Source: Halobellus inordinatus (GTDB lineage Archaea > Halobacteriota > Halobacteria > Halobacteriales > Haloferacaceae). Taken from it: 64,000 nucleotides of DNA. Positions within the stretch are counted from its first letter, which is position 1; each line of letters starts with the position of its first letter. Of this stretch, positions 1 through 64,000 are shown one piece after another. The translations under genes and the position numbers were made by a program. A model generated the notes under the pieces. That model was not told the DNA's origin, made no database searches, and was given only the letters and a program-made list of their open reading frames with translations. The DNA is taken from the NCBI RefSeq assembly GCF_024464655.1, contig NZ_JANHAV010000007.1, positions 1 to 64,000 on the forward strand, written 5' to 3'.

Positions 1-531
1 TGCGACGAGGAACACGCCGACGCGATCGACAACGCGGTCTTCCCCGGCGCCCAGGGCGGCCCCCTGATGCACAACATCGCGGGCAAGGCCGTCGGGTTCA
101 AAGAAGCGCTCTCCGAGGAGTTCGACGCCTACGCCGAACAGACGGTCGCAAACGCCAAAGCGCTCGCCGACCAGTTGCAAGCGAACGGACTCAGCCTCGT
201 CTCTGGCGGCACTGACAACCACCTCGTGTTGGTCGACCTCCGGCCGTCCCATCCCGACACGTCCGGGAAGGACGTCGAATCGGCGCTCGAAGAGGCCGGG
301 ATCGTGATGAACGCGAATACGGTCCCCGGCGAGACGCGCTCGGCGTTCAACCCGAGCGGCATCCGTATCGGGACGCCGGGCGTCACGACGCGTGGCTTCA
401 CCGAATCGACGTGCCGGGAGGTCGCAGACCTCATCACGCGCGTCATCGACGACCCGAACGACGAGCAGACGGTCGCCGAGGTCGCTGCGCGCGTCGACGA
501 ACTGACCGACGAGTATCCATTGTACGACTAA
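1..531 (+). CDS. glyA: Serine hydroxymethyltransferase, C-terminal part
   Basis: The reading frame is already open at base 1, so only the last 176 residues are present. The enzyme is a cytosolic PLP protein that interconverts serine and glycine while charging tetrahydrofolate with a one-carbon unit. The first residues carry the conserved FPGAQGGPLMHNIAGKAV block, and the end carries the SGIRIGTPGVTTRGF block typical of the small domain. The PLP lysine lies upstream, outside the window. The next gene on the opposite strand beyond the Usp gene is a GcvT-like protein, which would also use folate, so a one-carbon context is possible. Identification is secure; the start is not visible. Confidence 0.96.
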   Translation, partial: CDEEHADAIDNAVFPGAQGGPLMHNIAGKAVGFKEALSEEFDAYAEQTVANAKALADQLQANGLSLVSGGTDNHLVLVDLRPSHPDTSGKDVESALEEAGIVMNANTVPGETRSAFNPSGIRIGTPGVTTRGFTESTCREVADLITRVIDDPNDEQTVAEVAARVDELTDEYPLYD

Positions 532-603
532 ATCGCCCGCTCTGGTCAATACCATCCGTCTTCGCGGACACCATCGTTCTTATCAACTGAGAACAACGAC
601 CAA

Positions 604-610
604 CTTATAC
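604..610 (+). promoter_or_regulatory. TATA-like box upstream of the tandem UspA gene
   Basis: CTTATAC lies about 28-34 bases before the ATG at 638, inside an otherwise A/T-rich stretch. The spacing fits a leaderless haloarchaeal transcript that starts at or near the start codon. This is inference from position and composition only. Confidence 0.45.
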
Positions 611-637
611 GGGAAAATAAATTAATTATAATGCAGT

Positions 638-1456
638 ATGTATCGGGTTCTCATCCCCGTCGACGACGACGAGAGTCGGGCGCTCAATCAGGCGGAATAC
701 GCCGCGAATCTCCCTGGTTCCGGATCGGACGTCGAAGCGACAGTCCTGTACGTGGTCCCGCCACGCCGTCTCGATACGGCTGAGGAGGTAGACTTTGAAG
801 AGATCGACTCGGCGGTCGCAGCCGTCGAGTACCTCGAAGACAGTGGTGTCTCGGTCGACGGTCGCGTCGGTGACGGCGGCGTCTCCGAGGAGGTCATCCG
901 GATGGCAGACGAACTGGACTGCGACGAACTCGTGATGGGCGGGCGGAAGCGCTCCGGCGTCGCACAGGTCCTCCTCGGGAGTACCGTCCGCGACGTCTTC
1001 GTCTCCACGGAGCGACCTGTCACGATCACCGGCTCTGGAATGGTATTCGAGGGCGGGTCACGCGAGGTGCTGCTCCCTGTCGATCGGAACCTGGAACGGG
1101 CGCGCCGACAGGTCGAGTACGCCACTGCGCTGCCGAACGCCGCGGAGAACGTCACGGCGACGGTGCTGTACGTCTTCCCCCACCAGGACTACCGGGGCGC
1201 GCCGCCGCACGAGTTCGAAGACGTCGAGGCGGCGGTCGAAACAGCCGATTCGCTCGAAGCGGAGGGTCTGTCCGTCGAGCGAGTCTCTATCGGTGGCGAA
1301 GTGGCACGAAAAGTCCTCGAAACGGCCGAGGAACGCGAGGTCGACAGCATCGTGATGGGCGGACGGAAGCGCTCGGGCGTCCAGAAGACGCTCTTGGGCA
1401 GCATCGCACAGGACGTGATGCTCTCTGCGGACCGTCCGGTCACGCTCACTGGGTAA
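638..1456 (+). CDS. Tandem universal stress protein (two UspA domains)
   Basis: The 272-residue protein consists of two UspA domains, about residues 1-130 and 142-272. Each starts with a beta strand rich in V/L (YRVLIPVDDD, REVLLPVDRN). Each ends with a GGRKRSGV...LLGS segment, which fits the Gx2Gx9G[S/T] ATP-binding motif of Usp proteins. The two halves match each other well, so the gene arose by internal duplication. Usp proteins are cytosolic and are induced by stress or growth arrest; the exact target here is unknown. The gene stands alone, with its own TATA-like box, between glyA and a convergent GcvT-like gene. Confidence 0.92.
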   Translation: MYRVLIPVDDDESRALNQAEYAANLPGSGSDVEATVLYVVPPRRLDTAEEVDFEEIDSAVAAVEYLEDSGVSVDGRVGDGGVSEEVIRMADELDCDELVMGGRKRSGVAQVLLGSTVRDVFVSTERPVTITGSGMVFEGGSREVLLPVDRNLERARRQVEYATALPNAAENVTATVLYVFPHQDYRGAPPHEFEDVEAAVETADSLEAEGLSVERVSIGGEVARKVLETAEEREVDSIVMGGRKRSGVQKTLLGSIAQDVMLSADRPVTLTG

Positions 1457-1499
1457 TCGATCCAGTTTCTGCCGCTCCGGCTTCAGGTTCATCGACCGC

Positions 1500-1506
1500 A
1501 AAAAAA
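1500..1506 (-). terminator. T-run downstream of the GcvT-like gene
   Basis: Seven A on the plus strand read as seven T on the minus strand, about 70 bases after the stop of the leftward GcvT-like gene. Archaeal termination often occurs at oligo-T tracts. The tract also sits between two convergent genes, which fits a termination role. Confidence 0.35.
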
Positions 1507-1578
1507 CTGCTTCGTTCGCTGTGACCGGCGCGCGAGTGCCGCCGGTGGGAGACGCTCAGACAGTGAGGGCTGACTGCT

Positions 1579-2958
1579 TCAGTTGTCCTGCGCTTCGGCT
1601 TCCTGCTTTGCACCCAGCTTCGCCTGTTCGCGGGCGCTCGGGTTGACCGATTCCTTGAACGGCACTTCTGCGACCGTCGCGTACACCGGCTCGCCGTCCT
1701 CTTCGGCGTACTCGTCGGGCAGGTGCACCTGGAACTCGAGGTCGAGATCGTTCTCGTAGATCTCGTCGTCGAGCGTCGCCTGCGCGGCGTCTTCGAGCTT
1801 GTCGGCGGGCACGAATCCGAGACCGATGTTCGTCTCGAGGTCCGGGTTCCACCACGGCGAGGTCATGTAGCCGCATTCCTCGTCCGTCTCCGGATCGGAG
1901 ATGATCCAGAAGTCCGGCGCGTAATCGCGGATCGGCTCGCCGGCCATCTTCAGGCCGACCAGCTTGAGGTTGAACGGGTACTCGCCGCCCTCGATGAGCT
2001 CCTTCTGGCGTTCGAGTTCTTCCTTGCCGACGTAGTCGGCTTCCTTGTCGTCCGGCACCTGATAGCCCAGGTTGACCTGGAACGGCGAGGTCTCGTGGTC
2101 CATGTCCTGACCCCACGAGAGGATCCCCGCCGCGATGCGGCGGTGGTGACCGGGCGCGATCTGCATCCCGCCGTGGTCTTTGACCGATTCGAGGACCGGA
2201 TCCCACACGCGCTCTGCGTTCTCCATCGCATCGCGCACGTAGATCTCGAAGCCCTTCTCGCCGGAGAAGCCGGTCTGGCTGACGAGCACCGAGGCACCGT
2301 TGATCTCGGCCTCCATCAGGCCGTAGTACGGAATCTCGGAGACTTCCTCGCCGACGACTTCGACCATCACGTCCTCGGAGAGCGGTCCCTGGATCTGCAT
2401 CGGGGCGACGTCGATTTCGTCGACTTCGACGTCGAAGTTCTTCCCGACGTTGACGCCCTGGATCCACTGCATCAGCGTCGAGTCCGAGATAGAGAACCAG
2501 AACTCGTCTTCTTCGACGCGGAGCAGAATCGGGTCGTTGAGGATGCCGCCGTCCTCGTTGCAGAGGATGACGTACTTGCCGTTCATCGGCTCGATTTCGG
2601 TGGCATCACGCGTGATGAGGTAGTTCGTGAGTTCCTCGGCGTCCGGGCCTTTCACGCGGATCTGCCGTTCGACGGCGACGTCCCACAGCGTTACCTTCTC
2701 GGTAAGCGCTTCGTACTCGGCCATCGCACCGCCGTCTTCTGGCTCGACGAGGCCGCGCGGGTGATAGATACGGTTGTACACCGTACACCGCCAGGCTCCT
2801 TCCTCGTTGAACGACTTATCGAAGAAGGGGGACTTTCGAACGCGGGTCGAGACCAGCATCTGGATCCCCGGATCTCCGGTCTGTCGGAGGTTCCGCGGGA
2901 GCGTTCTGTCGGATTGATCGATACTCGGATGATTTGGGTGTTCGTAGTCCCCTGACAT
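1579..2958 (-). CDS. GcvT/DmdA-like aminomethyltransferase family protein
   Basis: With the start at 2958 the protein has 459 residues. The frame stays open further upstream, but the family-like N-terminus (SDRTLPRNLRQTGDP, then QMLVSTRVRKSPFF) begins just after this ATG, so it is preferred over the start at 3192. Residues near 90-110 (LWDVAVERQIRVKGPDA) and the FSISDSTLMQW and VSQTGFSGEKGFEIY segments are typical of the folate-binding GcvT fold. The family includes glycine cleavage T protein, DMSP demethylase DmdA and sarcosine or dimethylglycine demethylating domains. No gcvH or gcvP is near, so a free-standing folate-dependent demethylase is more likely than glycine cleavage. The substrate is unknown. 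Confidence 0.8.
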   Translation of the reverse strand: MSGDYEHPNHPSIDQSDRTLPRNLRQTGDPGIQMLVSTRVRKSPFFDKSFNEEGAWRCTVYNRIYHPRGLVEPEDGGAMAEYEALTEKVTLWDVAVERQIRVKGPDAEELTNYLITRDATEIEPMNGKYVILCNEDGGILNDPILLRVEEDEFWFSISDSTLMQWIQGVNVGKNFDVEVDEIDVAPMQIQGPLSEDVMVEVVGEEVSEIPYYGLMEAEINGASVLVSQTGFSGEKGFEIYVRDAMENAERVWDPVLESVKDHGGMQIAPGHHRRIAAGILSWGQDMDHETSPFQVNLGYQVPDDKEADYVGKEELERQKELIEGGEYPFNLKLVGLKMAGEPIRDYAPDFWIISDPETDEECGYMTSPWWNPDLETNIGLGFVPADKLEDAAQATLDDEIYENDLDLEFQVHLPDEYAEEDGEPVYATVAEVPFKESVNPSAREQAKLGAKQEAEAQDN

Positions 2959-3234
2959 CCAATAAACGATGTTATCAAACCCCAATAAAAGATCACCCTG
3001 ATAGTACCGTGCTTTTATTTGCCACTGCTTAGCACGGGACATATCGGGCGCTGTGATCGGCTCGTTCCGGGCGCGCTTGCACGCCCCAGAACATACCATA
3101 TTTCGACCGGTAGATGGCCGATGTAACTCGAATATCGGCGGCAGAAGAAGGACCGTGTTGCCCTCGATCGCTCGTTCGAGGTATTCGATCACTGCTCGCG
3201 CGCGCTCACTCGTTCGGACTTCTATCCGACAGTC

Positions 3235-4479
3235 TCAGGATTGGCGCGCGGCGTAGAGTGCTGCCCCGACGAGCGCGGCGAGTGCGACGGTCACACCGAA
3301 CCCGGGGCTGCTCGTACTGGACGTCGATTCGTCAGTCTGCGCTGCCGTTTGCTCGTCGGTGGTTTCGCTCGCTGTGGTCGTGCTGTCCGTCTCGGTCGCC
3401 GTCGCGGTCGTTCCGCTGCTCGTCGTGGTCTCGCTCTCCGTCATCGTGATCTCTCGCTCGGAGAAGTGATTCACGGCGACCAGGACGCTCGCGCTGGCGT
3501 CGGCACTCGCCTGCTGGCGAACGAGGAACTTTGAGGTGTCGCCGCCGTCGATCGCGCTCTGGAGCGCACTGTAAGAGGACGCCTGTGCGGCGGCCTCGCC
3601 GTCGACAGTCACCTGCACGTCGTTCGTCGCGTCGACGACCTTCTCGGAGACGGACGTGATGACAACCTTCCCCTGGTGCTCGGAGCGCTCGGCGGTCATT
3701 CGCACCGTTCCCTCACTTTGCTGGGTCACTTCGACGGTCGTGTTGTCGCCGTACTGCACGACGTCGGCGACGGCTTCACTTCCCGACTCGCTCTGCTGCA
3801 TCACGTACACCTCGGCGGCCGCCTGGCCGCTGGTGATCAGTTGTTCCTGCTGTTCGTCGTCCTCGGTGCGGCCCTCCGGATACGAGCGGAACGCGAGTTT
3901 GCTGTCTCCTTCGAGGCTCGCGGAGACGTTCCCCTGGTCGTTCACCGTGAGTTCGCCGTCACCGACGACGAGGAAGACGCCTTCCGTGCCGTCGTCGGTC
4001 GTCACGACGACTTTCTCACTGCTCTGACTCGCGGCCTCGGCGGAACTGGACAGATTGACCGCTACGTACTGGCTGTCGTCGCCGGCACGCACCGTCAACA
4101 CCCCACGCTCGTTGTCGTGTGCGCGGAGCGTCGCCCCGCTGTCGGTACTCATCGAAGCGCTCGTCTCGCTCTTCGCATCGAAAGCGACGGCAGCGCCGGC
4201 GATGTCGGAGGAGGCACTTAACTCGACATCGGCCGAGAGGCTGCCACTACTTTCTGTCTCACTCTGCGACTGTACTTTCACTGACTGCATCACGGTTTCG
4301 CCGTCGACGGCGTAGTCGACGACCGCGTTGCTCGTCGTGTCGAAAGAGACGTTGGTCTCAGCGTACGCCTTCTGGCTCGACGTGGCTGCACCGACAGTCC
4401 CGACTGCCGCGGCGGATCCGAGCGCGGACGCCACGAGCAGCACGGCTATCACCGATGCGGTAACTCGATCTGTGAACAT
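3235..4479 (-). CDS. Secreted surface protein with PGF-CTERM anchor
   Basis: The 414-residue protein starts with a Sec-type signal (about residues 1-32, hydrophobic core then AAVGTVGAA). The mature part is acidic and rich in Ser, Thr and Gln. Near the C-terminus a long Thr/Ser/Glu linker precedes SSPGF, a 17-residue hydrophobic helix and a short basic tail (AARQS). That arrangement is the PGF-CTERM signal handled by archaeosortase A, which exchanges the helix for a lipid anchor. The Thr-rich linker is a likely O-glycosylation zone. No enzymatic domain is recognised. It probably sits on the S-layer surface; the biological role is unknown. Confidence 0.85.
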   Translation of the reverse strand: MFTDRVTASVIAVLLVASALGSAAAVGTVGAATSSQKAYAETNVSFDTTSNAVVDYAVDGETVMQSVKVQSQSETESSGSLSADVELSASSDIAGAAVAFDAKSETSASMSTDSGATLRAHDNERGVLTVRAGDDSQYVAVNLSSSAEAASQSSEKVVVTTDDGTEGVFLVVGDGELTVNDQGNVSASLEGDSKLAFRSYPEGRTEDDEQQEQLITSGQAAAEVYVMQQSESGSEAVADVVQYGDNTTVEVTQQSEGTVRMTAERSEHQGKVVITSVSEKVVDATNDVQVTVDGEAAAQASSYSALQSAIDGGDTSKFLVRQQASADASASVLVAVNHFSEREITMTESETTTSSGTTATATETDSTTTASETTDEQTAAQTDESTSSTSSPGFGVTVALAALVGAALYAARQS

Positions 4480-4830
4480 CGCGTCCGATCCTACCCGTTC
4501 ACGGGAGTATATAAACGAATGATACCGGCCCCGATTTTCACTCGTTTAATCCGGATTCATCCCGTCATAGTCCGCTGATTCCGCTGTCCGAGGTGCTGCC
4601 ACCGAGTCCTCTCTGAACAATATTTATAATGGGTTATTTCGTATACCCTCCGTAGGCGTCGCAACTAAGCGTCTCACCGACCGCACGCCGCAGTGCGATC
4701 AGGGAGAACGAAGACGGGAACACGCTCCTGTACTCCTCGCCCCGACCGAAGCTGTCGGGAGTTACCAATAGCCGCCGGTATCTCAGTCCATCTCGCATTG
4801 CTTATTTCCCTCGGTCTCGAAACTAGCCCA
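4480..4830. other. Non-coding interval of 351 bases
   Basis: The interval lies upstream of both the leftward surface-protein gene and the rightward small membrane gene. It contains AATATTTATAATGGG near 4619, a strong TATA-like tract about 200 bases before the next rightward ATG, so either a long leader or an unrecognised small RNA could start there. No convincing coding frame is seen. Confidence 0.4.
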
Positions 4831-5088
4831 ATGACTCCGTCTCGTCCCGCGCCCGGGCCGGACGCCGCTCGCGCGTTTCGGCTCGGGATCGCGGCTGGCG
4901 CACTCGTCGGCCTCGCGTTTGCGGGGTTGGTCTACTGGACCGGTTCGGTGAACATATTCGCGTTCGGGTACGTCTTCGCGTTGCTCTTTCCGGTGTACCT
5001 CGTTCTGGTCGCGATCGCCCTCAGCGTGTGGCTGGGATACGACAAGGACGCGACCGCACTGCGCCCGGTCTACCGGACTGAGCGGTAG
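4831..5088 (+). CDS. Small two-helix membrane protein
   Basis: The ATG at 4831 gives 85 residues with two hydrophobic helices (about 17-37 and 43-65) and a charged tail. The frame extends upstream to 4693, but those residues are Arg/Ser/Cys rich and look non-coding. Similar short membrane proteins with this layout are common in haloarchaea and have no known function. The gene sits between two unrelated genes and is not part of an obvious operon. Confidence 0.7.
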   Translation: MTPSRPAPGPDAARAFRLGIAAGALVGLAFAGLVYWTGSVNIFAFGYVFALLFPVYLVLVAIALSVWLGYDKDATALRPVYRTER

Positions 5089-5187
5089 TCCTCCTAGCGA
5101 TCTGACTCGCAATCGGCGGCCTAGGACCGCACACACAACTGCGCCGAACCGAATACGGTAATGGCGCTGCCGACGCACGCTTCTGCA

Positions 5188-5961
5188 ATGGCACAACTCG
5201 AACGGCTCCGGGTGTATCCGGTGAAAAGCCTCGACGGGATCGACGTCGACGCCGCGACGATTCTCGATGGGGGCACGCTCGAACACGACCGCGAGTTCGC
5301 GCTCTTCGATTCGGAGGGCGACGTCATCAACGCGAAACGCACTGACCAAGTGCACGCGCTCGCGACGGACTTCGACCCGGAGTCGGGGGCGCTCGTCGTC
5401 GAGACGCCCGAGGGTGAGACGGAACGCTTCGTTCTCGCGCAGGAACGCGGGCGCGCCGCGGCGTGGTTCGGGGAGTTCCTAGATCTCGATGTCTCGCTCC
5501 GGCGAGACGTCTCTCTCGGTTTCGTCGACCGCCGCGAGATGGGGCCGTCAGTCGTCAGCACCGCGACGCTGCGGGAGTTCGCGTCGTGGTTCGACGACAT
5601 CACCGTCGAGAGCGCGCGTCGCCGTCTCCGGGCGAACGTCGAAGTCTCGGGCGTTCCGGCGTTCTGGGAGGATCGATTCGTCGGTGACGACGCGCCTGCC
5701 TTCGAGGTCGGCGACGTCAGGTTCGAGGGCGTCAAACCCTGCGGGCGGTGTGTGGTTCCCGGTCGCGACCCCGACACCGGCGCGTCGACGCCGAACTTCC
5801 GCGAGCAATTCATCGAGAAGCGGCGCGAGACGTTCCCCGAGTGGGCCGATCCGGACGCGTTCGAACACTTCTTCACGTCGATGCTCATCGCCCGCGTCCC
5901 CGACTCCCACCGGGGGCGCCGACTCAACGTCGGTGATCCGGTATCCGTTCTCGAGGACTGA
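5188..5961 (+). CDS. MOSC domain protein
   Basis: The 257-residue protein begins with an MOSC N-terminal beta-barrel domain (LERLRVYPVKSLDGIDV, residues 3-19). It continues with the MOSC domain, whose FEGVKPCGRCVVPGRDP segment carries the conserved cysteine. MOSC proteins bind sulfur or molybdenum cofactor; relatives include the C-terminal part of Moco sulfurase, YcbX and mARC. The second ATG (5188) is chosen over 5161 because MAQLERLRVYPVKS is the normal family start. A role in reducing N-hydroxylated compounds or in Moco handling is inference. No Moco biosynthesis gene is nearby. Confidence 0.9.
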   Translation: MAQLERLRVYPVKSLDGIDVDAATILDGGTLEHDREFALFDSEGDVINAKRTDQVHALATDFDPESGALVVETPEGETERFVLAQERGRAAAWFGEFLDLDVSLRRDVSLGFVDRREMGPSVVSTATLREFASWFDDITVESARRRLRANVEVSGVPAFWEDRFVGDDAPAFEVGDVRFEGVKPCGRCVVPGRDPDTGASTPNFREQFIEKRRETFPEWADPDAFEHFFTSMLIARVPDSHRGRRLNVGDPVSVLED

Positions 5962-6002
5962 TCCGCCGCGGTTCTCGCCGCCGTCAGTGTCGCTCCGCTC
6001 GG

Positions 6003-6659
6003 TCAGTCGCGATCCCGCTCGGCGATCGTCGCAGCGATGAGGTTTCGCATCCCGCGGCGGAGTCGCCCGCTCATCGCCGTCGAGGAGAGGTCCATCTCCT
6101 CGGCGACTTCGCTGAGCGAGATGTCCCGCGGTTCGTTGAAGTAGCCCTTCGCGAACGCGAGTTGGAGCGCCGCGCGCTGCTCGTCGGTGAGACCGTACGA
6201 GGACTCGCCGCCGGCGTCCTCGTTGCTGTAGATCTCGATGATGTCGAGCGCGATGTCGTTCGCGATCGCGTACTCCCAAATCGTGTTGAGCGCGGCGCGG
6301 TCGGGCAAGAGCAGGTGGACCAACCATCCGCCGTCTTTCGTCTCCGTGTGCACTAGAAAGCCGTTCTCCTCGGTCACGATGCTGCTGATGAGGCGCGTCT
6401 GTGGCGTGTGTTTGATGTAGTAGATCGCCGTGTCGTTGGTCCGATCGATCAGCTCGAATTCTTCGACCGTGACGTCGGATTCGAGTGCCGCTTCGAGTTC
6501 TTCGGAGTCGTCGTATTCGATGAGAAACGGAAAGTACGTCGACCCTGGATCGGTCGTCCCCTGCGTGATCACACGGATCTTGACGCCGTCGAGTCGCTCC
6601 AGCGTCGGAACGAGCGCGAGGTGTTCGTGTTCGATGTGTACCTTTGCTGTTATCGACAT
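6003..6659 (-). CDS. HTH-10 (Bat-type) transcription regulator
   Basis: The 218-residue protein has a C-terminal HTH-10 domain (about 157-215: LTDEQRAALQLAFAKGYFNE, then SLSEVAEEMDLSSTAMSGRL). This is the DNA-binding domain of the bacterio-opsin activator family. The N-terminal 150 residues form a small-molecule or redox sensing domain of the kind seen in many haloarchaeal HTH-10 proteins. A close architectural paralogue is encoded at 40834-41487. It is transcribed in the same direction as the TRAP operon but is separated by 176 bases with two inverted repeats, so it probably has its own promoter. It could regulate the TRAP operon, but this is inference. Confidence 0.9.
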   Translation of the reverse strand: MSITAKVHIEHEHLALVPTLERLDGVKIRVITQGTTDPGSTYFPFLIEYDDSEELEAALESDVTVEEFELIDRTNDTAIYYIKHTPQTRLISSIVTEENGFLVHTETKDGGWLVHLLLPDRAALNTIWEYAIANDIALDIIEIYSNEDAGGESSYGLTDEQRAALQLAFAKGYFNEPRDISLSEVAEEMDLSSTAMSGRLRRGMRNLIAATIAERDRD

Positions 6660-6764
6660 TGTTGGTGAGTTCTCCGTTCGCAGCCGTCCCCCGGTTTCGT
6701 CGGTGTCGCTTCCCGGTCGCGCCGACCGCTACACCGTGGTTTCCAGCCTCCCAATAGTGTCTAT

Positions 6765-6781
6765 CGGTTCACTCCGAACCG
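6765..6781. promoter_or_regulatory. Inverted repeat upstream of the HTH-10 gene
   Basis: CGGTTC and GAACCG are separated by five bases about 105 bases upstream of the HTH-10 start. The symmetric form suggests an operator for a dimeric regulator. It is absent from the other promoters examined. Confidence 0.35.
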
Positions 6782-6791
6782 AGTGTATCTT

Positions 6792-6821
6792 ATATTGTCG
6801 GTCGTGTGCAAGCGACAATAT
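6792..6821 (-). terminator. Hairpin 15 bases after the TRAP permease stop
   Basis: ATATTGTCG and CGACAATAT form a perfect nine-base stem around a 12-base loop. On the minus strand this follows the end of the TRAP permease gene (stop at 6836). It may end or stabilise the 3' end of the TRAP mRNA. An operator role for the downstream HTH-10 gene is an alternative. Confidence 0.45.
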
Positions 6822-6835
6822 CGCCCCGCCGACAG

Positions 6836-9553
6836 TTACGCCGACATCGCTTCTTTCGGCTCCCGGGTCGACGTCGACTCGCGCCGGTTCTTCGCCGCGA
6901 GGACGACGAAGATGACGAAGCCGACGGCCCGCATCGACAGGTCGAGCACGAGCGCGTCGACCGACACCGTCACGCCGGCGAACCCGAGCAGGTCGAATAC
7001 CGCCGCCGACAGCAGTCGCGGTGCCATTAGCAGGAGTGCACTGACCGCAAAGCCAGTCCGTTCGCCGCGGTTGACGTCACCGTAGAGCGTCCCGATGACG
7101 GTCGCACCGAGGGCGATGACGCCGAGGAAGACGCCGACCACGGGGATCAGAATCTCCGGAACGGAGTACGACAGTTGTGCGAGGTCGCTGAAGCCGACGA
7201 CGCGGTACTGTTCACGGATCGGCAACTCCGCGGCGTTCGCCTTCTCTCGGAGCAGCACGACCCCGGGTGCGAGCACGAACGCGAAGGGAACGATCGCCTT
7301 GTTCAGCGACAGCGAGAACGCCTTCACGCCGGTCTCGAAGGGATCGGACTTTGCGACCCCGCTTGCGGCGTAGGCCGCAACGGCGACGGGCGGCGTAATG
7401 TCCGCGATGACGCCGAAGTAGAGGATGAACAGGTGTGCGGCGAGCAGCGGGATACCGAACTCGACCAGCGGCGTCGCGAGCATCGAGATCAGGATGATGT
7501 ACGTGACGGTCGTCGGCATCCCCATCCCGAGGATGATGCTCGCGACGGCGGTCACGAGCAGCATGATCACGATCGACCCGCCGGACAGCGCGAGGAGCAG
7601 CGAGGTGAGGTTCGGACCCAGCCCCGAGACGCTGATGACGCCGGGGATGATACCGGCCGCGGCGACTGCGATGACCACCGGCACGGCCGTCCGTGCACCC
7701 TCGTCCATCGATTTCACGACGAACGTCCCGACGCGGAACAGTTGATTCTCTCCGAGGTCGCGGCCGGTCTTCTCGCCGGCTACCTCCGCACTCTCTTGGA
7801 TCGTGGGATTGAGATCGAGGAACTTCGACTCGACGTCGGTGTGATACAGCATCGTCAGCACGCCCGCGAGCATCGCGTACCAGCCGACTCGGGGGCCGAC
7901 GATGGCGAACGCCGCACCCGGTGAGAGGGGCGTTCCGCTCGCTCCGGTCAGGAGTCCGGTGACGGCGACGCCGGTTATGATGTGGCTCACGAGTTCGATG
8001 CCGAAGATCGCCGCGAGCGACCCGAACAGCGAGATCCGCGTCTTCTCACTGTAGGCCGCAATGAACGTTATGAGCGCGACGAGCGCGACGAGGGTGAACC
8101 ACGCCGACCGCGACACCGAGAGGCGTTCGACGATGAGGTAATACAGGAGGAGGAAGATCGGAACGAGGTAGAACCACCCGAACTTCAGGTGCGAGACCAG
8201 CGACGCGGTTTCTTCGAGGCCACCGATCCCCTCCTGGACGGCTTTCAGATGCACCATCACCCAGACGCCGAAGAAGAAGACGATCGCCGGGATCGTCGCG
8301 AGGATGATGATCTCCGCGAACGGCGTCGCGGTGTACTGGACCATCAGGAACGCGGCGGCCCCCATCACGGGCGGGAGGATCTGTCCGCCGGACGACGCCG
8401 AGGACTCGACCGCCCCGGAGAACTCCGGTGAGTACCCCGAGCGCTTCATCAGCGGGATCGTGAACGCGCCGGTCGTGACCGTGTTCGCGATCGAGGAGCC
8501 CGAAATCGTCCCCATAAATCCGCTCGCGAGGATGCTCGCCTTCGCCGGGCCGCCTTTCCGCTTGCCCGTGGCGGCGTACGCGAGGTCGATGAACCACTGG
8601 CCCGCGCCGCTCATTTCGAGGAACGATCCGAACAGGATGAAGATGTAGATGAAGCTCACCGAGACGGTGACCGGTATCCCGAAGACACCGTTTTCGGTGT
8701 TGTACCAGAGGTTCTGGACGATGTCCGGCCACGTGAGCTCCGGGATCGCGAGCAGTCCGATGAACGGCGTGCCGCTGCTGATCAGATAGCCCCACCGCGC
8801 GTAGACGATGAACGAGGCGACGATGAGCATCAGCGGGAGTCCGAGCGTTCGGCGGGTGGCTTCGAGCACCAACAGGACGCCGACGACGCCCAGGATCATC
8901 GCATAGGAGTACTCGCTGACGAAGGGGACGGCACCGAGAATCGGGTCGAGGAACGTGTAAATCTCAGTGACGGGGCGGCCCGATTCGAGGCCGAAGACGC
9001 GCATATCCTGAATCTCGGAGAACTCCGTCAGGAAGTAGAACGCCGAGAGGAACGCCGCGATCATACTGACGACGTCGAACGGCGTCACGCGGCTCCGGTT
9101 CGGATCGAGGAACGCCCAGCGGAAGACGCCCCGTACGCCCTCGAAAGCGCGTGAGACTGGGTTCTCCTCACCGAATGACTCGGTGACGCCGTCGACGACG
9201 CGCCCGAGGTTCCGAGAGACGAACCCATCGCCCATACTCGCCGGGAACATCAGGAACGTCAGGACGAGCGCGAACGCGACGTGGATCGCGTTCGCCTGCA
9301 GGAGCTGGAGTGACACCTGATAGCTGGTGATGGCCGGCATCCCGTTTTCCAGTGCCAGGATCGGGATCTCGAAGGTGAAGCTCTTGGCCGCCAAGATGAG
9401 CTGGAACAGCGAAAAGAGGATCCCGATGGCGGCGACGGCGAGGGCGGCAAGTCCTTTCAAGGACCGTCGGCGCTCAATCTCCTCGATGAGCTCCTCGGCT
9501 TCTTCTCTGGAAATCTCCCCCTCTTCGCCACCGTCGACGTTATTCGTACTCAT
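6836..9553 (-). CDS. TRAP transporter fused permease (4TM/12TM)
   Basis: At 905 residues this is the single-chain TRAP permease in which the small DctQ-like and large DctM-like units are fused. The N-terminus is a short acidic cytosolic segment. It is followed by many hydrophobic helices, including the DctM-type motifs GFMGTISGSSIANTVTTG and GMGMPTTVTYIILISML. It uses ion gradients to import a carboxylate-like substrate delivered by the TAXI binding protein encoded two genes upstream. Its ATG overlaps the stop of the DUF1850 gene by four bases, so the two are translationally coupled. The substrate is not known. Glutamate or other dicarboxylates are known for some TAXI systems. Confidence 0.95.
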   Translation of the reverse strand: MSTNNVDGGEEGEISREEAEELIEEIERRRSLKGLAALAVAAIGILFSLFQLILAAKSFTFEIPILALENGMPAITSYQVSLQLLQANAIHVAFALVLTFLMFPASMGDGFVSRNLGRVVDGVTESFGEENPVSRAFEGVRGVFRWAFLDPNRSRVTPFDVVSMIAAFLSAFYFLTEFSEIQDMRVFGLESGRPVTEIYTFLDPILGAVPFVSEYSYAMILGVVGVLLVLEATRRTLGLPLMLIVASFIVYARWGYLISSGTPFIGLLAIPELTWPDIVQNLWYNTENGVFGIPVTVSVSFIYIFILFGSFLEMSGAGQWFIDLAYAATGKRKGGPAKASILASGFMGTISGSSIANTVTTGAFTIPLMKRSGYSPEFSGAVESSASSGGQILPPVMGAAAFLMVQYTATPFAEIIILATIPAIVFFFGVWVMVHLKAVQEGIGGLEETASLVSHLKFGWFYLVPIFLLLYYLIVERLSVSRSAWFTLVALVALITFIAAYSEKTRISLFGSLAAIFGIELVSHIITGVAVTGLLTGASGTPLSPGAAFAIVGPRVGWYAMLAGVLTMLYHTDVESKFLDLNPTIQESAEVAGEKTGRDLGENQLFRVGTFVVKSMDEGARTAVPVVIAVAAAGIIPGVISVSGLGPNLTSLLLALSGGSIVIMLLVTAVASIILGMGMPTTVTYIILISMLATPLVEFGIPLLAAHLFILYFGVIADITPPVAVAAYAASGVAKSDPFETGVKAFSLSLNKAIVPFAFVLAPGVVLLREKANAAELPIREQYRVVGFSDLAQLSYSVPEILIPVVGVFLGVIALGATVIGTLYGDVNRGERTGFAVSALLLMAPRLLSAAVFDLLGFAGVTVSVDALVLDLSMRAVGFVIFVVLAAKNRRESTSTREPKEAMSA

Positions 9554-10062
9554 AGCAATATGTCGGTCATTGTTCGTCGCTCGATGTGGATCCGAACGTC
9601 GTTTGCGTTCGTTTCCGCAACCAAGTCATACTGTTGGTCCTCGACGATCAGTGTATGGTTTGCGATCCGTCCGGGCGACACCGAGAGGGTTTCGAGTTCG
9701 GTGATCGGCTCTGGTGGGTCGTACACGAGCGTTCCGTTCACGTTCGTGACGTTGACCCGTGCCGGAAGCCCCCACCCGTATGACTCGAACTCCATCCGCG
9801 TGTTCACGAGCGTCTGTCCCTCCACGCGGTACTCGTCGTACACGCGTGACTTCTCGACGCTGTGCATATATTCGAGACCGACCGTGCTCCCGTTCTCGAC
9901 GGGCTGTTCGATATAGTGCTCGCCCGTGTCGAGGTCCTCGACGACAAGTACTGTCCCGGTCGGCACGGCCGCAGCGACGCCCGCGAGGATCACCCCAAGC
10001 GCGATCGCGACGGCTATCAGTGCCGGGACGGTCCGTTCGCTTGCGAGTGTGCGTACGTTCAC
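9550..10062 (-). CDS. DUF1850 protein of the TAXI-TRAP operon
   Basis: The 170-residue protein has one N-terminal hydrophobic segment (about 13-33) and an extracellular beta-rich domain. That domain contains EYMHSVEKSRVYDEYRVEG and MEFESYGWGLP, hallmarks of DUF1850. DUF1850 genes regularly accompany TAXI-type TRAP transporters in bacteria and archaea, and the layout here is the same. It is probably membrane-anchored, acting on the outside with the binding protein or permease. Its precise job is undefined. It ends in a four-base overlap with the permease start. Confidence 0.85.
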   Translation of the reverse strand: MNVRTLASERTVPALIAVAIALGVILAGVAAAVPTGTVLVVEDLDTGEHYIEQPVENGSTVGLEYMHSVEKSRVYDEYRVEGQTLVNTRMEFESYGWGLPARVNVTNVNGTLVYDPPEPITELETLSVSPGRIANHTLIVEDQQYDLVAETNANDVRIHIERRTMTDILL

Positions 10063-10167
10063 CGCTGGAAACGAATGTGCTAGACGCCTTTACGGCTACG
10101 AAAGACGTTTCGACGCCCCGAAAGTCGGCGGCGCGAGACTGATACAGACCCGACGGTCAGTCGTCGG

Positions 10168-11202
10168 TTACTCGCCGAAGTACGCCGCTGCGCCTTCGTG
10201 GAGTTCGATCGACATTCCGTCCTGAGCGCTGTCGGCGGTGATGAAGTCCGTCTTGATAGTCAGCTCGTCGAGGTTGTCGAAGATGGCCGCCGTGACGTTC
10301 TCGACGGCCTCGGCGGAGACGCCGGAGTTCGTCGCGATCATCGCCTGCACGGCGACGGTCTCGACGGGGTCGGAGACGCCGCTGTAGGTTCCGCCCGGGA
10401 TCGTGTCGTCGGCGAACCACGAGGCAGCGTCCTTGACGGCTGCACGGTTGTCGCCCTCGATCGGGACGATGTTGACGTCGTTGGTCGTCGCGAGGTCCTC
10501 GATGGCGCCGACCGGCCAGCCGCCGACGACGAAGGCGGCGTCGATGTCGCCGTTCGCGAGCTGTTCGGACGCCTGCGAGAAGCCGGCGTTCTGCTCGTTG
10601 TAGTCGGTGATGCCGACCGCTTCGAGGATCTGGTTCGCGTTGACCTGCGTGCCGGAGCCGAGGTCACCGGTGTTGATCGTCGCGCCGCTGAGGTCGCTGA
10701 GCGTCTCGATGCCGGTCGACTCCAGCGTGACGACGGTGATCGTCTCGGGGTACAGCGTCGCGACGCCCTGGAGGTTCTCGATCGCGTTGCCCTGGAACGT
10801 CTCGATGCCCGTCCCGTTCTTCGCGAAGTACGCGATGTCGTTCTGGATCAGCGCGAAGTCGGCGGACCCGTCTGCGAGGCTGCCGACGTTCTCGACGCTT
10901 GCACCCGTCGACTGGACGTTCAGCGTGTAGTCCGTGTTCGCTTCGACGATCGTCTTGAACTCGTTCGAGAGCGGGTAGTACGTGCCGCCGGTCCCGCCCG
11001 CGTGCCAGCTCAGACGCGTGCCTGCGTCGCCGCCGCTGTCTCCGCCATCTTCGGTTGCGGTGCCGCCGTCGCCCTCGGTCTCGGTCTCGGTCTCGGTGTC
11101 GCCGCCGTCGCCGCCACCGTTACCGCTGCAACCAGCGAGGGCTGCGACGCCTGCGATACCGGCCGCTTCGAGGAATCTCCGTCGAGTCTCTTTGGATGAC
11201 AT
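10168..11202 (-). CDS. TAXI-family TRAP solute-binding lipoprotein
   Basis: The 344-residue protein starts with a twin-arginine signal (ETRRRFLEAAG) followed by a lipobox (AALAGC), so it is exported folded and lipid-anchored. A long Gly/Asp/Glu/Thr linker precedes the binding domain (LSWHAGGTGGTYYPL is typical of TAXI proteins). It captures the solute outside the cell for the fused permease downstream. It is the first gene of the three-gene operon, and a TATA-like box and an inverted repeat lie immediately upstream. Confidence 0.95.
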   Translation of the reverse strand: MSSKETRRRFLEAAGIAGVAALAGCSGNGGGDGGDTETETETEGDGGTATEDGGDSGGDAGTRLSWHAGGTGGTYYPLSNEFKTIVEANTDYTLNVQSTGASVENVGSLADGSADFALIQNDIAYFAKNGTGIETFQGNAIENLQGVATLYPETITVVTLESTGIETLSDLSGATINTGDLGSGTQVNANQILEAVGITDYNEQNAGFSQASEQLANGDIDAAFVVGGWPVGAIEDLATTNDVNIVPIEGDNRAAVKDAASWFADDTIPGGTYSGVSDPVETVAVQAMIATNSGVSAEAVENVTAAIFDNLDELTIKTDFITADSAQDGMSIELHEGAAAYFGE

Positions 11203-11225
11203 ACCGTCTCACAATAGCACTCTAT

Positions 11226-11263
11226 GGTTTATATCTCTAATCATTTCACATCGAAAAGTGAAA
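11226..11263 (-). promoter_or_regulatory. Promoter and inverted repeat of the TAXI-TRAP operon
   Basis: On the minus strand GATATAAACC lies about 24-33 bases before the ATG at 11202, a good TATA box for a leaderless transcript. Just upstream of it, TTTCAC (11244-11249) and GTGAAA (11258-11263) form an inverted repeat with an eight-base spacer. This position suits an activator binding next to TBP/TFB. Confidence 0.5.
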
Positions 11264-11805
11264 CATACCCAATTTACCCCCATCTGACCGCTTCGTCTAA
11301 TGGTTTCAGACTCGATATGGCTGTCTCGCACCAGATCCGTTACACAAATTGGCCGGTCGTATCTCCAGGTCGATATCCCGGCAACGGTAAAAGAACCCTG
11401 AAAATGCCGCTTTAGTATATAAAAGAGCGACGCTGATTGTCCCGACACCACTGTGTCCGCTGTTATACGACTGGAGAATACGTCAGATATGAGTGAATTG
11501 TTCTTCGTCGCATCTTCTCGGATCCGAGTAGCGGCCGAATCGACGTCCCGTCCCGCTTCTGTCACTGACCGTGGGACAAAAAATGAGATCGCCGCACACC
11601 AGATCCTCGGGATCACCCGACGACCGGACGTGGGTCGTCGCCGCTCCCGAGGATGTCTTCGACGATGTCGTCGATGTCTGGGGCGCGGCGCTCACGTCGT
11701 GGCTCGTCGGACGGGTAGTGCGGTACCAGGGGCATCGTTTCACCCCACTTACGATACGTCTCGTATCGGGTAAAAACATCGGGCTCGTGAACTCTACGAA
11801 GGGAA
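11264..11805. other. Non-coding interval between TRAP operon and element A copy
   Basis: Reading frames exist on both strands, for example an Arg/Ser-rich frame at 11453-11773. None shows a family motif, a sensible start context or haloarchaeal acidic bias. The interval may be decayed sequence. A palindromic element occupies 11806-11878. Confidence 0.4.
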
Positions 11806-11878
11806 GTCTAGCAGCGTTTGTCCGTCTTCACGCACCCGTCCGGTACAGTCGTGCGATCGGTTGCAAACGCTACTATCT
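11806..11878 (+). mobile_element. Palindromic element A, copy 1 (shortened)
   Basis: Both ends match the other copies: left TAGCAGCGTTTG followed by CGTCTTCACGCACC, right TTGCAAACGCTACTAT. At about 73 bp it lacks roughly 13 bases of the right arm present in the 86-bp copies. It lies 12 bases beyond the 3' end of the aldehyde dehydrogenase gene. Confidence 0.75.
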
Positions 11879-11889
11879 CTCGGGACGCT

Positions 11890-13260
11890 TCATTCGACCC
11901 AGACCGTCTTTCGGTTGACGAACTCCTGCATTCCGATCTCCGATAGCTCGCGACCGTACCCCGAGTCTTCGATGCCGCCGAACGGTACCCGCGGATCGGA
12001 TTTGACGAGTTGATTGATGTAGACGCAACCGGCCTCGATCTCGCTGGCAAGCGCCGTACCCCGGTCGCGGTCGGCCGTCCACACGCTGGCACCGAGTCCG
12101 AATCGCGTCCGGTTGGCGACCGCGACGGCTTCGTCCTCGCTCTGGACGCGCTCTACCGTGGCGACCGGACCGAACAGCTCCTCGGTGCTGGCGGGACAGC
12201 CGCGAGGCACGTCGGTGAGGACGGTCGGTGGATAGTATGCACCGTCGCGATCGAGCGGTTCTCCCCCGACAAGAACTTCCGCACCGGCCTCGACGCTCGC
12301 GGTGACTTGCTCGTGCAGTTCCTTGAGGAAGTGCGGTGCCGATTGCGGGCCGATGTCCGTCTGTTCGTCCATCGGGTCACCGACCGTTAGCTCGTCTATC
12401 GCGTCTACGAGTTCGTCCGTGAACTCGTCGTACACGGCTTCGTGGACGACGAACCGCTTGGCTGCGATGCACGATTGCCCGCCGTTTTGATTTCGCGCCC
12501 ACGCGCCGCGCTCCGCCGCCCGCTCGATGTCGGCGTCGTCGAGGACGATAAACGGGTCGCTGCCGCCGAGTTCGAGTACGGTCTTCTTGAGGTGTTCACC
12601 CGCAGTCGACGCGACCGCGCGGCCTGCGGGCCCACTGCCCGTCAGCGTCGCCGCCTTCACTCTGTCGTCGCTGATCATCTCGTCGACCAGGTCGCTGGGT
12701 GCCAACACGGACTGGAAGACGCCTTCCGGATACCCCGCTCGCTCGAAGACGTCCTGGATCGCGAGGGCACATCCCGGGACCGACGACGCGTGCTTGAGCA
12801 CGCCGACGTTTCCGGCCGTGATGTACGGTGCCGCGTAGCGGAACACCTGCCAAAACGGGTAGTTCCAGGGCATAACCGCGAGGATCGCCCCGATGGGTTC
12901 GTACGACGTCTTCGCCGTCGTTCCGGGGGGACTCGGGAAGTGCTCGTCCGCCAGATACGTCCCCGCGTGTTCAGCGTAGTGGTCGCAGACCCAGACGCAC
13001 TTTTCGACCTCCGCGATGGCCTGCGAGATGGGCTTTCCCATTTCGACGGTCATCTGCTCGGCGTACGTTCGCTTTCGCTCTCGCAGCACGTCAGCGACGT
13101 CCGCGAGCAATCGCTCGCGCTTCCGCAGCGGTTCGTTCGACCACGAATCGAACGCGTCGGAGGCGCGGTCTAAGACCGCTTCGACTTCGTCTTCGTCCGC
13201 ATATTCGTACGAATTCACCTGTTCGCCCGTCGCGGGATTAACTGACTCCAACCTTCCCAT
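11890..13260 (-). CDS. NAD(P)-dependent aldehyde dehydrogenase (SSADH-like)
   Basis: The 456-residue protein has the full ALDH signature. Asn133 lies in MPWNYPFWQVF, the general base Glu230 in ELGGSDPF, and the catalytic Cys264 in GGQSCIAAKRF. Overall it most resembles succinate-semialdehyde dehydrogenases (short form, about 455 residues), which oxidise an omega-semialdehyde to the acid. It is encoded divergently from a thiolase across a 235-base A/T-rich promoter region. In the context of two class III aminotransferases, its substrate could be a semialdehyde formed by transamination. Exact specificity cannot be read from the sequence. Confidence 0.93.
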   Translation of the reverse strand: MGRLESVNPATGEQVNSYEYADEDEVEAVLDRASDAFDSWSNEPLRKRERLLADVADVLRERKRTYAEQMTVEMGKPISQAIAEVEKCVWVCDHYAEHAGTYLADEHFPSPPGTTAKTSYEPIGAILAVMPWNYPFWQVFRYAAPYITAGNVGVLKHASSVPGCALAIQDVFERAGYPEGVFQSVLAPSDLVDEMISDDRVKAATLTGSGPAGRAVASTAGEHLKKTVLELGGSDPFIVLDDADIERAAERGAWARNQNGGQSCIAAKRFVVHEAVYDEFTDELVDAIDELTVGDPMDEQTDIGPQSAPHFLKELHEQVTASVEAGAEVLVGGEPLDRDGAYYPPTVLTDVPRGCPASTEELFGPVATVERVQSEDEAVAVANRTRFGLGASVWTADRDRGTALASEIEAGCVYINQLVKSDPRVPFGGIEDSGYGRELSEIGMQEFVNRKTVWVE

Positions 13261-13495
13261 ATATAATTGGATTCTAGTTCACTCTGACTCATTCTATTAA
13301 TATAAATCTGACTAATATTAGAATAACCAAACTATGTTCAGAAAACACGTGGAGGACAAAACTGCGGTCAATACGAACTTCAGTGTCGCTGCCGTGTGCG
13401 TCCATCCGGTTCTCTCGAATAGATCCTTCGGATCGGATCTAAAATAAAACAGAATCCAAAACATAATACTCTGATCGAACAACAGCCAATCCGTT
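13261..13495. promoter_or_regulatory. Divergent promoter region between ALDH and thiolase
   Basis: The stretch is strikingly A/T-rich. TTTATATTAATAG (minus strand, near 13293-13305) lies about 35 bases before the ALDH start. ACATAATAC (near 13460-13468) lies about 30 bases before the thiolase ATG. The pairing suggests co-regulation of the two genes. Confidence 0.45.
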
Positions 13496-14632
<1,137 letters not shown>

Positions 14633-14672
14633 CGGGTACTGGAGGCCGTTTCACCACGTCGACGCTCCGTTC

Positions 14673-14882
14673 TCACTGATCACGTCGACGCTCTTCCAAC
14701 TCGCGTGCGCGCTCGCTAACCTTCGAGAGTTCGCGCACCACTTCGTCGTCTCGTCCTCCGTGTCCGACGCGAACGGACAGATCCAGTGGCGACGGGACGA
14801 ACCGACTGTCGCTGTCGGTTTCGCGCTCCTCGTCCGTGTTCCCAACGAGTGCGAGGAACACGTCCCAGAGACTGCGGAGCAT
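14673..14882 (-). CDS. Possible small hypothetical protein
   Basis: The frame encodes 69 residues with a hydrophobic start (MLRSLWDVFLALVG), an acidic middle and a charged helical end (RELSKVSERARELEERRRDQ). A TTATCA tract lies about 27 bases before the ATG. The acid/charge balance fits haloarchaeal proteins better than the frames on the other strand. No family is recognised. It sits in an otherwise empty 363-base interval between the thiolase and the ABC operon, and could also be a chance frame. Confidence 0.4.
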   Translation of the reverse strand: MLRSLWDVFLALVGNTDEERETDSDSRFVPSPLDLSVRVGHGGRDDEVVRELSKVSERARELEERRRDQ

Positions 14883-14970
14883 ATTCGTTACGACACGCTG
14901 CTCGATGATAAGTACACAGGCCCCACCCGGGTTCTGATCGAGGTACCTCTCTCAGAGCGGGTCTGACACG

Positions 14971-14976
14971 AAAAAA
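14971..14976 (-). terminator. T-run after the ABC transporter operon
   Basis: Six A on the plus strand give a T6 tract on the minus strand, 20 bases after the stop of the last ABC operon gene. This fits a simple archaeal oligo-T terminator. Confidence 0.45.
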
Positions 14977-14995
14977 TTTGTTCGAATAGCGGCCG

Positions 14996-15802
14996 CTACT
15001 GTGACTGCGCGTTCGAGAGCACGAACCGCTGGACGACGATTCCCAGGATGGGAATCGCTGTCGTCACCACGAGCACGAGCGTCGCCAGGACGTTGACCTT
15101 CGGCGTGATGAGCGTCCGAACCATCGAGTAAATCACGACGGGTACCGTCGTCGTGGTCCGATCGACCCAGAACTGGGAGGCGGTGAACTCTCCGAACGAG
15201 ATGACGAACGAGAGGACCATCGCGGTCAGGATCGAGGGGGCGACGATCGGGAAGGTGACCTCCCGGAACGTCGTGAGCCGATCCGCGCCAAGCGTCATCG
15301 CCGCGTCCTCCAGCGACTCGTCGAACAGGTAGAGCCGGCTCCGGATGACGAGGAACGCATACGGGAGCGCGACGAGCGTGTGCATCACGACGAGCCAAAG
15401 GATCGAGCGGTCCCAGCCGATCTGCACGAAGAGGATCGTCGACGAGACGCCGATGATGACCGGAGGTACGAGCATCGGCGTGAGCATCGCGATCGCGAGC
15501 GACTTCTTGAACGGGAACTGCTTCCGAACGAACCCCATCGCAGTCGCGGTGCCGATCGCTCCTGAGAGCACTGCGGCGGCGACCCCGACCTTGAGACTGT
15601 TCCAGATCGCCGCCATGAAGGTGTCGTCCTGCAGGAACGCCCCGTACCATCGCAAGCTATACTCCGAGGGTGGGAAACTCGGGATGCGTGCGGCGTTGAA
15701 CGAGTTGATGACGACGACCGCGAGCGGCAGGAGCATACTCAGATAGATGAGTAACGACGCGCCCTTCACTGCCGGCCAGTTCCAGCGACTTGAGCCACTC
15801 AT
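14996..15802 (-). CDS. ABC transporter permease, PotC-like
   Basis: The 268-residue protein has about six membrane helices and the EAA loop (ESLEDAAMTLGADRLTTFREVTFPIVAPSI, residues about 160-190) that docks the ATPase. It belongs to the spermidine/putrescine-type permease family. It is the last gene of a five-gene operon (binding protein, ATPase, M24 hydrolase, PotB, PotC) and its ATG overlaps the PotB stop by four bases. It forms the membrane channel with PotB. Family assignment is firm; polyamine as the real substrate is not established. Confidence 0.93.
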   Translation of the reverse strand: MSGSSRWNWPAVKGASLLIYLSMLLPLAVVVINSFNAARIPSFPPSEYSLRWYGAFLQDDTFMAAIWNSLKVGVAAAVLSGAIGTATAMGFVRKQFPFKKSLAIAMLTPMLVPPVIIGVSSTILFVQIGWDRSILWLVVMHTLVALPYAFLVIRSRLYLFDESLEDAAMTLGADRLTTFREVTFPIVAPSILTAMVLSFVISFGEFTASQFWVDRTTTTVPVVIYSMVRTLITPKVNVLATLVLVVTTAIPILGIVVQRFVLSNAQSQ

Positions 15803-16728
15803 ATCTGGGTCCCCTCCAGTGCTTCTTCGAGGTCCGCTTTCCGCGTGAAGAGATACAGCAGGACGGCGAGAAAGAGGATGTAGACTAACGAGAGCGCGGC
15901 CGCGAACGGCCAGTTGAAGTCGTTCGTGAAGATGGTCGCGATCACGGGTGCGATGAGGCGGTCTTCAGGGCCACCGAGCAACGCGGGCGCGACGAACGAT
16001 CCCGCAGAGAGGATGAACGTGAACAAGATTCCCGAGACGACGCCCGGCCACGACAGCGGGAGCGTCACCTCGAAGAACGCTCTGGCGTCGCTCGCTCCGA
16101 GCGTTTTGGCCGCTTGAATCACGTCTTCTTCGATCGTCGAGACAGCCGAGTATACGGGAAGCACCATAAATGGCAGAATACTCACGACTAATCCGAGGAT
16201 CATCCCGTTCGTCGTGTAGAGTAGCTGTACCGGTTCGCCAATGACACCGATCGCCGTCAGGAACTTGTTGATCACGCCGTTGCGACCGAGTACCGTAATC
16301 CAGGCGTACGTACGGATGATGAGCGGGACCCAGAACTGCACGACGACGAGGCCGAGCAGTACCGGTGTCCACCTGCTCTCGGTCCGACCGAGGAAGTAGC
16401 CGAGCGTGTACCCCAGTGGGAGCACGATCAGGGTCGTGATGATACCGATCTTGATCGAGTCCCAAATGACGGTGTGGTACACCGACGAACTCACGAACTC
16501 ACGGTAGTTCGCAAGCGTGAGTTCGTAGACGATGCTGCCGGCCTCACCGGGTTTGAAGAAACTGAACGCGACGATAATCGTCAGCGGCGCGATCAGGAAC
16601 AGCAGGATCCAGAAGAGCCCGGAACCCGGAGAGACGAGGAACCGGACGCGCCGGTTCTCCATCAACTGTTCTTTGAGTCCAGCGGTGTAACTCTTCGACG
16701 CCGATTCGGGAACCGACTCACTGGCCAT
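15799..16728 (-). CDS. ABC transporter permease, PotB-like
   Basis: The 309-residue integral membrane protein has a cytosolic N-terminal tail of about 30 residues, then six predicted helices. The EAA loop reads EEDVIQAAKTLGASDARAFF and so on (residues about 200-225). It pairs with the PotC-like protein, with which it overlaps by four bases. The M24 hydrolase gene ends 35 bases upstream, so all are on one transcript. Confidence 0.93.
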   Translation of the reverse strand: MASESVPESASKSYTAGLKEQLMENRRVRFLVSPGSGLFWILLFLIAPLTIIVAFSFFKPGEAGSIVYELTLANYREFVSSSVYHTVIWDSIKIGIITTLIVLPLGYTLGYFLGRTESRWTPVLLGLVVVQFWVPLIIRTYAWITVLGRNGVINKFLTAIGVIGEPVQLLYTTNGMILGLVVSILPFMVLPVYSAVSTIEEDVIQAAKTLGASDARAFFEVTLPLSWPGVVSGILFTFILSAGSFVAPALLGGPEDRLIAPVIATIFTNDFNWPFAAALSLVYILFLAVLLYLFTRKADLEEALEGTQI

Positions 16729-16763
16729 CTTCGGCCTCCTTCGTAGATTGTCTCTCCATCATA

Positions 16764-17960
16764 TCAGACGAACTTGTCGTGGTGCGGGTGGGCCGTCCGT
16801 GACAGGACCTTCGAACCGGAATCGGTGACTAACACCATATCCTCGAAGCGGACTCCCGCGACTCCCCTGTTGAACAGCCCCGGTTCGATCATCACGATCA
16901 TATTCTCTTCGAGCGTCGGATTCGCTGTCGGGCCAATGTAGGGCGGTTCGTGGGCGACGGTCCCGATGCCGTGTCCGATGTACCCCATCGTGAACGAGTC
17001 CTCGTAGCCGTACTCTGCGAAGATCTCCCGAGAGGCCTCGTAGACCTCCTGTCCGGAGACGCCGGGCTCGATGGCGTCGATCGCCGCTTGATGGGCCTGG
17101 AACGTCGCCTGGTACATATCGCGCTGTGCGTCCGAGGGTGTGCCGAGGAACAGCATCCGCGCGAGTTCGCTGTAGTATCCCTTGTACATCGGCCCCTCGT
17201 CGAGTTGGACGAACTCGTTCCGCCGGATGCGTTTCTGCGACGGGAACTCCTGACAGCGCGACCAGCGCACGCCCGAGGAAACGATGGCCGGCAGCGCGTA
17301 CGCACCCGCCGCACCGGCGTCGAGCATCGCCTTCATAATCGTCCCCGACACGTCACATTCCCGCACACCGACGTCGACGGCCTCGATCCCGGCTTCGATC
17401 CCGATCTCGGCGATCTCGAGCCCTTCGTCGATGAGCGCGATCTCTTTCGGGCTCTTTACCGCCCGCGCGCGATAGAGCAGATCGCCGGCGTCGACGACGT
17501 CGGCCCGCGGGAGTGCGTCGCCGAACTGTCGTGCGAACTGGAACTCCATATGCGGGTCCAGCCCGACGGTCCCATCGGCGGCACCGTGGTCGGCGAGCAC
17601 CGAGGCGAACGCGTCTACAGCATCCTCTTTCCCGGTCGAGAACGAACGGACGTCCTCCAGCCAGTGGCGGTCGGCCAGGTCTTCGGCGAGTCGTGGGGCA
17701 GCGAGGAACGTCGGCTCGCCGTCGCGGGGAATGACGGCACCGTGTTCGGCCGACAACGAGAAGCTGTCGTACGGGCCGATGCCGACGAGGTACCGCGTGT
17801 TGTCCGTGCGGTTGAGGACGAGCGCGTCCACTCCCTCGTCGGCCATCATCCCCTGTACCTTCTCGATGTTTTCACGCGCGACAGACTCCAGGATCCGGAA
17901 GTACTCGTCGCGTTCGTACTGGCGCGTCTCCCGATGCCCGACCGGCGGTTCCGCGCTCAT
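16764..17960 (-). CDS. M24-family hydrolase (Xaa-Pro peptidase / creatinase / ectoine-hydrolase fold)
   Basis: The 398-residue protein has the creatinase-type N-terminal domain and the C-terminal pita-bread domain. Candidate metal ligands are Asp254, Glu265, His330, Glu359 and Glu373. The second position is normally Asp (SDxTR) but reads SELAR here, so metal use or specificity may differ from true Xaa-Pro peptidases. The gene sits inside an ABC import operon, and its start overlaps... its stop-side neighbour is PotB while its ATG overlaps the ATPase stop by four bases. Its substrate is therefore probably what the importer brings in, or a derivative. Creatinase and ectoine hydrolase (about 400 residues) are M24 relatives that open small guanidino or cyclic amidine compounds, so a peptidase role should not be assumed. 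Confidence 0.85.
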   Translation of the reverse strand: MSAEPPVGHRETRQYERDEYFRILESVARENIEKVQGMMADEGVDALVLNRTDNTRYLVGIGPYDSFSLSAEHGAVIPRDGEPTFLAAPRLAEDLADRHWLEDVRSFSTGKEDAVDAFASVLADHGAADGTVGLDPHMEFQFARQFGDALPRADVVDAGDLLYRARAVKSPKEIALIDEGLEIAEIGIEAGIEAVDVGVRECDVSGTIMKAMLDAGAAGAYALPAIVSSGVRWSRCQEFPSQKRIRRNEFVQLDEGPMYKGYYSELARMLFLGTPSDAQRDMYQATFQAHQAAIDAIEPGVSGQEVYEASREIFAEYGYEDSFTMGYIGHGIGTVAHEPPYIGPTANPTLEENMIVMIEPGLFNRGVAGVRFEDMVLVTDSGSKVLSRTAHPHHDKFV

Positions 17961-19066
17961 ACGGGGGCGGCCTCCGCGGTACGTACCTGCCCTTCCAGTG
18001 GCGTGTAGATGACGTCCTCCGGCGCGATCGAAATGGACACCGACGCCCCTTTTTCGAGTACGTCGGTGCCGCCGTGCTTGCGCTTGCCACTGACCTCGAC
18101 GACCGAGTCGAGTTCCGGCACGTCGACGAGGTATACGACGTCGCGACCCTGGTAATCGACTTCGTCGACGACTCCCTCGAAGGTGTTCGTCGGGTCGGCG
18201 TCGCCCGTGGCGAATCCGACGAGTTCGTTCCGGAGGAACAGCGCGACGTCGTCGCCGTCGCCGACCTGTTCTTGTGGCGTCACGTCGAACGTCACCCCGC
18301 TGTCGGTTTCGATCTGTGGTGTCGGACTGTCGCTGTAGACACCATCGAGCCGTGAGGACTGACCGAGGAACCCGGCTACGAAGGGCGTTTCGGGGTTCTG
18401 ATACGCGTTCTTCGGATCGCCGAACTGCTCGACTTGGCCATCATTTAGAACCGCCAGCCGGTCGCCCATCGAGAGCGCCTCGGTCTGGTTGTGCGTCACG
18501 TAAATCGTCGTGACGCCCGTCTCGCGCTGGATGCGCTTCAGTTCGTTCCGCATCGAGTGCCGCAGCTCTTTGTCCAGATTCGAGAGCGGTTCGTCCATCA
18601 ACACGAGGTCGGGATCGAACGCGAGTGCCCGGGCGACTGCCACCCGCTGTTGCTCGCCGCCCGAACACTCGTGGGGATACATCTCGGCGTACCCCTCAAG
18701 CGAGATGATCTCGAGCATCTCCTCGACCCGGCGTTCCCGCTGTTCCGAGTCGACGCCCCGCATCTTCAATCCGAAGCCGATGTTCTCCCCGACCGTCTTG
18801 TGTGGGAACAGTGCATAGTCCTGAAACACGACGCCGATGTCGCGCTCGTAGGCAGGAAGATCCGTCAGGTCTTGCCCACGCAGACGGACCGTGCCTGCAG
18901 TGGGCGTCTGGAGCCCGGCGACGTTGAGAAGCGTCGTCGACTTTCCGCACCCGGACGGGCCGACAACAGTGATGAACTCGCCCTCCTCGACAGTGAGCGA
19001 AATCCCGTCGACGGCGGTCAAGCCACCAAACTCTTTTCGTAAATTATCTATCTCTAAGAATGACAT
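17957..19066 (-). CDS. ABC transporter ATPase, PotA-like
   Basis: The 369-residue protein has Walker A (GPSGCGKSTTLL), the Q-loop, a signature motif reading CSGGEQQRVA (Cys in place of the usual Leu), Walker B (LVLMDEP) and the H-loop. A C-terminal TOBE-type regulatory domain of about 120 residues follows. It powers the PotBC permease from the cytosolic side. It overlaps the M24 hydrolase start by four bases, and it follows the binding-protein gene by 59 bases that contain two palindromes. Confidence 0.95.
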   Translation of the reverse strand: MSFLEIDNLRKEFGGLTAVDGISLTVEEGEFITVVGPSGCGKSTTLLNVAGLQTPTAGTVRLRGQDLTDLPAYERDIGVVFQDYALFPHKTVGENIGFGLKMRGVDSEQRERRVEEMLEIISLEGYAEMYPHECSGGEQQRVAVARALAFDPDLVLMDEPLSNLDKELRHSMRNELKRIQRETGVTTIYVTHNQTEALSMGDRLAVLNDGQVEQFGDPKNAYQNPETPFVAGFLGQSSRLDGVYSDSPTPQIETDSGVTFDVTPQEQVGDGDDVALFLRNELVGFATGDADPTNTFEGVVDEVDYQGRDVVYLVDVPELDSVVEVSGKRKHGGTDVLEKGASVSISIAPEDVIYTPLEGQVRTAEAAPV

Positions 19067-19090
19067 ATGGATGGTAATTCTGGGTGTTGT

Positions 19091-19103
19091 GTACGTGACG
19101 TAC
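19091..19103. promoter_or_regulatory. Palindrome between binding-protein and ATPase genes
   Basis: GTACGT and ACGTAC are arranged symmetrically around one G, 25 bases upstream of the ATPase start. A second perfect palindrome, GCTAGCGCTAGC (19119-19130), spans the stop of the binding-protein gene. They may be an internal operator, or an mRNA processing or stabilising structure that separates expression of the binding protein from the rest of the operon. Confidence 0.35.
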
Positions 19104-19125
19104 TGGCGTAAGACACTTGCTAGCG

Positions 19126-20325
19126 CTAGCTCTTCTGGATCTCTTCCCAGGTCTTAGACCACTGGTCGTTGTGTTCGTTTTTGTAGCTCGGATTCAGGAA
19201 CGTCAGGCGTTCACCACCCGAGGGATCGTAGTCGTAGAGTCCTTCGATCTTGTCCGAGGTGGCTCCGGTCGCCGGCGGGTATCCGATGTTCTCTGCGAGG
19301 CCCGTGATGACGTCGTCTTCGAGCACGAAGTCGAGGAATGCGAGCGCGGCGTTTCGTTTCTCCTCGCTGAGGCCTTGGACCATCACCCAGTTGTCCGACC
19401 ACCCGTAGGCGCCCTCTTTCGGCACGACGTAGTCGAGATGGTCGTACCCGTCGTTGACCGCGCTGTAGATACGTCCGCCCCACGCCTCTCCGACAGACGC
19501 CGTGTTCTGACTGAAGAGTCGAACGAGTTCGTCGCCGCTCGTCCAGTACTTGACGACGAGGTCTTTCTGTTCTCGAACCGAGTCCCAGATCTTCTGGATG
19601 CCGTCCTCGTAGGAGCCGTCCACCTGGATGTTGTTCGGGTCCATCCCGAGATACAGGGCGGTCGTGAAGACCCGAACGAACCCGAAGCCTTCCATCGTCA
19701 CGCGGCCTTTGTTCGCGGTCTCCCAAGCGGCGGCCCACGAATCGAGTTCACCGAGTTCGTCTTTGTTGTACGCCATCCCGACCGTGCCGTACGTCGCGGG
19801 GACGGCGTGCAGCATCTCTCCGGGGTCGTAGATCGGATTCTGGAACGTGTTCAACAAGTTGCCGTAGTTCGAGATGCTGTCCGATTCGATCTCCGCCCAG
19901 ACGTCTTCGCTCGCCCCGTTGTAGAGCGTCGAGGCAGACGTGATCGTGAGGTCGGTGTCCGACTGACCGGCCTTGATCTTCGAGTAGGCGTCGAACTGAT
20001 TGCTGACGAGGCTCGATTCGATCGTGACCCCGTACTCGGATTCGAATTTATCGAACACCTGTGACTGGTAGGCGTCGATGTAGCTCCCACCGGGAACCTG
20101 TATGACGAGCGAGTCCGCCATCTCGTCCGAAGCCGCCGTTGACGACGCCGAACCCGTGGTCGTACCGGTGCTCTCGCTCCCGCCGTCACCGCCACCGCTG
20201 CCAGTACAGCCGGCGAGGCCAGTGAGACCGACTGCAGCACCGCTACCGAGCGTTTTGAGTATCGTCCGCCGCTTTTGCGTACCCGTCTTTGCCCCTGAAC
20301 GTTCGACCGGAGACTCCTTGTTCAT
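19126..20325 (-). CDS. ABC substrate-binding lipoprotein, PotD-like
   Basis: The start at 20325 gives 399 residues; the frame allows six more to 20343. The N-terminus has a twin-arginine signal (KRRTILKTLGSG) and a lipobox (LTGLAGC), followed by a Gly/Ser/Thr linker. The binding domain (LVIQVPGGSYIDAYQSQVFD) is typical of extracellular family 1 proteins of PotD/PotF type. It is anchored outside and hands the solute to PotBC. AAATATTTAAA about 30 bases upstream of 20325 is a clear TATA-like box, and GTGTAC lies directly before the ATG. Confidence 0.9.
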   Translation of the reverse strand: MNKESPVERSGAKTGTQKRRTILKTLGSGAAVGLTGLAGCTGSGGGDGGSESTGTTTGSASSTAASDEMADSLVIQVPGGSYIDAYQSQVFDKFESEYGVTIESSLVSNQFDAYSKIKAGQSDTDLTITSASTLYNGASEDVWAEIESDSISNYGNLLNTFQNPIYDPGEMLHAVPATYGTVGMAYNKDELGELDSWAAAWETANKGRVTMEGFGFVRVFTTALYLGMDPNNIQVDGSYEDGIQKIWDSVREQKDLVVKYWTSGDELVRLFSQNTASVGEAWGGRIYSAVNDGYDHLDYVVPKEGAYGWSDNWVMVQGLSEEKRNAALAFLDFVLEDDVITGLAENIGYPPATGATSDKIEGLYDYDPSGGERLTFLNPSYKNEHNDQWSKTWEEIQKS

Positions 20326-20351
20326 CGTGTACAAGGTTGACACGCGCCTCC

Positions 20352-20362
20352 AAATATTTAAA
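20352..20362 (-). promoter_or_regulatory. TATA-like box of the ABC operon
   Basis: The tract AAATATTTAAA is centred about 32 bases before the chosen ATG of the binding-protein gene. This position supports the 20325 start over 20343. Confidence 0.5.
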
Positions 20363-20519
20363 GGTTGGTGGTGTCGTTGACTGACGTTCTATTCTAAAGA
20401 TAATAACGGAACATCGTACGAATATACACGAAACTATTAAAACATATAGGATGGAATTCGAACGTGTATGAGAGAGTGGTGCATAGCGCCCGGAACGCGT
20501 TACTACTTCGAGGTTACCG

Positions 20520-21818
20520 ATGACTAGCATCGACGATACGGACCGTGAAAACGTACTGACAGCTGTCGAAGAACTCCTTCCGGAACTGCAGGAGTTCGTC
20601 GGCGACCTCGTCGCAGAGCGGAGCGTTTTGGGGGACGAAGCAGGCGCACAGGCCGTCGTCCGCGACCGGCTCGAAGCGCTCGACCTGTCGGTTCGCGAGC
20701 TCAACGCCGACGACGTCGACGGGATCCGCGATCATCCGGAGTTCTCCGACGCCGGCCACTCCTACGAATCGCGCTCGAATCTCGTGGCCGAACGCTCGGG
20801 CACCGGCGAGGGACGGTCGCTCGTGTTCAACGGTCACGTGGACGTGGTCCCCGAGAACGACCGCGAAAAGTGGTCCTTCGACCCCTTCTCCGGCGCGGTC
20901 GAAGACGGCCGGATCCTCGGACGCGGCGCGTCGGATATGAAAGGCGGCGTTGGCGCGATGATCTTCGCGCTCGCCGCGCTCGATCGCGCGGGCGTCACGC
21001 TACAGGGTGACCTCGCGATCGAAACCGTGATCGAAGAGGAAGCCGGCGGATTCGGCGGCTCACTCGCGACCGCACTCGCTGGGCCCGCGGCCGGCGGCGC
21101 GTACGACGCGGTCGTCATTCCCGAACCCACGGATTTCGATATGTGGATCGCCAACGACGGGGTCTCGTACTTCAGAGTCACCGTCGAGGGAAAAAGCGCT
21201 CACGCCGCACGGACGGACGACGGCGTGAACGCCGCCGCGAAGCTCTATCCGATCTTCCAGGCGCTCTCCGAACTGCACGACGAGCGGAAGACGAGCGTTC
21301 ACGACCCGCTCTTCGAGCAGTGGTACGATCAGACTGTCTCCCTCAACCTCGGGTCGATTCACGCCGGCGAGTGGCCGTCGAGCGTCCCCGACGAAGCCAC
21401 GCTGGAGGCGCGCATCTCGCACGCCCCCGCGGAGACGCGCGAGCATATCCACACGGTCGTCGAAGAAACCGTCCGCGAGGCCGCCGACGATCCGTGGTTC
21501 GACGAGCATCCCCCGACGGTCGAGTGGTTCGGCTGGCGCGGGAGTTCCGCGAAGATCGGCACTGACGAACCCATCATCCACGCCGTGCAGGACGTGATGG
21601 GGACAATGAACGGCGAGAGCCAGCCCAAAGGGTTCCCCGGCGGGATCGATTCGCGCTTCTTCGTGAACTACGCGGACACCCCGGCGATCTGTTTCGGCCC
21701 GGGCGCGCACAACATCCACGGCACCGACGAGTTCCTCCCGGTCGACGAACTCGAACGGATCACGAAGGCGTACGCACTGCTGGCGATGGAGTGGTGCGGG
21801 TACGAGGAGGACGAATGA
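20520..21818 (+). CDS. M20-family metallohydrolase (ArgE/DapE-like)
   Basis: The 432-residue protein contains the M20 zinc sites. His in FNGHVDVVPEN, Asp in ILGRGASDMKGGVGAM and the Glu pair in VIEEEAGGFGG are all present, and a dimerisation domain is inserted. Family members remove acyl groups from N-acyl amino acids (acetylornithine, succinyl-diaminopimelate) or cleave dipeptides. It is the first gene of a five-gene operon in which every junction overlaps. In this setting it is more likely a catabolic deacylase or amidase than a biosynthetic ArgE. The reaction is inferred from the family; the substrate is unknown. Confidence 0.9.
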   Translation: MTSIDDTDRENVLTAVEELLPELQEFVGDLVAERSVLGDEAGAQAVVRDRLEALDLSVRELNADDVDGIRDHPEFSDAGHSYESRSNLVAERSGTGEGRSLVFNGHVDVVPENDREKWSFDPFSGAVEDGRILGRGASDMKGGVGAMIFALAALDRAGVTLQGDLAIETVIEEEAGGFGGSLATALAGPAAGGAYDAVVIPEPTDFDMWIANDGVSYFRVTVEGKSAHAARTDDGVNAAAKLYPIFQALSELHDERKTSVHDPLFEQWYDQTVSLNLGSIHAGEWPSSVPDEATLEARISHAPAETREHIHTVVEETVREAADDPWFDEHPPTVEWFGWRGSSAKIGTDEPIIHAVQDVMGTMNGESQPKGFPGGIDSRFFVNYADTPAICFGPGAHNIHGTDEFLPVDELERITKAYALLAMEWCGYEEDE

Positions 21819-22681
21819 GCGACGAGTATCGGTACGACAAGCTCACCTGGCCGGAGGTAAACGAGGCCGTCGAAGACGAGAAGATGGTACTGGTCCCGGT
21901 CGGCGCCACCGAGGACCACGGCCATCACCTCCCGCTCGACGTCGACCGCGAACTCGTTTCGGCCATCTGCGAGCGAACGGCCCGCGACCGAGACGACACC
22001 CTCCTGTTTCCGACCGTCGATCACGGTTACCTCCCGCATCATATGGACTATCCCGGCGGGATCACGATCGACTGGGAGACGTTCGTAAAGCACACCATCG
22101 ACATCTGCGTCTCGCTCGCGCACCACGGATTCGAGAAGATTCTCCTCATCAACGGCCACGGCTCGAACGACCACCTGCTCCAACAGGTCGCCCGGCAGGT
22201 GATCCTCCAGTATCCCGACGTCCACTGCGGGAACCTGTCGTGGTGGCAACTCGAGGAGGTGCGGGAGGCGGCACGCACCCACCGCGACGCGGGTCCGCAG
22301 GGCTCCGCGCACGCCGGTGAAATGGAGACGTCGATGTATCTCGCGCTGCACCCAGACGACGTTCGCACTGACGAACTGGCCGACGACGTCTCCTACCCCG
22401 AATCGAAGCACTTCAACAACCTGGACCTGGCCGGCGAAACGCGCGAGGAGGAGTCGACGCCGGTCGCGATGATGGAGTGGTGGTCGACTGTCTCCGAGAC
22501 CGGAACGATGGGCGATGCGACCGAGGCAAGTGCCGAAAAGGGTGAGGCGTTCCTCGACGCTGCGGTCGAGGGACTGCACTCGGTCCTCGATGAGTACCGC
22601 GATCACCCGATCCGCGAAATCGACGACCACCACGCTCGAACCGTCGAAGATCACGAGTACGATCCGTTTAGACCGAAATAA
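21815..22681 (+). CDS. Creatininase-family amidohydrolase
   Basis: The start at 21815 overlaps the M20 stop (ATGA), giving 288 residues. The metal-binding pattern of the creatininase family is visible: GATEDHGHHLPLDVD (Glu, His, Asp), LLINGHGSNDH (His) and HAGEMETSMYLAL (Glu). Members include creatinine amidohydrolase, the archaeal FAPy/formamide hydrolase ArfB and other amide-opening enzymes. It probably hydrolyses a cyclic or linear amide in the island's pathway. Because it stands next to M20 and CoA-transferase genes, a role in riboflavin or F420 synthesis is less likely. Confidence 0.9.
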   Translation: MSDEYRYDKLTWPEVNEAVEDEKMVLVPVGATEDHGHHLPLDVDRELVSAICERTARDRDDTLLFPTVDHGYLPHHMDYPGGITIDWETFVKHTIDICVSLAHHGFEKILLINGHGSNDHLLQQVARQVILQYPDVHCGNLSWWQLEEVREAARTHRDAGPQGSAHAGEMETSMYLALHPDDVRTDELADDVSYPESKHFNNLDLAGETREEESTPVAMMEWWSTVSETGTMGDATEASAEKGEAFLDAAVEGLHSVLDEYRDHPIREIDDHHARTVEDHEYDPFRPK

Positions 22682-23589
22682 TGAGCGACACACACGACAA
22701 GACACAGACGCTGCAGACAGCGATTTCTGATCACGTCCCGGACGGCGCAAGCATCGCGTTCGGTGGGATGGGTGGCCGCGACCCGGAAGCGGCGGCCCGG
22801 GAAATCATCCGACAGGAAAAGACCGGCCTGCGCGTCGTCGACGACGCCCGAACGACGCTGTTCGACGCGATGGTCGGTGCCGGCTGCGTCGACGAGTACG
22901 TCGGCTCGTGGGTCGGGACCAGCCTCATCTCACAGGGACACAACGTCCGCCGAGCGGTCGAAGAGGGCGTCCCGAAGGACCTGACGATGCAGGACGTCTC
23001 GAACTTCGGTTCCTCGCTGATGTTCTTCGCGGGCGCGATGAACGTCCCGTTCGTCCCGACGCGGTCGATGCTCGGGACGGACATCGCCGAACACAACGAC
23101 GATATCGAGGTCATCGACGACCCGTTCGGCTCGGGCGAGCCGCTCGCTGCCGTGCCGGCCGCGACGCCGGACGTCGCGATCATTCACGTCCAGCAGGCAG
23201 ACCGCCACGGCAACGCCCACATCTACGGGAACACGGTCAACGACCACCTCAAAGTCAGAGCGGCCGACACGACGATCATCACCTGCGAGGAGATCGTCCC
23301 GAGTGAGACGATCGCGGAGTCGCCCGAACTCACGAAGATCCCCTTCTACACGGTCGATTCAGTCGTCGAGGTGCCCTTCGGGAGTCACCCGTGGCACTGC
23401 TACGGACACTATTACGCGGATCTCCCGTTCTACCGGGAATACGGTCTGCGGTCTCAGGACTACGACGAGTTCCAAGACTGGCTCGACGAGTGGATCGTAC
23501 CGCACGAGGAGTATCTCGAAAAGGTCGGCGCCGACCGACTCGCTCGTCTCGAAGAACTCGAACAGACGATCAACGGTGGCAAAATATGA
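22681..23589 (+). CDS. CoA-transferase family I, subunit A
   Basis: The 302-residue protein matches the alpha subunit of glutaconate/3-oxoacid-type CoA-transferases: GASIAFGGMGGRDPE near the N-terminus, FGGMG-type glycine turns, and HVQQADRHGNAHIYG in the middle. It would move CoA from a donor such as acetyl-CoA or succinyl-CoA to a free acid, together with subunit B encoded next. The ATG shares bases with the TAA stop of the previous gene (TAATG), so translation is coupled. The acid is not identifiable from sequence. Confidence 0.9.
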   Translation: MSDTHDKTQTLQTAISDHVPDGASIAFGGMGGRDPEAAAREIIRQEKTGLRVVDDARTTLFDAMVGAGCVDEYVGSWVGTSLISQGHNVRRAVEEGVPKDLTMQDVSNFGSSLMFFAGAMNVPFVPTRSMLGTDIAEHNDDIEVIDDPFGSGEPLAAVPAATPDVAIIHVQQADRHGNAHIYGNTVNDHLKVRAADTTIITCEEIVPSETIAESPELTKIPFYTVDSVVEVPFGSHPWHCYGHYYADLPFYREYGLRSQDYDEFQDWLDEWIVPHEEYLEKVGADRLARLEELEQTINGGKI

Positions 23590-24530
23590 CTGGTGAGACA
23601 GATCCCGAGGGAGACAGCGGCGCGACGAATGGGTCGCCGCTCGACGTAGCGAATCCAGACGAACCGGCCGACGATTACTCGCTGACTGAACTGCTGGCCG
23701 TCACTGCGGCCCGCGAGATCGACGACGGCGAAATGGCGTTCATCGGCGTCGGAATGTCGCTGATCTCGGGCGTGCTGGCGAAGTACACGCACGCACCTCG
23801 CTGCCAACTGGTCACGGAGTCCGGATACGTCGGGTCGCGGCCGCCGGGAGTCGTGCAGTCCATCTCCGACAGCGTGCTCGGCGTGGACTCGCTCGTCGCG
23901 ACGGACCAAATGCAGATCTTCGTCGACAATCAGCGCGGCCTGTTCGACGTGGGCATCATCGGCGCCGGACAGATCGACAAGTACGGGAACACGAACTCGA
24001 CCGTCGTCACGGGGGCCGAGGGATCCTACGAGAACCCCAAGGTACGGCTCCCTGGTTCGGGAGGGAGCAACGACATTATGACCTCCTGCGGCCGGACGAT
24101 CGTGATGATGCGACAACGGGCCCGGGCGTTCACGTCCGAACTGGATTACGTCACGGCCCCGGGGTATCTCGACGGGCCGGGCGCACGCGAGGAGTTCGGC
24201 TTCCCCGGCGGCGGCCCCGAGACCGTAATCACTGATATGGCGGTGTTCGGCTTCGACGAGGAGACCAAAGAGATGTACCTGCGTTCGACGCATCCCGGGA
24301 TCGACGTCGAGGAGGTCCGCGAGATGGTGCAGTGGGACCTGAACGTCGACGACGACGTCGAAACGACGCCCGTTCCGACCCGACGGGAGGTGGCGATGCT
24401 CCGGACGATCGATCCCACGGACACCGTCTTACGCGACACCGACCGCATCTACGAGATCGGATTCGACGAGTGGGCCGATACGATGGAACGGAACTGGAAG
24501 CGACTGATGCAGATCGAAGAGGACAAATGA
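23586..24530 (+). CDS. CoA-transferase family I, subunit B
   Basis: The start at 23586 overlaps the subunit A stop (ATGA) and gives 314 residues. A longer upstream frame to 23391 overlaps subunit A and is rejected. The segment QLVTESGYVGSRPPG contains the glutamate expected to carry the acyl-CoA thioester in this family. GAGQIDKYGNTNSTVV and RLPGSGGSNDIM are further family blocks. It forms a heterodimer or heterotetramer with subunit A. The next gene again overlaps by four bases. Confidence 0.9.
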   Translation: MTGETDPEGDSGATNGSPLDVANPDEPADDYSLTELLAVTAAREIDDGEMAFIGVGMSLISGVLAKYTHAPRCQLVTESGYVGSRPPGVVQSISDSVLGVDSLVATDQMQIFVDNQRGLFDVGIIGAGQIDKYGNTNSTVVTGAEGSYENPKVRLPGSGGSNDIMTSCGRTIVMMRQRARAFTSELDYVTAPGYLDGPGAREEFGFPGGGPETVITDMAVFGFDEETKEMYLRSTHPGIDVEEVREMVQWDLNVDDDVETTPVPTRREVAMLRTIDPTDTVLRDTDRIYEIGFDEWADTMERNWKRLMQIEEDK

Positions 24531-25903
24531 GTCACCAACAGCGACCGACGACGCCAGGAACGGAACTCGGCGGGATGTTCCCCCGCGTGTTCGACACGGA
24601 GTACGTGACGATCACGCGCGGGCAGGGCCACTACGTGTGGGACGCCGACGACAATCGATATCTCGACGCGATCTCCGGCAATCAGAACGTCAATATCGGA
24701 CACGGACGAGAGGAGATTGCCGCGGCCGCCAAAGAACAGATCGAGACGCTCGAGTACACCTCGAGTATGCTGTTCGCGAACGAACCGGCGATGGAGTACA
24801 CCTCGAAGATCGCGGAGTTCACGCCGGACGGCTTCGAGCACACGTGGCTCGTTGGGAGCGGCTCGGAAGCCAACGAGAGCGCGATCAAGATGGCTCGACA
24901 GTACCACTTCGAGCGCGGTGACGAGCGAAAGTACAAGGTCATCGGCCGCCGGCGAAGCTACCACGGGAACACCGCGGGTGCGATGGCCGTGTCGGGATTC
25001 CCGGCCCGGAAGGACAAGATGGAGCCGCTGTTCCAGAACTTCCCGAAAGCGCCGAGCGCGACCCCGTACCGCTGTCCGTACTGCGACGGAGACGGCGGCC
25101 GCGAGTGCGGGATCGAGCGTGCGAACGAACTGGAGCGGATCATCCAGGACGAGGGCGCAGAATCGGTCGCGGCGTTCATCACCGAACCGGTGACCGGGGC
25201 AGCCAACGCGGGGGCGTATCCGCACGACGGCTACTTCGAGCGCGTCCGCGAGATCTGCGACGAGTACAACGTCCTGATGATCGTCGATGAAGTGATGGCC
25301 GGGTTCGGTCGAACGGGGGAGAACTTCGGGATCGACCACTGGGACGTCACGCCGGACATCATCACGAGCGCGAAGGGGATGACCGGCGGCTACACGCCCG
25401 TCGGCGGGACGATGCCGCACCGACGCGTCGTAGAGGTGTTCGAAGACCTCGAAAACGGCTTCCAGCACGGCCACACCTACTGCTTCAACCCCGCTTCGGC
25501 AGCCATCGGCAAGGCCGTACTCGAATATATGCAGGCCCGCGATCTCGTGGCCAATTCACGGCAGGTCGGCGCGTATCTCCACGAGGAGTTACAGCGGCTC
25601 TATAAGTACGACTTCGTCGGCGACATCCGCGGCAAGGGGCTGATGCTCGGGATCGAATTCGTCGGCGACCGCGAAACGAAAGCGCCGCTCGAAGATACCG
25701 GCGAGCGCTTCCAGAACGAACTGTTCGAGAGCGGACTCGACAACAGCATCATCACGTACCCGACCGGCGGCCACGTGGACGCCTCGAAAGGCGACCTCAC
25801 GTTACTCACGCCGCCGCTGACGATCGACGAGGCGGACGCCGACGAGATCGTCGATCGGATGGACGCGACACTGGCGGACGTCGCTGACGAACTCGGACTG
25901 TAA
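24527..25903 (+). CDS. Class III (omega) aminotransferase
   Basis: The start at 24527 overlaps the previous stop, giving 458 residues. The PLP lysine is in ITSAKGMTGGYTPVGG and the conserved aspartate in IVDEVMAGFGRTG. A Cys-rich insert (YRCPYCDGDGGRECG) is present near residue 180, and a similar insert occurs in the second aminotransferase of the island. Class III enzymes move an amino group from an omega-amino acid, diamine or diamino acid to a keto acid, yielding a semialdehyde. The aldehyde dehydrogenase at 11.9 kb could take that product. It is the last gene of the operon. Confidence 0.92.
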   Translation: MSHQQRPTTPGTELGGMFPRVFDTEYVTITRGQGHYVWDADDNRYLDAISGNQNVNIGHGREEIAAAAKEQIETLEYTSSMLFANEPAMEYTSKIAEFTPDGFEHTWLVGSGSEANESAIKMARQYHFERGDERKYKVIGRRRSYHGNTAGAMAVSGFPARKDKMEPLFQNFPKAPSATPYRCPYCDGDGGRECGIERANELERIIQDEGAESVAAFITEPVTGAANAGAYPHDGYFERVREICDEYNVLMIVDEVMAGFGRTGENFGIDHWDVTPDIITSAKGMTGGYTPVGGTMPHRRVVEVFEDLENGFQHGHTYCFNPASAAIGKAVLEYMQARDLVANSRQVGAYLHEELQRLYKYDFVGDIRGKGLMLGIEFVGDRETKAPLEDTGERFQNELFESGLDNSIITYPTGGHVDASKGDLTLLTPPLTIDEADADEIVDRMDATLADVADELGL

Positions 25904-26042
25904 CTCGGGCGGCCACGCTTCGTCGGCACCCCCTACCGATTGAACCAGATTTAATATTACGGCGCATTTTAAAACAACATACCGTAGAACGGCCGCCGAC
26001 CCTGCCGCGATCGGGTCGACGGCGAGCAAGACACAGCACACT

Positions 26043-26531
26043 ATGGACGAGAAAGACATTCGGATTCTGAAGACGCTCGCTCGCGAAAAGACGAGCGGTC
26101 CAGAACAGATCGAAGCCGAAACGGGAATCCCGAAGTCGACAGTACACTACCGGCTGAAACAGCTCCGAGAGGACGGCATCATCGAGAACGACCTCTACGA
26201 TATGGACCTCTCCAAGATGGGGGTGACGCTGACCGTCATCAGCGAGGTGAACGCGAAGTTCGACGAGGGCTATCACGAGGTCGTCGGCGAGAAACTGGCC
26301 GACCTGGAGTCGGTTTCACAAGTGTACTTCACGATGGGTGACACCGACTTCATCGTTATCGCGCACGTGACCAAGCGGGAGAAAGTCGAATCGCTGATCG
26401 CGAGCTACGAATCGATCGACGAGATCCAGCGGACGAGCTCGAAGTTCGTCATCACTACGGTCAAGAACGAACCACGTCCGATCAACGATCTGGAGCGCGA
26501 GACGCTCTTAGAAGCGATCGAAAACCTCTGA
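26043..26531 (+). CDS. Lrp/AsnC-family transcription regulator
   Basis: The 162-residue protein has an N-terminal winged helix-turn-helix (ILKTLAREKTSGPEQIEAET, then PKSTVHYRLKQL). It is followed by a RAM effector-binding domain of alpha/beta form (about residues 65-150). Lrp-type regulators bind amino acids or similar ligands and often control the adjacent catabolic genes. It lies between the two aminotransferase genes, so it is the best candidate for local control of the island. The ectoine-degradation regulator DoeX belongs to this family, a parallel but not proof. Confidence 0.92.
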   Translation: MDEKDIRILKTLAREKTSGPEQIEAETGIPKSTVHYRLKQLREDGIIENDLYDMDLSKMGVTLTVISEVNAKFDEGYHEVVGEKLADLESVSQVYFTMGDTDFIVIAHVTKREKVESLIASYESIDEIQRTSSKFVITTVKNEPRPINDLERETLLEAIENL

Positions 26532-26732
26532 TACACTGCTTGCCGACAGTATGAGGACCGGAGACGGCAACGCCTCGCCGTCACGACTGCCTCGTTCGTA
26601 CTTGGCGTTTTCTCGGGAAGCTACGATTTCTGCCGGCCCTACCTATCCGACCGATCGAAACGTCCTCAATTTCGCGGACGAGAGACTGAAACACTTTATC
26701 CGATTATATATCTGTTTTGTCGCACTCCATCT

Positions 26733-26740
26733 GTGTACAC
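26733..26740. promoter_or_regulatory. GTGTACAC palindrome upstream of aminotransferase
   Basis: A perfect eight-base palindrome lies 73-80 bases before the start at 26813. A second symmetric site (26786-26799) lies nearer the start. The two flank GATATTTA, a possible TATA-like tract. Lrp-family operators are often short palindromes of this kind. Confidence 0.35.
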
Positions 26741-26785
26741 GATATTTACCCGGATAAATTCCAACAATCACCAGATTAATGGTAC

Positions 26786-26799
26786 TGTGTTCATACACA
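26786..26799. promoter_or_regulatory. TGTGT-N4-ACACA operator-like site
   Basis: TGTGT and ACACA are separated by TCAT, 14 bases before the ATG of the second aminotransferase. The site shares the TGTGT/ACACA core with the upstream GTGTACAC palindrome. Repression by the adjacent Lrp protein is a reasonable but untested idea. Confidence 0.4.
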
Positions 26800-26812
26800 T
26801 AGCTCAGAGCCA

Positions 26813-28135
26813 ATGTCGCAGGAACACACCACAGACCGTTCTAACGCTGCCGTCGAGGAGCGTTACGATCGGTACCTGATGCCGATCTGGAAAGAGCTGA
26901 ACACACCGATCAAGCGTGCGTCCGGGTGCACCGTCGAAGACTTCGAGGAGAACGAGTATCTCGACGTCTTCTCGGGTATCTCGGTCACGAACGTCGGTCA
27001 CACGAACGATGCGGTCGTTTCTGCGGCGAAAGAGCAACTGGACGAGTTCGTCCACGGTTGCACCTACGTCCATCCGCACGAGCCTGCGGCGGAACTGGGC
27101 GAGAAGCTCGCAGAGATCACCCCGGGGGACCTCCAGAAATCGTTCTTCTGTAACTCCGGAACGGAAGCCGTCGAAGGCGCGATCAAACTCGCGCGGAAGT
27201 ACACCGGGTCGAAGGAAGTGCTGGCCCTCGAGATGTCCTTTCACGGCCGCACGATGGGGTCGCTCGCGCTGACGGGGAACAAGGGCTACAAATCCGAGAT
27301 GGGCCCGACCCTCAACGACGTCTCGCACGTCGCCCCGCCGTACGCCTACCGCTGTCAGATGTGCGACGGCGGCCCCTGTTCGGGTGGCTGCGCGACCGAC
27401 GTCGAACGCGTCATCGACTCGCACACGACCGGTGATCTCGCTGCGGTTGTCGTCGAGCCAGTGATGGGAGAGGGTGGAATTATCGTCCCTCCATCCGGAT
27501 GGTTACAGGAAGTCCAAGAGATCGCACACGAGCACGGCGCACTGTTGATCGTCGACGAAGTCCAGTCCGGCTACGGACGCACCGGCGAGATGTGGGCGTC
27601 CGACCATTTCGACGTCGTCCCGGATATTATGCCACAGGCGAAGGGGATCGCCAACGGGCTTCCGCTGGGTGCATTCACCGCCAAGCCCGAAATTGCCGAC
27701 GCCTTCGAGTCGGGCGATCACCTGTCGACGTTCGGCGGGAATCCGGTGACGTGTGCGGCCGCGCTGGAGACGATCAACCAACTTCAGGACGGCATCATAG
27801 AGAACACGCGAGAGCAGGGTCAGTGGCTCGGAGACAGGCTCGCAGAACTCGAAGCCGAGTACGACGTCGTCGGCGACACGCGCGGACTCGGACTGATGCA
27901 GGGCATCGAGATCGTCACCCCCGACGAACTCGGGCCGATGGACGTCGCGCCCGCACCCGATCCGAAGCTGACGGGCCAGATCGGCACCCACCTCCGAGAC
28001 AACGGGATCATCATCGGCACCGGCGGCTTCTACAAGAACGTCCTGCGGTTCCAGCCGCCGCTGACGATCTCCCGTGACCAACTGGTGCGGACGGTCGACG
28101 CCATCGAAGACGCCATCGTCGAACACACTGCGTGA
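26813..28135 (+). CDS. Class III aminotransferase, second copy
   Basis: The 440-residue protein has the class III motifs IVDEVQSGYGRTGEMW and PQAKGIANGLPLGAF (PLP lysine). It also carries a Cys-containing insert (YRCQMCDGGPCSGGC) near residue 185. It resembles the alanine-glyoxylate/4-aminobutyrate group. It is transcribed separately from the upstream operon, behind its own regulatory palindromes. Two enzymes of this class in one island may act on successive amines of one substrate, or on different substrates sharing the downstream route. It is not a recent duplicate, because the two proteins differ widely. Confidence 0.92.
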   Translation: MSQEHTTDRSNAAVEERYDRYLMPIWKELNTPIKRASGCTVEDFEENEYLDVFSGISVTNVGHTNDAVVSAAKEQLDEFVHGCTYVHPHEPAAELGEKLAEITPGDLQKSFFCNSGTEAVEGAIKLARKYTGSKEVLALEMSFHGRTMGSLALTGNKGYKSEMGPTLNDVSHVAPPYAYRCQMCDGGPCSGGCATDVERVIDSHTTGDLAAVVVEPVMGEGGIIVPPSGWLQEVQEIAHEHGALLIVDEVQSGYGRTGEMWASDHFDVVPDIMPQAKGIANGLPLGAFTAKPEIADAFESGDHLSTFGGNPVTCAAALETINQLQDGIIENTREQGQWLGDRLAELEAEYDVVGDTRGLGLMQGIEIVTPDELGPMDVAPAPDPKLTGQIGTHLRDNGIIIGTGGFYKNVLRFQPPLTISRDQLVRTVDAIEDAIVEHTA

Positions 28136-28244
28136 CGGCGTGACCGGTTCGTAGGCGACACTCGCCGTCGCGCCTCCGTCACCCGTCAGCGCACAGCGAA
28201 GCAAATAACACGGTCGCCCTCCGCGCATCACCTGAGACACACGT

Positions 28245-29840
28245 ATGAACGCACCGGCCAACCAGACGTTGCGGACGCTCTTCGAGAACGCTCTTCAACG
28301 ATACCGGGACCGGACTGCCCTCGTTACGGCGGACCGCACCCTCAGCTACGAGACGCTCGATTCTCGTTCGTCGGCGTTGGCGGCGGCGTTCATCGACTCG
28401 GGCCTCGAACCGGGCGATAAAGTCGCGGTGTTGCTGTCGAACCGCCCCGAATCTGTTCTGGTCGATCTCGCGATCATCAAGATGGGTGCCGTTCGCGTGC
28501 CCCTCAATCCGATGCTCTCGTCGGAGGAGATCCAATATATCCTCTCGGACTCCGGGGCCCGGGCGGTCGTCTGCGAACCGGAGTACTCCGCTCCCGTCGC
28601 CGAACAGGCTACTGCGACGGGTGCGCCGGAAACCGTCGTCGTCGTCTCGGACGACCCGCCGGACGACATCCCCGAGACGACCGTTCGAGACTACCACGAG
28701 ATGGTCGCCGGCGACACGTCTGTTGACCCGTCCTACCGGGACCTCGAAGTCGCCCCCGACGATCCGGCCGGCCTCTTCTACACCGGCGGGACGACAGGGA
28801 AGCCGAAAGGCGTCGTGTACTCACAGCACAGTCTCGTCGCGAGTCTCTACGCGCACCTCGCCGAGTTCGGATTCGACGGACGCGATACGGGTCTCGTCGT
28901 CACCCCCCTGTCGCACTCCGCCGGGACGTTTCTGTGGGCGAACCTCCTCGGTGGCGGACGAACGGTCGTCCAGCAGGACTTCACTCCGGAGAGTCTCCTT
29001 GATGCTGTCGAGCGCTACGGCGTCACGTGGACGTTCGTCGTCCCGACGATGATCTACCGGCTTCTGGAAGCGCCCTACGATTCGTACGATTGCACCTCTC
29101 TCGAACGGATGCTCTACGGCGCTGCACCCATCCGTTCCGACAAACTCGAAGAAGGAATCGACGCCTTTGGCCCGATATTCTGTCAGTTCTACGGACAGAC
29201 GGAAGTTCCGAACCTGATCAGCGTGCTCGGCCGAAAAGAACACGCGATGGCCGCTGACGGTCGCGCGCCCGAGCGACTGGAGTCCGCTGGCCACCCCTGT
29301 CTGATGGCCGAGGTCCGCATCGTCGACCCGGACACCGGCGCAGAGCTGGACGCTGGAGAGGTCGGTGAGGTTCTGGCGACCGCTCCGTATGCGTTCGAGC
29401 ATTACCACAACCGACCGGAGGCAACCGAAGACACGCTCGAAGACGGCTGGGTATCGACGGGGGATATCGGCCGCCTCGACGACGACGGATATCTCTACCT
29501 CCTCGACCGAAAACACGACGTGATCGTCTCGGGCGGGCTCAACGTCTACAGCTACACCGTCGAGAATGCGTTGACGTCCCACCCTGACGTCGGTCAAGCG
29601 GTCGTGTTCGGCATTCCAGACGAGACGTGGGGCGAAGCGGTTCACGCCGTCGTCGTCCCGGCGTCTGCCTCCGTCACCGAACGGGAACTGCAACGCCACG
29701 TCAGTGAGCATCTCGCGGATTACGAACAGCCGAAATCACTCAGCTTCGTGGACTCACTCCCAACGACGTCACACGGGAAAGTGGACAAAGCCGCGCTCCG
29801 AGATCCCTACTGGGAGGGCCGGGATCGGTCGATCAACTGA
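28245..29840 (+). CDS. AMP-forming acyl-CoA synthetase
   Basis: The 531-residue protein has the ANL superfamily motifs: GLFYTGGTTGKPKGVVYS (phosphate loop), FYGQTEVPN (A5), STGDIGRLDDDGYLYLLDRK (A7/A8 hinge) and HGKVDKAALR, whose Lys is needed for adenylation. It activates a carboxylic acid as acyl-AMP and then acyl-CoA in the cytosol. The pocket cannot be assigned a chain length by eye. It follows the second aminotransferase by 109 bases and closes the catabolic island. Confidence 0.92.
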   Translation: MNAPANQTLRTLFENALQRYRDRTALVTADRTLSYETLDSRSSALAAAFIDSGLEPGDKVAVLLSNRPESVLVDLAIIKMGAVRVPLNPMLSSEEIQYILSDSGARAVVCEPEYSAPVAEQATATGAPETVVVVSDDPPDDIPETTVRDYHEMVAGDTSVDPSYRDLEVAPDDPAGLFYTGGTTGKPKGVVYSQHSLVASLYAHLAEFGFDGRDTGLVVTPLSHSAGTFLWANLLGGGRTVVQQDFTPESLLDAVERYGVTWTFVVPTMIYRLLEAPYDSYDCTSLERMLYGAAPIRSDKLEEGIDAFGPIFCQFYGQTEVPNLISVLGRKEHAMAADGRAPERLESAGHPCLMAEVRIVDPDTGAELDAGEVGEVLATAPYAFEHYHNRPEATEDTLEDGWVSTGDIGRLDDDGYLYLLDRKHDVIVSGGLNVYSYTVENALTSHPDVGQAVVFGIPDETWGEAVHAVVVPASASVTERELQRHVSEHLADYEQPKSLSFVDSLPTTSHGKVDKAALRDPYWEGRDRSIN

Positions 29841-30017
29841 CGGCCGGAGCGTCCTTCCGGGACGGCCGCACCCCGTGGCGCTGCTCGTAGCTGCACGGAC
29901 ACTGATAGCTGACGACCCGGCCCCGTCTGGTAAGACCGCCGAGGATTCGTTTGTAGCCACGCGAGCGCACGCTCGCTGCCGTTGAGCGAGTCTGTCGTCT
30001 CGGGATACCCTTCGTCC

Positions 30018-30869
30018 TCACGCACCCAGGCGTCGCATCTCCTTGTCGGTCAGTTCGAGGTGCGAGGCGGCGACGTTCTCTCGAAGATGCGGAATCGACG
30101 ACGTCCCCGGGATGGGGAGGACGACAGGTGAACGTTGTAGTAGCCACGCTAGCGCGACCTGGTACTCCGAGGCGTCGTTGGCGTCGGCGACGTCCGTCAG
30201 GACCGCTGCCTTCTCGTCGCCGAGATCGCCCGCTCCGAGCGGGAACCACGGGATGAAGCCGATCTCGTTCGACTCACAGACGTCGAGTACGGCCTCGTTC
30301 TCGCGGTTCCCGAGGTTGTATCGATTCTGCACGGTCGCGATCTCGACGATGTCGCGTGCCGTCTCCAACTGATCGACGCTCACGTTGCTGAGGCCGACGT
30401 GTCCGATCACGCCCTCGTCTTTCAGTTCTGCGAGCGCCGTGACCGACCCCTCGAAGTCGACGTCGGGATCCGGGCGATGGTACTGATACAGGTCGATGCA
30501 GTCCGTTCGAAGTCGGTCGAGGCTACAGAGGTGCGCGTTTCGGAGGTAGTCCGGATCGCCGTGAGTGAGCCAGTCACCGTCGCGATTTCGGAGCAGCCCA
30601 CCTTTGGTGGCGACGACGAGGTCTTCGGGATACGGCGCGAGCGCCTCGGCGATCAGTCGCTCGCTGGTCCCCGGTCCGTAGGAGTCTGCGGTGTCGATGA
30701 AGTCGACGCCGAGGTTGACGGCCGTCTGGAGCACTCGTTTCGCGTTCTGGACGTCCTCAGGGTCACCGAGCACGTCGTCGCCGGTGATTCGCATCGCACC
30801 GAATCCTAGCCGGTGCACAGTCAGCTCGCCACCGATGTCGAACGTGCCGCTCGCGTTGCGAAGTGTCAC
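30018..30869 (-). CDS. Aldo/keto reductase
   Basis: A GTG start at 30869 gives 283 residues beginning VTLRNASGTFDIGGELTV, the normal haloarchaeal start for this family. The ATG at 30944 would overlap an unrelated fragment. The barrel carries the AKR tetrad: Asp and Tyr in DFIDTADSYGPG, Lys in VVATKGG, and His replaced or shifted near LYQYHRPDP. The NADPH-binding end reads VVLPIPGTSSIPHLREN. It reduces aldehydes or ketones. There is no operon context, so the physiological substrate is unknown. Confidence 0.85.
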   Translation of the reverse strand: MTLRNASGTFDIGGELTVHRLGFGAMRITGDDVLGDPEDVQNAKRVLQTAVNLGVDFIDTADSYGPGTSERLIAEALAPYPEDLVVATKGGLLRNRDGDWLTHGDPDYLRNAHLCSLDRLRTDCIDLYQYHRPDPDVDFEGSVTALAELKDEGVIGHVGLSNVSVDQLETARDIVEIATVQNRYNLGNRENEAVLDVCESNEIGFIPWFPLGAGDLGDEKAAVLTDVADANDASEYQVALAWLLQRSPVVLPIPGTSSIPHLRENVAASHLELTDKEMRRLGA

Positions 30870-30897
30870 GACGGGTGAACGGTCGGAACCGACGTAA

Positions 30898-31203
30898 GTG
30901 ATCCGGCAGTCTTTGGCCGCCTTGTCCCCCGCTGTCGACGTCACCGTGGCATCGAGCGGCGACGCGCTCTACGACGGCGTCGCCTACGGGCAGTCCGGCT
31001 ACGTCGAGGTCTCTGCTGGCGAATATACCCACCAGATCCGCGGCGACACCGGCGGTAACGACGGCGACGTGGTCGCGAGCTTCGATGTCGACCTCGCCGG
31101 CGGCCAGGTGTACACCGCGTTCGCGGCGGGGTATCTCTCCCCGGACGACGAACACGCAGACACTCCGTTCGACCTCCTCGTCGCACAGGACACGATGGTC
31201 TGA
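30898..31203 (+). pseudogene. Fragment of a DUF4397 surface protein
   Basis: About 90 residues (from LSPAVDVTVASSGDALYDGV to the stop) match the DUF4397 beta domain found in secreted proteins, including the AVDVTV, GYVEVSAGEYTHQI and AGQVYTAFAAGYL strands. There is no signal peptide, lipobox or good start. The frame begins in the upstream region of the divergent aldo/keto reductase. The 5' part has been lost, probably by deletion, and the remainder is likely not expressed. Confidence 0.65.
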
Positions 31204-31625
31204 GAGATCCATACGCTGCTTGTGGGCGGTAGCGAGGCTGCTCGCACGCAGTAGACTCTTTAACTCGGATCGTATCGAGGCTGGCTATAGTAGCGTTTGC
31301 ACGTCTTCACGCACCTAACCGCACGCAGTCGTGCGATTGGCTGCTTACTCAGTTGTAAACGCTACTATAGAATCGGATCGGGTCGGATTCGCGTTCGACC
31401 GGCCTCGAATCGCCGCGCCGTGGCCTCTATGTGCGAATACTTCTCATCCCAAATTCTGGGGTACTGAGGGCGACAGTATACACAAGACTTTTACTCGTTT
31501 CGCTAAATTCCAAAATACGGTCACGGGACGACGCCTCGACGGGCGCGCGGGTAGGGGTACTTGGGCGAACGTCGACCGTCATCCCGATGGACATTTTTCG
31601 GACCTAACTCGAACAGCGGCGCGTC
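31204..31625. other. Non-coding interval with an element A copy
   Basis: Besides the palindromic element at 31285-31370, the interval holds only short frames without family resemblance. The stretch after 31440 is somewhat A/T-richer (CTTTTACTCGTTTCGCTAAATTCC) and may be decayed sequence. Confidence 0.4.
31285..31370 (+). mobile_element. Palindromic element A, copy 2 (reference, 86 bp)
   Basis: This copy has the cleanest ends: CTATAGTAGCGTTTGCA at the left and TGTAAACGCTACTATAG at the right, a 17-bp inverted repeat with one mismatch. Inside, GCACG and CGTGC form a second short stem. It encodes nothing. Size, ends and repetition fit a MITE-like non-autonomous element or a REP-type palindrome. 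Confidence 0.8.
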
Positions 31626-32660
31626 TCACAGCCAGAGCGACACGTAGACGACGACGTATCCGATCAGCGCCATCGTCGTCCCCGAGAGCCCGGTCGCCCC
31701 GAACGCGAACCCGGCACGGACGTCGCCTGCGGTCGGCCGCCGACGCAGCGGTGCGACCGGCGTCGATCGGTACCACGAGAGTCCGCTACAGACGACTCCG
31801 ACTGCCAGAATCGAGAACACGAAGTGATACGACACCGCAAGTGTCGGCGGGGCCAAGACCAGCGCGAGCGCGCCGTAGCCCGCTCCGAGCACTGCACTCC
31901 GGTCGTAGAACGTCCCGAGTGATCGGTCGGTCACCCGCACGATCGCGAGCGCGGCCAGCCACACGGCCGCGAGTTCGATCGCGAACGCCCCCAGCAAGTG
32001 CATCGTCGGATCGGGATGTAAGACGACGCGGCTCTCGATGACGCCAACCCCGAACGGGTACAGGAACTGCGGTGGCTGGCCGGTCACGAGATCTCCCCAC
32101 GGATGCGTGAGGAGTCCGGCGGTCGCCGCGAGCCCGAGCACCTGCGGTGAGAGGTCCGTCTTCCGGCGACTCAGCGCCGTGATCGCGCCGCCGGCGACGA
32201 CGAAGGCGCCCATTATGACGGCGCCGAGTGCGCCGCTTGCGACGATCGAGACGGCGACGAGCGCGACGAGCAACACGGCGCTCGCGACCCGCGCACCCCA
32301 CGCTCGCCGTCGACTCGTGGCGCCGTCCGCCGTCCGCGCCCGCACGGCCCAGAGACCGAACGCCGGCCCTGCGACGAGCGCGACGAGCACGGAGTGCGTC
32401 ATCGACCGGTGCACGCTGTTCGCGGCGTCCCAGAAGGCTGTCGGATTCACGCCGCTGCCGAACAGTTGCCCTCCGTCGAGAGCGACGACCGCGTACACGA
32501 CGTCGACGTCCGGGAGCGCCGCGAACGCGCCCGTCGCCGCGCCCAACAGCAGTGCCTGCCGTGTCGACCAGCCTCGCCACTCGGCGAACAGTACCGCGAG
32601 GGCGAACGCGAGCAGCGCGTGGCCGACAAACACGTTCGAACCTCGGGGGCCGCGAAGCAT
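31626..32660 (-). CDS. Membrane-bound metal-dependent hydrolase family protein (DUF457/YdjM-like)
   Basis: The start at 32660 gives 344 residues and removes a non-hydrophobic upstream extension. The protein has several membrane helices. The N-terminal half has the family pattern NVFVGHALLAFA, ALPDVDVVYAV and a conserved HRSMTHSVLVAL, whose His and Asp residues would bind metal. HPWGDLVTG supplies another His/Asp pair. The family name comes from similarity to metal-dependent hydrolases; the substrate is unknown. It is divergent from the class V aminotransferase. Confidence 0.85.
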   Translation of the reverse strand: MLRGPRGSNVFVGHALLAFALAVLFAEWRGWSTRQALLLGAATGAFAALPDVDVVYAVVALDGGQLFGSGVNPTAFWDAANSVHRSMTHSVLVALVAGPAFGLWAVRARTADGATSRRRAWGARVASAVLLVALVAVSIVASGALGAVIMGAFVVAGGAITALSRRKTDLSPQVLGLAATAGLLTHPWGDLVTGQPPQFLYPFGVGVIESRVVLHPDPTMHLLGAFAIELAAVWLAALAIVRVTDRSLGTFYDRSAVLGAGYGALALVLAPPTLAVSYHFVFSILAVGVVCSGLSWYRSTPVAPLRRRPTAGDVRAGFAFGATGLSGTTMALIGYVVVYVSLWL

Positions 32661-32787
32661 AAGCGTCTCGCTGGTCTCGTCGACTGGTAACGATACACTA
32701 CCAACGCCGCCGAAGGGGCGGCCGCTGCACTCTCGGCGGCGAGTGACGACCAATCCTCTAAGTGCGGCGGGTGTGAATGTCGCGGCG

Positions 32788-33915
32788 ATGACTACGCCTG
32801 CCGACGTTCGCGCGTCCGTTCCGGTCTTCGACGACGTTCGATATCTCAATACCGGCGCGAGCGGTCCCAGTCCGCGTCCGATCGTCGAGGCTGCACAGCG
32901 GGCGATCGAGACCCACGAGTGGGACGCTGCGGACGATCCGGGTCCCTACCCCCACGCCTTCGGCCTGTACGAAGACACCCGCGCCGACGTCGCGGACTTT
33001 CTCGGTGCCGAAGACCACGAAATCGCGCTGACCCAGAGCACCACTGACGGCATCACCCGCATCGCGTCGGCGATCGAGTGGGAACCTGGCGATGTCGTCG
33101 TTCGGACCGACCTCGAACACCCTGCGGGGATTCTCCCCTGGCAGCGTCTCGAACGCCGCGGCTGTGAGGTCCGCGTCGTGCCGACCACTGCGGGCCGCAT
33201 CGACCGCGACGCCTACCGCGACGCCGTTTCGGACGCGAAACTCGTCTGTCTGAGCGCGCTGACGTGGAACTACGGGACGCATCTCCCCGTCTCGGAGTTG
33301 GTCGAGGAAGCCCACGACGCCGGCGCGCGCGTCCTCGTCGACGCCGTGCAGGTACCCGGCCAGTGCCAACTCGACGTGACCGAGTGGGGTGCCGACGCCG
33401 TCGCGATGGCGAGCCACAAGTGGATGCTCGGCCTCTGGGGCGCCGGCTTCCTCTACGTCGACGGGGACGTCGCCGAGGATCTCCACCCGGGACAGATCGG
33501 GTATCGGAGCGTCGAGGACGCCAGCGCGCCCGCGTACGAACTGAAACGCGGCGCGCCGCGGTTCGAAATCGGAACCACCAGCCCCGCGCCGTACGCAGCA
33601 CTCTCGGCCTCGATCGATCTGCTGACTGACGTCGGTCTCGACACGATCGAATCGCACATCGGGGATCTCGCGACGCGCTTCGTCGAGGGCGTTCCCGAAG
33701 ACCGACTCATCAGCCCCCGCGACCCCGAATCCGGGCTGGTGACGGTGCGCGTCGACGACCCGGAATCGACGGTCGAGCGCCTCCGCGAGGAGTACGACGT
33801 CGTGATCCGATCGCTGCCCGACCCCGACGGCGCGGTTCGGGCGTCGCTCCACGTCTACAACACGACTGCGGACGTCGATCGACTGTTGCGCGGACTCGAA
33901 GCGACTGGCTGGTAA
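32788..33915 (+). CDS. Class V aminotransferase (cysteine-desulfurase fold)
   Basis: The start at 32788 gives 375 residues; a longer upstream frame overlapping the opposite gene is spurious. The PLP lysine is in MASHKWMLGLWGAGF, and the aspartate in VLVDAVQVPGQ. The fold is shared by cysteine desulfurases, kynureninase and isopenicillin N epimerase-like enzymes. A clear desulfurase active-site cysteine loop is not evident, so a PLP-dependent lyase or aminotransferase is a safer call. There is no partner iron-sulfur gene nearby. Confidence 0.88.
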   Translation: MTTPADVRASVPVFDDVRYLNTGASGPSPRPIVEAAQRAIETHEWDAADDPGPYPHAFGLYEDTRADVADFLGAEDHEIALTQSTTDGITRIASAIEWEPGDVVVRTDLEHPAGILPWQRLERRGCEVRVVPTTAGRIDRDAYRDAVSDAKLVCLSALTWNYGTHLPVSELVEEAHDAGARVLVDAVQVPGQCQLDVTEWGADAVAMASHKWMLGLWGAGFLYVDGDVAEDLHPGQIGYRSVEDASAPAYELKRGAPRFEIGTTSPAPYAALSASIDLLTDVGLDTIESHIGDLATRFVEGVPEDRLISPRDPESGLVTVRVDDPESTVERLREEYDVVIRSLPDPDGAVRASLHVYNTTADVDRLLRGLEATGW

Positions 33916-33934
33916 AACCGCCGCACCGCCGCGC

Positions 33935-34408
33935 TCAGACCCGTTTCTGGATCTCGTCGAACAGCTCGGACACCCGCGCCTCGATCTCGTCGCGGATCGC
34001 CGCGACCTCCTCGGCTGGCTTTCCGTCCGGGTCGTCGAGGTCCCAGTCCCTGTTCTCGCCCGCCCAGCCGGCCGGGCAGACGTCGTCTGCGGAACAACCC
34101 ATCGTGATCACGTAGTCGCTCCCCTGGGTCTCCTCGAACGTGATCTCCCGAGGCGTCCGCCCGTCGACATCGACGTCGATTGCGTCCATCGCCCGAACGA
34201 CCTCGTCGTGGACGTGCTCGGCGGGTCGCGTCCCGCCGGTTATGACTTCGACTTCTCCATCGAGCCCTCTGTTTTCGATCTCGCGCTGGCCGAACGCGTA
34301 GGCCATCTGAGAGCGCCCCGCGTTCTGCACGCAGACGAACGCGATCTGTGTCGTTTCTGTTCTGTCCTTCGGTGCCGCAGGTGTCTCGGAGTTGGATTGC
34401 TGGGTCAT
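33935..34408 (-). CDS. arsC: Arsenate reductase, LMW phosphatase type
   Basis: The 157-residue protein has the CX5R loop Cys26-Arg32 (FVCVQNAGRSQ) of the thioredoxin-coupled arsenate reductase/low-molecular-weight phosphatase fold. A later YVITMGCSADDVCPAG segment provides two further cysteines for the disulfide cascade. It reduces arsenate to arsenite, which the ACR3 pump encoded 28 bases upstream exports. It is the last gene of an arsR-ACR3-arsC operon. Confidence 0.93.
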   Translation of the reverse strand: MTQQSNSETPAAPKDRTETTQIAFVCVQNAGRSQMAYAFGQREIENRGLDGEVEVITGGTRPAEHVHDEVVRAMDAIDVDVDGRTPREITFEETQGSDYVITMGCSADDVCPAGWAGENRDWDLDDPDGKPAEEVAAIRDEIEARVSELFDEIQKRV

Positions 34409-34436
34409 TGGCTGTGTGTCGTCTCTTTGTTCACTG

Positions 34437-35597
34437 TCAGTCGTCTTCGGAGGCCGGCCCGGTGCTCGGAGCGCTCAGGCTTCCGGTCTCGAATCCATCC
34501 CAGTCGAACCGACGCTGGAAGTACAGCGCGACGTTGACCAGCGCGAGCAGAACCGGGACCTCGATGAGCGGCCCGACGACCGTCGCGAACGCGACGCCGG
34601 AGCCGACGCCGAACACCGCGACGGCGACGGCGATGGCGAGTTCGAAGTTGTTCGAGGCGGCCGTGAAGCCGATCGCCGTCGTCGTCGAGTAGTCCGCGCC
34701 GATCCCGCGGCCCATCCCGAAACTCACGAGGAACATCACGACGAAGTAGATCGTCAGCGGCACGGCGATCAGCAGGACGTCGCCGGGCGCGGCGACGATG
34801 TTCCCGCCCTGCGTGGCGAACATCACGATCACGGTAAACAGCAGCGCGACGAGCGTCAGCGGATCGATCAACGGTACGAACGACTCTTCGTACCACTCGC
34901 GACCCTTCGTCCGCGTTCCGACGTAGCGCGTGAGGAACCCGCCGACGAACGGGATCCCGAGGAAGACGACGATGGCTTCGACCACCTGCATCGGCGTGAC
35001 GTCGAACGTCGTGATGCCGGCGACGAGCGACTCCATTCCGAGCAGCGGCGGCAGAAACAGCGCGAAGAACCAGACGTAGACGCCGTAGGTCACGATCTGA
35101 AAGAGGCTGTTGAACGCGACGAGCCCAGTCACGTACTCGGTCGACCCCTCGGCCAACTCGTTCCAGACGAGCACCATCGCGATGCAGCGCGCCATCCCGA
35201 TGAACACGAGTCCGAGGAAGTACTCCGGCCGCGCCGGCAGTCCGGGCACGAGGCCGCTGAAGAAGACGACCGCGAGTCCGAACATCAGCGTCGGGCCGAT
35301 GAGCCAGTTCTGAACGAGGCTCAGCCCCAGCACCCGCCAGTTGCTGAACACGGTAGGTAGCCGCGAGTAGTCCGCTTTCGCCAGCGGCGGGTACATCATC
35401 AGAATCAGGCCGATCTCGACGAGGTGGAAGTCCTGGATCGGCTGCGTGACGCCCGGTGCGACGTATCCGAGACCGACACCGATCGCCATCGCGCCGAAGA
35501 TCCAGACGGTGAGATACTTGTCGAGAAAGTCCATTGACCGCGGATCGCCACAGCTCTCACAGTCGCAGTTGGGGCCGTGCTCGTGGGCGTTACTCAT
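34437..35597 (-). CDS. arsB: ACR3-type arsenite efflux permease
   Basis: The 386-residue protein has about ten membrane helices. It carries ACR3 hallmarks such as the FIGMARCIAMVLVWN segment with its conserved cysteine and TAASNNFELAIAVA. It exports arsenite using the membrane potential. An N-terminal cysteine pair (CDCESC) precedes the first helix and could bind metalloid. The ATG lies eight bases before the end of arsR, so the genes overlap. The family is better named ACR3 than ArsB; the symbol reflects common annotation practice. Confidence 0.93.
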   Translation of the reverse strand: MSNAHEHGPNCDCESCGDPRSMDFLDKYLTVWIFGAMAIGVGLGYVAPGVTQPIQDFHLVEIGLILMMYPPLAKADYSRLPTVFSNWRVLGLSLVQNWLIGPTLMFGLAVVFFSGLVPGLPARPEYFLGLVFIGMARCIAMVLVWNELAEGSTEYVTGLVAFNSLFQIVTYGVYVWFFALFLPPLLGMESLVAGITTFDVTPMQVVEAIVVFLGIPFVGGFLTRYVGTRTKGREWYEESFVPLIDPLTLVALLFTVIVMFATQGGNIVAAPGDVLLIAVPLTIYFVVMFLVSFGMGRGIGADYSTTTAIGFTAASNNFELAIAVAVAVFGVGSGVAFATVVGPLIEVPVLLALVNVALYFQRRFDWDGFETGSLSAPSTGPASEDD

Positions 35598-35988
35598 CGT
35601 TCACGCACCCTTCGAGGACTGTCACGAGTGTGATCGCGCGGTTCGTCGCGCGATACTTCTTCCAGCGGCCGTCCTGCCGATCAGAGACGAGCCCGGCGTC
35701 GACGAGTTTCGAGAGCGCGTGACTCAGACCGCTCTCGGTGACGTCTGTGACGGCGTTCAACTCACAGACACAGAGTTCCTCCTCTGCGGCGACGAGCGTC
35801 CGGACGAGCGTGAACCGCGTCTCGTTCGCGAGCGCGGAGACGATACTGAGCTCAGCATCGACGCGCGCCTCGCCCAGCGCCGCCTCGAGGGTTCCCAGTT
35901 CGTCGAGTCGTGCGTCGACGTCTTCGCTCCGACACTCCCCGAGCTCGTCGTCGAGGTATCGCCGAAGCCGTTCTGTTGCTTGTGCCAT
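35590..35988 (-). CDS. arsR: ArsR-family winged-helix repressor
   Basis: The 132-residue protein has an ArsR-type winged helix (VSALANETRFTLVRTLVA, ELCVCELNAVTDVTESGLSHALSKL). The ELCVCEL motif, two cysteines on the recognition-proximal helix, is the classic As(III)/Sb(III) sensing site. It represses the arsenic operon until arsenite binds. A perfect seven-base inverted repeat lies nine bases before its ATG and is the likely operator. It is first in the operon and overlaps the pump gene. Confidence 0.93.
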   Translation of the reverse strand: MAQATERLRRYLDDELGECRSEDVDARLDELGTLEAALGEARVDAELSIVSALANETRFTLVRTLVAAEEELCVCELNAVTDVTESGLSHALSKLVDAGLVSDRQDGRWKKYRATNRAITLVTVLEGCVNDE

Positions 35989-35996
35989 TGCACTCC

Positions 35997-36016
35997 AATT
36001 GAGAGATCACTCAATT
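35997..36016 (-). promoter_or_regulatory. ArsR operator overlapping the ars promoter
   Basis: AATTGAG and CTCAATT are exact inverted repeats separated by AGATCA, 9-28 bases before the arsR start. For a leaderless transcript the site would cover the region of the TATA box and RNA start, which explains repression. A second palindrome, AATAGATCTATT, lies at 36048-36059. Confidence 0.6.
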
Positions 36017-36126
36017 AGTTCTTCCCCTTCGAAGGCCCAATGCGGTCAATAGATCTATTTGATCTACATAGAGTGGGGGTAATCGGGCCATTTTTTGGAT
36101 TGAAACAGATTGAGTAAACTCTCAAA

Positions 36127-36807
36127 TCAATTCTCAGCCCCTGCTCCCACATCGCCTTCGCCGACGACGAGTCCCGTGCCGCATCTGACGGTCGTGTCGG
36201 GAAACCGCTCCGTGATCTCTTGTTTCTTCTGTGTGCAGTGGCAGGGCGAGACGAAGCCGAGCCCGCGAAGGGCTTCCAGTCTTGCGAAATCGTGAAAGCC
36301 GCCCATCACGCCCACGACCGCTGCAGTGTCGAGAGCGGCGTCGAGTAGGGATCCCAGCCCAGGATGTGCGCACCCGGTCAGGAGTACCGCCCCGCGTTGG
36401 AACCGACAGACCAGTCCCTGCTCGCAGATCTCCTCGCCGACGGCGCCCGTCGTGACCACGCCCTCTCGTACCTGCGTCGACTCTCCGGCAGCGATCACGT
36501 CGACGGTTTTCGGAACGGACTGCGAAACCGTCGTTGCGAGCGATTCCGTGGGGACGACCACGTCGACTTCCGGATTCTGCTCGACGACTGCCGGGAGTCC
36601 GCCGACGTGATCGTCGTGGCCGTGCGAGAGAACTACCGTGTCGATGTCGGTCGGTGTCACGTCGAGCGCAGCCATATTCTCGCCCAACGCGGCCGCGTCG
36701 TCGCCGGTATCGAACAGGACGTCGTCACTGACGAGTGCCGAGAACCCCCAGCCGGTATGCACGCCCGTCCGTGCTCGTTCGTTGTCGTACAGAACGGTGA
36801 TCTCCAT
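36127..36807 (-). CDS. Metallo-beta-lactamase fold hydrolase
   Basis: The ATG at 36807 gives 226 residues starting MEITVLYDNE, the family start; the upstream extension is non-coding in character. The zinc motif is in VVLSHGHDDHVGGL, with later ligands in LLTGCAHPGL and the terminal SPCHCT segment. It resembles the archaeal 7,8-dihydropterin-6-methyl-beta-ribofuranosylaminobenzene phosphate synthase-like subgroup. The molecular role of that subgroup is poorly fixed, so only hydrolase fold is claimed. Confidence 0.87.
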   Translation of the reverse strand: MEITVLYDNERARTGVHTGWGFSALVSDDVLFDTGDDAAALGENMAALDVTPTDIDTVVLSHGHDDHVGGLPAVVEQNPEVDVVVPTESLATTVSQSVPKTVDVIAAGESTQVREGVVTTGAVGEEICEQGLVCRFQRGAVLLTGCAHPGLGSLLDAALDTAAVVGVMGGFHDFARLEALRGLGFVSPCHCTQKKQEITERFPDTTVRCGTGLVVGEGDVGAGAEN

Positions 36808-36988
36808 TCGAGTCACTCCCTCACCCACTGCTTCGGTCGCGTCCCGCATACTGTTTCCCCCCTCCGTCTGCCGTCTCTCCACGCGGAACGCGCTACCAGT
36901 TCCGACCACTCGACCGCCCTGAGTAGCGTCGCTTCCTCGTTTCGCGGTCGTCAGCAGTTTCACACCTTCGCTCCGACTAGTCTGTGTG

Positions 36989-37829
36989 ATGTCCCTCCGG
37001 ATCGGGCTGACGGGAGACGTAATGCTCGGCCGACTCGTCGACGAGCGACAGTGGAAACGCCCGGTGGCTGTCGTCTGGGGCGATCTACTGGATACGCTCT
37101 GCGACCTCGATGGGCTCTTCATCAACCTCGAGTGTGCGCTCTCCGCTCGATCGCCTCAACGACCAACATATTGCCCACGCCGGCGCTGGGCGGACGCGTG
37201 AGGAAGCCTTCGAGCCAGCACTAGTGTCGATACACGACCTCGAAGTCGCGTTCATTTCGCTCACCGACAACACGCCCGAGTACGCCGCGACCGAATCGTC
37301 GCCGGGAACGGCTTACGTCGTGATCGATGCTGACGACGAGAAGAGCCGGGCGACCGTTCAGGAGACGTTAGAGCGTGCTCGGGTTCACTCACCGGACCTG
37401 TTGATCGTCTCTCTCCACTGGGGGCCGAATATGGTCGAACGGCCACCCGAGTCCTTCCGGGAGTTCGCTCACTGGCTCGTCGACGAGGGCGTCGACGTCG
37501 TCCACGGCCACAGCGCGCACGCCTTCCAAGGAACCGAGGTGTATCAGGGACGACCGATTCTATACGACACCGGTGATTTCGTCGACGATTACGCCGTCGA
37601 CTCCCGCCTCCGGAACGATCGGGGCTTCCTGTTCGAACTTTTGGTGTCGCAGACGGGCGAACTTTCGGAACTGCGGTTGCGTCCGACCGAGATATCCGAC
37701 TGCTCGGTACACGAAGCCAGCCAGGAGGCGGCCGAGTGGAGTCGCCGACGGATGCGTGACCTCTCGTCCCCGTTCGGAACCACCTTCGAATTGGGCGGTG
37801 ACGAGTTAGTGCTCGATCTGTCCCGGTGA
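36989..37829 (+). pseudogene. CapA-like (PGA capsule synthesis) metallophosphatase with internal deletion
   Basis: The first 50 codons encode the CapA start (IGLTGDVMLGRLVDE, then LFINLECALS). The frame then runs off and stops at 37201. In another frame, from about 37150, the protein resumes (LDRLNDQHIAHAGAGRTREE, then SFTDNTPEY-like blocks, HWGPNM, GHSAHAFQG, DTGDFVDDY) to the end. Some 55 codons, including the conserved asparagine-histidine (LANNH) metal site, are missing at the junction near 37144-37150. The gene is therefore an inactive remnant unless the sequence is misassembled here. Confidence 0.8.
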
Positions 37830-37997
37830 GAAAAGCGGACTCGAACCGGGCACGTCCCATCTCCCGCTCGTTTGTGCCGGATCACCGTCTTTCGATCTGA
37901 TCTCGATCCTCCAACCTGTAGTTGCGAACGCCAAGATTGCTGTACGGGTTTCGCGGTGAGATTAATCATTTACTACTAACCCATCTTTATTCTACGT

Positions 37998-38882
37998 ATG
38001 CTGGCATCTAGTGTCTCGTTCGTCGATTCGATTGCACGGGAGATCGCCCTATGGGCTGGTGTACTCCTACTGCTTGCCAGCGGCCTCTCGTTCTATGTGG
38101 GATGGAACGAACGAAAACGAGCCGAAGTTATCGCTGAAACCCCCCGGAAACCGATCGCTGAAGTACGATCACCTGGAGTGATTCGGATCCGGGGCGAAAT
38201 CATTCCACAAGTCGGCCAAGATACGTTCACATCTCCGATTAAAGGAGACGAGAGCTGTGTTCTATCGGCGTGGGAGATCAACGAACAATACGATACTCCG
38301 AAGACGAAGTCGTGGGAGAGAGCCGCGTGGGGCATCAAAACAGTTCCGTTCTTTCTCTCGGACGACGGTGGGGAGATACTCGTCGACATTGACGACGTAG
38401 TCGTTGGGAACAACACAGATGACGTGTTCACACCGGAAACCCTGCTTTCGGCAGACGGCGTTTCTGTCGAAGGACTTCAGTGCGAGTTCGAAGCATTCGA
38501 TATCCATTTGGAAACTGATTACGATGAATCCCCGCCAAGCCGGGTGACGGAGTTCTTAGATGACACTGACGGGTTGTCAGTAGACCCGATGACGACCCCC
38601 GCTGGAGAGTACGTCGTTGATGCAAGCAAACGGAAGTACGCAGAACAGACACTCGCACCGGGAGACACAATCAGTATCCTCGGCTACGCTCAACCCCGGC
38701 GTGATGGGGTGGAGTCAACGACTCACCCTGAAGATCTCGTGCTGACGCGCACGAACGAGTCTACCCTGTATCTCTCGGAACTACCATTCGATGGGGTGTC
38801 AACTGGTGGCGGGGGGTTGGTGTTCGGTCTGCTGACCGGCGTTCTCGGTGCTGTTCTCCTCGCCTTCCGGGTCGTAGCGTGA
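37998..38882 (+). CDS. GIDE-like membrane protein
   Basis: The 294-residue protein has an N-terminal helix (about 14-34), a large soluble region and a C-terminal helix (about 273-292). The soluble part includes RIRGEIIPQ...FTSPIKGDESCVLSAWEI. The pattern resembles the GIDE/MAPL intermembrane domain of membrane E3 ligase-related proteins, but without a RING. A similar layout occurs in the protein at 39992-40738. Codon use is visibly more A/T-rich than in the neighbours, and an A/T-rich gap follows, so recent transfer is possible. The function is unknown. Confidence 0.7.
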   Translation: MLASSVSFVDSIAREIALWAGVLLLLASGLSFYVGWNERKRAEVIAETPRKPIAEVRSPGVIRIRGEIIPQVGQDTFTSPIKGDESCVLSAWEINEQYDTPKTKSWERAAWGIKTVPFFLSDDGGEILVDIDDVVVGNNTDDVFTPETLLSADGVSVEGLQCEFEAFDIHLETDYDESPPSRVTEFLDDTDGLSVDPMTTPAGEYVVDASKRKYAEQTLAPGDTISILGYAQPRRDGVESTTHPEDLVLTRTNESTLYLSELPFDGVSTGGGGLVFGLLTGVLGAVLLAFRVVA

Positions 38883-39295
38883 CACTGTTGGTTCGCAGCC
38901 GAAACGGAAATCCCGTTCAGCAAATTACCGGGATTCCCAACTGCAGTTCAACAATTTAATATAGCGATATATAATTTATCAGTTCGTGGGCGGCCACGCC
39001 TCGAATACTGTGTTGTATAGTTGTCTGCCCGGGACATCTACACAACAAGATTAAACAGATATATTACAAATTTGCTCTATCAGCCGAAATCGACGTGCTT
39101 CGAACCACCTGCGCACGGAGCTCGCGGCTTTCTCCGGTGGCACACACGGCCACGAGTCGACGGTCTCCCAATTCGACGATCCAACGGAGGCTGATACGTC
39201 CTTCTGTGTCGTCTCTGTCCCATCGAGACGACCGCCTAGCCGACGTCCAGACGCCGGAGAAGTCATACGTCTCCCCGATGTAGGCCCTCGAAGAG
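38883..39295. other. A/T-rich non-coding interval with a long imperfect palindrome
   Basis: The first 180 bases are unusually A/T-rich for this genome (AATTTAATATAGCGATATAT and similar). A 37-base imperfect palindrome (39011-39047) has arms TGTTGTATAG and CTACACAACA that pair around TGTC/GACA. The right half has a partial minus-strand frame (RISLRWIVELGDRRLVAV) without a start, possibly a remnant. No intact gene is supported. Confidence 0.45.
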
Positions 39296-39853
39296 ATGGC
39301 ACGAGGCTCCGACACCGCCCGGCTTCCGCTCGAACCGCTTCGTCGACAGGTGGCAGACGCCACCGGCCGCTCGGCGTCGTTCATCGACGTCACGGGCGTC
39401 GAAGTGGACGGTAACGCCCTCGAAGTGACGTTTCAGACGCCAGACGAAGACGTTCCGGTCGCGGACGTCGTCGTCGAAGGGCCGAACGGACGCACTGGGA
39501 CCACGCCGGTCCGACTCGACACCCCGTCGGGAGTGAACGTTTTCGGCGAGTTGCTACGGATCGAATACGCCGGTCGCGACGCCGAAACGGACGAGATACT
39601 CGTCTCGGTCGACCAGCAGGTCGGTGACGACTGGCGAACCCTTCTCGGGTGCGGGCAGATGTGGGCAGTACAGACGTCACACCGGGGTGAGGACGTCACG
39701 ATCACGTGTCACGTGGAAACGCCGTCGGATCCGGACGACGAGAACGGCGACACGGCAGAATCCGAGATCGACCCTGCCTCGGGGTCCGACGCCGGATCGG
39801 ACGCGGACGCCGACGCGGCCGACGACGGCGGTCTTCTCGACCTCGATCGGTAG
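39296..39853 (+). CDS. Haloarchaeal protein of unknown function
   Basis: The 185-residue protein is a compact beta-rich domain (about 1-140) followed by a tail dominated by Asp, Glu, Ala, Ser and Gly. It lacks signal peptide and membrane helices, so it is probably cytosolic. Its strong acidic bias and G+C-rich third positions mark it as a real gene. No family is recognised. A T-rich tract follows at 39888. Confidence 0.7.
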   Translation: MARGSDTARLPLEPLRRQVADATGRSASFIDVTGVEVDGNALEVTFQTPDEDVPVADVVVEGPNGRTGTTPVRLDTPSGVNVFGELLRIEYAGRDAETDEILVSVDQQVGDDWRTLLGCGQMWAVQTSHRGEDVTITCHVETPSDPDDENGDTAESEIDPASGSDAGSDADADAADDGGLLDLDR

Positions 39854-39991
39854 TTCGTACTCCCGTGCCGACCGTCGCTCGCTAGCGTCTTTTTCTCATT
39901 AAGAGGACCTTACTGAATGGTAGTAAACCATTAACCGCGATACGGAACGACCCGTCGACAGAATCTTGTGCCGGTCTCGATGACTGTACGT

Positions 39992-40738
39992 ATGGTCTCT
40001 GCGCCCTCCGGCAGCGTCCTGTTCGGTAGCGTCCTCGCTTTGCTTGGCGGTCTCGTGTTCGCGTTCAGCGCCAGATACGTCTGGCGTGCCACGGCGATTC
40101 GTAGAGCGCGCGACGTGTCGTCGCTGGCCGATACGCCACCCGGCACACTCGTCCGCGTGTCGGGGACGGCGAAACAGGCCAGTGACCTACTGACGGCCCC
40201 ATTCAGCGGGCGCGACTGTCTTGCCCTCCGCTACGCTGTCGAAGAACGTCGCCTCAGCCTGGGGTTGCTCCCCTGGTTCGTCACGCTTCACGAAGCGGCC
40301 GGCTCGGATGCGTTTCGGGTTCGAACGCCGGAGACGGTCGTCGACGTCGTCGCACCTGCTCACACGGTCGTCCTCGATCGGGACGTCGTCGCGACGGTTC
40401 CGATAGACGGCGATCTCCCCGACCGTATCGCGCGCTTCGAGGAAACGACCGCCGCGCTTCCCGAGGCGACTTTCTGGCGCGATCCGCCGTCGCTCCTGCG
40501 TCCGCTCGTAGCCACTCTCTCGCTGGGGACGCGCCGCTACACTGAGCAGCGAGCCGTTCCCGAGGCGACTCTTACGGTTGTCGGCCGCGTCACTGACGAC
40601 GATGACGGTATCGACCCGTTGGTCGTCTCGGATACGACTCCCACCGCAACGATCTTCCGGATGGCGAAAACAGCCGTTGCTGGCGTTTCGATCGGGGTAC
40701 TCGCTCTCGGAGTCGGGCTCGCTGTCCTGTTTCTCTAA
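39992..40738 (+). CDS. GIDE-like membrane protein, second copy
   Basis: The protein of 248 residues (start at 39992; 39980 also possible) has N- and C-terminal membrane helices. Between them is a soluble domain with TLVRVSGTAKQASDLLTAPFSGRDCLALRYAVEE. That segment parallels VIRIRGEIIP...FTSPIKGDESCVLSAWEI in the protein at 37998: a short OB-like strand set, then a conserved Pro, an acidic or Gly-Arg turn and Cys. Eukaryotic GIDE domains have a comparable arrangement. Biological role unknown. Confidence 0.7.
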   Translation: MVSAPSGSVLFGSVLALLGGLVFAFSARYVWRATAIRRARDVSSLADTPPGTLVRVSGTAKQASDLLTAPFSGRDCLALRYAVEERRLSLGLLPWFVTLHEAAGSDAFRVRTPETVVDVVAPAHTVVLDRDVVATVPIDGDLPDRIARFEETTAALPEATFWRDPPSLLRPLVATLSLGTRRYTEQRAVPEATLTVVGRVTDDDDGIDPLVVSDTTPTATIFRMAKTAVAGVSIGVLALGVGLAVLFL

Positions 40739-40833
40739 CACCGATCTGAGGTTGACGTTGCATCAGTATGTCCTGCGGATCGACCCGAGACGCTACATTT
40801 GTTGATGTCCTAGTTACAAGCAACACCACACCT

Positions 40834-41487
40834 ATGACCATCATCGCAAAAGTCTACTTTTCGCATCCGAATATGGCCTTAGCAAATGTCATTTCGTCAC
40901 TTCCAGACACTGACATTCGCGTGCTGCAGGAAGTGAGCACAGACCCCGTTAGCGACCAGTCGTTCTTCGTCGTCGAGACCGACGAGACCGAGAAACTCGA
41001 ACGCGAACTGGACGCCGACCACACCGTCGAACACGCGCATCGGGTGTCGAGCTACGAGGACCGCCCCGTCTACAGTATCGAGTTCGCGCCCGATACGCTG
41101 CTCCTCGGTTCGGTCGTCACCGAACAGGACGGATTCGCGCTCAACGCCTACCGATACAACAGCGGATGGATTGAACGCTGGCAGCTTCCAAACAGAGAGT
41201 CACTCCAATCGGTCTGGGAGTACGCGAACGATCAGTCGTTCGAGTTCGACATTCGAGAAATCCATCAGATTTCGGAGAGCAACCAGACCGACACGAGCGG
41301 GCTAACCGACAAGCAGCGAACCGCGCTTATTTACGCCTACGAGAACGGTTATTTCGAAGAACCACGAGAGACGACGCTCGAAGAAATCGCCGATTCGTTC
41401 GGAATTTCGACAACTGCTGCGAGCGGCCGCGTCCGGCGCGGCGTGAAGAACCTCATCGAGTCATCCGCACAGGACTTCACAGAATAA
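40834..41487 (+). CDS. HTH-10 (Bat-type) transcription regulator, second copy
   Basis: The 217-residue protein starts MTIIAKVYFSHPNMAL, directly parallel to MSITAKVHIEHEHLAL of the regulator at 6003. It ends with the HTH-10 domain (LTDKQRTALIYAYENGYFEE, then SFGISTTAASGRVRRGVKN). The ATG at 40834 is preferred over 40768 on that alignment. The N-terminal domain probably senses a ligand or redox signal. The neighbouring genes are unrelated, so the target is unknown. Confidence 0.9.
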   Translation: MTIIAKVYFSHPNMALANVISSLPDTDIRVLQEVSTDPVSDQSFFVVETDETEKLERELDADHTVEHAHRVSSYEDRPVYSIEFAPDTLLLGSVVTEQDGFALNAYRYNSGWIERWQLPNRESLQSVWEYANDQSFEFDIREIHQISESNQTDTSGLTDKQRTALIYAYENGYFEEPRETTLEEIADSFGISTTAASGRVRRGVKNLIESSAQDFTE

Positions 41488-41594
41488 ATACTCGTAGAAC
41501 AAATCACAATTCGTTTAATTCGATTTTCGATACCACTTTTCAGCTCACGCAGATTCGAGGTAGTATTTTCTGTTCTCTCAACATATCTGTCGGT

Positions 41595-42302
41595 ATGGCG
41601 CGCACCCTCTCCGGCCGACTGCTCACTGGTGGCCTCGTCATACTGATCGGTGTGTTACTTCTCTTGCGCACGACGGGAATCGCCGAGACGGACACGCTCT
41701 GGGACTGGGTTCCGGCTCTGTTCGTCCTGCTCGGCGTCTGGGCGATCATTAGAAGCGACTTCCGTAATCTCACAGGTCCCGTGATGGTCGTCGCCATCGC
41801 GGGTACCTTCCTCCTGCGGAATCTCGGACTCGTCTCCGACGCGGCTATCGGAACGTGGTGGCCGCTGTTTCTCGTCCTCTTCGGTGTTCTCATCGTCGTG
41901 AACCGTTCCCGCCGTCAACGCCGGCTTCAACACGCTAGTGTCGACGCGGACGGCGAACTCACCGCCGTCGGCGTGTTCGGCGGCGGCGACCGACGGCTCT
42001 CGACGGACGCGTTCACCGGCGCCGAGATCGTCGCCGTCTTCGGCGGCGTCGACCTCGACCTCCGCGACGTCTCGATTCCGATCCCGCCCGCCGTCGTCGA
42101 GACTGTCTGCCTCTTTGGCGGCTCCGAAATCCGCGTTCCCGAGGACTGGGAGGTCCGCCTCGACGTGTTGGCGCTGTTCGGAGACGCGTCCGATAGCCGC
42201 CCCCGTCGGGCGAAGTCCGCGGACGAAGCCGACGAAACTGCCGAACCGGACCTCGTCGTTACAGGACTCGTGTTGTTCGGTGGTGTGGAGGTGCTGGACT
42301 GA
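41595..42302 (+). CDS. LiaF-like membrane protein
   Basis: The 235-residue protein has about three to four N-terminal helices (residues 8-100). It ends with a beta-helix-like domain with repeated AVFGGVDLDLRDV and CLFGGSEIRVPEDW units, as in LiaF/YvqF C-terminal domains. In bacteria these damp cell-envelope stress signalling; in archaea the role is unknown. The gene ends just before a palindromic element B. Confidence 0.8.
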   Translation: MARTLSGRLLTGGLVILIGVLLLLRTTGIAETDTLWDWVPALFVLLGVWAIIRSDFRNLTGPVMVVAIAGTFLLRNLGLVSDAAIGTWWPLFLVLFGVLIVVNRSRRQRRLQHASVDADGELTAVGVFGGGDRRLSTDAFTGAEIVAVFGGVDLDLRDVSIPIPPAVVETVCLFGGSEIRVPEDWEVRLDVLALFGDASDSRPRRAKSADEADETAEPDLVVTGLVLFGGVEVLD

Positions 42303-42336
42303 CCTCGACCAGCAGCCGCGTTCGGCCGCCGTCTCA

Positions 42337-42412
42337 TAGATTATCGTCACTGTTCGGAGAGTCTCGCTGTACCGTCCGGCGAGACATCTATGCGGACGTA
42401 CGATAATCTCTA
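42337..42412 (+). mobile_element. Palindromic element B, copy 1 (76 bp)
   Basis: The left end TAGATTATCGT and right end ACGATAATCTCTA mirror each other, and the interior pairs as well (GAGAGTCTCGCTG with the CCGGCGAGACATC side). Flanks are TCA on the left and TCT on the right, a nearly matched 3-bp duplication. Its last three bases, CTA, are the TAG stop codon of the leftward gene that ends at 42410. Confidence 0.75.
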
Positions 42413-43867
42413 TCTGTCTCTGTAGTTCCCGCGCCCGACTTCGAGTTCGCCCGACGTCACGTACCAGCCCCGGCCCGGACCGAGCAGTTCGACGCTCGTC
42501 CGGTCGCGGTACTCGTTGCCCGTCCAGCCGCCGGAGAACCACTCGTTCCGCCCGGAAAGCTCCGTCGAGACGTAGACTGTCGCGTTCGGCGTGGTGTCGT
42601 ATGTGGCGTACACGCGACTGTCGTACTCGTAGCATCGGTGCCGCTCTGCGTCCGTTCCAAAGCGGCACTCGACGGCGGTCCGGTCGTACTGCGGCGTGAT
42701 GATCGGAGCCGTTCCCAGCGGGTCGGCCGTCTCGATCCGCTCCTCGCTTCTGAGCGTCACCGTGAACGTGAACGACCCGTCGTCGCGGACGCCCATCGCC
42801 GGGTCCGTGGGGTCGTATTCGTCGGGGCTGATCCGCTCGCGCCAACCCATCGTCTCGTTTTCGACGACTCGGTAGTAGACGCGAGAGACGTCGATCCGGT
42901 CGGCCGAAATCGCGATCATCGGCCCGTGCTCGGTCTCGACGCGCTCGTAGGTGAAGTTCACCGGCGTCGGGTCGGGGTCGTAGCCCCGGAGCGCCGGAAC
43001 GTCCCGCTCGTAGCGTGCGTTCTGGAGGAACTGTGCTGTGAGCTCTGTGTCGCCGTCGTCTGTCGGCATCGGGACGTACACCGTCGCGTTTTCGAGAGAT
43101 CGATCCGTCGAGAGCGTGACACGGTACTCGTAGGTGCTTTCGGAGGACTGCTCGACGCGCTGCTGGCCGAGGACCGAGAGGCCGAAGAGCAAGAGTCCGA
43201 AGACGAGTACGACCACGAGAACCCCGATTCCGACCGCGCGCCAGTTGATCGTCTCCTCGGGGCCGCGAACCAGATACCGGTAGCCGAGTACGGCGGCCGA
43301 GGCGCCGGCGACCGCCCCGATCGGGAGCGCGACGAGCAGCGAAGGCCAGACGAGCGGATCCAAAACGACCGTGAGCGAGATCGTGACCGCGAGGAAGGCG
43401 GCGACTCCCGCGGTCAGACCGCCGGCGATCGCCCTCCACGAGGGAGATTGCCCGGCGTCTGCTCCGGCTACTGTGTGACTGCCACTGGGGGCCGACGCGC
43501 GGCCGTCGGCGAGGAGCGCTCCGAGTGCGCCACCGACGCCGGCGACGAGTATCTGTCCGATGGTCGCTGCGAGCGAGAGGAGCGCGGCGATGCCCAACGA
43601 TCGCAGTGGGCCGCCGCCAACCGGGAACTCTCCAAAGCGAAGGGCCAGGACGACGCCCGTGATCAGTGTGCTCACCGCTGCAATCACGATGCCGGCGACC
43701 GCACCGGCGAGCGCGCCGCGCTTCGGCCCCTTGCGTTCGAGGTAGCCGGCGACGCCGCCACCGAGCAGCGGCGCGACCAACAGTACCAACGGGACGAATC
43801 CGAGTGCGCTGCCGACGACGCCGCCGAGCACCCCGTTTCGGAGCGTCGACGCTGTCCGCTCCTGCAT
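42410..43867 (-). CDS. Polytopic membrane protein with large extracellular domain
   Basis: The 485-residue protein has a glycine-rich N-terminal membrane region with about six helices (residues 10-130 and 145-240) of the haloarchaeal DUF5518-like type. A C-terminal extracellular domain of about 240 residues carries several N-glycosylation sequons. It could be an envelope sensor or structural protein; no enzyme motif is seen. The stop codon lies in the end of element B, so the last residues (NYRDR) may differ from those of relatives. Confidence 0.75.
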   Translation of the reverse strand: MQERTASTLRNGVLGGVVGSALGFVPLVLLVAPLLGGGVAGYLERKGPKRGALAGAVAGIVIAAVSTLITGVVLALRFGEFPVGGGPLRSLGIAALLSLAATIGQILVAGVGGALGALLADGRASAPSGSHTVAGADAGQSPSWRAIAGGLTAGVAAFLAVTISLTVVLDPLVWPSLLVALPIGAVAGASAAVLGYRYLVRGPEETINWRAVGIGVLVVVLVFGLLLFGLSVLGQQRVEQSSESTYEYRVTLSTDRSLENATVYVPMPTDDGDTELTAQFLQNARYERDVPALRGYDPDPTPVNFTYERVETEHGPMIAISADRIDVSRVYYRVVENETMGWRERISPDEYDPTDPAMGVRDDGSFTFTVTLRSEERIETADPLGTAPIITPQYDRTAVECRFGTDAERHRCYEYDSRVYATYDTTPNATVYVSTELSGRNEWFSGGWTGNEYRDRTSVELLGPGRGWYVTSGELEVGRGNYRDR

Positions 43868-43997
43868 ACCGTTAGATACCTTACATTAGCATATATGGCT
43901 GTGGGTCGGTCCGACTGCCGAGTGCGTCGTCAACTCGACCGGCCCGACGGGCCGCCCCGTCGCGGACGAGCGTATGGTCGCTCTCGAGTGGAACCGC

Positions 43998-45923
43998 TCA
44001 GGCCTCGTTCTTGAGCAGCGAGAGCTTTCCACCCGCCAGCAGCGTCTCGCGCTCTTTGGGCGTGAGTGTCACGTCGGCCTCGAAGGTCCACTCGCCGTTG
44101 ACGTCCACCGTCACCTGCTCGTCGCCCGCACGGATCTGCGAGGCGAGGTCGCCGACGACTTCGAGGGTGTCGCCTTCGTCGACGTCGTCGTACGCGTCGT
44201 CGTCAGCGAACGTCAGTGGCACCACGCCGAAGTTGACGAGGTTCGCGAAGTGGATCCGCGCGAAGCTCTGGGCGATCACGCCGTCGACGCCGAGCACCGC
44301 GAGTTCGAGCGCGGCGTTCTCCCGCGAGGAACCTTGCCCGTAGTTCTCGCCGGCGACGACCCAGCCGCCGTCGGCCGCGCGGGCCTTTTCGGGGAAGTCC
44401 TCGTCGACGCGGACGAGCGTGTAGTCCGCGCACGCCTGTGGGTCGGACCACAGCGTCATCACTTCGGCGTTCGCGGGGACGATGTGGTCCGTCGTGATGT
44501 TGTCGCCGGCTTTCGTGATGACCGTCCCGGCGATCTGCTCGGCCAGCGGGTCCTTCAGCGGCACCGACCCGATCGTGTCGCCCTTCCGCACCTCGGTCGT
44601 CGGCTCGGGGCCGAGGATTTCGGCGTCCGTTCGGGTCATATCGTCGGGCAGTGCGATCGGCGGTGCGTCGCGGTCCATATCGCGCGGATCCGTGACCTCG
44701 CCCGCGATCGCGCTGGCCGCGACGACCTCCGGCGAGGCGAGGTAGACGCTGTCGTCGGGAAGGCCCGAACGGCCCTTGAAGTTCCGGTTGAACGCGCGAA
44801 GGCTGACCGAGTCCGGTGCGGGCACGTGCCCCTGGCCGATGCAGGCCCCACACGTCGATTCCGAGAGGTTCACGCCGGCGGCGTACAGGTCCTCGGTGCG
44901 ACCTTCGCGGGCGAGCACCTCGGCGGACCGTTTCGATGCAGGCGCGATGACGAACTCCGTCTCCGGTGCGACGGTCTCGCCCTTCACGACTGCGGCCGCG
45001 GTCGCGATGTCGAAGTACGAGCCGTTCGTGCAGGTGCCGACCAGACACTGATCGACGGGCGTGCCGGCTGCCTCCGAGACGGGGACGACGTTGTCCGGCA
45101 TCGACGGCATCGCGATCAGCGGCTCGATCTCTGAGAGGTCGACCTCGAGACGGTCGTCGTACGTCGCGTCGGCGTCGGCGCTCAGTTCCCGGTAGGCGTC
45201 CTCGCGGCCGAGCCGCGTCAGATGCCGGCGCGTTCGCTCGTCGCTCGGGAAGATCGCTGTCGTCGCGCCCAGCTCGGTCGTCATATTGGTGATCGTACAC
45301 CGCTCGGGGACGCTCAGCGTCTCCACGCCCGGTCCGGTGAACTCGAACAGTTTGCCCACGCCGCCCTTGACGGAGTGGCGACGGAGCATCTCTAAGATGA
45401 CGTCCTTCGCGGAGGTCCACTCGCCGAGTTCCCCAGTCAGGTGGACTTCGACGATCTCGGGCATCTCGACGGTGTAGGCGCCGCCGCCCATCGCCGTCGC
45501 CACGTCGAGGCCGCCCGCGCCGATACCGATCGCGCCGAACCCGCCCATCGTGGTCGAGTGCGAGTCACTGCCCAGAAGCGTCGCGCCCGGTTCGATGAAC
45601 CGCTCGCGGTGTACCTGGTGACAGATCCCGTTTCCGGGTTTCGAGAAGTGTCCGCCGTACGCCTGCGAGGCCGTCCGAAGGTATCGGTGGGTGTCCGTAT
45701 CTGCGCTGTCGAACTGATACACCTGGTGGTCGCAGTAGGTGACAGCCACGTCGGTCTCGACCGTCTCGAACTCCAGCGCCTCGAACTCCATCCAAACGAG
45801 TGGACCCAGAATGTCCTGCAGCAACACCTGGTCGATGTCGAGATCCATCGATTCGCCGGGGGTGAGTTCGCCGCCGACGAGGTGGTCGGACAGTACTTTC
45901 TCCGTCAGTGTCTGCGACGTCAT
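43998..45923 (-). CDS. acn: Aconitate hydratase
   Basis: The start at 45923 gives 641 residues, the short single-chain aconitase typical of haloarchaea. The [4Fe-4S] ligands are visible: one Cys in VGTCTNGSYFDI and two in SESTCGACIGQGH. Substrate-binding blocks include LLGSDSHSTTMGGFG, and the swivel domain holds GSSRENAALELAVLG. It interconverts citrate and isocitrate in the citric acid cycle. The gene is monocistronic, with a TATA-like tract about 28 bases upstream. Confidence 0.96.
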   Translation of the reverse strand: MTSQTLTEKVLSDHLVGGELTPGESMDLDIDQVLLQDILGPLVWMEFEALEFETVETDVAVTYCDHQVYQFDSADTDTHRYLRTASQAYGGHFSKPGNGICHQVHRERFIEPGATLLGSDSHSTTMGGFGAIGIGAGGLDVATAMGGGAYTVEMPEIVEVHLTGELGEWTSAKDVILEMLRRHSVKGGVGKLFEFTGPGVETLSVPERCTITNMTTELGATTAIFPSDERTRRHLTRLGREDAYRELSADADATYDDRLEVDLSEIEPLIAMPSMPDNVVPVSEAAGTPVDQCLVGTCTNGSYFDIATAAAVVKGETVAPETEFVIAPASKRSAEVLAREGRTEDLYAAGVNLSESTCGACIGQGHVPAPDSVSLRAFNRNFKGRSGLPDDSVYLASPEVVAASAIAGEVTDPRDMDRDAPPIALPDDMTRTDAEILGPEPTTEVRKGDTIGSVPLKDPLAEQIAGTVITKAGDNITTDHIVPANAEVMTLWSDPQACADYTLVRVDEDFPEKARAADGGWVVAGENYGQGSSRENAALELAVLGVDGVIAQSFARIHFANLVNFGVVPLTFADDDAYDDVDEGDTLEVVGDLASQIRAGDEQVTVDVNGEWTFEADVTLTPKERETLLAGGKLSLLKNEA

Positions 45924-46227
45924 TGCTATGTGGCTACGACTCACTGTCGTTTAATGATGGTATCGTTCCGCGAATCGGCTCCCCGCCGTTCTATGCACTG
46001 CCGTCATCTCGCGGGCCGAGACGTCGGACTGACAACGTACTCCCGTTTTACCCGACCCGTAGTGAGGGAGAAACCAGAAAGACGACTGTAATCTCGCGAA
46101 TAGCCACAGGTTTTTCTCGCCCCTACTCGAAATAACCACACAGATTTCTCAAAATCGGCACCTCAACATAAACGGAACCACCGTTACAACTGCGTTTCTT
46201 CCAACGGAGTATCGAGTAAAACCGGAG
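45924..46227. promoter_or_regulatory. Upstream region of aconitase
   Basis: On the minus strand CATTAAACG (around 45947-45955) lies about 28 bases before the aconitase ATG and is the likely TATA box. The remaining 270 bases to the zinc-finger gene contain no recognisable gene. Confidence 0.45.
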
Positions 46228-46386
46228 TTACCGTTCGAACTTGAGCGTTCGATCGGGTTCTTCGGCGACGACCCACCAGTGGAGGTCTTCTTTCGGATGT
46301 CGCCGCTCGATGTGATCTTCCAGCGCTTCGCCCGTCTCGAAATCTTTGCCACAGAGGTTGCATCGGTGATGACGCTTCGACGGCAT
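46228..46386 (-). CDS. Mini C2H2 zinc-finger protein
   Basis: The ATG at 46386 encodes 52 residues. A C2H2 finger is clear: Cys9-X2-Cys12-X12-His25-X4-His30 in the stretch CNLCGKDFETGEALEDHIER. A second segment, LHWWVVAEEPDRTLKFER, ends the protein. Haloarchaea encode many single-finger mini-proteins that act as small regulators or protein adaptors. It is divergent from the CBS-HPF gene with a 162-base gap. Longer frames overlapping it on both strands lack motifs. Confidence 0.85.
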   Translation of the reverse strand: MPSKRHHRCNLCGKDFETGEALEDHIERRHPKEDLHWWVVAEEPDRTLKFER

Positions 46387-46548
46387 ACGTGTGGATACGA
46401 CGTCCTCAGTAATGGTTGCTTGGACCGATGTGGCCCTGCCCAGTCGCAGGCGGCGTCTCCCGGACGTTACGCCTTCCCGACGGACGTTACGCCTCCCAGA
46501 CGAACATTGAATGTCCCCCCGCGCGTAGCGTGCCGTCGGGAGAAGCCT

Positions 46549-47763
46549 ATGAACATCAGAGAGATTGCTACGACCGAGTACGAATCGTTCGACGAAGACG
46601 CCCGCGTCTCAAAGCTCGTGGGAACGTTTCAAGAGCGTGGCGTCGACGCGGTGGTCGTCACCTCTGACGGCGACTACGAGGGGCTCGTCACGCGCCGGCA
46701 ACTCAACTCCACCCACCAGAACCCCGACGCCAAAGCGCGGAGCCTGATCTGGAACGTCGGCCGAGTCGGCGTCGACGCGGACGTGCGGACCGTCGCCCGG
46801 TTGATGATCGGCAGCAGCGCGAAGACCCTCCCGGTGTTCGAGGGAGAGGAACTCTACGGCGTCGTCACCGCCGGCGACCTGCTCGCGGCCGTCCAGGAGT
46901 TCCTCGGCGTGCTCACCGTCGAGGACGTGTACACCGAAGACCTCGTCACTGTCTCGCGCGGTGCGACGCTCGGAGAGGTACTCCACACGCTTCGGGACCA
47001 GCGCATCACACACCTGCCGGTGGTCGAAGACGACGACGCCGTCGGCGTCATCAGTATCCACGACGTCCTGGACTTCACCGCTCGTGAGATGGACCGTCGA
47101 CAGGGTGGTTCGCCCGGCGCGGGAACGCAACCCGGTGGCGGGAGTTCCCGCGGGGGCTTCGGTGAACGCGCGGGCGGCCTCGAACGGATGCTCGACCTGC
47201 CGGCGGGGAACGTGATGAGCGAACCGGTCGAGACCACGACGTCTGACCAGTCACTCGACGATGCCGTCGACCAGATGCTGGAGGCCGGGGTCTCCTCGCT
47301 CGTCGTGACCAGCGAGGGCCGACCGGTCGGCATCGTTACCGACACCGACGTCCTGCGGTCGCTCACCTGGGGCGCCGAGACGCATCTCCCCGTCCAGATC
47401 ACGAACGTCGACCTCTTAGACGACATCTCGCGCCCGGACGTCGCCGATCTGATCGAGGACGCCACGCGCAAATACGGCGACCTGACCGTGCTCGAAGCGA
47501 AGGTCTTCCTCCAAGAACACGACGAGACGCTCCGCGGCACGCCGCTGATTATGGCTCGGATTCGACTCTTCACCGACCGGGGACACTTCGTCGGGACCGG
47601 CGAGGGCTACGGCGCGCGACACGCGCTCCACCTGGCGCGGAACGTGGTCGAGCGGCAGATCCTCGAAGGGAAAGAGTACGGGCAGACGAAGAAACACCCG
47701 AGCGACGAGGAACGGTCCAGACTCTACGGCTGGTGGCTCGCCGGCCCCCCACGACAGCAATGA
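46549..47763 (+). CDS. Four-CBS protein with HPF/RaiA-like C-terminal domain
   Basis: The start at 46549 gives 404 residues. Four CBS motifs form two pairs (about 1-120 and 125-290), separated in part by a Gly/Ser linker (GGSPGAGTQPGGGSSRGGFG). The last 110 residues (VQITNVDLLDDISRPDVAD, DLTVLEAKVFLQ, GHFVGTGEGYGARHALHLA) have the beta-alpha-beta pattern of ribosome hibernation factors of HPF/RaiA type. CBS pairs usually bind adenine nucleotides. The likely idea is energy-dependent control of ribosome shut-down; this is inference. The stop overlaps the archease start (ATGA). Confidence 0.8.
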   Translation: MNIREIATTEYESFDEDARVSKLVGTFQERGVDAVVVTSDGDYEGLVTRRQLNSTHQNPDAKARSLIWNVGRVGVDADVRTVARLMIGSSAKTLPVFEGEELYGVVTAGDLLAAVQEFLGVLTVEDVYTEDLVTVSRGATLGEVLHTLRDQRITHLPVVEDDDAVGVISIHDVLDFTAREMDRRQGGSPGAGTQPGGGSSRGGFGERAGGLERMLDLPAGNVMSEPVETTTSDQSLDDAVDQMLEAGVSSLVVTSEGRPVGIVTDTDVLRSLTWGAETHLPVQITNVDLLDDISRPDVADLIEDATRKYGDLTVLEAKVFLQEHDETLRGTPLIMARIRLFTDRGHFVGTGEGYGARHALHLARNVVERQILEGKEYGQTKKHPSDEERSRLYGWWLAGPPRQQ

Positions 47764-48182
47764 CCTACGAACTCTCAGAGCACGCCGTCGACGTCAAACT
47801 CCGGGCGAAGGCCGGTTCGCTCGAACTGGCGTTCGCCGAGATGGTCGACGCGCTCTCGGAACTCGTCGGGGGTCCGACGCAGCCGCAGGCAGATCCGATG
47901 ATCGAGAAGGTCGACCTCACGGCGCGCGACCTCGAAGCCTTGCTCTTCGACTTCCTGAACAAGCTGGTTCTGTGTCAGGATATCGAAAACGCAGTGGTCT
48001 CTAACGCTGGCGACGTCGAAATCCGCGAGACCGAGATGGGCTATCACCTGTCGGCGACGATTTATGCGACCCCCATCGAACCGGACCGGCCGCTGCTCGA
48101 CGTCAAAGCCCCGACGTATAGCCAGATGCGGATCGAACAGGACGACGACGGCTGGACCATCGAGGCGGTTTTGGAGGTGTGA
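47760..48182 (+). CDS. Archease, RtcB activator
   Basis: The 140-residue protein has the archease features: YELSEHAVDVKLRAKA at the start, an acidic loop and LEALLFDFLNKLV in the middle, and a final YSQMRIEQDDDGWTIEAVLEV strand pair. Archease binds RtcB and speeds the guanylylation step of RNA ligation, including tRNA splicing. The start overlaps the stop of the CBS-HPF gene, so the two are made together. The RtcB gene lies 4 kb downstream on the other strand. Confidence 0.93.
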   Translation: MTYELSEHAVDVKLRAKAGSLELAFAEMVDALSELVGGPTQPQADPMIEKVDLTARDLEALLFDFLNKLVLCQDIENAVVSNAGDVEIRETEMGYHLSATIYATPIEPDRPLLDVKAPTYSQMRIEQDDDGWTIEAVLEV

Positions 48183-48252
48183 CAGGCTTGGAAACGTTCC
48201 GAATCTGGCGACCCGGGTAACGCATAATACGACTCGCGGTGCACTCGTTTCT

Positions 48253-48522
48253 ATGCCACGAATACCCAAGCCGAAGCTGGTCGAACTCGAGGGCGAGTAC
48301 TACCACGTCCGGTTCCGTGACCCAGATGAATTCAGCGAGATCCGGACGCCCGAGTGGGCACAGGAGGCGGCTGCGGAGGTCTCGACGGGCAGTAAAGTCC
48401 GAACGGGCCACAGAAAAGGCAGCGACGAGTGGGTCGTCCAGTCGGTGTTGATCCCCGAAGCCACAGGAAAAACGACCGCCCGCTCCGACGCGCAGAAGAT
48501 CATCGAAAAGCTCGAAGCGTAG
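48253..48522 (+). CDS. Small haloarchaeal protein of unknown function
   Basis: The start at 48253 gives 89 residues with a compact alpha/beta pattern (PKLVELEGEYYHVRFRDPDE, then EEVSTGSKVRTGHRKGS-like basic loop, and a final helix DAQKIIEKLE). No membrane or signal segment is present. A longer upstream frame overlaps archease and is rejected. The function is unknown; the basic centre could bind nucleic acid. Confidence 0.75.
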   Translation: MPRIPKPKLVELEGEYYHVRFRDPDEFSEIRTPEWAQEAAAEVSTGSKVRTGHRKGSDEWVVQSVLIPEATGKTTARSDAQKIIEKLEA

Positions 48523-48568
48523 GCGGGACGGAGCGAACTTCTTTGGTACCGCGGCGGAATGGTGATGT

Positions 48569-48946
48569 ATGGAGGAGCGCTACGTCGATCAGTTTCTGTC
48601 ACGACCAGTCGAGACTGTCACTCCGGACACGCCACTCGCCGAAGCCGCAGCGACGTTGATCGAACACGACATCGGCGCGGTCGTCGTGGTGAACGATATG
48701 GGCCAGTTCGTGGGCCTCCTCACGGCGACTGACTTCGTCGCGCTCGCCAGGGAGGAAGCGCCCGCGGCTGAGGCGACCGTCGCGGAGTGGATGCGGACCG
48801 ACGTGATCACGACGACGCGACAGACCCCCATCAGCGACGTTGCCGACACGATGATCGAGCATCTGATTCACCACGTCCCAGTCGTCGACGGCGATGAGGT
48901 CGTCGGGATCATCACTACGCTCGACCTGACCGCGTCGCTACGGTAG
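48569..48946 (+). CDS. CBS-pair protein
   Basis: The 125-residue protein is a single Bateman module with two CBS motifs (residues 6-57 and 68-123), each ending VGLLTATDFV or VGIITTLDL. Such stand-alone pairs sense AMP, ADP, ATP or other adenosyl ligands. Its last codons and TAG stop fall in the left end of palindromic element A copy 3, so the present C-terminus may have been set by that insertion. Confidence 0.88.
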   Translation: MEERYVDQFLSRPVETVTPDTPLAEAAATLIEHDIGAVVVVNDMGQFVGLLTATDFVALAREEAPAAEATVAEWMRTDVITTTRQTPISDVADTMIEHLIHHVPVVDGDEVVGIITTLDLTASLR

Positions 48947-49023
48947 CGTGTGCACGCCTTCGTGCACCCGAGCGCCCGACAGCGTGTGATCGGGTGCGCA
49001 CTCAGTTGCAAATGCTACCATAG
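48938..49023 (+). mobile_element. Palindromic element A, copy 3 (86 bp)
   Basis: The ends are CTACGGTAGCGTGTGCACG and GTTGCAAATGCTACCATAG, with the family interior (GCCTTCGTGCACC, ACTCAGTTGC). At 86 bp it equals copies 2, 5 (after subtraction) and 6. It overlaps the last nine bases of the CBS-pair gene. Confidence 0.75.
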
Positions 49024-49101
49024 CCGACCCACCCTTTCGAGGAATCCCCGATCCCCAGGCCGCGTTAGCAGCCCGGTGGCTCGATGAGAGGACACGAAAA
49101 C

Positions 49102-49126
49102 GGGTGGTATGCAATTGCTACCACCC
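49102..49126. repeat. Near-perfect palindrome between convergent genes
   Basis: GGGTGGTA and TACCACCC flank TGCAATTGC, giving an eight-base stem with a further GCAATTGC core. A smaller stem, CCGTA/TACGG, follows at 49133-49149. It sits between the CBS gene and the leftward small gene and may act as a bidirectional terminator or be a relic of an element. Confidence 0.45.
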
Positions 49127-49216
49127 TAACAGCCGTACTTTTGTTACGGCGGTAGGAAGTGATTATCCGCTCACACACCGGTAGGGACTCTTTTCTGCCG
49201 TCGGGAGGGCTGGCAC

Positions 49217-49537
49217 TCACTCGTATTCGAGGCGGTGGAGTTCGTATCGGTACCGCCGCCCGGCCTTTTTCACGACGACGAAGTGATCCTCGCCGTCCCG
49301 TTCGAGGGCGTGGAAGTGCTCTCCGAGTTCTCCGGGATTTAGTGATCGCGTCGACTCCAATGCTCCGCGTCCGAAGTGCAGCAGCGCAGTCCTGTGGCGC
49401 ACGTCGTCGGCCTCTCGTGCCTCGACCACCAGGAGGTCGCCGTTCTCCCGGACGTCGACGTCGCCGGTGAGTTCCCACGTCCGGTCGCGGTACCGTAGCT
49501 CCGTGGCTTCGAGATCGACCCAGTTTTCTTCGACCAT
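49217..49537 (-). CDS. Small haloarchaeal protein of unknown function
   Basis: The ATG at 49537 gives 106 residues of beta-rich, charged sequence (ELRYRDRTWELTGDVDVREN, RRYRYELHRLEYE). There is no signal or membrane segment. It lies 93 bases downstream of the ribonucleotide reductase gene on the same strand, and could be co-transcribed with it. No family is recognised. Confidence 0.7.
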   Translation of the reverse strand: MVEENWVDLEATELRYRDRTWELTGDVDVRENGDLLVVEAREADDVRHRTALLHFGRGALESTRSLNPGELGEHFHALERDGEDHFVVVKKAGRRYRYELHRLEYE

Positions 49538-49630
49538 ATCGCTACTTCCGCACGACCCATCATCGGTTTTTCGGCGCGGCTGACTGGAGTGTCCGCTGGT
49601 CGCTCGACGTCTGCTCCGACCGGGCACGAC

Positions 49631-51781
49631 CTACGGCAGCCAACTGGGACAACACCTCGCTTCCGACGGTCGGCCGCTGGCGTTCTCGGATTCGAACGGC
49701 CGCGTTGTGAGCACCTGCTCGTGGCGCGACCGGTCGCGGTAGGCGGTGATGCCCTTGCACCCGAGTTCGATCGCCAGGGCGTACGCGTCTGCGATGTCCT
49801 CGCGGGTTGCGTCGTGTGCGAGGTTGATCGTCTTCGAGATCGCACTGTCGACGTGCGCTTGGAGTGCGGCCTGCATCCGGACGTGGTCCGTGGCGGAGAT
49901 CTCTCCTGCGGTCACGAACAACTCCGCGAGTCCCGTCGGGATCGGCAGATCTGCTGGGCGCTCGAACGTGCCGTCTTCGAGGAGCGACAGCGCACGTCCT
50001 CGAATCTTCTCCGGATCGATACCGTTCGCTTCCAGCGTTCTGAGGAAGTACTCGTCGAACTCGACGAGCATCGCGTCGCCCTGCACGTCCTCGCTCACGT
50101 TCTTGAAATAGAGCACGTTGAACAGTGGCTCACAGCCACCCGAGGTGTTCGCGATCATTCCCGTGGTCCCGGTGGGTGCAATGGTCGTGGTGTTGTGATT
50201 GCGGACCGGGAACCCGTCGTCCCACTCCTCCGGGTCGCCGCCGGTGTGTCGCTCGAACCACTCCGGGTAGTCGGTCGGCGCGGCGTACTTCGAGTGGCCC
50301 CAGTCGGGGAACGAGCCCCGATCGATCGCCAGTTCGTGGCTCGCCTGCGTCGATTCGCGATTGATCGCGGCCATCAGTTGCCGGGCGATCTCGCGTGCGG
50401 GTGGCGCGTCGTACCTGACGCCCAGTTGGATTAGCAACTCGGCGAGGCCCATTATCCCGAGACCGATCTTTCGCATCCGGCCGACCGTCTCGTCGATTTC
50501 GTCGATCGGAAATTCCGACACTGTCAGTACGTCGTCCAGGAAGCGTGTTCCCAGGTGCACGAGGTCGTTCAACCGCCTCCAATCGATCGCCTGCTCCAGA
50601 AACGTCTCGACGGCGGCCGGAAGGTCTCGAATCTCCTCGTTGTGGAACTCGGACCACGTGGCGGCGTCGTCGTCGACCAGCAGCGAGAGGTTCACGTGCC
50701 CGAGCGTACACGCCTCGTACTCTTCTAGTCCCTGCTCGGCACAGGGATTGGTCGCGTCGATCCGATGGGACGGATATCGTTCGACGTCGAAGGAGTGCTG
50801 GCGGTTCGTCTCGTCGATCATGAACAACCCCGGCTCGCCGTTCTGCCACGTCCCGTCGACGACGAGTTCCCAGACGAACCGCGCCGGTAGCGTCATCTCG
50901 GCCCCGACCTCCAGGTCGGTTTCCCCACGATACTCGTCGATCCGCGGGATTTCTTCGGCGTAGTCCCGCCAGAGATTCCGTTCGACTTCGGTCCGCGGGC
51001 CCGACTCGTAGGCCGTGCTGTAGAACTGGGCAGTGGCTTCGGTCACTTCGTGGGGGCCGCCAGTGCTCGGATTCTGAAGCGTGTACCGCGAACCCTCCTG
51101 GACGGCGTCGTAGAAGCAGTCAGTGATCGCCACGGAGAGATTGAAGTTCGTCAAGAGATCCTGTTGCCGCTTCACCGTGCAGAAGCGACCGACGTCGGGG
51201 TGAGTGACGTGAAGGATCCCCATCTGGGCTCCCCGCCGCCGACCTCCCTGCCGGATCTGCTCGCACATCGTGTCGTAGACGTTCATAAACGAGACCGGGC
51301 CGCTGGCGACGCCACCCGTCGATCTGATGTGGTCTCCCCGCGGTCTGAGCTTCGAGAAGGAGTACCCGACGCCGCCGCCGCTCTGCATCACTTTCGCCGC
51401 GCGGCCGAGCGTGCCGAATATGGAATCCAGCGAGTCCGCCGGCGAGAGCACGAAACACGCCGCGAGCTGTTGGATCTCGGTTCCGGCGTTCATCAGCGTT
51501 GGCGAGTTCGGCATAAACGCGAGCCCAGTCATCGCCTCGTAGAACCGCTGCTCCCAGGTGGCCGCGTCAGCGTCCGTCCCGTACTCGCGCTCGGCGCTCG
51601 CGACGGTCGCAGCGACGCGTTCGAACATCTCCGCCGGCGTCTCGATTACCTCACCGGCGGCGTTCGTCCGAAGGTACCGCGCCGGCAGAATCCGTTCGTA
51701 AACGTTCTCGCTGAGCCGCTCTCGGAGCGTCTCGCCGCCGCCTCGCTTCTTGGGGAGTACGAAGTCGCTCGTGTCTATCAT
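49631..51781 (-). CDS. Class II (adenosylcobalamin-dependent) ribonucleotide reductase, short form
   Basis: The 716-residue protein has the class II set: NSPTLMNAGT then AACFVLSP (first redox Cys), NPCAEQ with the thiyl Cys and Glu, EACTLGHVNLS (second redox Cys) and TTIAPTGTTGMIAN. The C-terminus ends RCCPSWLP, with an adjacent Cys pair in place of the long zinc-ribbon tail of the larger haloarchaeal enzymes. It reduces ribonucleotides using coenzyme B12 and needs no oxygen. Its small size and place beside RtcB and archease suggest an auxiliary reductase for stress or repair rather than the housekeeping one. Confidence 0.9.
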   Translation of the reverse strand: MIDTSDFVLPKKRGGGETLRERLSENVYERILPARYLRTNAAGEVIETPAEMFERVAATVASAEREYGTDADAATWEQRFYEAMTGLAFMPNSPTLMNAGTEIQQLAACFVLSPADSLDSIFGTLGRAAKVMQSGGGVGYSFSKLRPRGDHIRSTGGVASGPVSFMNVYDTMCEQIRQGGRRRGAQMGILHVTHPDVGRFCTVKRQQDLLTNFNLSVAITDCFYDAVQEGSRYTLQNPSTGGPHEVTEATAQFYSTAYESGPRTEVERNLWRDYAEEIPRIDEYRGETDLEVGAEMTLPARFVWELVVDGTWQNGEPGLFMIDETNRQHSFDVERYPSHRIDATNPCAEQGLEEYEACTLGHVNLSLLVDDDAATWSEFHNEEIRDLPAAVETFLEQAIDWRRLNDLVHLGTRFLDDVLTVSEFPIDEIDETVGRMRKIGLGIMGLAELLIQLGVRYDAPPAREIARQLMAAINRESTQASHELAIDRGSFPDWGHSKYAAPTDYPEWFERHTGGDPEEWDDGFPVRNHNTTTIAPTGTTGMIANTSGGCEPLFNVLYFKNVSEDVQGDAMLVEFDEYFLRTLEANGIDPEKIRGRALSLLEDGTFERPADLPIPTGLAELFVTAGEISATDHVRMQAALQAHVDSAISKTINLAHDATREDIADAYALAIELGCKGITAYRDRSRHEQVLTTRPFESENASGRPSEARCCPSWLP

Positions 51782-51961
51782 CGGTTCGTGTCTGTCATTC
51801 TTCTGTCCTCACGCGAACCGCGACGGTGCAGCACGACGATACCTCGCGGACGTCTGTGTATCTGTGCGTGACAGTACCACACTTATGACCGAAGCGAATT
51901 ATCGATGTCGGTGCGTCCCCGGTCCCGAAGGGCGTCGCGGGCGGGCGTCTGTCCGGCCGTA

Positions 51962-53405
51962 TCAGCCCTTGATGTTGGCGATGGGGTACGTCCGGGCGAC
52001 CTTGGTACCGATCCCGAGAGCGTCGCTGACGCGGATGACCTCGTCGACGTCCTTGTACGCGCCCGGTGCTTCCTCGACAAGCGTCCCGCCCGACCGCGCT
52101 CGCACGTAGATGCCCTGCTCGCGGAGCTGTCGCTGGAGTTCGTTCGCGGAGTACTCCGCTTTGGCTTGCGTCCGCGACATCACCCGACCGGCACCGTGTG
52201 CCGTCGACCCGAACGTTCGGTCGAGTGACTGCTCGCCCCCGCACAGCACGTACGACGAGGATCCCATACTCCCGGGGATGAACACCGGCTGTCCGACCGC
52301 TCGATACGCCTCCGGGACCTCGGGCCGGCCTGCCGGGAACGCGCGCGTCGCCCCTTTCCGATGGACGAGAACCGTTTCTTCGCTCCCGTTGACGTGGTGT
52401 CGCTCCTCCTTGGCGATGTTGTGACACACGTCGTAGACGAGCTCGACGTCGGTAACGTCGAGCAGATCGTCGAACACCTCGCGAACACCCTGCGTCATCG
52501 CCTGTCGGTTCGCCCACGCGAAGTTCGCGGCCGCGTACATCGCGGCCTTGTAGTCTTCGGCGATCCGCTCCTCCAACGGTGCGTAGATCAGCTGGCGGTC
52601 CGGCAACTCGTCGGCAATCTCGGGGAACGCCCGCTCGAACCGGCGGATGTACTCGCTACAGACCTGATGGCCGAGGCCGCGCGACCCCGAGTGGATCATC
52701 ACGACGACGTTGTCGGGGCGCAGGCCGAACGCTGCAGCGGTCTCGTCGTCGTAGATCTCGGCGACGCGATGGACTTCGAGGAAGTGATTCCCCGACCCGA
52801 GCGATCCGACCTGGTTGTGACCGCGGTTCATCGCCTCTGCAGGGACCTTCCGCGGGCTCCCCGGCAGTCGACCGTTCTCCTCGCAGTGTTCGAGGTCAGC
52901 CGGAACCGCGTGCCCGTGTTCGAGCATCCACTGCATCCCGTGAGTGAGGATGCCGCGGAGGTCGTCCATATCCGTGTCGAGATAGCCGCCCTTCCCGAGC
53001 CCGCACGGAATCGTCTCGTAGAGTCGTTCGACGAGCTCTTCTTCACGTCCCTCGACGTCGTCGTACTCCAGCGGGGTCCGCAGGAGCCGGACGCCGCAGT
53101 TGATGTCGAAACCCGATGCCCCCGGGGCTGATCACCCCCGTTTCCGTGTCGACGGCGGCGACGCCACCGATCGGGAAGCCGTACCCATGATGGCCGTCCG
53201 GGAGGACGACCGCGAACTTCCGAATGCCCGGCAAGGTCGCGACGTTCCGCCCCTGCGTGAGCGTCTGATTGTCGCCCCGCTGCAGTTCTTCGACGAGCTG
53301 CTCCGATCCGTACACGCGCACCGGCACGCGCATCGCACCGTCTCGTGGTATCTCGTAGATGTTCGTTGCAACTTCCGCGAGTTCGATTTGCTCTGGCTCT
53401 GTCAT
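51962..53405 (-). pseudogene. rtcB: RNA-splicing ligase RtcB, interrupted by a one-base frameshift
   Basis: The ATG at 53405 starts [20 protein letters not shown] and reads to [10 protein letters not shown]. It then goes out of frame at an AAA run (plus strand 53109-53111), which reads GGG TTT CGA. Removing one T gives GGG TTC GAC and restores [15 protein letters not shown], including the conserved metal-binding Cys, through to the normal C-terminus (YPIANIKG). All other RtcB blocks are intact: EAMNRGHNQVGSLGSGNHFL, VMIHSGSRGLGHQV and PGSMGSSSYV. The full product of about 480 residues would join 2',3'-cyclic phosphate and 5'-OH RNA ends. A sequencing error, a fresh mutation or ribosomal frameshifting could each explain it. 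Confidence 0.88.
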
Positions 53406-53604
53406 TCCTTTCTGTTGGTGTTCGGTGTCGCCCGCTGCATCTGGTTCGTCGTCGCAGTCGGTACCCATTTCGACCCCGGTTCCGGATTGCGGCTCGCGCT
53501 GCTGGCCTCGGTCGCATCTAGCAGTAAGTGGCCGACCACCGTAAACTCTGACACTGACTTTTTTTGGGGGAACGTTAACAGTCGATGCCGTCGTTGGTCA
53601 GCGT

Positions 53605-54246
53605 ATGCCCGACCAGTCTGAGGACGTCGTGTCGATCCCGGCCGGCGGGGTCGAACTCCCCGGCGAACTGATCGTCCCCGAGGACACTGCCGGGCTCGTC
53701 GCGTTCGCGCACGGGAGCGGCAGTAGCAGACACAGCCCGCGCAACACGTTCGTCGCGGAGGTGTTGCGCCGCCACGGCGTGGGCACGTTGCTATTCGACC
53801 TGCTCACCGAAGAAGAGGACCGCGAGTACGAGACGCGATTCGACATCGATCTCCTGACGACGCGCCTCATCGCCGCGACGGAGTGGATTCGGGAGCACGA
53901 GGAGACCCGAGACTTGAACCTCGGCTACTTCGGGTCCAGCACCGGGGCGGCAGCGGCGCTCCGTGCGGCGGCTCGTCGCGGCGACGACGTCGACGCCGTC
54001 GTTTCACGCGGCGGTCGCGTCGACCTCGCGTCCGAGCAGTTGCCGGCAGTCACGGCGCCGACGCTCTTCATCGTCGGCGGCGCGGACACGCAGGTGCTCG
54101 AACTCAACCGCGACGCGCTGGCCGAACTCACCTGCGAGAAAGAACTCGAGGTCGTCGAGGGCGCCGGCCATCTCTTCGAGGGGTCGGGCGAACTCGACGA
54201 GGTCGCCGAACTGGCGGCCGAGTGGTTCGAGAGCCATCTCGCGTGA
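53605..54246 (+). CDS. Alpha/beta hydrolase (dienelactone hydrolase-like)
   Basis: The 213-residue protein has a complete catalytic triad pattern: Ser112 in GSSTGA, Asp in IVGGADTQV (near 158) and His in VEGAGHLF (near 183). The oxyanion motif AHGSGSSRHSPRN follows the third strand. Stand-alone proteins like this are also known as the C-terminal half of phosphoribosyltransferase-hydrolase fusions. Here a PRPP-synthetase-like gene follows 58 bases downstream and a phosphoribosyltransferase gene lies 6 kb away, which hints at a shared pathway. The substrate is unknown. Confidence 0.88.
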   Translation: MPDQSEDVVSIPAGGVELPGELIVPEDTAGLVAFAHGSGSSRHSPRNTFVAEVLRRHGVGTLLFDLLTEEEDREYETRFDIDLLTTRLIAATEWIREHEETRDLNLGYFGSSTGAAAALRAAARRGDDVDAVVSRGGRVDLASEQLPAVTAPTLFIVGGADTQVLELNRDALAELTCEKELEVVEGAGHLFEGSGELDEVAELAAEWFESHLA

Positions 54247-54304
54247 CCCCGACGATGTCACGGATATCCAGCGCTCGCGTCGCCTGTGCCGGGGGGAACT
54301 CGCC

Positions 54305-55147
54305 GTGCAACTAGTCGCCACGCCGAGCGCGGAGCATCTCGACTTGGACGCCCATCACCTCGTGGCGCATCCTCAGAACGGGATCCGACAGTTCCCCGAC
54401 TCGGAGGTGTACGTCCAACTCGGGGATCTCGACGACGTCGAGGAGGTACGTCTCGTTCACAGCGGCCAGCCTCATCCCAACCGCGGGCTCGCGTTCCTCT
54501 ACGGTGCGCTCGCGGCGCTCGCAGAACGCGAGTGTTCTATCTCGGTCCTGTTCCCGTACGTGCCGTACAGTCGGCAGGACAAGGCGTTCTACGAGGGGAC
54601 GGTCAACTACGTCCGGTCGATCTTCCGGGTGTTGACCGAGCACTACGGCGTCGAGCGGATCTACGCGGTCGATCCGCACTTCAGCCACCGCGAGTGGGTT
54701 CAGGGGGTCCCTATGGAGGTGTTGCGGGCGTTCCCGCTCGTCGAACAGCACGTCGAGATGGACGACTACGTCATCGTCGGGCCGGATCTCGGCGCTGTCG
54801 AGCGGTTCGGCGTCGCCGGCTTCGAGAAAGAACGCGCGAGCGCCGTCGAGGTGGAACTCTCCGGCGAACTCGCCGTCGCGGGACAGAACGTGCTCGTCTT
54901 CGACGACCTCATCGCGACTGGCACGACGATGGTCGAGGCGTTCCACCGGCTGAAAGAGCAGGGCGCCGAGACGGTCCAGGCGGCCGCCGTTCACGGCGTT
55001 CTGCCCGAGGGCATCCAACGGGTGGACGACACCTACGACGCGCTCTACCTCACCAATACGATCGCGAGCGACGCGGCGACGGTGCGCGTCGAACCGTTGA
55101 TCCGGGGGGTCGTTGCTGGCGAGCAGGCCTCCCCCGACGACGGATAG
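54305..55147 (+). CDS. Ribose-phosphate pyrophosphokinase-like protein
   Basis: A GTG at 54305, preceded by a GGGGGGA ribosome-binding tract, gives 280 residues starting VQLVATPSAEHLDLD, in line with family starts. Blocks of PRPP synthetase are present: IRQFPDSEVYVQL, LFPYVPYSRQDK, YAVDPHFSH and the PRPP loop VLVFDDLIATGTTM (near 200). The region after PYSRQDK differs from the housekeeping enzyme. This may be the divergent PRPP synthetase form that acts in nucleotide salvage. The upstream hydrolase is probably in the same operon. Confidence 0.88.
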   Translation: MQLVATPSAEHLDLDAHHLVAHPQNGIRQFPDSEVYVQLGDLDDVEEVRLVHSGQPHPNRGLAFLYGALAALAERECSISVLFPYVPYSRQDKAFYEGTVNYVRSIFRVLTEHYGVERIYAVDPHFSHREWVQGVPMEVLRAFPLVEQHVEMDDYVIVGPDLGAVERFGVAGFEKERASAVEVELSGELAVAGQNVLVFDDLIATGTTMVEAFHRLKEQGAETVQAAAVHGVLPEGIQRVDDTYDALYLTNTIASDAATVRVEPLIRGVVAGEQASPDDG

Positions 55148-55247
55148 TGAGTATCGGACCTCCTCGTAGCGTCTCGCCGAACGATATGGCACGCATCGAT
55201 GCACGGGTACGATAACCACTATAGTACTGGTCGCCGGACGTCAGACT

Positions 55248-55706
55248 ATGGCGCTCGATATCGACACTCCTACCCCACCAGATCTGACGAACCGTCCCCT
55301 GCCGAGCACGTTTGACTCGGAGGAACTCGAAGACGCCGAAGAACTCCGGCGGGCGGAACTCGAAGAAGTGCTCCGCGACGGGGCGTGGAACGAGGCGTTC
55401 GAGGAGTGGGACGAGTACACGGACCTGAGTGACTCGGAAGTTCGGTCCCTCCAGGATGCTGGCGTCTTCGAACAACTGGACTTCTACTGGGACCCGATCG
55501 ACGCCACGTTCCGATTCGAGGTCCCGAGCCTTCCGCCGGAGCTGGCCGACGAGGAACTCGCTACCTACGCCACCACGGAGTTGACCGATCTCGGGCAGAC
55601 CGTGATCGAACTCCTCGCGGACGCGTATCTCGACTGGGGCGACGAGGAGTCGCCGATCGACCACTGGAGCGAGGAGACGTTCAGCGATCAGACGCCGCCC
55701 GAATAG
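55248..55706 (+). CDS. Acidic haloarchaeal protein of unknown function
   Basis: The 152-residue protein is extremely acidic (runs such as EELEDAEELRRAELEEVLRD) with a largely helical, Leu-spaced pattern and no signal or membrane segment. It probably folds as a soluble adaptor or chaperone-like domain. No family is recognised. It is followed by a mini zinc-finger gene 73 bases on. Confidence 0.7.
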   Translation: MALDIDTPTPPDLTNRPLPSTFDSEELEDAEELRRAELEEVLRDGAWNEAFEEWDEYTDLSDSEVRSLQDAGVFEQLDFYWDPIDATFRFEVPSLPPELADEELATYATTELTDLGQTVIELLADAYLDWGDEESPIDHWSEETFSDQTPPE

Positions 55707-55779
55707 CGAGGAGGGGTTCGATCGGCCGACGCTCGTGGTCCGCGCCAGCATTAATACGAACGTCGCCGAACAGACAGCT

Positions 55780-55920
55780 ATGAGTGAACACGACTCCGAA
55801 GCCGAAGGTGAGGAACTCCCGTTCGAGTGCGATATGTGCGACGAACGCTTCGCGACCCGTGAAGAACTGAAAGATCACGTCTGGGAGTACCACGAGATGG
55901 GCGGCGACGTGCCGCCGTGA
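55780..55920 (+). CDS. Mini C2H2 zinc-finger protein, second
   Basis: The 46-residue protein carries one C2H2 finger, CDMCDERFATREELKDHVW and so on: Cys-X2-Cys-X12-His-X4-His, preceded by an acidic tail (SEHDSEAEGEE). The start at 55780 is chosen because the longer upstream frame runs through a promoter-like stretch. Its finger spacing is identical to that of the mini-protein at 46228-46386, with which it shares the small size. It may bind nucleic acid or another protein. Confidence 0.82.
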   Translation: MSEHDSEAEGEELPFECDMCDERFATREELKDHVWEYHEMGGDVPP

Positions 55921-56227
55921 TCTGTGGTCGATACGCAGTTGTGGCCGATACGCGTGTGTCGCAGTAGCGACCACCGAGAGCACCTGTGCTGCCGTGTAAG
56001 TCGGATATACTGTTCCCTTCGACGGCAGCTACGGTGCGTCAGCAACGCCTACTCTACAGGGCTCGTGAGTAACAGTTGCCTTCAACCCGGTCTGGGCGAC
56101 TCTATAGAGCATTTGCAACTGATTGCGCACTCGATCGCACGACAGGGTGTGATCGGATGCGTGAAGACTTGCAAATGCTACTATAGCGTTGCTAACAATG
56201 TAGCTCCGTTGTGTCAGTTCGAACGCT
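55921..56227. other. Non-coding interval with element A copy 4
   Basis: The interval is free of plausible genes. Apart from the element at 56102-56186 it holds only the promoter region of the following SnoaL-like gene. Confidence 0.45.
56102..56186 (-). mobile_element. Palindromic element A, copy 4 (85 bp, reversed)
   Basis: Ends are CTATAGAGCATTTGCAA and TTGCAAATGCTACTATAG. The GTGAAGAC block lies at the right, so the copy is reversed relative to copies 1-3 and 5. It ends 41 bases before the ATG of the SnoaL-like gene and could affect its promoter. Confidence 0.78.
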
Positions 56228-56689
56228 ATGGGAGCGACAGACAACAAAGCGATCGTCCGGCGGATCATCGACGAAGCGTGGAACGAACAGGACCTCGACG
56301 TCATCGACGAACTCTACAGCGAAGACTACACCGGGCACTGGTACCTCCCCGGTGGTGAGGATAGCGACCGCGAATCCCTCAAGGCATTTATGAGCGACGT
56401 CTTCGAGGGGTTCCCGGACTACGAGATGGACATCGAGTTCCTGATCGCCGAAGACGACCTCGTGACCATCGGGTTCACCGGAGACGGGAGTCACGAAGGA
56501 GAGTTTATGGGGATCCCACCGAGCGGGAGTGAGCCAGCGGGCACTCCGACCCCCGGCCACATCACGTACCGTATCGAAGACGGGCAGGTCGTCGAGGGCT
56601 GGTCGACGTGGGACGCGCTCGGTCTACTACAGGGGCTCGGGGTGCTTCCCGAGGACCTCTCGGCGATGGCACCGGCCGCCGACGACTAG
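56228..56689 (+). CDS. SnoaL-like / ester cyclase family protein
   Basis: The 153-residue protein has the SnoaL cone-fold pattern: NKAIVRRIIDEAWNEQDLD at the start, FEGFPDYEMDIEFLIAEDD in the middle and ITYRIEDGQVVEGWSTWD near the end. Family members range from polyketide cyclases to small-molecule binding proteins with no known reaction. The stop codon lies within a 17-bp tandem duplication shared with the end of the convergent YjbQ gene. Confidence 0.85.
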   Translation: MGATDNKAIVRRIIDEAWNEQDLDVIDELYSEDYTGHWYLPGGEDSDRESLKAFMSDVFEGFPDYEMDIEFLIAEDDLVTIGFTGDGSHEGEFMGIPPSGSEPAGTPTPGHITYRIEDGQVVEGWSTWDALGLLQGLGVLPEDLSAMAPAADD

Positions 56690-56719
56690 GCGGTGGTCAG
56701 GCCTAGGCGGTGGTCAGGC
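56686..56719. repeat. 17-bp tandem duplication at convergent gene ends
   Basis: The unit CTAGGCGGTGGTCAGGC occurs twice head to tail. Each unit carries TAG for the rightward gene and TCA (TGA on the minus strand) for the leftward gene. The first copy ends the SnoaL-like gene and the second ends the YjbQ gene, so the duplication created the short spacer between them. Confidence 0.7.
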
Positions 56720-57106
56720 GGGTGTCGTCGTCACCTCTAGCGAGCGCGTTCGCGGCCCGTCGCACTCGACGAAGAGGATCGACTGCCACGTGCCGAGGTC
56801 GAGCTCGCCGTCGACGACGGGGACGGAGACGCTCTCTCCGAGGAGCATCGCCCGGAGGTGTGCGTCGGCGTTGTCGTCGATCGTATCGTGCTCGTAGCCA
56901 CCCTCCCGGGGGACGATTCGGTCGAGCGCGCGTTCGACGTCGCCCAGAAGTCGCGTCTCGTTTTCGTTGACGACGACGCCCGCCGTCGTGTGCGGAACGA
57001 AGGCCGTGCACACGCCACGATTCACGTCGTCGGGGACTGCTTGGGCGACTTTCGCCGTCACGTCGACGACCGCGACGCGCTCACTCGTGCTGACTTGGAT
57101 CGACAT
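56714..57106 (-). CDS. YjbQ / UPF0047 family protein
   Basis: The 130-residue protein has the family signature: HTTAGVVVNENETRL, then NADAHLRAMLLGESVSVPV and LGTWQSILFVECDGPR. The conserved His, Asn and Glu residues are all present. Bacterial members show weak thiamine-phosphate synthase activity, and the true role is uncertain. It is convergent with the SnoaL-like gene. Confidence 0.92.
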   Translation of the reverse strand: MSIQVSTSERVAVVDVTAKVAQAVPDDVNRGVCTAFVPHTTAGVVVNENETRLLGDVERALDRIVPREGGYEHDTIDDNADAHLRAMLLGESVSVPVVDGELDLGTWQSILFVECDGPRTRSLEVTTTPA

Positions 57107-57246
57107 AGGTGCTCGTAGGACCGAGAGGCTGATGAGTCTACTTGTGCTCGCGTGCCCTCACCTGTCCTCGCGTCTCCTACGATCGGTCGCTCGGTGCGAT
57201 CGATCCACGGGTGGATTTATTGACCTGACGTGCGTCTGTGCGGACG

Positions 57247-57390
57247 ATGACCGAAACAATCGAGATCAGCGACGACCTCGCCGAGCGCATCGACGGCCAT
57301 CTCGAAGAGGACGAAACGATTCCCGAATTCATCGAGGAACTGGTCTCGATCTACGAACAGGAGGGCCGGTTCCTGCAGGAAGGGGCCTAA
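57247..57390 (+). CDS. Small DUF7557-like / antitoxin-like protein
   Basis: The frame encodes 47 residues: a beta strand (TETIEISDDLAERID) followed by an acidic helical part (IPEFIEELVSIYEQEG). This is the pattern of small haloarchaeal proteins that resemble the N-terminal part of VapB or AbrB-type antitoxins. No toxin gene follows, so a solitary antitoxin-like or DUF role is likely. A TATA-like TTTATTGACC lies about 30 bases before the ATG. Confidence 0.7.
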   Translation: MTETIEISDDLAERIDGHLEEDETIPEFIEELVSIYEQEGRFLQEGA

Positions 57391-57497
57391 ACCGACCGAC
57401 AGCGCAGACCCTTTCCGTGGTGGAAATGGCTGATTACGGACAGCACCGGGCGTGGAAGTCTCCGACTTACTATCTTGTGAGGGGGTCTAGCGCGACT

Positions 57498-58106
57498 ATG
57501 GATCGGACTGCGAACGGAATTTCGCGACGCGGACTCCTCCGGGCGGCCGTCGGGGCCGGTGCCGCCGCCGGTGCGACTGGGGGGGCAGCGGCGCAGGAAG
57601 GCACTACTCACACCGTAGATATGACCGACGAGTTGGTCTTCGCTCCCGATTCGATAACGATCGCTCCCGGCGACACCATCGTCTGGGAGAACGTCGGGAC
57701 GATCGGCCACTCGATCACCGCCTACGAGGACGACATCCCAGACGAGGCCGAATACTTCGCTTCGGGGGGATTCGACGCGGAGGAACCCGCCCGAGGGGCC
57801 TATTCGGCGGGCGACCCTGACAGCGGCGACGTCGCCGGCGGCGAGTCCTATCAGCACACCTTCGAGGTAGAGGGCACCTACGATTACTTCTGTGTCCCAC
57901 ACGAGAGTGTCGGGATGATTGCGGCCGTCGACGTCGTCCCCGGCGGTGCCACTCCCACCCCGAGTGGACCGGCTGCCCCGACTGTCCCGGACGCTGCCAA
58001 GACGCTTCTCGTGACGGTCACCGGCGCGTTCGTCGCCGTCCTCGCTCTCGCGTACTTCTTCCTGAAGTACGGCGGGGACTACGAAATGATGGACGAAGAG
58101 CAATAA
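57498..58106 (+). CDS. Halocyanin-type blue copper protein
   Basis: The 202-residue protein starts with a twin-arginine signal (ISRRGLLRAAVG). The cupredoxin domain follows, with copper ligands His71 (TIGHSITAY), Cys132, His135 and Met140 (FCVPHESVGM). A C-terminal membrane helix (about 170-192) anchors it on the outer face. It would carry electrons between respiratory complexes or to a terminal oxidase. No oxidase gene is adjacent. Confidence 0.93.
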   Translation: MDRTANGISRRGLLRAAVGAGAAAGATGGAAAQEGTTHTVDMTDELVFAPDSITIAPGDTIVWENVGTIGHSITAYEDDIPDEAEYFASGGFDAEEPARGAYSAGDPDSGDVAGGESYQHTFEVEGTYDYFCVPHESVGMIAAVDVVPGGATPTPSGPAAPTVPDAAKTLLVTVTGAFVAVLALAYFFLKYGGDYEMMDEEQ

Positions 58107-58176
58107 CCTGAAGCGAGCGAGGACCACCAGAGCGAGGATCACCTCCGAACGGCGACTGGATAGCGGCCCGAGCACA

Positions 58177-59184
58177 TTACAGAATCTCGCGGAACGCCTC
58201 CACGACGCGCTCGTTGTCCTCTGGCCGCGCCGTCATCACGCGTAGGTATCCAGCGCCGAGTCGGTCGTCGCCGAGTGGTTTGATGAAGATCTTCCGCTCT
58301 CGGAGTTTCGCAGCGACCTCGTCTGCGTCGTGCGGGCTCACGTCGGCGAGGAAGAAGTACGTCTGACTCGGGAACGTCGTGACGCCCACCGACTCTAACT
58401 CCGACGCCAACTGGTCGGCCCACGAGCGCAGGCGATCGACCCGTTGCTCGATCTTCTGGTGGTGATCGAGCGTTGCAATCGCGGCCGCCTGGCTCGGACG
58501 CGCCAGCGGGTAGGCGTCGTTGCTCGCGTTCAACTCGGCGGCGACTGACTCGGGGAGCACCGCGTACCCGATCCGGAATCCCGCCAGGCTGTGGGCTTTC
58601 GAGAGCGTCCGCGTCACGAACAGATTGTCGTACTCCGGGACGAGATTCGCGACCGGATTCTCGACGAAGTCGACGAACGCCTCGTCGACGAGAAACCGTG
58701 TCTCGGGGTATTGCTCCAGTAACCCGGGGAGGGCTTCCATATCGAAGCCGCTCCCGTTCGGATTGTTCGGGTTGACGATCACCGCGAGCGTCGTTTCCTC
58801 TGGGATCTCGAGGTCCCGGAGATCGAACTGAAAGTCGTCTTCGGGGCGCAGTCGCGTTTCGGTGTATCTGTCGGCGATTTCGGGAAACAGCGGGTACGTC
58901 GGCGTCAACAGGTGCACCTGCTCGCCGAACCGATCGAACAACTGTCGCAGAATCAGCTCTGAGCCGGCGTTGACGTGGATGTGCTCCGCCGAAACGCCCG
59001 CGCGGTCGGCGAGGCGATCCCTGAGCGGTTCCGAGTACGCCTCTGTGTAGTGATTACTCCGCGGCAGTTCTGCACGCGCGGCGTCGATCGCTTCGTCGAT
59101 CGGTGGCAGCGGATTCTCACAGAGCAGGAGTCTGACGCCCTCGAAACCGGATCCACCTTTCTCCGTCGTCGATTCTTGGGTCAT
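58177..59184 (-). CDS. Class I/II aminotransferase, HisC/CobD-like
   Basis: The start at 59184 gives 335 residues. The PLP lysine is in TRTLSKAHSLAGFRIGY, the pyridine Asp in LVDEAFVDF and the Asn in IVNPNNPNGSG. The fold matches histidinol-phosphate aminotransferase and threonine-phosphate decarboxylase. There are no other his or cobalamin genes around, so a paralogue with another substrate is possible. The presence of a B12-dependent reductase 7 kb away makes a CobD-type role a weak alternative. Confidence 0.85.
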   Translation of the reverse strand: MTQESTTEKGGSGFEGVRLLLCENPLPPIDEAIDAARAELPRSNHYTEAYSEPLRDRLADRAGVSAEHIHVNAGSELILRQLFDRFGEQVHLLTPTYPLFPEIADRYTETRLRPEDDFQFDLRDLEIPEETTLAVIVNPNNPNGSGFDMEALPGLLEQYPETRFLVDEAFVDFVENPVANLVPEYDNLFVTRTLSKAHSLAGFRIGYAVLPESVAAELNASNDAYPLARPSQAAAIATLDHHQKIEQRVDRLRSWADQLASELESVGVTTFPSQTYFFLADVSPHDADEVAAKLRERKIFIKPLGDDRLGAGYLRVMTARPEDNERVVEAFREIL

Positions 59185-59241
59185 ACTACTGCTTCGGTTC
59201 ACAATGGAGGATAACAAACGTTTGCCGAGCGCAATAGCTTA

Positions 59242-59319
59242 TAGGGATTATCGTCACTGTTCGTAGATTCTCGCCGTCCCGTCCGGCGAGAAATCTATGG
59301 AGACTTACGATAATCCCTA
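59242..59319 (+). mobile_element. Palindromic element B, copy 2 (78 bp)
   Basis: Perfect 13-bp inverted ends (TAGGGATTATCGT and ACGATAATCCCTA) bracket an interior that also pairs (TAGATTCTCGCCG with CGGCGAGAAATCTA). TTA occurs directly on both sides, a 3-bp target duplication. It lies upstream of the leftward aminotransferase gene. Confidence 0.85.
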
Positions 59320-59422
59320 TTAGTTTCGGCCCACGAAACATCCGTCAGCACCGGGACGTATCCACGCAGTCGCGCTCGCCCAGGCGAGTCCAGACTCGAC
59401 GTACCGGTGCGTGGAACACACT

Positions 59423-59587
59423 ATGGGAGACACGAAAGAGGGCCGCGATAAACAAGGTCTCGACGAGGAACAGCGCCAACGCGAGCACGAACTCGAAACC
59501 GAACGCGAGTACGAAGAAGCCGCCGAGGAACGGCGCGAGGAACACGGAGCGGAGGAGGCCGAAGCCGAACTCGCAGACGACGAGTAG
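59423..59587 (+). CDS. Small highly charged helical protein
   Basis: The frame encodes 54 residues, almost all Glu, Arg, Asp, Gln and Ala (EEQRQREHELETEREYEEA), predicted as one long helix or coiled coil. The strong Glu bias and clean start and stop mark it as real, although it has no family name. It precedes an Hsp20 gene by about 100 bases and may be a stress-associated small protein. Confidence 0.65.
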   Translation: MGDTKEGRDKQGLDEEQRQREHELETEREYEEAAEERREEHGAEEAEAELADDE

Positions 59588-59690
59588 CCGTTCTCGCATC
59601 GATCCCCGATTCGTCACTGCTGTCCCTCCGCAGCTGCTCGTACCGTCCGAATTTATAGTTCCTGCAGGCGAGTGTACACGTGGTGGAAGT

Positions 59691-60065
59691 ATGCCAGACC
59701 GCACTCGATCCACACTCGCCAGCGCACAGCCTCGCGGTCGTCCTGCGACCGACCGATCGCGATCGTTCCCCGTCGACGTGGCCGACCGCGGTGACCGCTT
59801 TCTCGTGTCGGCCGAACTCCCGGGCCTACGAACTCAAGAGATCGACGTCACGGTCCGTAAGAACAAACTCCAGATCGTCGCCGAACCCACGACGGAGACG
59901 GACGGCACGTACCGCCGGCGTGAGCGTGACTCGGGGACGCTCCGGCGCGTAATTCATCTCCCCGAAGCGGTCGACGAGAAACACGTCTCCGCGTCCTACA
60001 ACGACGGGATTCTGTGGGTCACGCTGCAGAAACGGGACCAACCGACGCACGTCGAGATCCAGTGA
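59691..60065 (+). CDS. Hsp20/alpha-crystallin family protein, short
   Basis: The 124-residue protein is an alpha-crystallin domain with a short Arg/Ser/Pro N-terminus. The blocks are FLVSAELPGLRTQEIDVTV, RRVIHLPEAVDEKHVSASYN and DGILWVTLQKRD. The C-terminal tail is very short and lacks the usual I-X-I/V motif, so large oligomer formation may be reduced. It acts as an ATP-independent holdase. A second, more typical Hsp20 is at 61568-62020. Confidence 0.9.
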   Translation: MPDRTRSTLASAQPRGRPATDRSRSFPVDVADRGDRFLVSAELPGLRTQEIDVTVRKNKLQIVAEPTTETDGTYRRRERDSGTLRRVIHLPEAVDEKHVSASYNDGILWVTLQKRDQPTHVEIQ

Positions 60066-60100
60066 CTGCCGGGCGCCTCGGCGCCCCCTGTGTGCTTCGA

Positions 60101-60718
60101 CTACAGGTACGATCTCGCTTCGTCGTCGGTGACCTGCACGAACGAGTCGTAGAACTGCCCGACGGCCCCGAAGTGTGACGGCTCGGCGACGCAGATCACT
60201 TCGTCGGCTTCCGAACGCAACCGCTCGGCCGTGTCGGGCGGTGCGACCGGGACCGCCAAAATCACGCGTTCGGCCCCCGACTGCTCGACTTGCCGGATGC
60301 AGGCGGTCGTCGTGGCGCCGGTCGCGACGCCGTCGTCGACGACCAGCACCGTCTTCCCCCGAAGATCGGGTGCCGACCGATCGCCGCGGTAGCGTTCGAC
60401 CTTCTCCTGTGCCGCCTCGCGCTCGCGTTCGATCCGCTCGTCGACGTAGGGGTCCGGGACCCGCAGGTCGCCGATCAGTGACTCGTTCAGCCAGACGGTG
60501 CCGTCGCTGGCGACGGCGCCGATCGCCAGTTCCGGGCTCTGCGGCGCACCGATCTTTCGGGCTGCGACGATGTCGAGCGGGAGGCCGAGCGCATCGGCGA
60601 CGGCGCGTCCGACGGGCAGGCCACCGCGCGGGATCGCGAGGACGATGTCCGCATCGACGCCTCGCGTTTCGAGGACGTCGGCGAGCTGTCGACCGGCGTC
60701 GGCTCGATCTTCGAACAT
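60101..60718 (-). CDS. Phosphoribosyltransferase family protein
   Basis: The ATG at 60718, with GGGTGAG eight bases upstream, gives 205 residues. A GTG at 60733 is an alternative. The PRPP loop is in KTVLVVDDGVATGATTTACI. The N-terminal VLAIPRGGLPVGRAVADALG and an acidic-aromatic end complete the type I PRTase fold. This subgroup is often fused to a dienelactone-type hydrolase; here the hydrolase is a separate gene at 53605. The base or acceptor is unknown. The start nearly touches the stop of the upstream winged-helix gene. Confidence 0.9.
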   Translation of the reverse strand: MFEDRADAGRQLADVLETRGVDADIVLAIPRGGLPVGRAVADALGLPLDIVAARKIGAPQSPELAIGAVASDGTVWLNESLIGDLRVPDPYVDERIEREREAAQEKVERYRGDRSAPDLRGKTVLVVDDGVATGATTTACIRQVEQSGAERVILAVPVAPPDTAERLRSEADEVICVAEPSHFGAVGQFYDSFVQVTDDEARSYL

Positions 60719-60733
60719 TCGAGGCTCACCCAC

Positions 60734-61078
60734 TCATTTGAACGAGACCCCGACGTCGGTCGCACGCGTCTCCTGTGGGGAAATCGTGACCTGTATCTGA
60801 TCGATCGGACACGCGTACTGGTGCGGGTGTTTGCCGTCGGTGGAAAATTGGACCGCCTCCTCCAGGAGCGGCACCGCGCTGAGCTGATCGAGTTTGCGAT
60901 AGACGGTCGAGAGTGGAAGATTCAATCGTTCGGACAGTTCACGTGCGGTCAACGACTGCTCGGACGTCGAGGCGAGTATCGCTCGACACTTCGGATCGCT
61001 CAGCGCGGTGAGTGCCTCCTGCGTCTGTTCGTCGACGTCGCCAAATTCCACTGTCGACTCCGCTGACTTCGGAACCAT
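60734..61078 (-). CDS. Winged-helix transcription regulator
   Basis: The 114-residue protein has an ArsR/MarR-like winged helix (ALSDPKCRAILASTSEQSLTA then PLSTVYRKLDQLS), followed by a beta strand end (YACPIDQIQVTISPQET). It directly precedes the phosphoribosyltransferase on the same strand with a small gap, so it probably controls that operon and itself. No metal-binding cysteine pair is seen. TATA-like TTTATAG lies about 30 bases upstream. Confidence 0.87.
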   Translation of the reverse strand: MVPKSAESTVEFGDVDEQTQEALTALSDPKCRAILASTSEQSLTARELSERLNLPLSTVYRKLDQLSAVPLLEEAVQFSTDGKHPHQYACPIDQIQVTISPQETRATDVGVSFK

Positions 61079-61106
61079 AGTACCGCGTTATACTGTTCAA
61101 CAAGCG

Positions 61107-61113
61107 TTTATAG
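61107..61113 (-). promoter_or_regulatory. TATA box of the regulator-PRTase operon
   Basis: On the minus strand CTATAAA is centred about 32 bases before the ATG at 61078, ideal for a leaderless transcript. Element A copy 5 begins about 50 bases further upstream. Confidence 0.55.
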
Positions 61114-61165
61114 TGCTTCGGCTTGGTCCTCGAAGGTGTTCATACACCGGGACACCGCCCGGTGG

Positions 61166-61332
61166 CTATGGTAGCGTTTGCACGTCTTCACTCACCTAAT
61201 CGCACGCAGTCGTGCGATTGGCTGTGTAATCATAGGGACTATCGTACGTCCTCATAGATTTCTCGCCGGACGGGACGGCGAGACTCTCCGAACAGTGACG
61301 ATAATCCCTATCAGTTGCAAACGCTACAATAG
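61166..61332 (+). mobile_element. Palindromic element A, copy 5, interrupted by element B
   Basis: Left end CTATGGTAGCGTTTGCACG and right end CAGTTGCAAACGCTACAATAG belong to family A. They are separated by an inserted family B element (61233-61310). Subtracting 78 bases of B and one 3-base TCA duplication from 167 leaves 86, exactly the length of intact family A copies. Confidence 0.85.
61233..61310 (-). mobile_element. Palindromic element B, copy 3 (78 bp), nested in element A
   Basis: Ends are TAGGGACTATCGT and ACGATAATCCCTA-type repeats, flanked on both sides by TCA (61230-61232 and 61311-61313). The orientation is opposite to copy 2 as judged by the GGACGGGACGG interior. The exact duplication shows that B inserted by a transposition-like event after A was already in place. 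Confidence 0.88.
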
Positions 61333-61456
61333 CGGACTGCTCGACTGCGGTTCGTCTCGCTGGCACGGCGTGTGCGACGCCTGTGTACTCCGTTGCAAAC
61401 GTCCGACGTATTCGACGAGAAAGTGGCTCCGCGTCCAGTTTCTGACGAGCGGCGTC

Positions 61457-61542
61457 CTGTAGTAGCATTTGCAACCGATTGCACACCGGACCACACGCTG
61501 TCGTGCGAGCGGGTGCGTGAAGACGTGCAAATGCTACTAAAG
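61457..61542 (-). mobile_element. Palindromic element A, copy 6 (86 bp, reversed)
   Basis: Ends are CTGTAGTAGCATTTGCAA and GTGCAAATGCTACTAAAG; the GTGCGTGAAGACG block lies at the right, so the copy is reversed. It starts 124 bases after copy 5 and ends 26 bases before the 3' end of the Hsp20 gene. Confidence 0.78.
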
Positions 61543-61567
61543 CTGTTATGAACTGCGGTCCGTCTCC

Positions 61568-62020
61568 CTACTCTTCTTCGATGTCTATCGTGCGGGCTTC
61601 TTCGATTTCGAGTTTCGGGAGTGTGACCGTCAGCACGCCGTTTTTCATCCGCGCGCTTACGTTCTCCTTGTCGATATCGTCGGGTAGTCGGATCGATCGG
61701 TGCATCGACTGCTGGCGTCGCTCGTGCCGGAGGTACTGCTCTTCTTCTTTCTCGACGTCAGATTCGCGCTCGGCTTCGATCCGGAGCGTGTGATCTGTCA
61801 CCTGAAGGCTGACGTCGTCTCGCTCGAACCCTGGGAGATCGACGGTGACGAGGAATTCGTCGTCGTGCTCGACGAGGTCGAGCGCCATCGATTCGAACTC
61901 CGTGGACCATCGGCTGAGCGGCCCCTCGGACTCCCAGATCCGAGACGAGTTGTCGAACTGTCTACTCATCCGCTCGAACAGGCGTTCGAGCTCTTCGAAT
62001 GGGTTACTGCGTGCGCTCAT
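61568..62020 (-). CDS. Hsp20/alpha-crystallin family chaperone
   Basis: The 150-residue protein has a typical N-terminus (RSNPFEELERLFERMSRQFD) and an alpha-crystallin domain (about 45-140). Its blocks are FLVTVDLPGFERDDVSLQV, RSIRLPDDIDKENVSARMK and NGVLTVTLPKLE, and the end is Glu-rich. It is a small heat-shock holdase. An A/T-rich tract with GATTATTTGC about 50 bases upstream of the start is the likely promoter. The 3' end faces two palindromic elements. Confidence 0.93.
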   Translation of the reverse strand: MSARSNPFEELERLFERMSRQFDNSSRIWESEGPLSRWSTEFESMALDLVEHDDEFLVTVDLPGFERDDVSLQVTDHTLRIEAERESDVEKEEEQYLRHERRQQSMHRSIRLPDDIDKENVSARMKNGVLTVTLPKLEIEEARTIDIEEE

Positions 62021-62298
62021 AGTGAGTCACTCCAAGAGGTAGTACGACGGCCATCAGCAAATAATCTCGGGTCAGGCGGTAAACACTCGACCGGCCATCG
62101 CTTTGGATCAGTGACGCTGACCGATCGGCTATTATGCGACCCTTGTGTCTGTTATTACCGTATTAGCTGTACAAACACAACGTTAGCTGGCTCAGCGTCT
62201 GATTACTTATTGTTTTGTCGTATGTGGTTGTCTCCAACGGGCGCGAGAGCCCCCGTGATCGATATGCAACAGATGGGAGATCCAGACAGGAATCGACG

Positions 62299-64000
62299 AT
62301 GAACAGGCAACGACAAGCGACAGCGCTCGTACTCGTCGCGCTGATGCTGTTCTCGGTCGCCGGAACAGGATTCGCTGCGGGGAGTCCGAGCTCAGTAGCG
62401 GAAGTGGAATCGCAGCCGACAGCGAGTATCGGCTCGGGTGAGCAGGCCGCGGTGACCGCAGCCGCTGGCGATGTTCTGTACCGCGCGAACGCGGGCGGAA
62501 GCTTCACTGCGGACGGTAACCAGTGGGACCCGCTCGTGGACTACCAGGTCGCCGGGGAAGACGAGACCTCTTCTCACGGCCAGCCCAGCACGATCCACAG
62601 TTCGGTCCCCGCGGGGACACCCAGTCAGATCTGGGAGACCGAACGCTGGGACCCGAGCGACGGAGAAGAGATGCAGTACGAGTTCGATGTCGCGAGCGGC
62701 CAGCAGGTCGAGGTCCGACTGTACTTCTACGACGGCTACTCGGGCACCAGCAGCGTCGGTGACCGGGTATTCGACGTCAGCATCGAGGGACAGACGGTCC
62801 TCGACGACTTCGACATTATCGAGACGTACGGCGACGACACGGGTGCGATGGAGTCGTTCACCGTCACGAGCGACGGCACGATCGACGTCGACTTCGGTCA
62901 CGTGACGGAGAACCCCCAGGTCAACGCGATCGAGATTGTCTCGGCCGAACCACAGTCCGATACGCTCGGTGGACCGGGCTCGGTCGACTTCGGTCAGGTG
63001 CTGGTCGACAACTCCGAGCAGGAGACGGTCACCGTGACGAATCTCGGCGGTGACGGCGACCCGAGCATCGACATCACAGACGTCTCGGTCACCGGGTCAG
63101 ACGCGGACGAGTTCACGGCTGGAGCGGCGTCCGATACGTCGCTCGCGCCCGGCGACTCTTCTAACATTCCGGTAAGCTTCTCGCCGTCCAGTGTCGACCC
63201 GATGAGCGCGACGCTCGAGATCAGCCACTCTGGGTCCAACTCCCCGCTGACGGTGGACCTCTCGGGCGAGGGCGCGAGCGCGGTCGACCCAAGCTTCCAG
63301 AAGAGCAAGCTGGAGGGCTTCAGTGCGGGTAGCCCGACGGCCATCGACTTCGGGCCCGACGGCCGGGCCTACGTCTCGACGCAGGGCGGAACGGTGTACG
63401 CGCTGAACGTCACTCGAACCGGCGAGAACAGCTACGAAGTCGAAAACGAGGTCGAGATTGATGCCATCAAGGACATCCCGAACCACGACGACTTCGGGAA
63501 CATCGACACCGGCGAGGACAACCGCCAGATCACCGGGCTGACCGTCGGCGGTACCGCCGACCAGCCCGTCGTCTACGTCTCCTCGAGCGACCCCGAGATC
63601 GACGTGGGGCAGGACGACGACGACACGGACACCAATTCCGGTGCCATCTCCCGACTGACGATCGCGCCCGGGAGCGACGGCGTGCTTCAAGCGAGCGAAG
63701 TCGACCACACTGTGATGGTCCTCGGGCTTCCGCGCTCCGAGGAGAACCACGCGACGAACGGCCTCGACCTGACTCCCGACGGCGACACGCTCTACGTCGC
63801 CCAGGGCGGCCACACCAACAAGGGCGCGCCGGGCGACAACTTCGGCCACACGCCGGAGTACGCGCTGTCGGCGGCGGTCCTCGAGATCGACCTGGCACAG
63901 ATCGAGAACAACCACCAGGCGACGAGCCTGCAGACGCACAACAGCGAGTACCTGGACCTCGACTACCTGTACGCCCTCCCGACCATCCAGGGCGGCGACC
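62299..64000 (+). CDS. Secreted malectin / choice-of-anchor-D / beta-propeller protein, N-terminal part
   Basis: The start at 62299 opens a frame that runs off the window (567 residues seen). A Sec signal (about 1-27, ending GTGFAAG) is followed by a malectin-like carbohydrate-binding domain (VLYRANAGGSFTADGNQWDP; about 55-215). Next comes a HYDIN/choice-of-anchor-D domain (SVDFGQVLVDNSEQETVTVTN; about 220-320), then the first blades of a beta-propeller (PTAIDFGPDGRAYVSTQGGT, LDLTPDGDTLYVAQGG). It is a large extracellular, probably sugar-binding surface protein. The anchor and the rest are beyond the window. Confidence 0.88.
   Translation, partial: MNRQRQATALVLVALMLFSVAGTGFAAGSPSSVAEVESQPTASIGSGEQAAVTAAAGDVLYRANAGGSFTADGNQWDPLVDYQVAGEDETSSHGQPSTIHSSVPAGTPSQIWETERWDPSDGEEMQYEFDVASGQQVEVRLYFYDGYSGTSSVGDRVFDVSIEGQTVLDDFDIIETYGDDTGAMESFTVTSDGTIDVDFGHVTENPQVNAIEIVSAEPQSDTLGGPGSVDFGQVLVDNSEQETVTVTNLGGDGDPSIDITDVSVTGSDADEFTAGAASDTSLAPGDSSNIPVSFSPSSVDPMSATLEISHSGSNSPLTVDLSGEGASAVDPSFQKSKLEGFSAGSPTAIDFGPDGRAYVSTQGGTVYALNVTRTGENSYEVENEVEIDAIKDIPNHDDFGNIDTGEDNRQITGLTVGGTADQPVVYVSSSDPEIDVGQDDDDTDTNSGAISRLTIAPGSDGVLQASEVDHTVMVLGLPRSEENHATNGLDLTPDGDTLYVAQGGHTNKGAPGDNFGHTPEYALSAAVLEIDLAQIENNHQATSLQTHNSEYLDLDYLYALPTIQGGD

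Follow-up and report, generated by a model that had tools for sequence, protein, structure and literature searches.

An accessory HibA-family gene overlaps an archease gene near a frame-broken RtcB2 RNA ligase gene in Halobellus inordinatus

The closest described relative of the protein considered here is HibA, an archaeal ribosome hibernation factor that joins a CBS module to an HPF/RaiA domain and that, in the excerpted text of its April 2026 description, sits on 70S ribosomes in three conformations, occupies the tRNA and mRNA sites, and protects the ribosomes (PMC13324472). In the same excerpts, the CBS module is more than a sensor, plugging the large subunit itself, the loop of P. abyssi HibA lies in the peptidyl-transferase centre, and T. 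barophilus lacking HibA shows smaller 70S pools and later recovery (PMC13324472). The fusion of CBS and HPF domains is therefore not in itself new. Archease activates the RNA ligase RtcB, and residues D95 and D65 are required for activity of P. horikoshii RtcB, according to excerpts of PMC3973293. A bacterial module for ribosome repair pairs a sporadic ligase, RtcB2, with a factor, PrfH, that enters damaged ribosomes (PMC9223846, excerpt). The sequence TTT-CGn is a described +1 frameshift motif, and the haloviruses in the excerpted study also carry RtcB (PMC7230728); in the excerpt of a review from 2021 on archaeal recoding, the only +1 case named is that of a haloarchaeal virus (PMC8211752).

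We analysed a stretch of 64,000 nucleotides of H. inordinatus (positions 1 to 64,000 of contig NZ_JANHAV010000007.1; hereafter the window). The features discussed below are collected in Table 1, where L042 is Halobellus sp. Atlit-31R, L072 (the same as G170) belongs to another genus, and L092 is a plasmid of Haloarcula pelagica, from another family.

Table 1. Features of the island in the window, with positions counted from the first nucleotide of the window.
Feature	Position	Strand	Remarks
Possible 52-aa C2H2-type zinc-finger small protein, divergent from HibA	46228..46386	-	Also in L042
P0001, HibA-family paralog, 404 aa	46549..47763	+	CBS module, residues 1-about 275; HPF/RaiA-type C-terminal domain
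Disordered Gly/Ser-rich loop, P0001 residues 183-209	47095..47175	+	pLDDT <50; at the place of the P. abyssi HibA PTC loop
GGFG in the P0001 loop, residues 202-205	47152-47163	+	
HPF/YfiA-fold C-terminal domain, P0001 residues 277-378	47377..47682	+	Model pLDDT 89.8
HibA/archease stop-start overlap ATGA	47760..47763	+	HibA TGA 47761-47763; archease ATG 47760-47762
Second archease of the genome, 140 aa	47760..48182	+	PF01951 1.7e-26, 93.6 bits vs cut-off 25
Small ORF, 89 aa, no family	48253..48522	+	74% conserved in L042
Stand-alone two-CBS protein, 125 aa	48569..48946	+	PF00571 4.2e-27
Ribonucleotide reductase large chain	49631..51781	-	PF02867 1.6e-122; same island in L042
RtcB2 RNA ligase, two frames	51962..53405	-	ATG at 53405; 98 codons, followed by 382 in the +1 frame
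Putative +1 frameshift site GGG_TTT_CGA	53106..53114	-	Same in L042, L072, L092

An earlier note on this DNA had described P0001 as a 404-residue protein with four CBS motifs and a C-terminal segment resembling HPF/RaiA; both parts of that description hold, and its coordinates were exact. A Pfam search returned four PF00571 CBS stretches (1.2e-40) and named no family for the C-terminal part. Residues 1-399 match PDB chain 9l96_a at 1.2e-114 with residue 1 aligned on residue 1, which identifies the ATG at 46549 as the correct start. P0001 also matches ribosome-bound P. abyssi HibA (9sr9_H) over residues 5-374 (7.9e-33; profile 1.5e-67), and residues 279-404 alone match the same chain at 2.8e-9. 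Structure prediction, which the earlier note had proposed as a check, gave a C-terminal model whose best 21 matches among PDB folds are all YfiA, HPF, RafH or protein Y chains. In a fold search, the full-length model also resembled the ribosome-bound CBS proteins Sri of Methanosarcina and Dri of Pyrobaculum (9e7f, 9znf, 9zng), as well as AMPK gamma. A literature search found no paper on a haloarchaeal ribosome-hibernation structure. Judged by homology and predicted fold, P0001 is a HibA-family ribosome hibernation factor and an accessory paralog, which would be expected to bind ribosomes.

The genome encodes two further HibA copies, at C18:258032 (50%) and C19:35690 (44%). At least one HibA is present in all 79 sampled genomes of the class (haloarchaea), and two or more are present in 24 of them, as counted from the table. 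In a tree of 50 HibA sequences, a housekeeping clade (13 rows, 100/100) stands apart from the accessory ones; RtcB-linked HibA proteins group in a single clade of 8 (99/91), with a further linked HibA (L091) falling outside it. The two types also differ in the loop region, where the pattern GG-x-G-x-R occurs in 36/36 accessory or linked rows, one of them (L108) caught at an earlier GGEG and also containing GGYG, compared with 0/13 housekeeping rows. The longer Gly-rich loop of P0001 might reach further than that of P. abyssi HibA. What is new about P0001 is that it is an accessory paralog bearing this Gly-rich loop, additional to the HibA found throughout the sampled genomes. One locus (G049:C11:50222-52575, minus strand) holds two tandem HibA genes, of housekeeping and accessory type by identity. 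The viral contigs searched contained no HibA-R.

The stop codon of the P0001 gene overlaps the start of the archease gene, as the earlier note had observed, and the same ATGA is kept in Halobellus sp. Atlit-31R. Full-length copies of archease (C17:94208) and RtcB (C23:56119) lie elsewhere in the genome, making those of the window second copies. Direct HibA-archease overlap was found only in the two Halobellus genomes; in the other genomes of the 79-genome sample, read by eye, HibA and archease are separated by about 18 kb or more or sit on different contigs, or else no archease was found. By analogy with described RtcB-archease pairs, the window archease would activate RtcB2 of the same island. 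Near the island, window positions 59691-62020 hold two Hsp20 genes, a phosphoribosyltransferase gene and an HTH regulator gene, and Hsp20 and phosphoribosyltransferase genes recur beside RtcB2 in L072 and L073.

The RtcB clade of the window (here called RtcB2) is represented by 22 loci in 391 genomes, and the surroundings of 21 of these, the window included and G382 left out, were studied. HibA adjoins RtcB2 in 8/21 loci (window, G244, G261, G078, G304, G210, G112 and G245), archease is near RtcB2 in 10/21, both are present in 1/21 (the window), and neither in 4/21. Neither RtcB2 nor archease was near any of 27 other accessory HibA loci or 13 housekeeping HibA loci used as controls; G049 and a partial G069 copy were left out of this count. 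Among 12 close HibA matches in the 391 genomes, 7 are beside RtcB2 and 5 are not (G141, two in G258, G273 and G175). Independent cases are few, since 6 of the 8 HibA-RtcB2 loci belong to one genus (g6). The two genes are divergently adjacent in g6 and closely adjacent in g15, and the HibA genes concerned come from two separate lineages. Outside the 391-genome sample, L042, the single locus found in one scan of genome contigs, has both HibA and archease, and the island is kept there over about 14 kb. The association of HibA with RtcB2 is thus real but patchy, and an archease gene immediately following HibA is peculiar to Halobellus. The earlier note had suggested an operon coupling hibernation to RNA repair: the data support a tie to RNA repair, chiefly by way of RtcB2, with which P0001 may act jointly, and the direct coupling to archease is confined to the two Halobellus genomes.

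A separate locus on a Halorussus halophilus plasmid (L094, NZ_CP044524.1; the G273 locus by its coordinates) encodes a close HibA paralog with rtcA about 4 kb upstream, together with an extra 30S ribosomal protein S17e, ppsA, a CBS protein, a B12-dependent reductase and a nitroreductase. This gene set resembles the mycobacterial DosR dormancy set.

The PF01139 domain of the window RtcB2 is complete over two frames (positions 1-47, then 47-426) rather than within a single open reading frame. The first frame ends ...ISPGGIG and the +1 frame begins FDINCG, just before the catalytic DINCG motif. Without a shift, a TGA at 53043-53045 would stop RtcB2 after 22 further codons, and the second frame offers no further ATG or GTG until 52969, beyond DINCG, so a separately started piece would lack this motif. 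An active window RtcB2 therefore needs a frameshift. If, as we assign them, D65 is in PDGH and D95 in FDINC, the two required aspartates would fall in different frames. The extra base is common to the window, L042, L072 and L092, and the remaining RtcB2 rows are in frame. The broken gene is under purifying selection: shifted rows compared with one another give dN/dS of about 0.07-0.21 before the break and 0.08-0.21 after it, similar to in-frame pairs (L087 was left out of the dN/dS table and the tree, and the tree also omits L093, which duplicates L075). Moreover, the longest invariant stretch of RtcB2 among the four shifted genomes, 20 nt, falls on the shift site, where the codon TTT is rare (3.1 per 1000 codons in the predicted genes of the window). 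These features suggest that the break is probably a programmed +1 frameshift.

A Shine-Dalgarno-like GGGGGTG lies upstream of the site in 4/4 shifted rows compared with 0/19 in-frame rows listed (L093 duplicating L075, L087 excluded). A spacing of about 20 nt is far for a +1 stimulator, and the element is therefore not relied on here. No downstream RNA structure acting as a stimulator was found, with z of -0.74 to 0.65 for shifted rows against mononucleotide shuffles. The RtcB tree did not recover a single origin of the shift, placing the 4 shifted rows with 3 in-frame rows in one polytomy. The shift pattern did not prove to be common in RtcB: a first search pattern for it matched 5/292 genomes, of which three proved to be ordinary in-frame RtcB read as GTG GGT; a tighter pattern matched 3/170 family genomes, one of them (G410) apparently the genome of L042 itself, judging from contig position. 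The viral contigs searched held only distant RtcB relatives and no shift site, and no RtcB with a frameshift appeared among the literature matches listed, as far as titles or abstract openings tell.

The reading we favour, with reasonable confidence, is that P0001 is an accessory HibA that stores 70S ribosomes and is encoded with archease and near RtcB2 for joint repair, with RtcB2 made through a +1 slip. Under stress, the HPF/RaiA-like domain of P0001 would occupy the mRNA channel and decoding centre of the small subunit, and the four-CBS module with its long Gly-rich loop would occupy the tRNA sites and peptidyl-transferase centre of the large subunit; with both parts bound, idle 70S ribosomes would be held intact. 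Archease would activate RtcB2, which would seal 2',3'-cyclic-phosphate and 5'-OH ends of cut tRNA or rRNA. The placement of the HibA gene with archease and near RtcB2 could then reflect stored ribosomes and broken RNAs being kept and repaired together. If RtcB2 is made only when a ribosome slips +1 at GGG_UUU_CGA, how much ligase is produced would depend on translational state.

A less probable but still serious account is that P0001 is a plain accessory HibA without any tie to RNA repair, lying in a stress island that gathers Hsp20, CBS, reductase, ligase and hibernation genes, all useful under stress. The 27 control loci free of RtcB2 and archease, and the Hsp20, alpha/beta-hydrolase and phosphoribosyltransferase genes also found in the islands, are in keeping with this account; it is opposed by the divergent (g6) and the close (g15) adjacency of HibA and RtcB2, in which two HibA lineages take part, and by the island shared within Halobellus. 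How P0001 would be controlled is a further point of disagreement. The earlier note had proposed that energy-sensing CBS pairs tell the HPF-like domain when to act, and the invariance of CBS4 residues T264 and D267 across 50 HibA rows and the binding of AMP (Kd 12 uM), ADP and ATP by HibA-CM (PMC13324472, excerpt) would suit such a switch. However, the excerpts also report that native HibA complexes contain no nucleotide and that adding AMP or ATP to reconstitutions did not clearly change the ribosome-bound states (PMC13324472), so the HibA data do not back the proposal, and we consider switching of the HPF domain by AMP/ATP unlikely.

The frame break could instead be a shared gene-killing mutation, with the open frames a leftover. 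A single base does break RtcB2, and the copy in Haloarcula pelagica has no annotated protein, but the window and L042 share the break although they differ at dS of about 0.56, their dN/dS is about 0.16 and the 382 codons are free of stops, and L072 and L092 are alike in sharing both the break and the constraint. We therefore hold gene death to be quite improbable, and favour recoding within the storage-and-repair reading given above. A bolder extension, for which we would claim only a slim chance, makes HibA-R, archease and RtcB2 an archaeal ribosome salvage-and-repair module, equivalent in function to PrfH-RtcB2 of bacteria, in which the HPF domain would clamp ribosomes cut in the decoding centre, the GG-x-G loop would extend into the peptidyl-transferase centre and free the stuck peptide, by analogy with the peptide-freeing GGQ loop of release factors, RtcB2 with archease would reseal the rRNA, and the UUU_CGA +1 shift would tune the ligase to ribosome state. 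If true, the module would contain a programmed +1 frameshift that is cellular and conserved in Archaea.

Compared with HibA of P. abyssi and T. barophilus, P0001 has the same four CBS motifs, C-terminal HPF/RaiA domain and topology, and matches over its full length; it differs in being an extra copy beside a housekeeping ortholog, in its longer Gly-rich GG-x-G loop, and in lying beside RtcB2 and archease, whereas the main text of PMC13324472 mentions neither archease, RtcB or ligase, nor an operon or gene neighbourhood. As in the rtcB-archease operon outlined in excerpts of PMC3973293, an archease gene is near an rtcB gene, but the window archease follows HibA, and RtcB2 is about 3.8 kb off, on the other strand and frame-broken. 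Likewise, the excerpted RtcB2-PrfH module has a second, sporadic RtcB adjoining the gene for a ribosome-entering protein (PMC9223846); in the window, a hibernation factor takes the place of the release factor as partner, and the name RtcB2 is shared as a label only. Dri and Sri, which our fold search matched, also place CBS modules on archaeal ribosomes, Dri having two such modules without HPF in the excerpts of PMC13324472 and Sri being compared by description only. Through the conserved neighbourhood, a hibernation family only recently described in archaea becomes linked to RNA ligation, and repair of stored ribosomes becomes testable; separately, the break makes RtcB2, a cellular gene, a candidate for conserved +1 recoding in archaea. 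The locus is thus ordinary as a protein fusion, given HibA (2026), but new by its paralog, its loop and its neighbourhood, and its island also contains a recoding candidate that was not expected.

Follow-up and report, generated by a model that had tools for sequence, protein, structure and literature searches.

A 78-bp element with terminal inverted repeats transposed into a second miniature element in Halobellus

In one intergenic gap of a Halobellus genome (Haloferacaceae, 3.41 Mb), a short repeat appears to interrupt another short repeat, and the question arises as to whether transposition produced this arrangement. The window analyzed here, a stretch of 64,000 nucleotides, carries the composite at 61166-61332, between a small helix-turn-helix gene (60734-61078, minus strand) and a gene for an Hsp20 protein (61568-62020, minus strand). 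The left part (61166-61232, plus strand, ending in TGTAATCA) and the right part (61311-61332, plus strand, TCAGTTGCAAACGCTACAATAG) belong to a family called A. Between them lies a 78-bp element of family B (61233-61310, minus strand), which runs from TAGGGACTATCGT to ACGATAATCCCTA, has the terminal repeats TAGGGACTATCGT and TAGGGATTATCGT, and is reversed relative to the consensus orientation. The triplet TCA closes the left part of A (61230-61232) and opens the right part (61311-61313), so that the window sequence bears out the original prediction of a B copy within an A copy with TCA on either side. The accompanying arithmetic (167 - 78 - 3 = 86) is also correct: joining the A flanks with a single TCA retained restores an 84-bp A, from TATG to AATA, which is the length of intact copies. 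That B transposed into A, as first observed, is strongly supported.

The interrupted element A is palindromic, 84 bp long with TATA ends, and a second, uninterrupted copy is found in the same gap (61460-61539). Elsewhere in the window, an intact copy lies at 31285-31370 (plus strand, 76 bp between CTATA and TATAG), and further copies at 48938-49023 and 56102-56186. Most A copies have TATA on either side, consistent with the TA duplication of IS630-type MITEs, and at C11:320717, where A is inserted into B, the insertion adds 82 bp, that is 80 plus TA. A is a MITE-like palindrome unrelated to B, with TA-type duplications. In a congener, a DDE_3 (IS630-type) locus (L380) has TAGTAG ends and TA on its flanks, which match only the outer six bases of A. 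Among plasmid records, B is barely present, whereas A occurs on plasmids of Halobellus, Haloferax, Halorubrum and Haloplanus; it is numerous on NZ_CP039140.1 (Haloferax mediterranei, 27 places) and NZ_CP134947.1 (Halobellus, 12 places).

B is a real mobile family. All three copies in the window are bordered by an exact 3-bp duplication: TCA for the nested copy, TTA for a copy at 59242-59319 (plus strand), whose identical flanks had been pointed out beforehand, and TCT for a copy at 42335-42412 (plus strand). Matches to the B terminal repeat number 6 in the window against 0.6 in shuffled sequences, and 161 genome-wide against none for the reversed control, corresponding to about 80 elements. 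We read 67 copies in all from loci and stretches of this genome, and 59 of them have an exact in-register duplication of 3 bp. When the register was shifted, none was found at -4 to -1, +1 and +3, two at +2 and one at +4; the 8 of 67 copies lacking the exact duplication count against transposition. Among the 59 duplications, TCA (25) and TGA (24) predominate, followed by TTA (3), TAA (2) and five singletons, in agreement with the TNA type proposed for B, and the target logo is itself palindromic, (A/T)CT(C/G)AG(A/T). Beyond its 78 bp, too short for a transposase, B shares with MITEs its 13-bp terminal repeats, a duplication of fixed length, and dispersal in some 80 copies with both paralogous and orthologous empty sites. 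Rfam contains no match at curated level (best score 24 bits for a cut-off of 50), and a literature search returned nothing for the end sequences of A or B.

Two other arrangements were encountered. At C22:130773 and C19:181920, B abuts A directly and is not nested; at the latter, the B copy has no 3-bp duplication, and TATA/TAG is present instead. In genome G386 (L215, 1355-1514), two B-like elements stand back to back with TGA triplets in common, apparently a tandem insertion.

Empty sites were found both within this genome and in a relative. The motif TAATCAG, a paralogous empty site, is present in 16 of the 27 intact A copies, and the remaining ones mostly differ only in the bases preceding TCAG, which supports the entry of B into a pre-existing A. 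In Halobellus sp. Atlit-31R, the gap orthologous to that of the window measures about 152 bp, as against about 440 bp here, and contains neither A nor B; around this locus, identity to the nearest genome is about 80%, and the Atlit-31R gap is too diverged to represent a base-exact empty site. At several other loci, the Atlit-31R orthologues are devoid of B, and the clearest case is C11:318857, where the Atlit-31R flank continues up to a single target triplet. The in-register duplications and the empty sites strongly support that B has moved. The contrary outcome named in the original prediction, a 167-bp unit that is invariant, was sought and not seen, given the Atlit-31R gap and the fact that most A copies of the same genome are empty.

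B is present at the identical base of five A copies: the one in the window (C21:61166), C16:311127, C16:442167, C19:130748 and C1:42629. Such a coincidence might reflect a 167-bp composite of A and B behaving as one mobile unit, with B inserted only once and the transposase of A then copying the whole, and the two C16 copies indeed have the same B orientation and some B variants in common. However, relative to A, B is reversed in two of the five composites and direct in three. Moreover, the A parts, 75 to 94% identical to one another, fall in different A subfamilies having unnested members (those of C19:130748 and C1:42629 come from other subfamilies, and are 75 to 81% identical to the other three). 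In every composite, the copy most similar to its B is unnested, and unnested close relatives exist for the A parts as well. The orientation and nearest-relative tests therefore lead us to reject a travelling composite, which we regard as very unlikely, in favor of mostly separate insertions of B. By sequence comparison, the nested copies probably represent five insertion events, and at least four, since at most the C16 pair could derive from a single one.

Family A constitutes roughly 0.1 to 0.15% of the genome, and some 80 B elements should give about 0.1 nested copies; the Poisson probability of the five observed is near 2e-7. The right arm of A holds (A/C)TCAGT, which fits the B target and would therefore explain that B landed there repeatedly. 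ATCAG is the insertion site in four of the five nested copies and in only one other insertion, so that A attracts more insertions than would be predicted from the pentamer by itself. The palindrome, the extended context AATCAGT, or simple neutrality are candidate reasons.

Nesting is also reciprocal: at C11:320717 and C19:54764, A lies inside B, at the same TA of B (L084, 1501-1660; L040, about 1478-1630). In the congener G006 (C1:1243100-1245200; L158, 1030-1106), the other arm of an A copy holds a diverged B-like element with TGA on either side, a nesting in another species and at a different A site.

TGA and TCA, the commonest B duplications, each correspond to a stop codon on one strand or the other. 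Using a codon-position heuristic to call placement, we assigned 21 of the 54 non-nested B copies precisely to the stop codon terminating a coding-like frame; the other 33 also fall outside genes, and no copy was called inside one. Sequence-matched target sites would be expected to lie within genes in 41% of cases, and the probability of 0 in 54 is about 3e-13. Stop codons account for 39% of the non-coding B copies, compared to 23% in the control (p = 0.009), a share that simple tolerance may explain in this genome because the non-coding class of the control includes missed genes. Duplicated B copies are on stop codons in 7 of 7 cases in Atlit-31R and 16 of 25 in other genomes, these samples being small and non-independent. 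A literature search found nothing tying such elements to stop codons. At such a site, the duplicated TGA would restore the stop, and B itself would provide a second one, as it begins with TAG. In the window, the terminal TAG of the copy at 42335-42412 is in frame with a minus-strand ORF (42410-43867, DUF5518 domain) and ends it; the insertion may therefore have altered the end of that gene.

Could A and B instead be palindromes maintained by the host, such as REP-like or regulatory hairpins, and spread by recombination? The strong hairpin (z of -8.6) and the many copies placed directly at stop codons are in line with this, as is the pattern in Atlit-31R, where the core of B is better conserved than its ends (3.4% divergence in the inner 42 bp, 15% at the ends), the opposite of what is seen in the window genome. 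A scan of 800 kb revealed no B copies with a decayed core that the first search had overlooked. However, the exact in-register duplications, the palindromic target and the paralogous empty sites are typical signs of transposition, and we consider host maintenance as the origin of these families hardly credible. It is possible, judging from the sequences, that some B copies, once transposed, are retained as hairpins after genes.

The explanation we hold as very probable is therefore that B is mobilized in trans, that its target is palindromic and cut so as to yield a 3-bp duplication, that it landed in A repeatedly, and that it persists at harmless sites. Its ends, its duplications, its empty sites and the independence of the nested copies can all be read in the DNA; the type of transposase and its cutting chemistry are what we infer. 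A transposase acting in trans, assumed because no autonomous partner was found, would recognize the terminal repeat TAGGGATTATCGT(A) and cut (A/T)CT(C/G)AG(A/T) with a stagger of 3 nucleotides, the repair of which would generate the duplication. Insertions would then persist between genes, inside other elements, and precisely on stop codons.

As to the partner, we found no full-length element bounded by B ends in this genome, 16 congeners, 392 Halobacteriales genomes, or one complete genome with young B-type copies. In the latter, where five copies are near-identical, such ends delimit miniatures or occur singly, and no longer element has them. The pattern TAGGGATTMTCGTA is present in 45 of the 392 Halobacteriales genomes, and the relatives fetched, from several haloarchaeal families, are 77 to 109 bp long and share these ends and, in most cases, the 3-bp duplications. 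None of them contains a transposase. A 99-bp relative, showing TCA duplications in a CTCAG target, is also present in Natronorubrum texcoconense. The B family is therefore widely distributed, with miniatures as its only form in this sample. At L219, two B-like ends separated by 858 bp were judged a chance occurrence, one end being poor, and the end pattern in virus contigs also looked like chance, as no paired haloarchaeal-like ends were present.

The IS1031 group of IS5 makes a 3-bp TNA target duplication, and the original prediction had likened B to it on this basis. B does make such duplications, but this is the only likeness, one common to other groups too: no transposase or full-length element is tied to B, and no match to IS1031 ends was found here. 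In this genome, neither B nor A ends occur at the five DDE_Tnp_1 loci. Other ends also delimit the DDE_Tnp_1 elements that were read in two genomes containing B-type copies; a third genome of this kind yielded a single DDE_Tnp_1 match, and DDE_Tnp_4 is absent from the 17 genomes sampled in the genus. At the IS4/IS5-type loci examined, the ends are others than those of B, and no IS5-type DDE transposase lies between matching ends. These searches and the inspection of ends having given nothing, the proposed link is unsupported. An IS5-family transposase of the IS1031 group (or a PIF/Harbinger-like one) is possible but doubtful as the mobilizing enzyme; it would in any case be a choice of partner within trans-mobilization, and no true alternative to it.

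Comparable elements are described in Haloquadratum walsbyi. The MITEs of the HqIRS families sometimes have no functional partner transposase in the genome (PMC3119063). Like B, they are short, non-coding and multicopy, with terminal inverted repeats and target duplications, and they often reside within other mobile elements; unlike B, for which no such relation was found, their ends are related to those of known transposons (PMC3119063). Another difference from the HqIRS MITEs is that the nested target here is a MITE-like palindrome struck at one exact base. The small mobile repeats SMR-A of H. walsbyi, about 110 bp long, resemble B in having terminal inverted repeats unrelated to known transposons and in entering the palindromes of other elements, but they lack a target duplication, whereas B has an exact one of 3 bp (PMC3119063).

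The locus is thus part of a natural record in which transposition in a halophilic archaeon has left clean traces several times over, with ends, target and duplication all readable, and it defines a miniature family across several haloarchaeal families, seen here only as miniatures. A broader proposal, which we think unlikely to hold as a whole, is that of a haloarchaea-wide miniature family whose CT(G/C)AG target and 3-bp duplication would make stop codons safe sites, and some of whose old copies may be hairpins kept by the host. The present observations suggest how an element may multiply in a gene-dense genome, by settling harmlessly at stop codons and in other elements.
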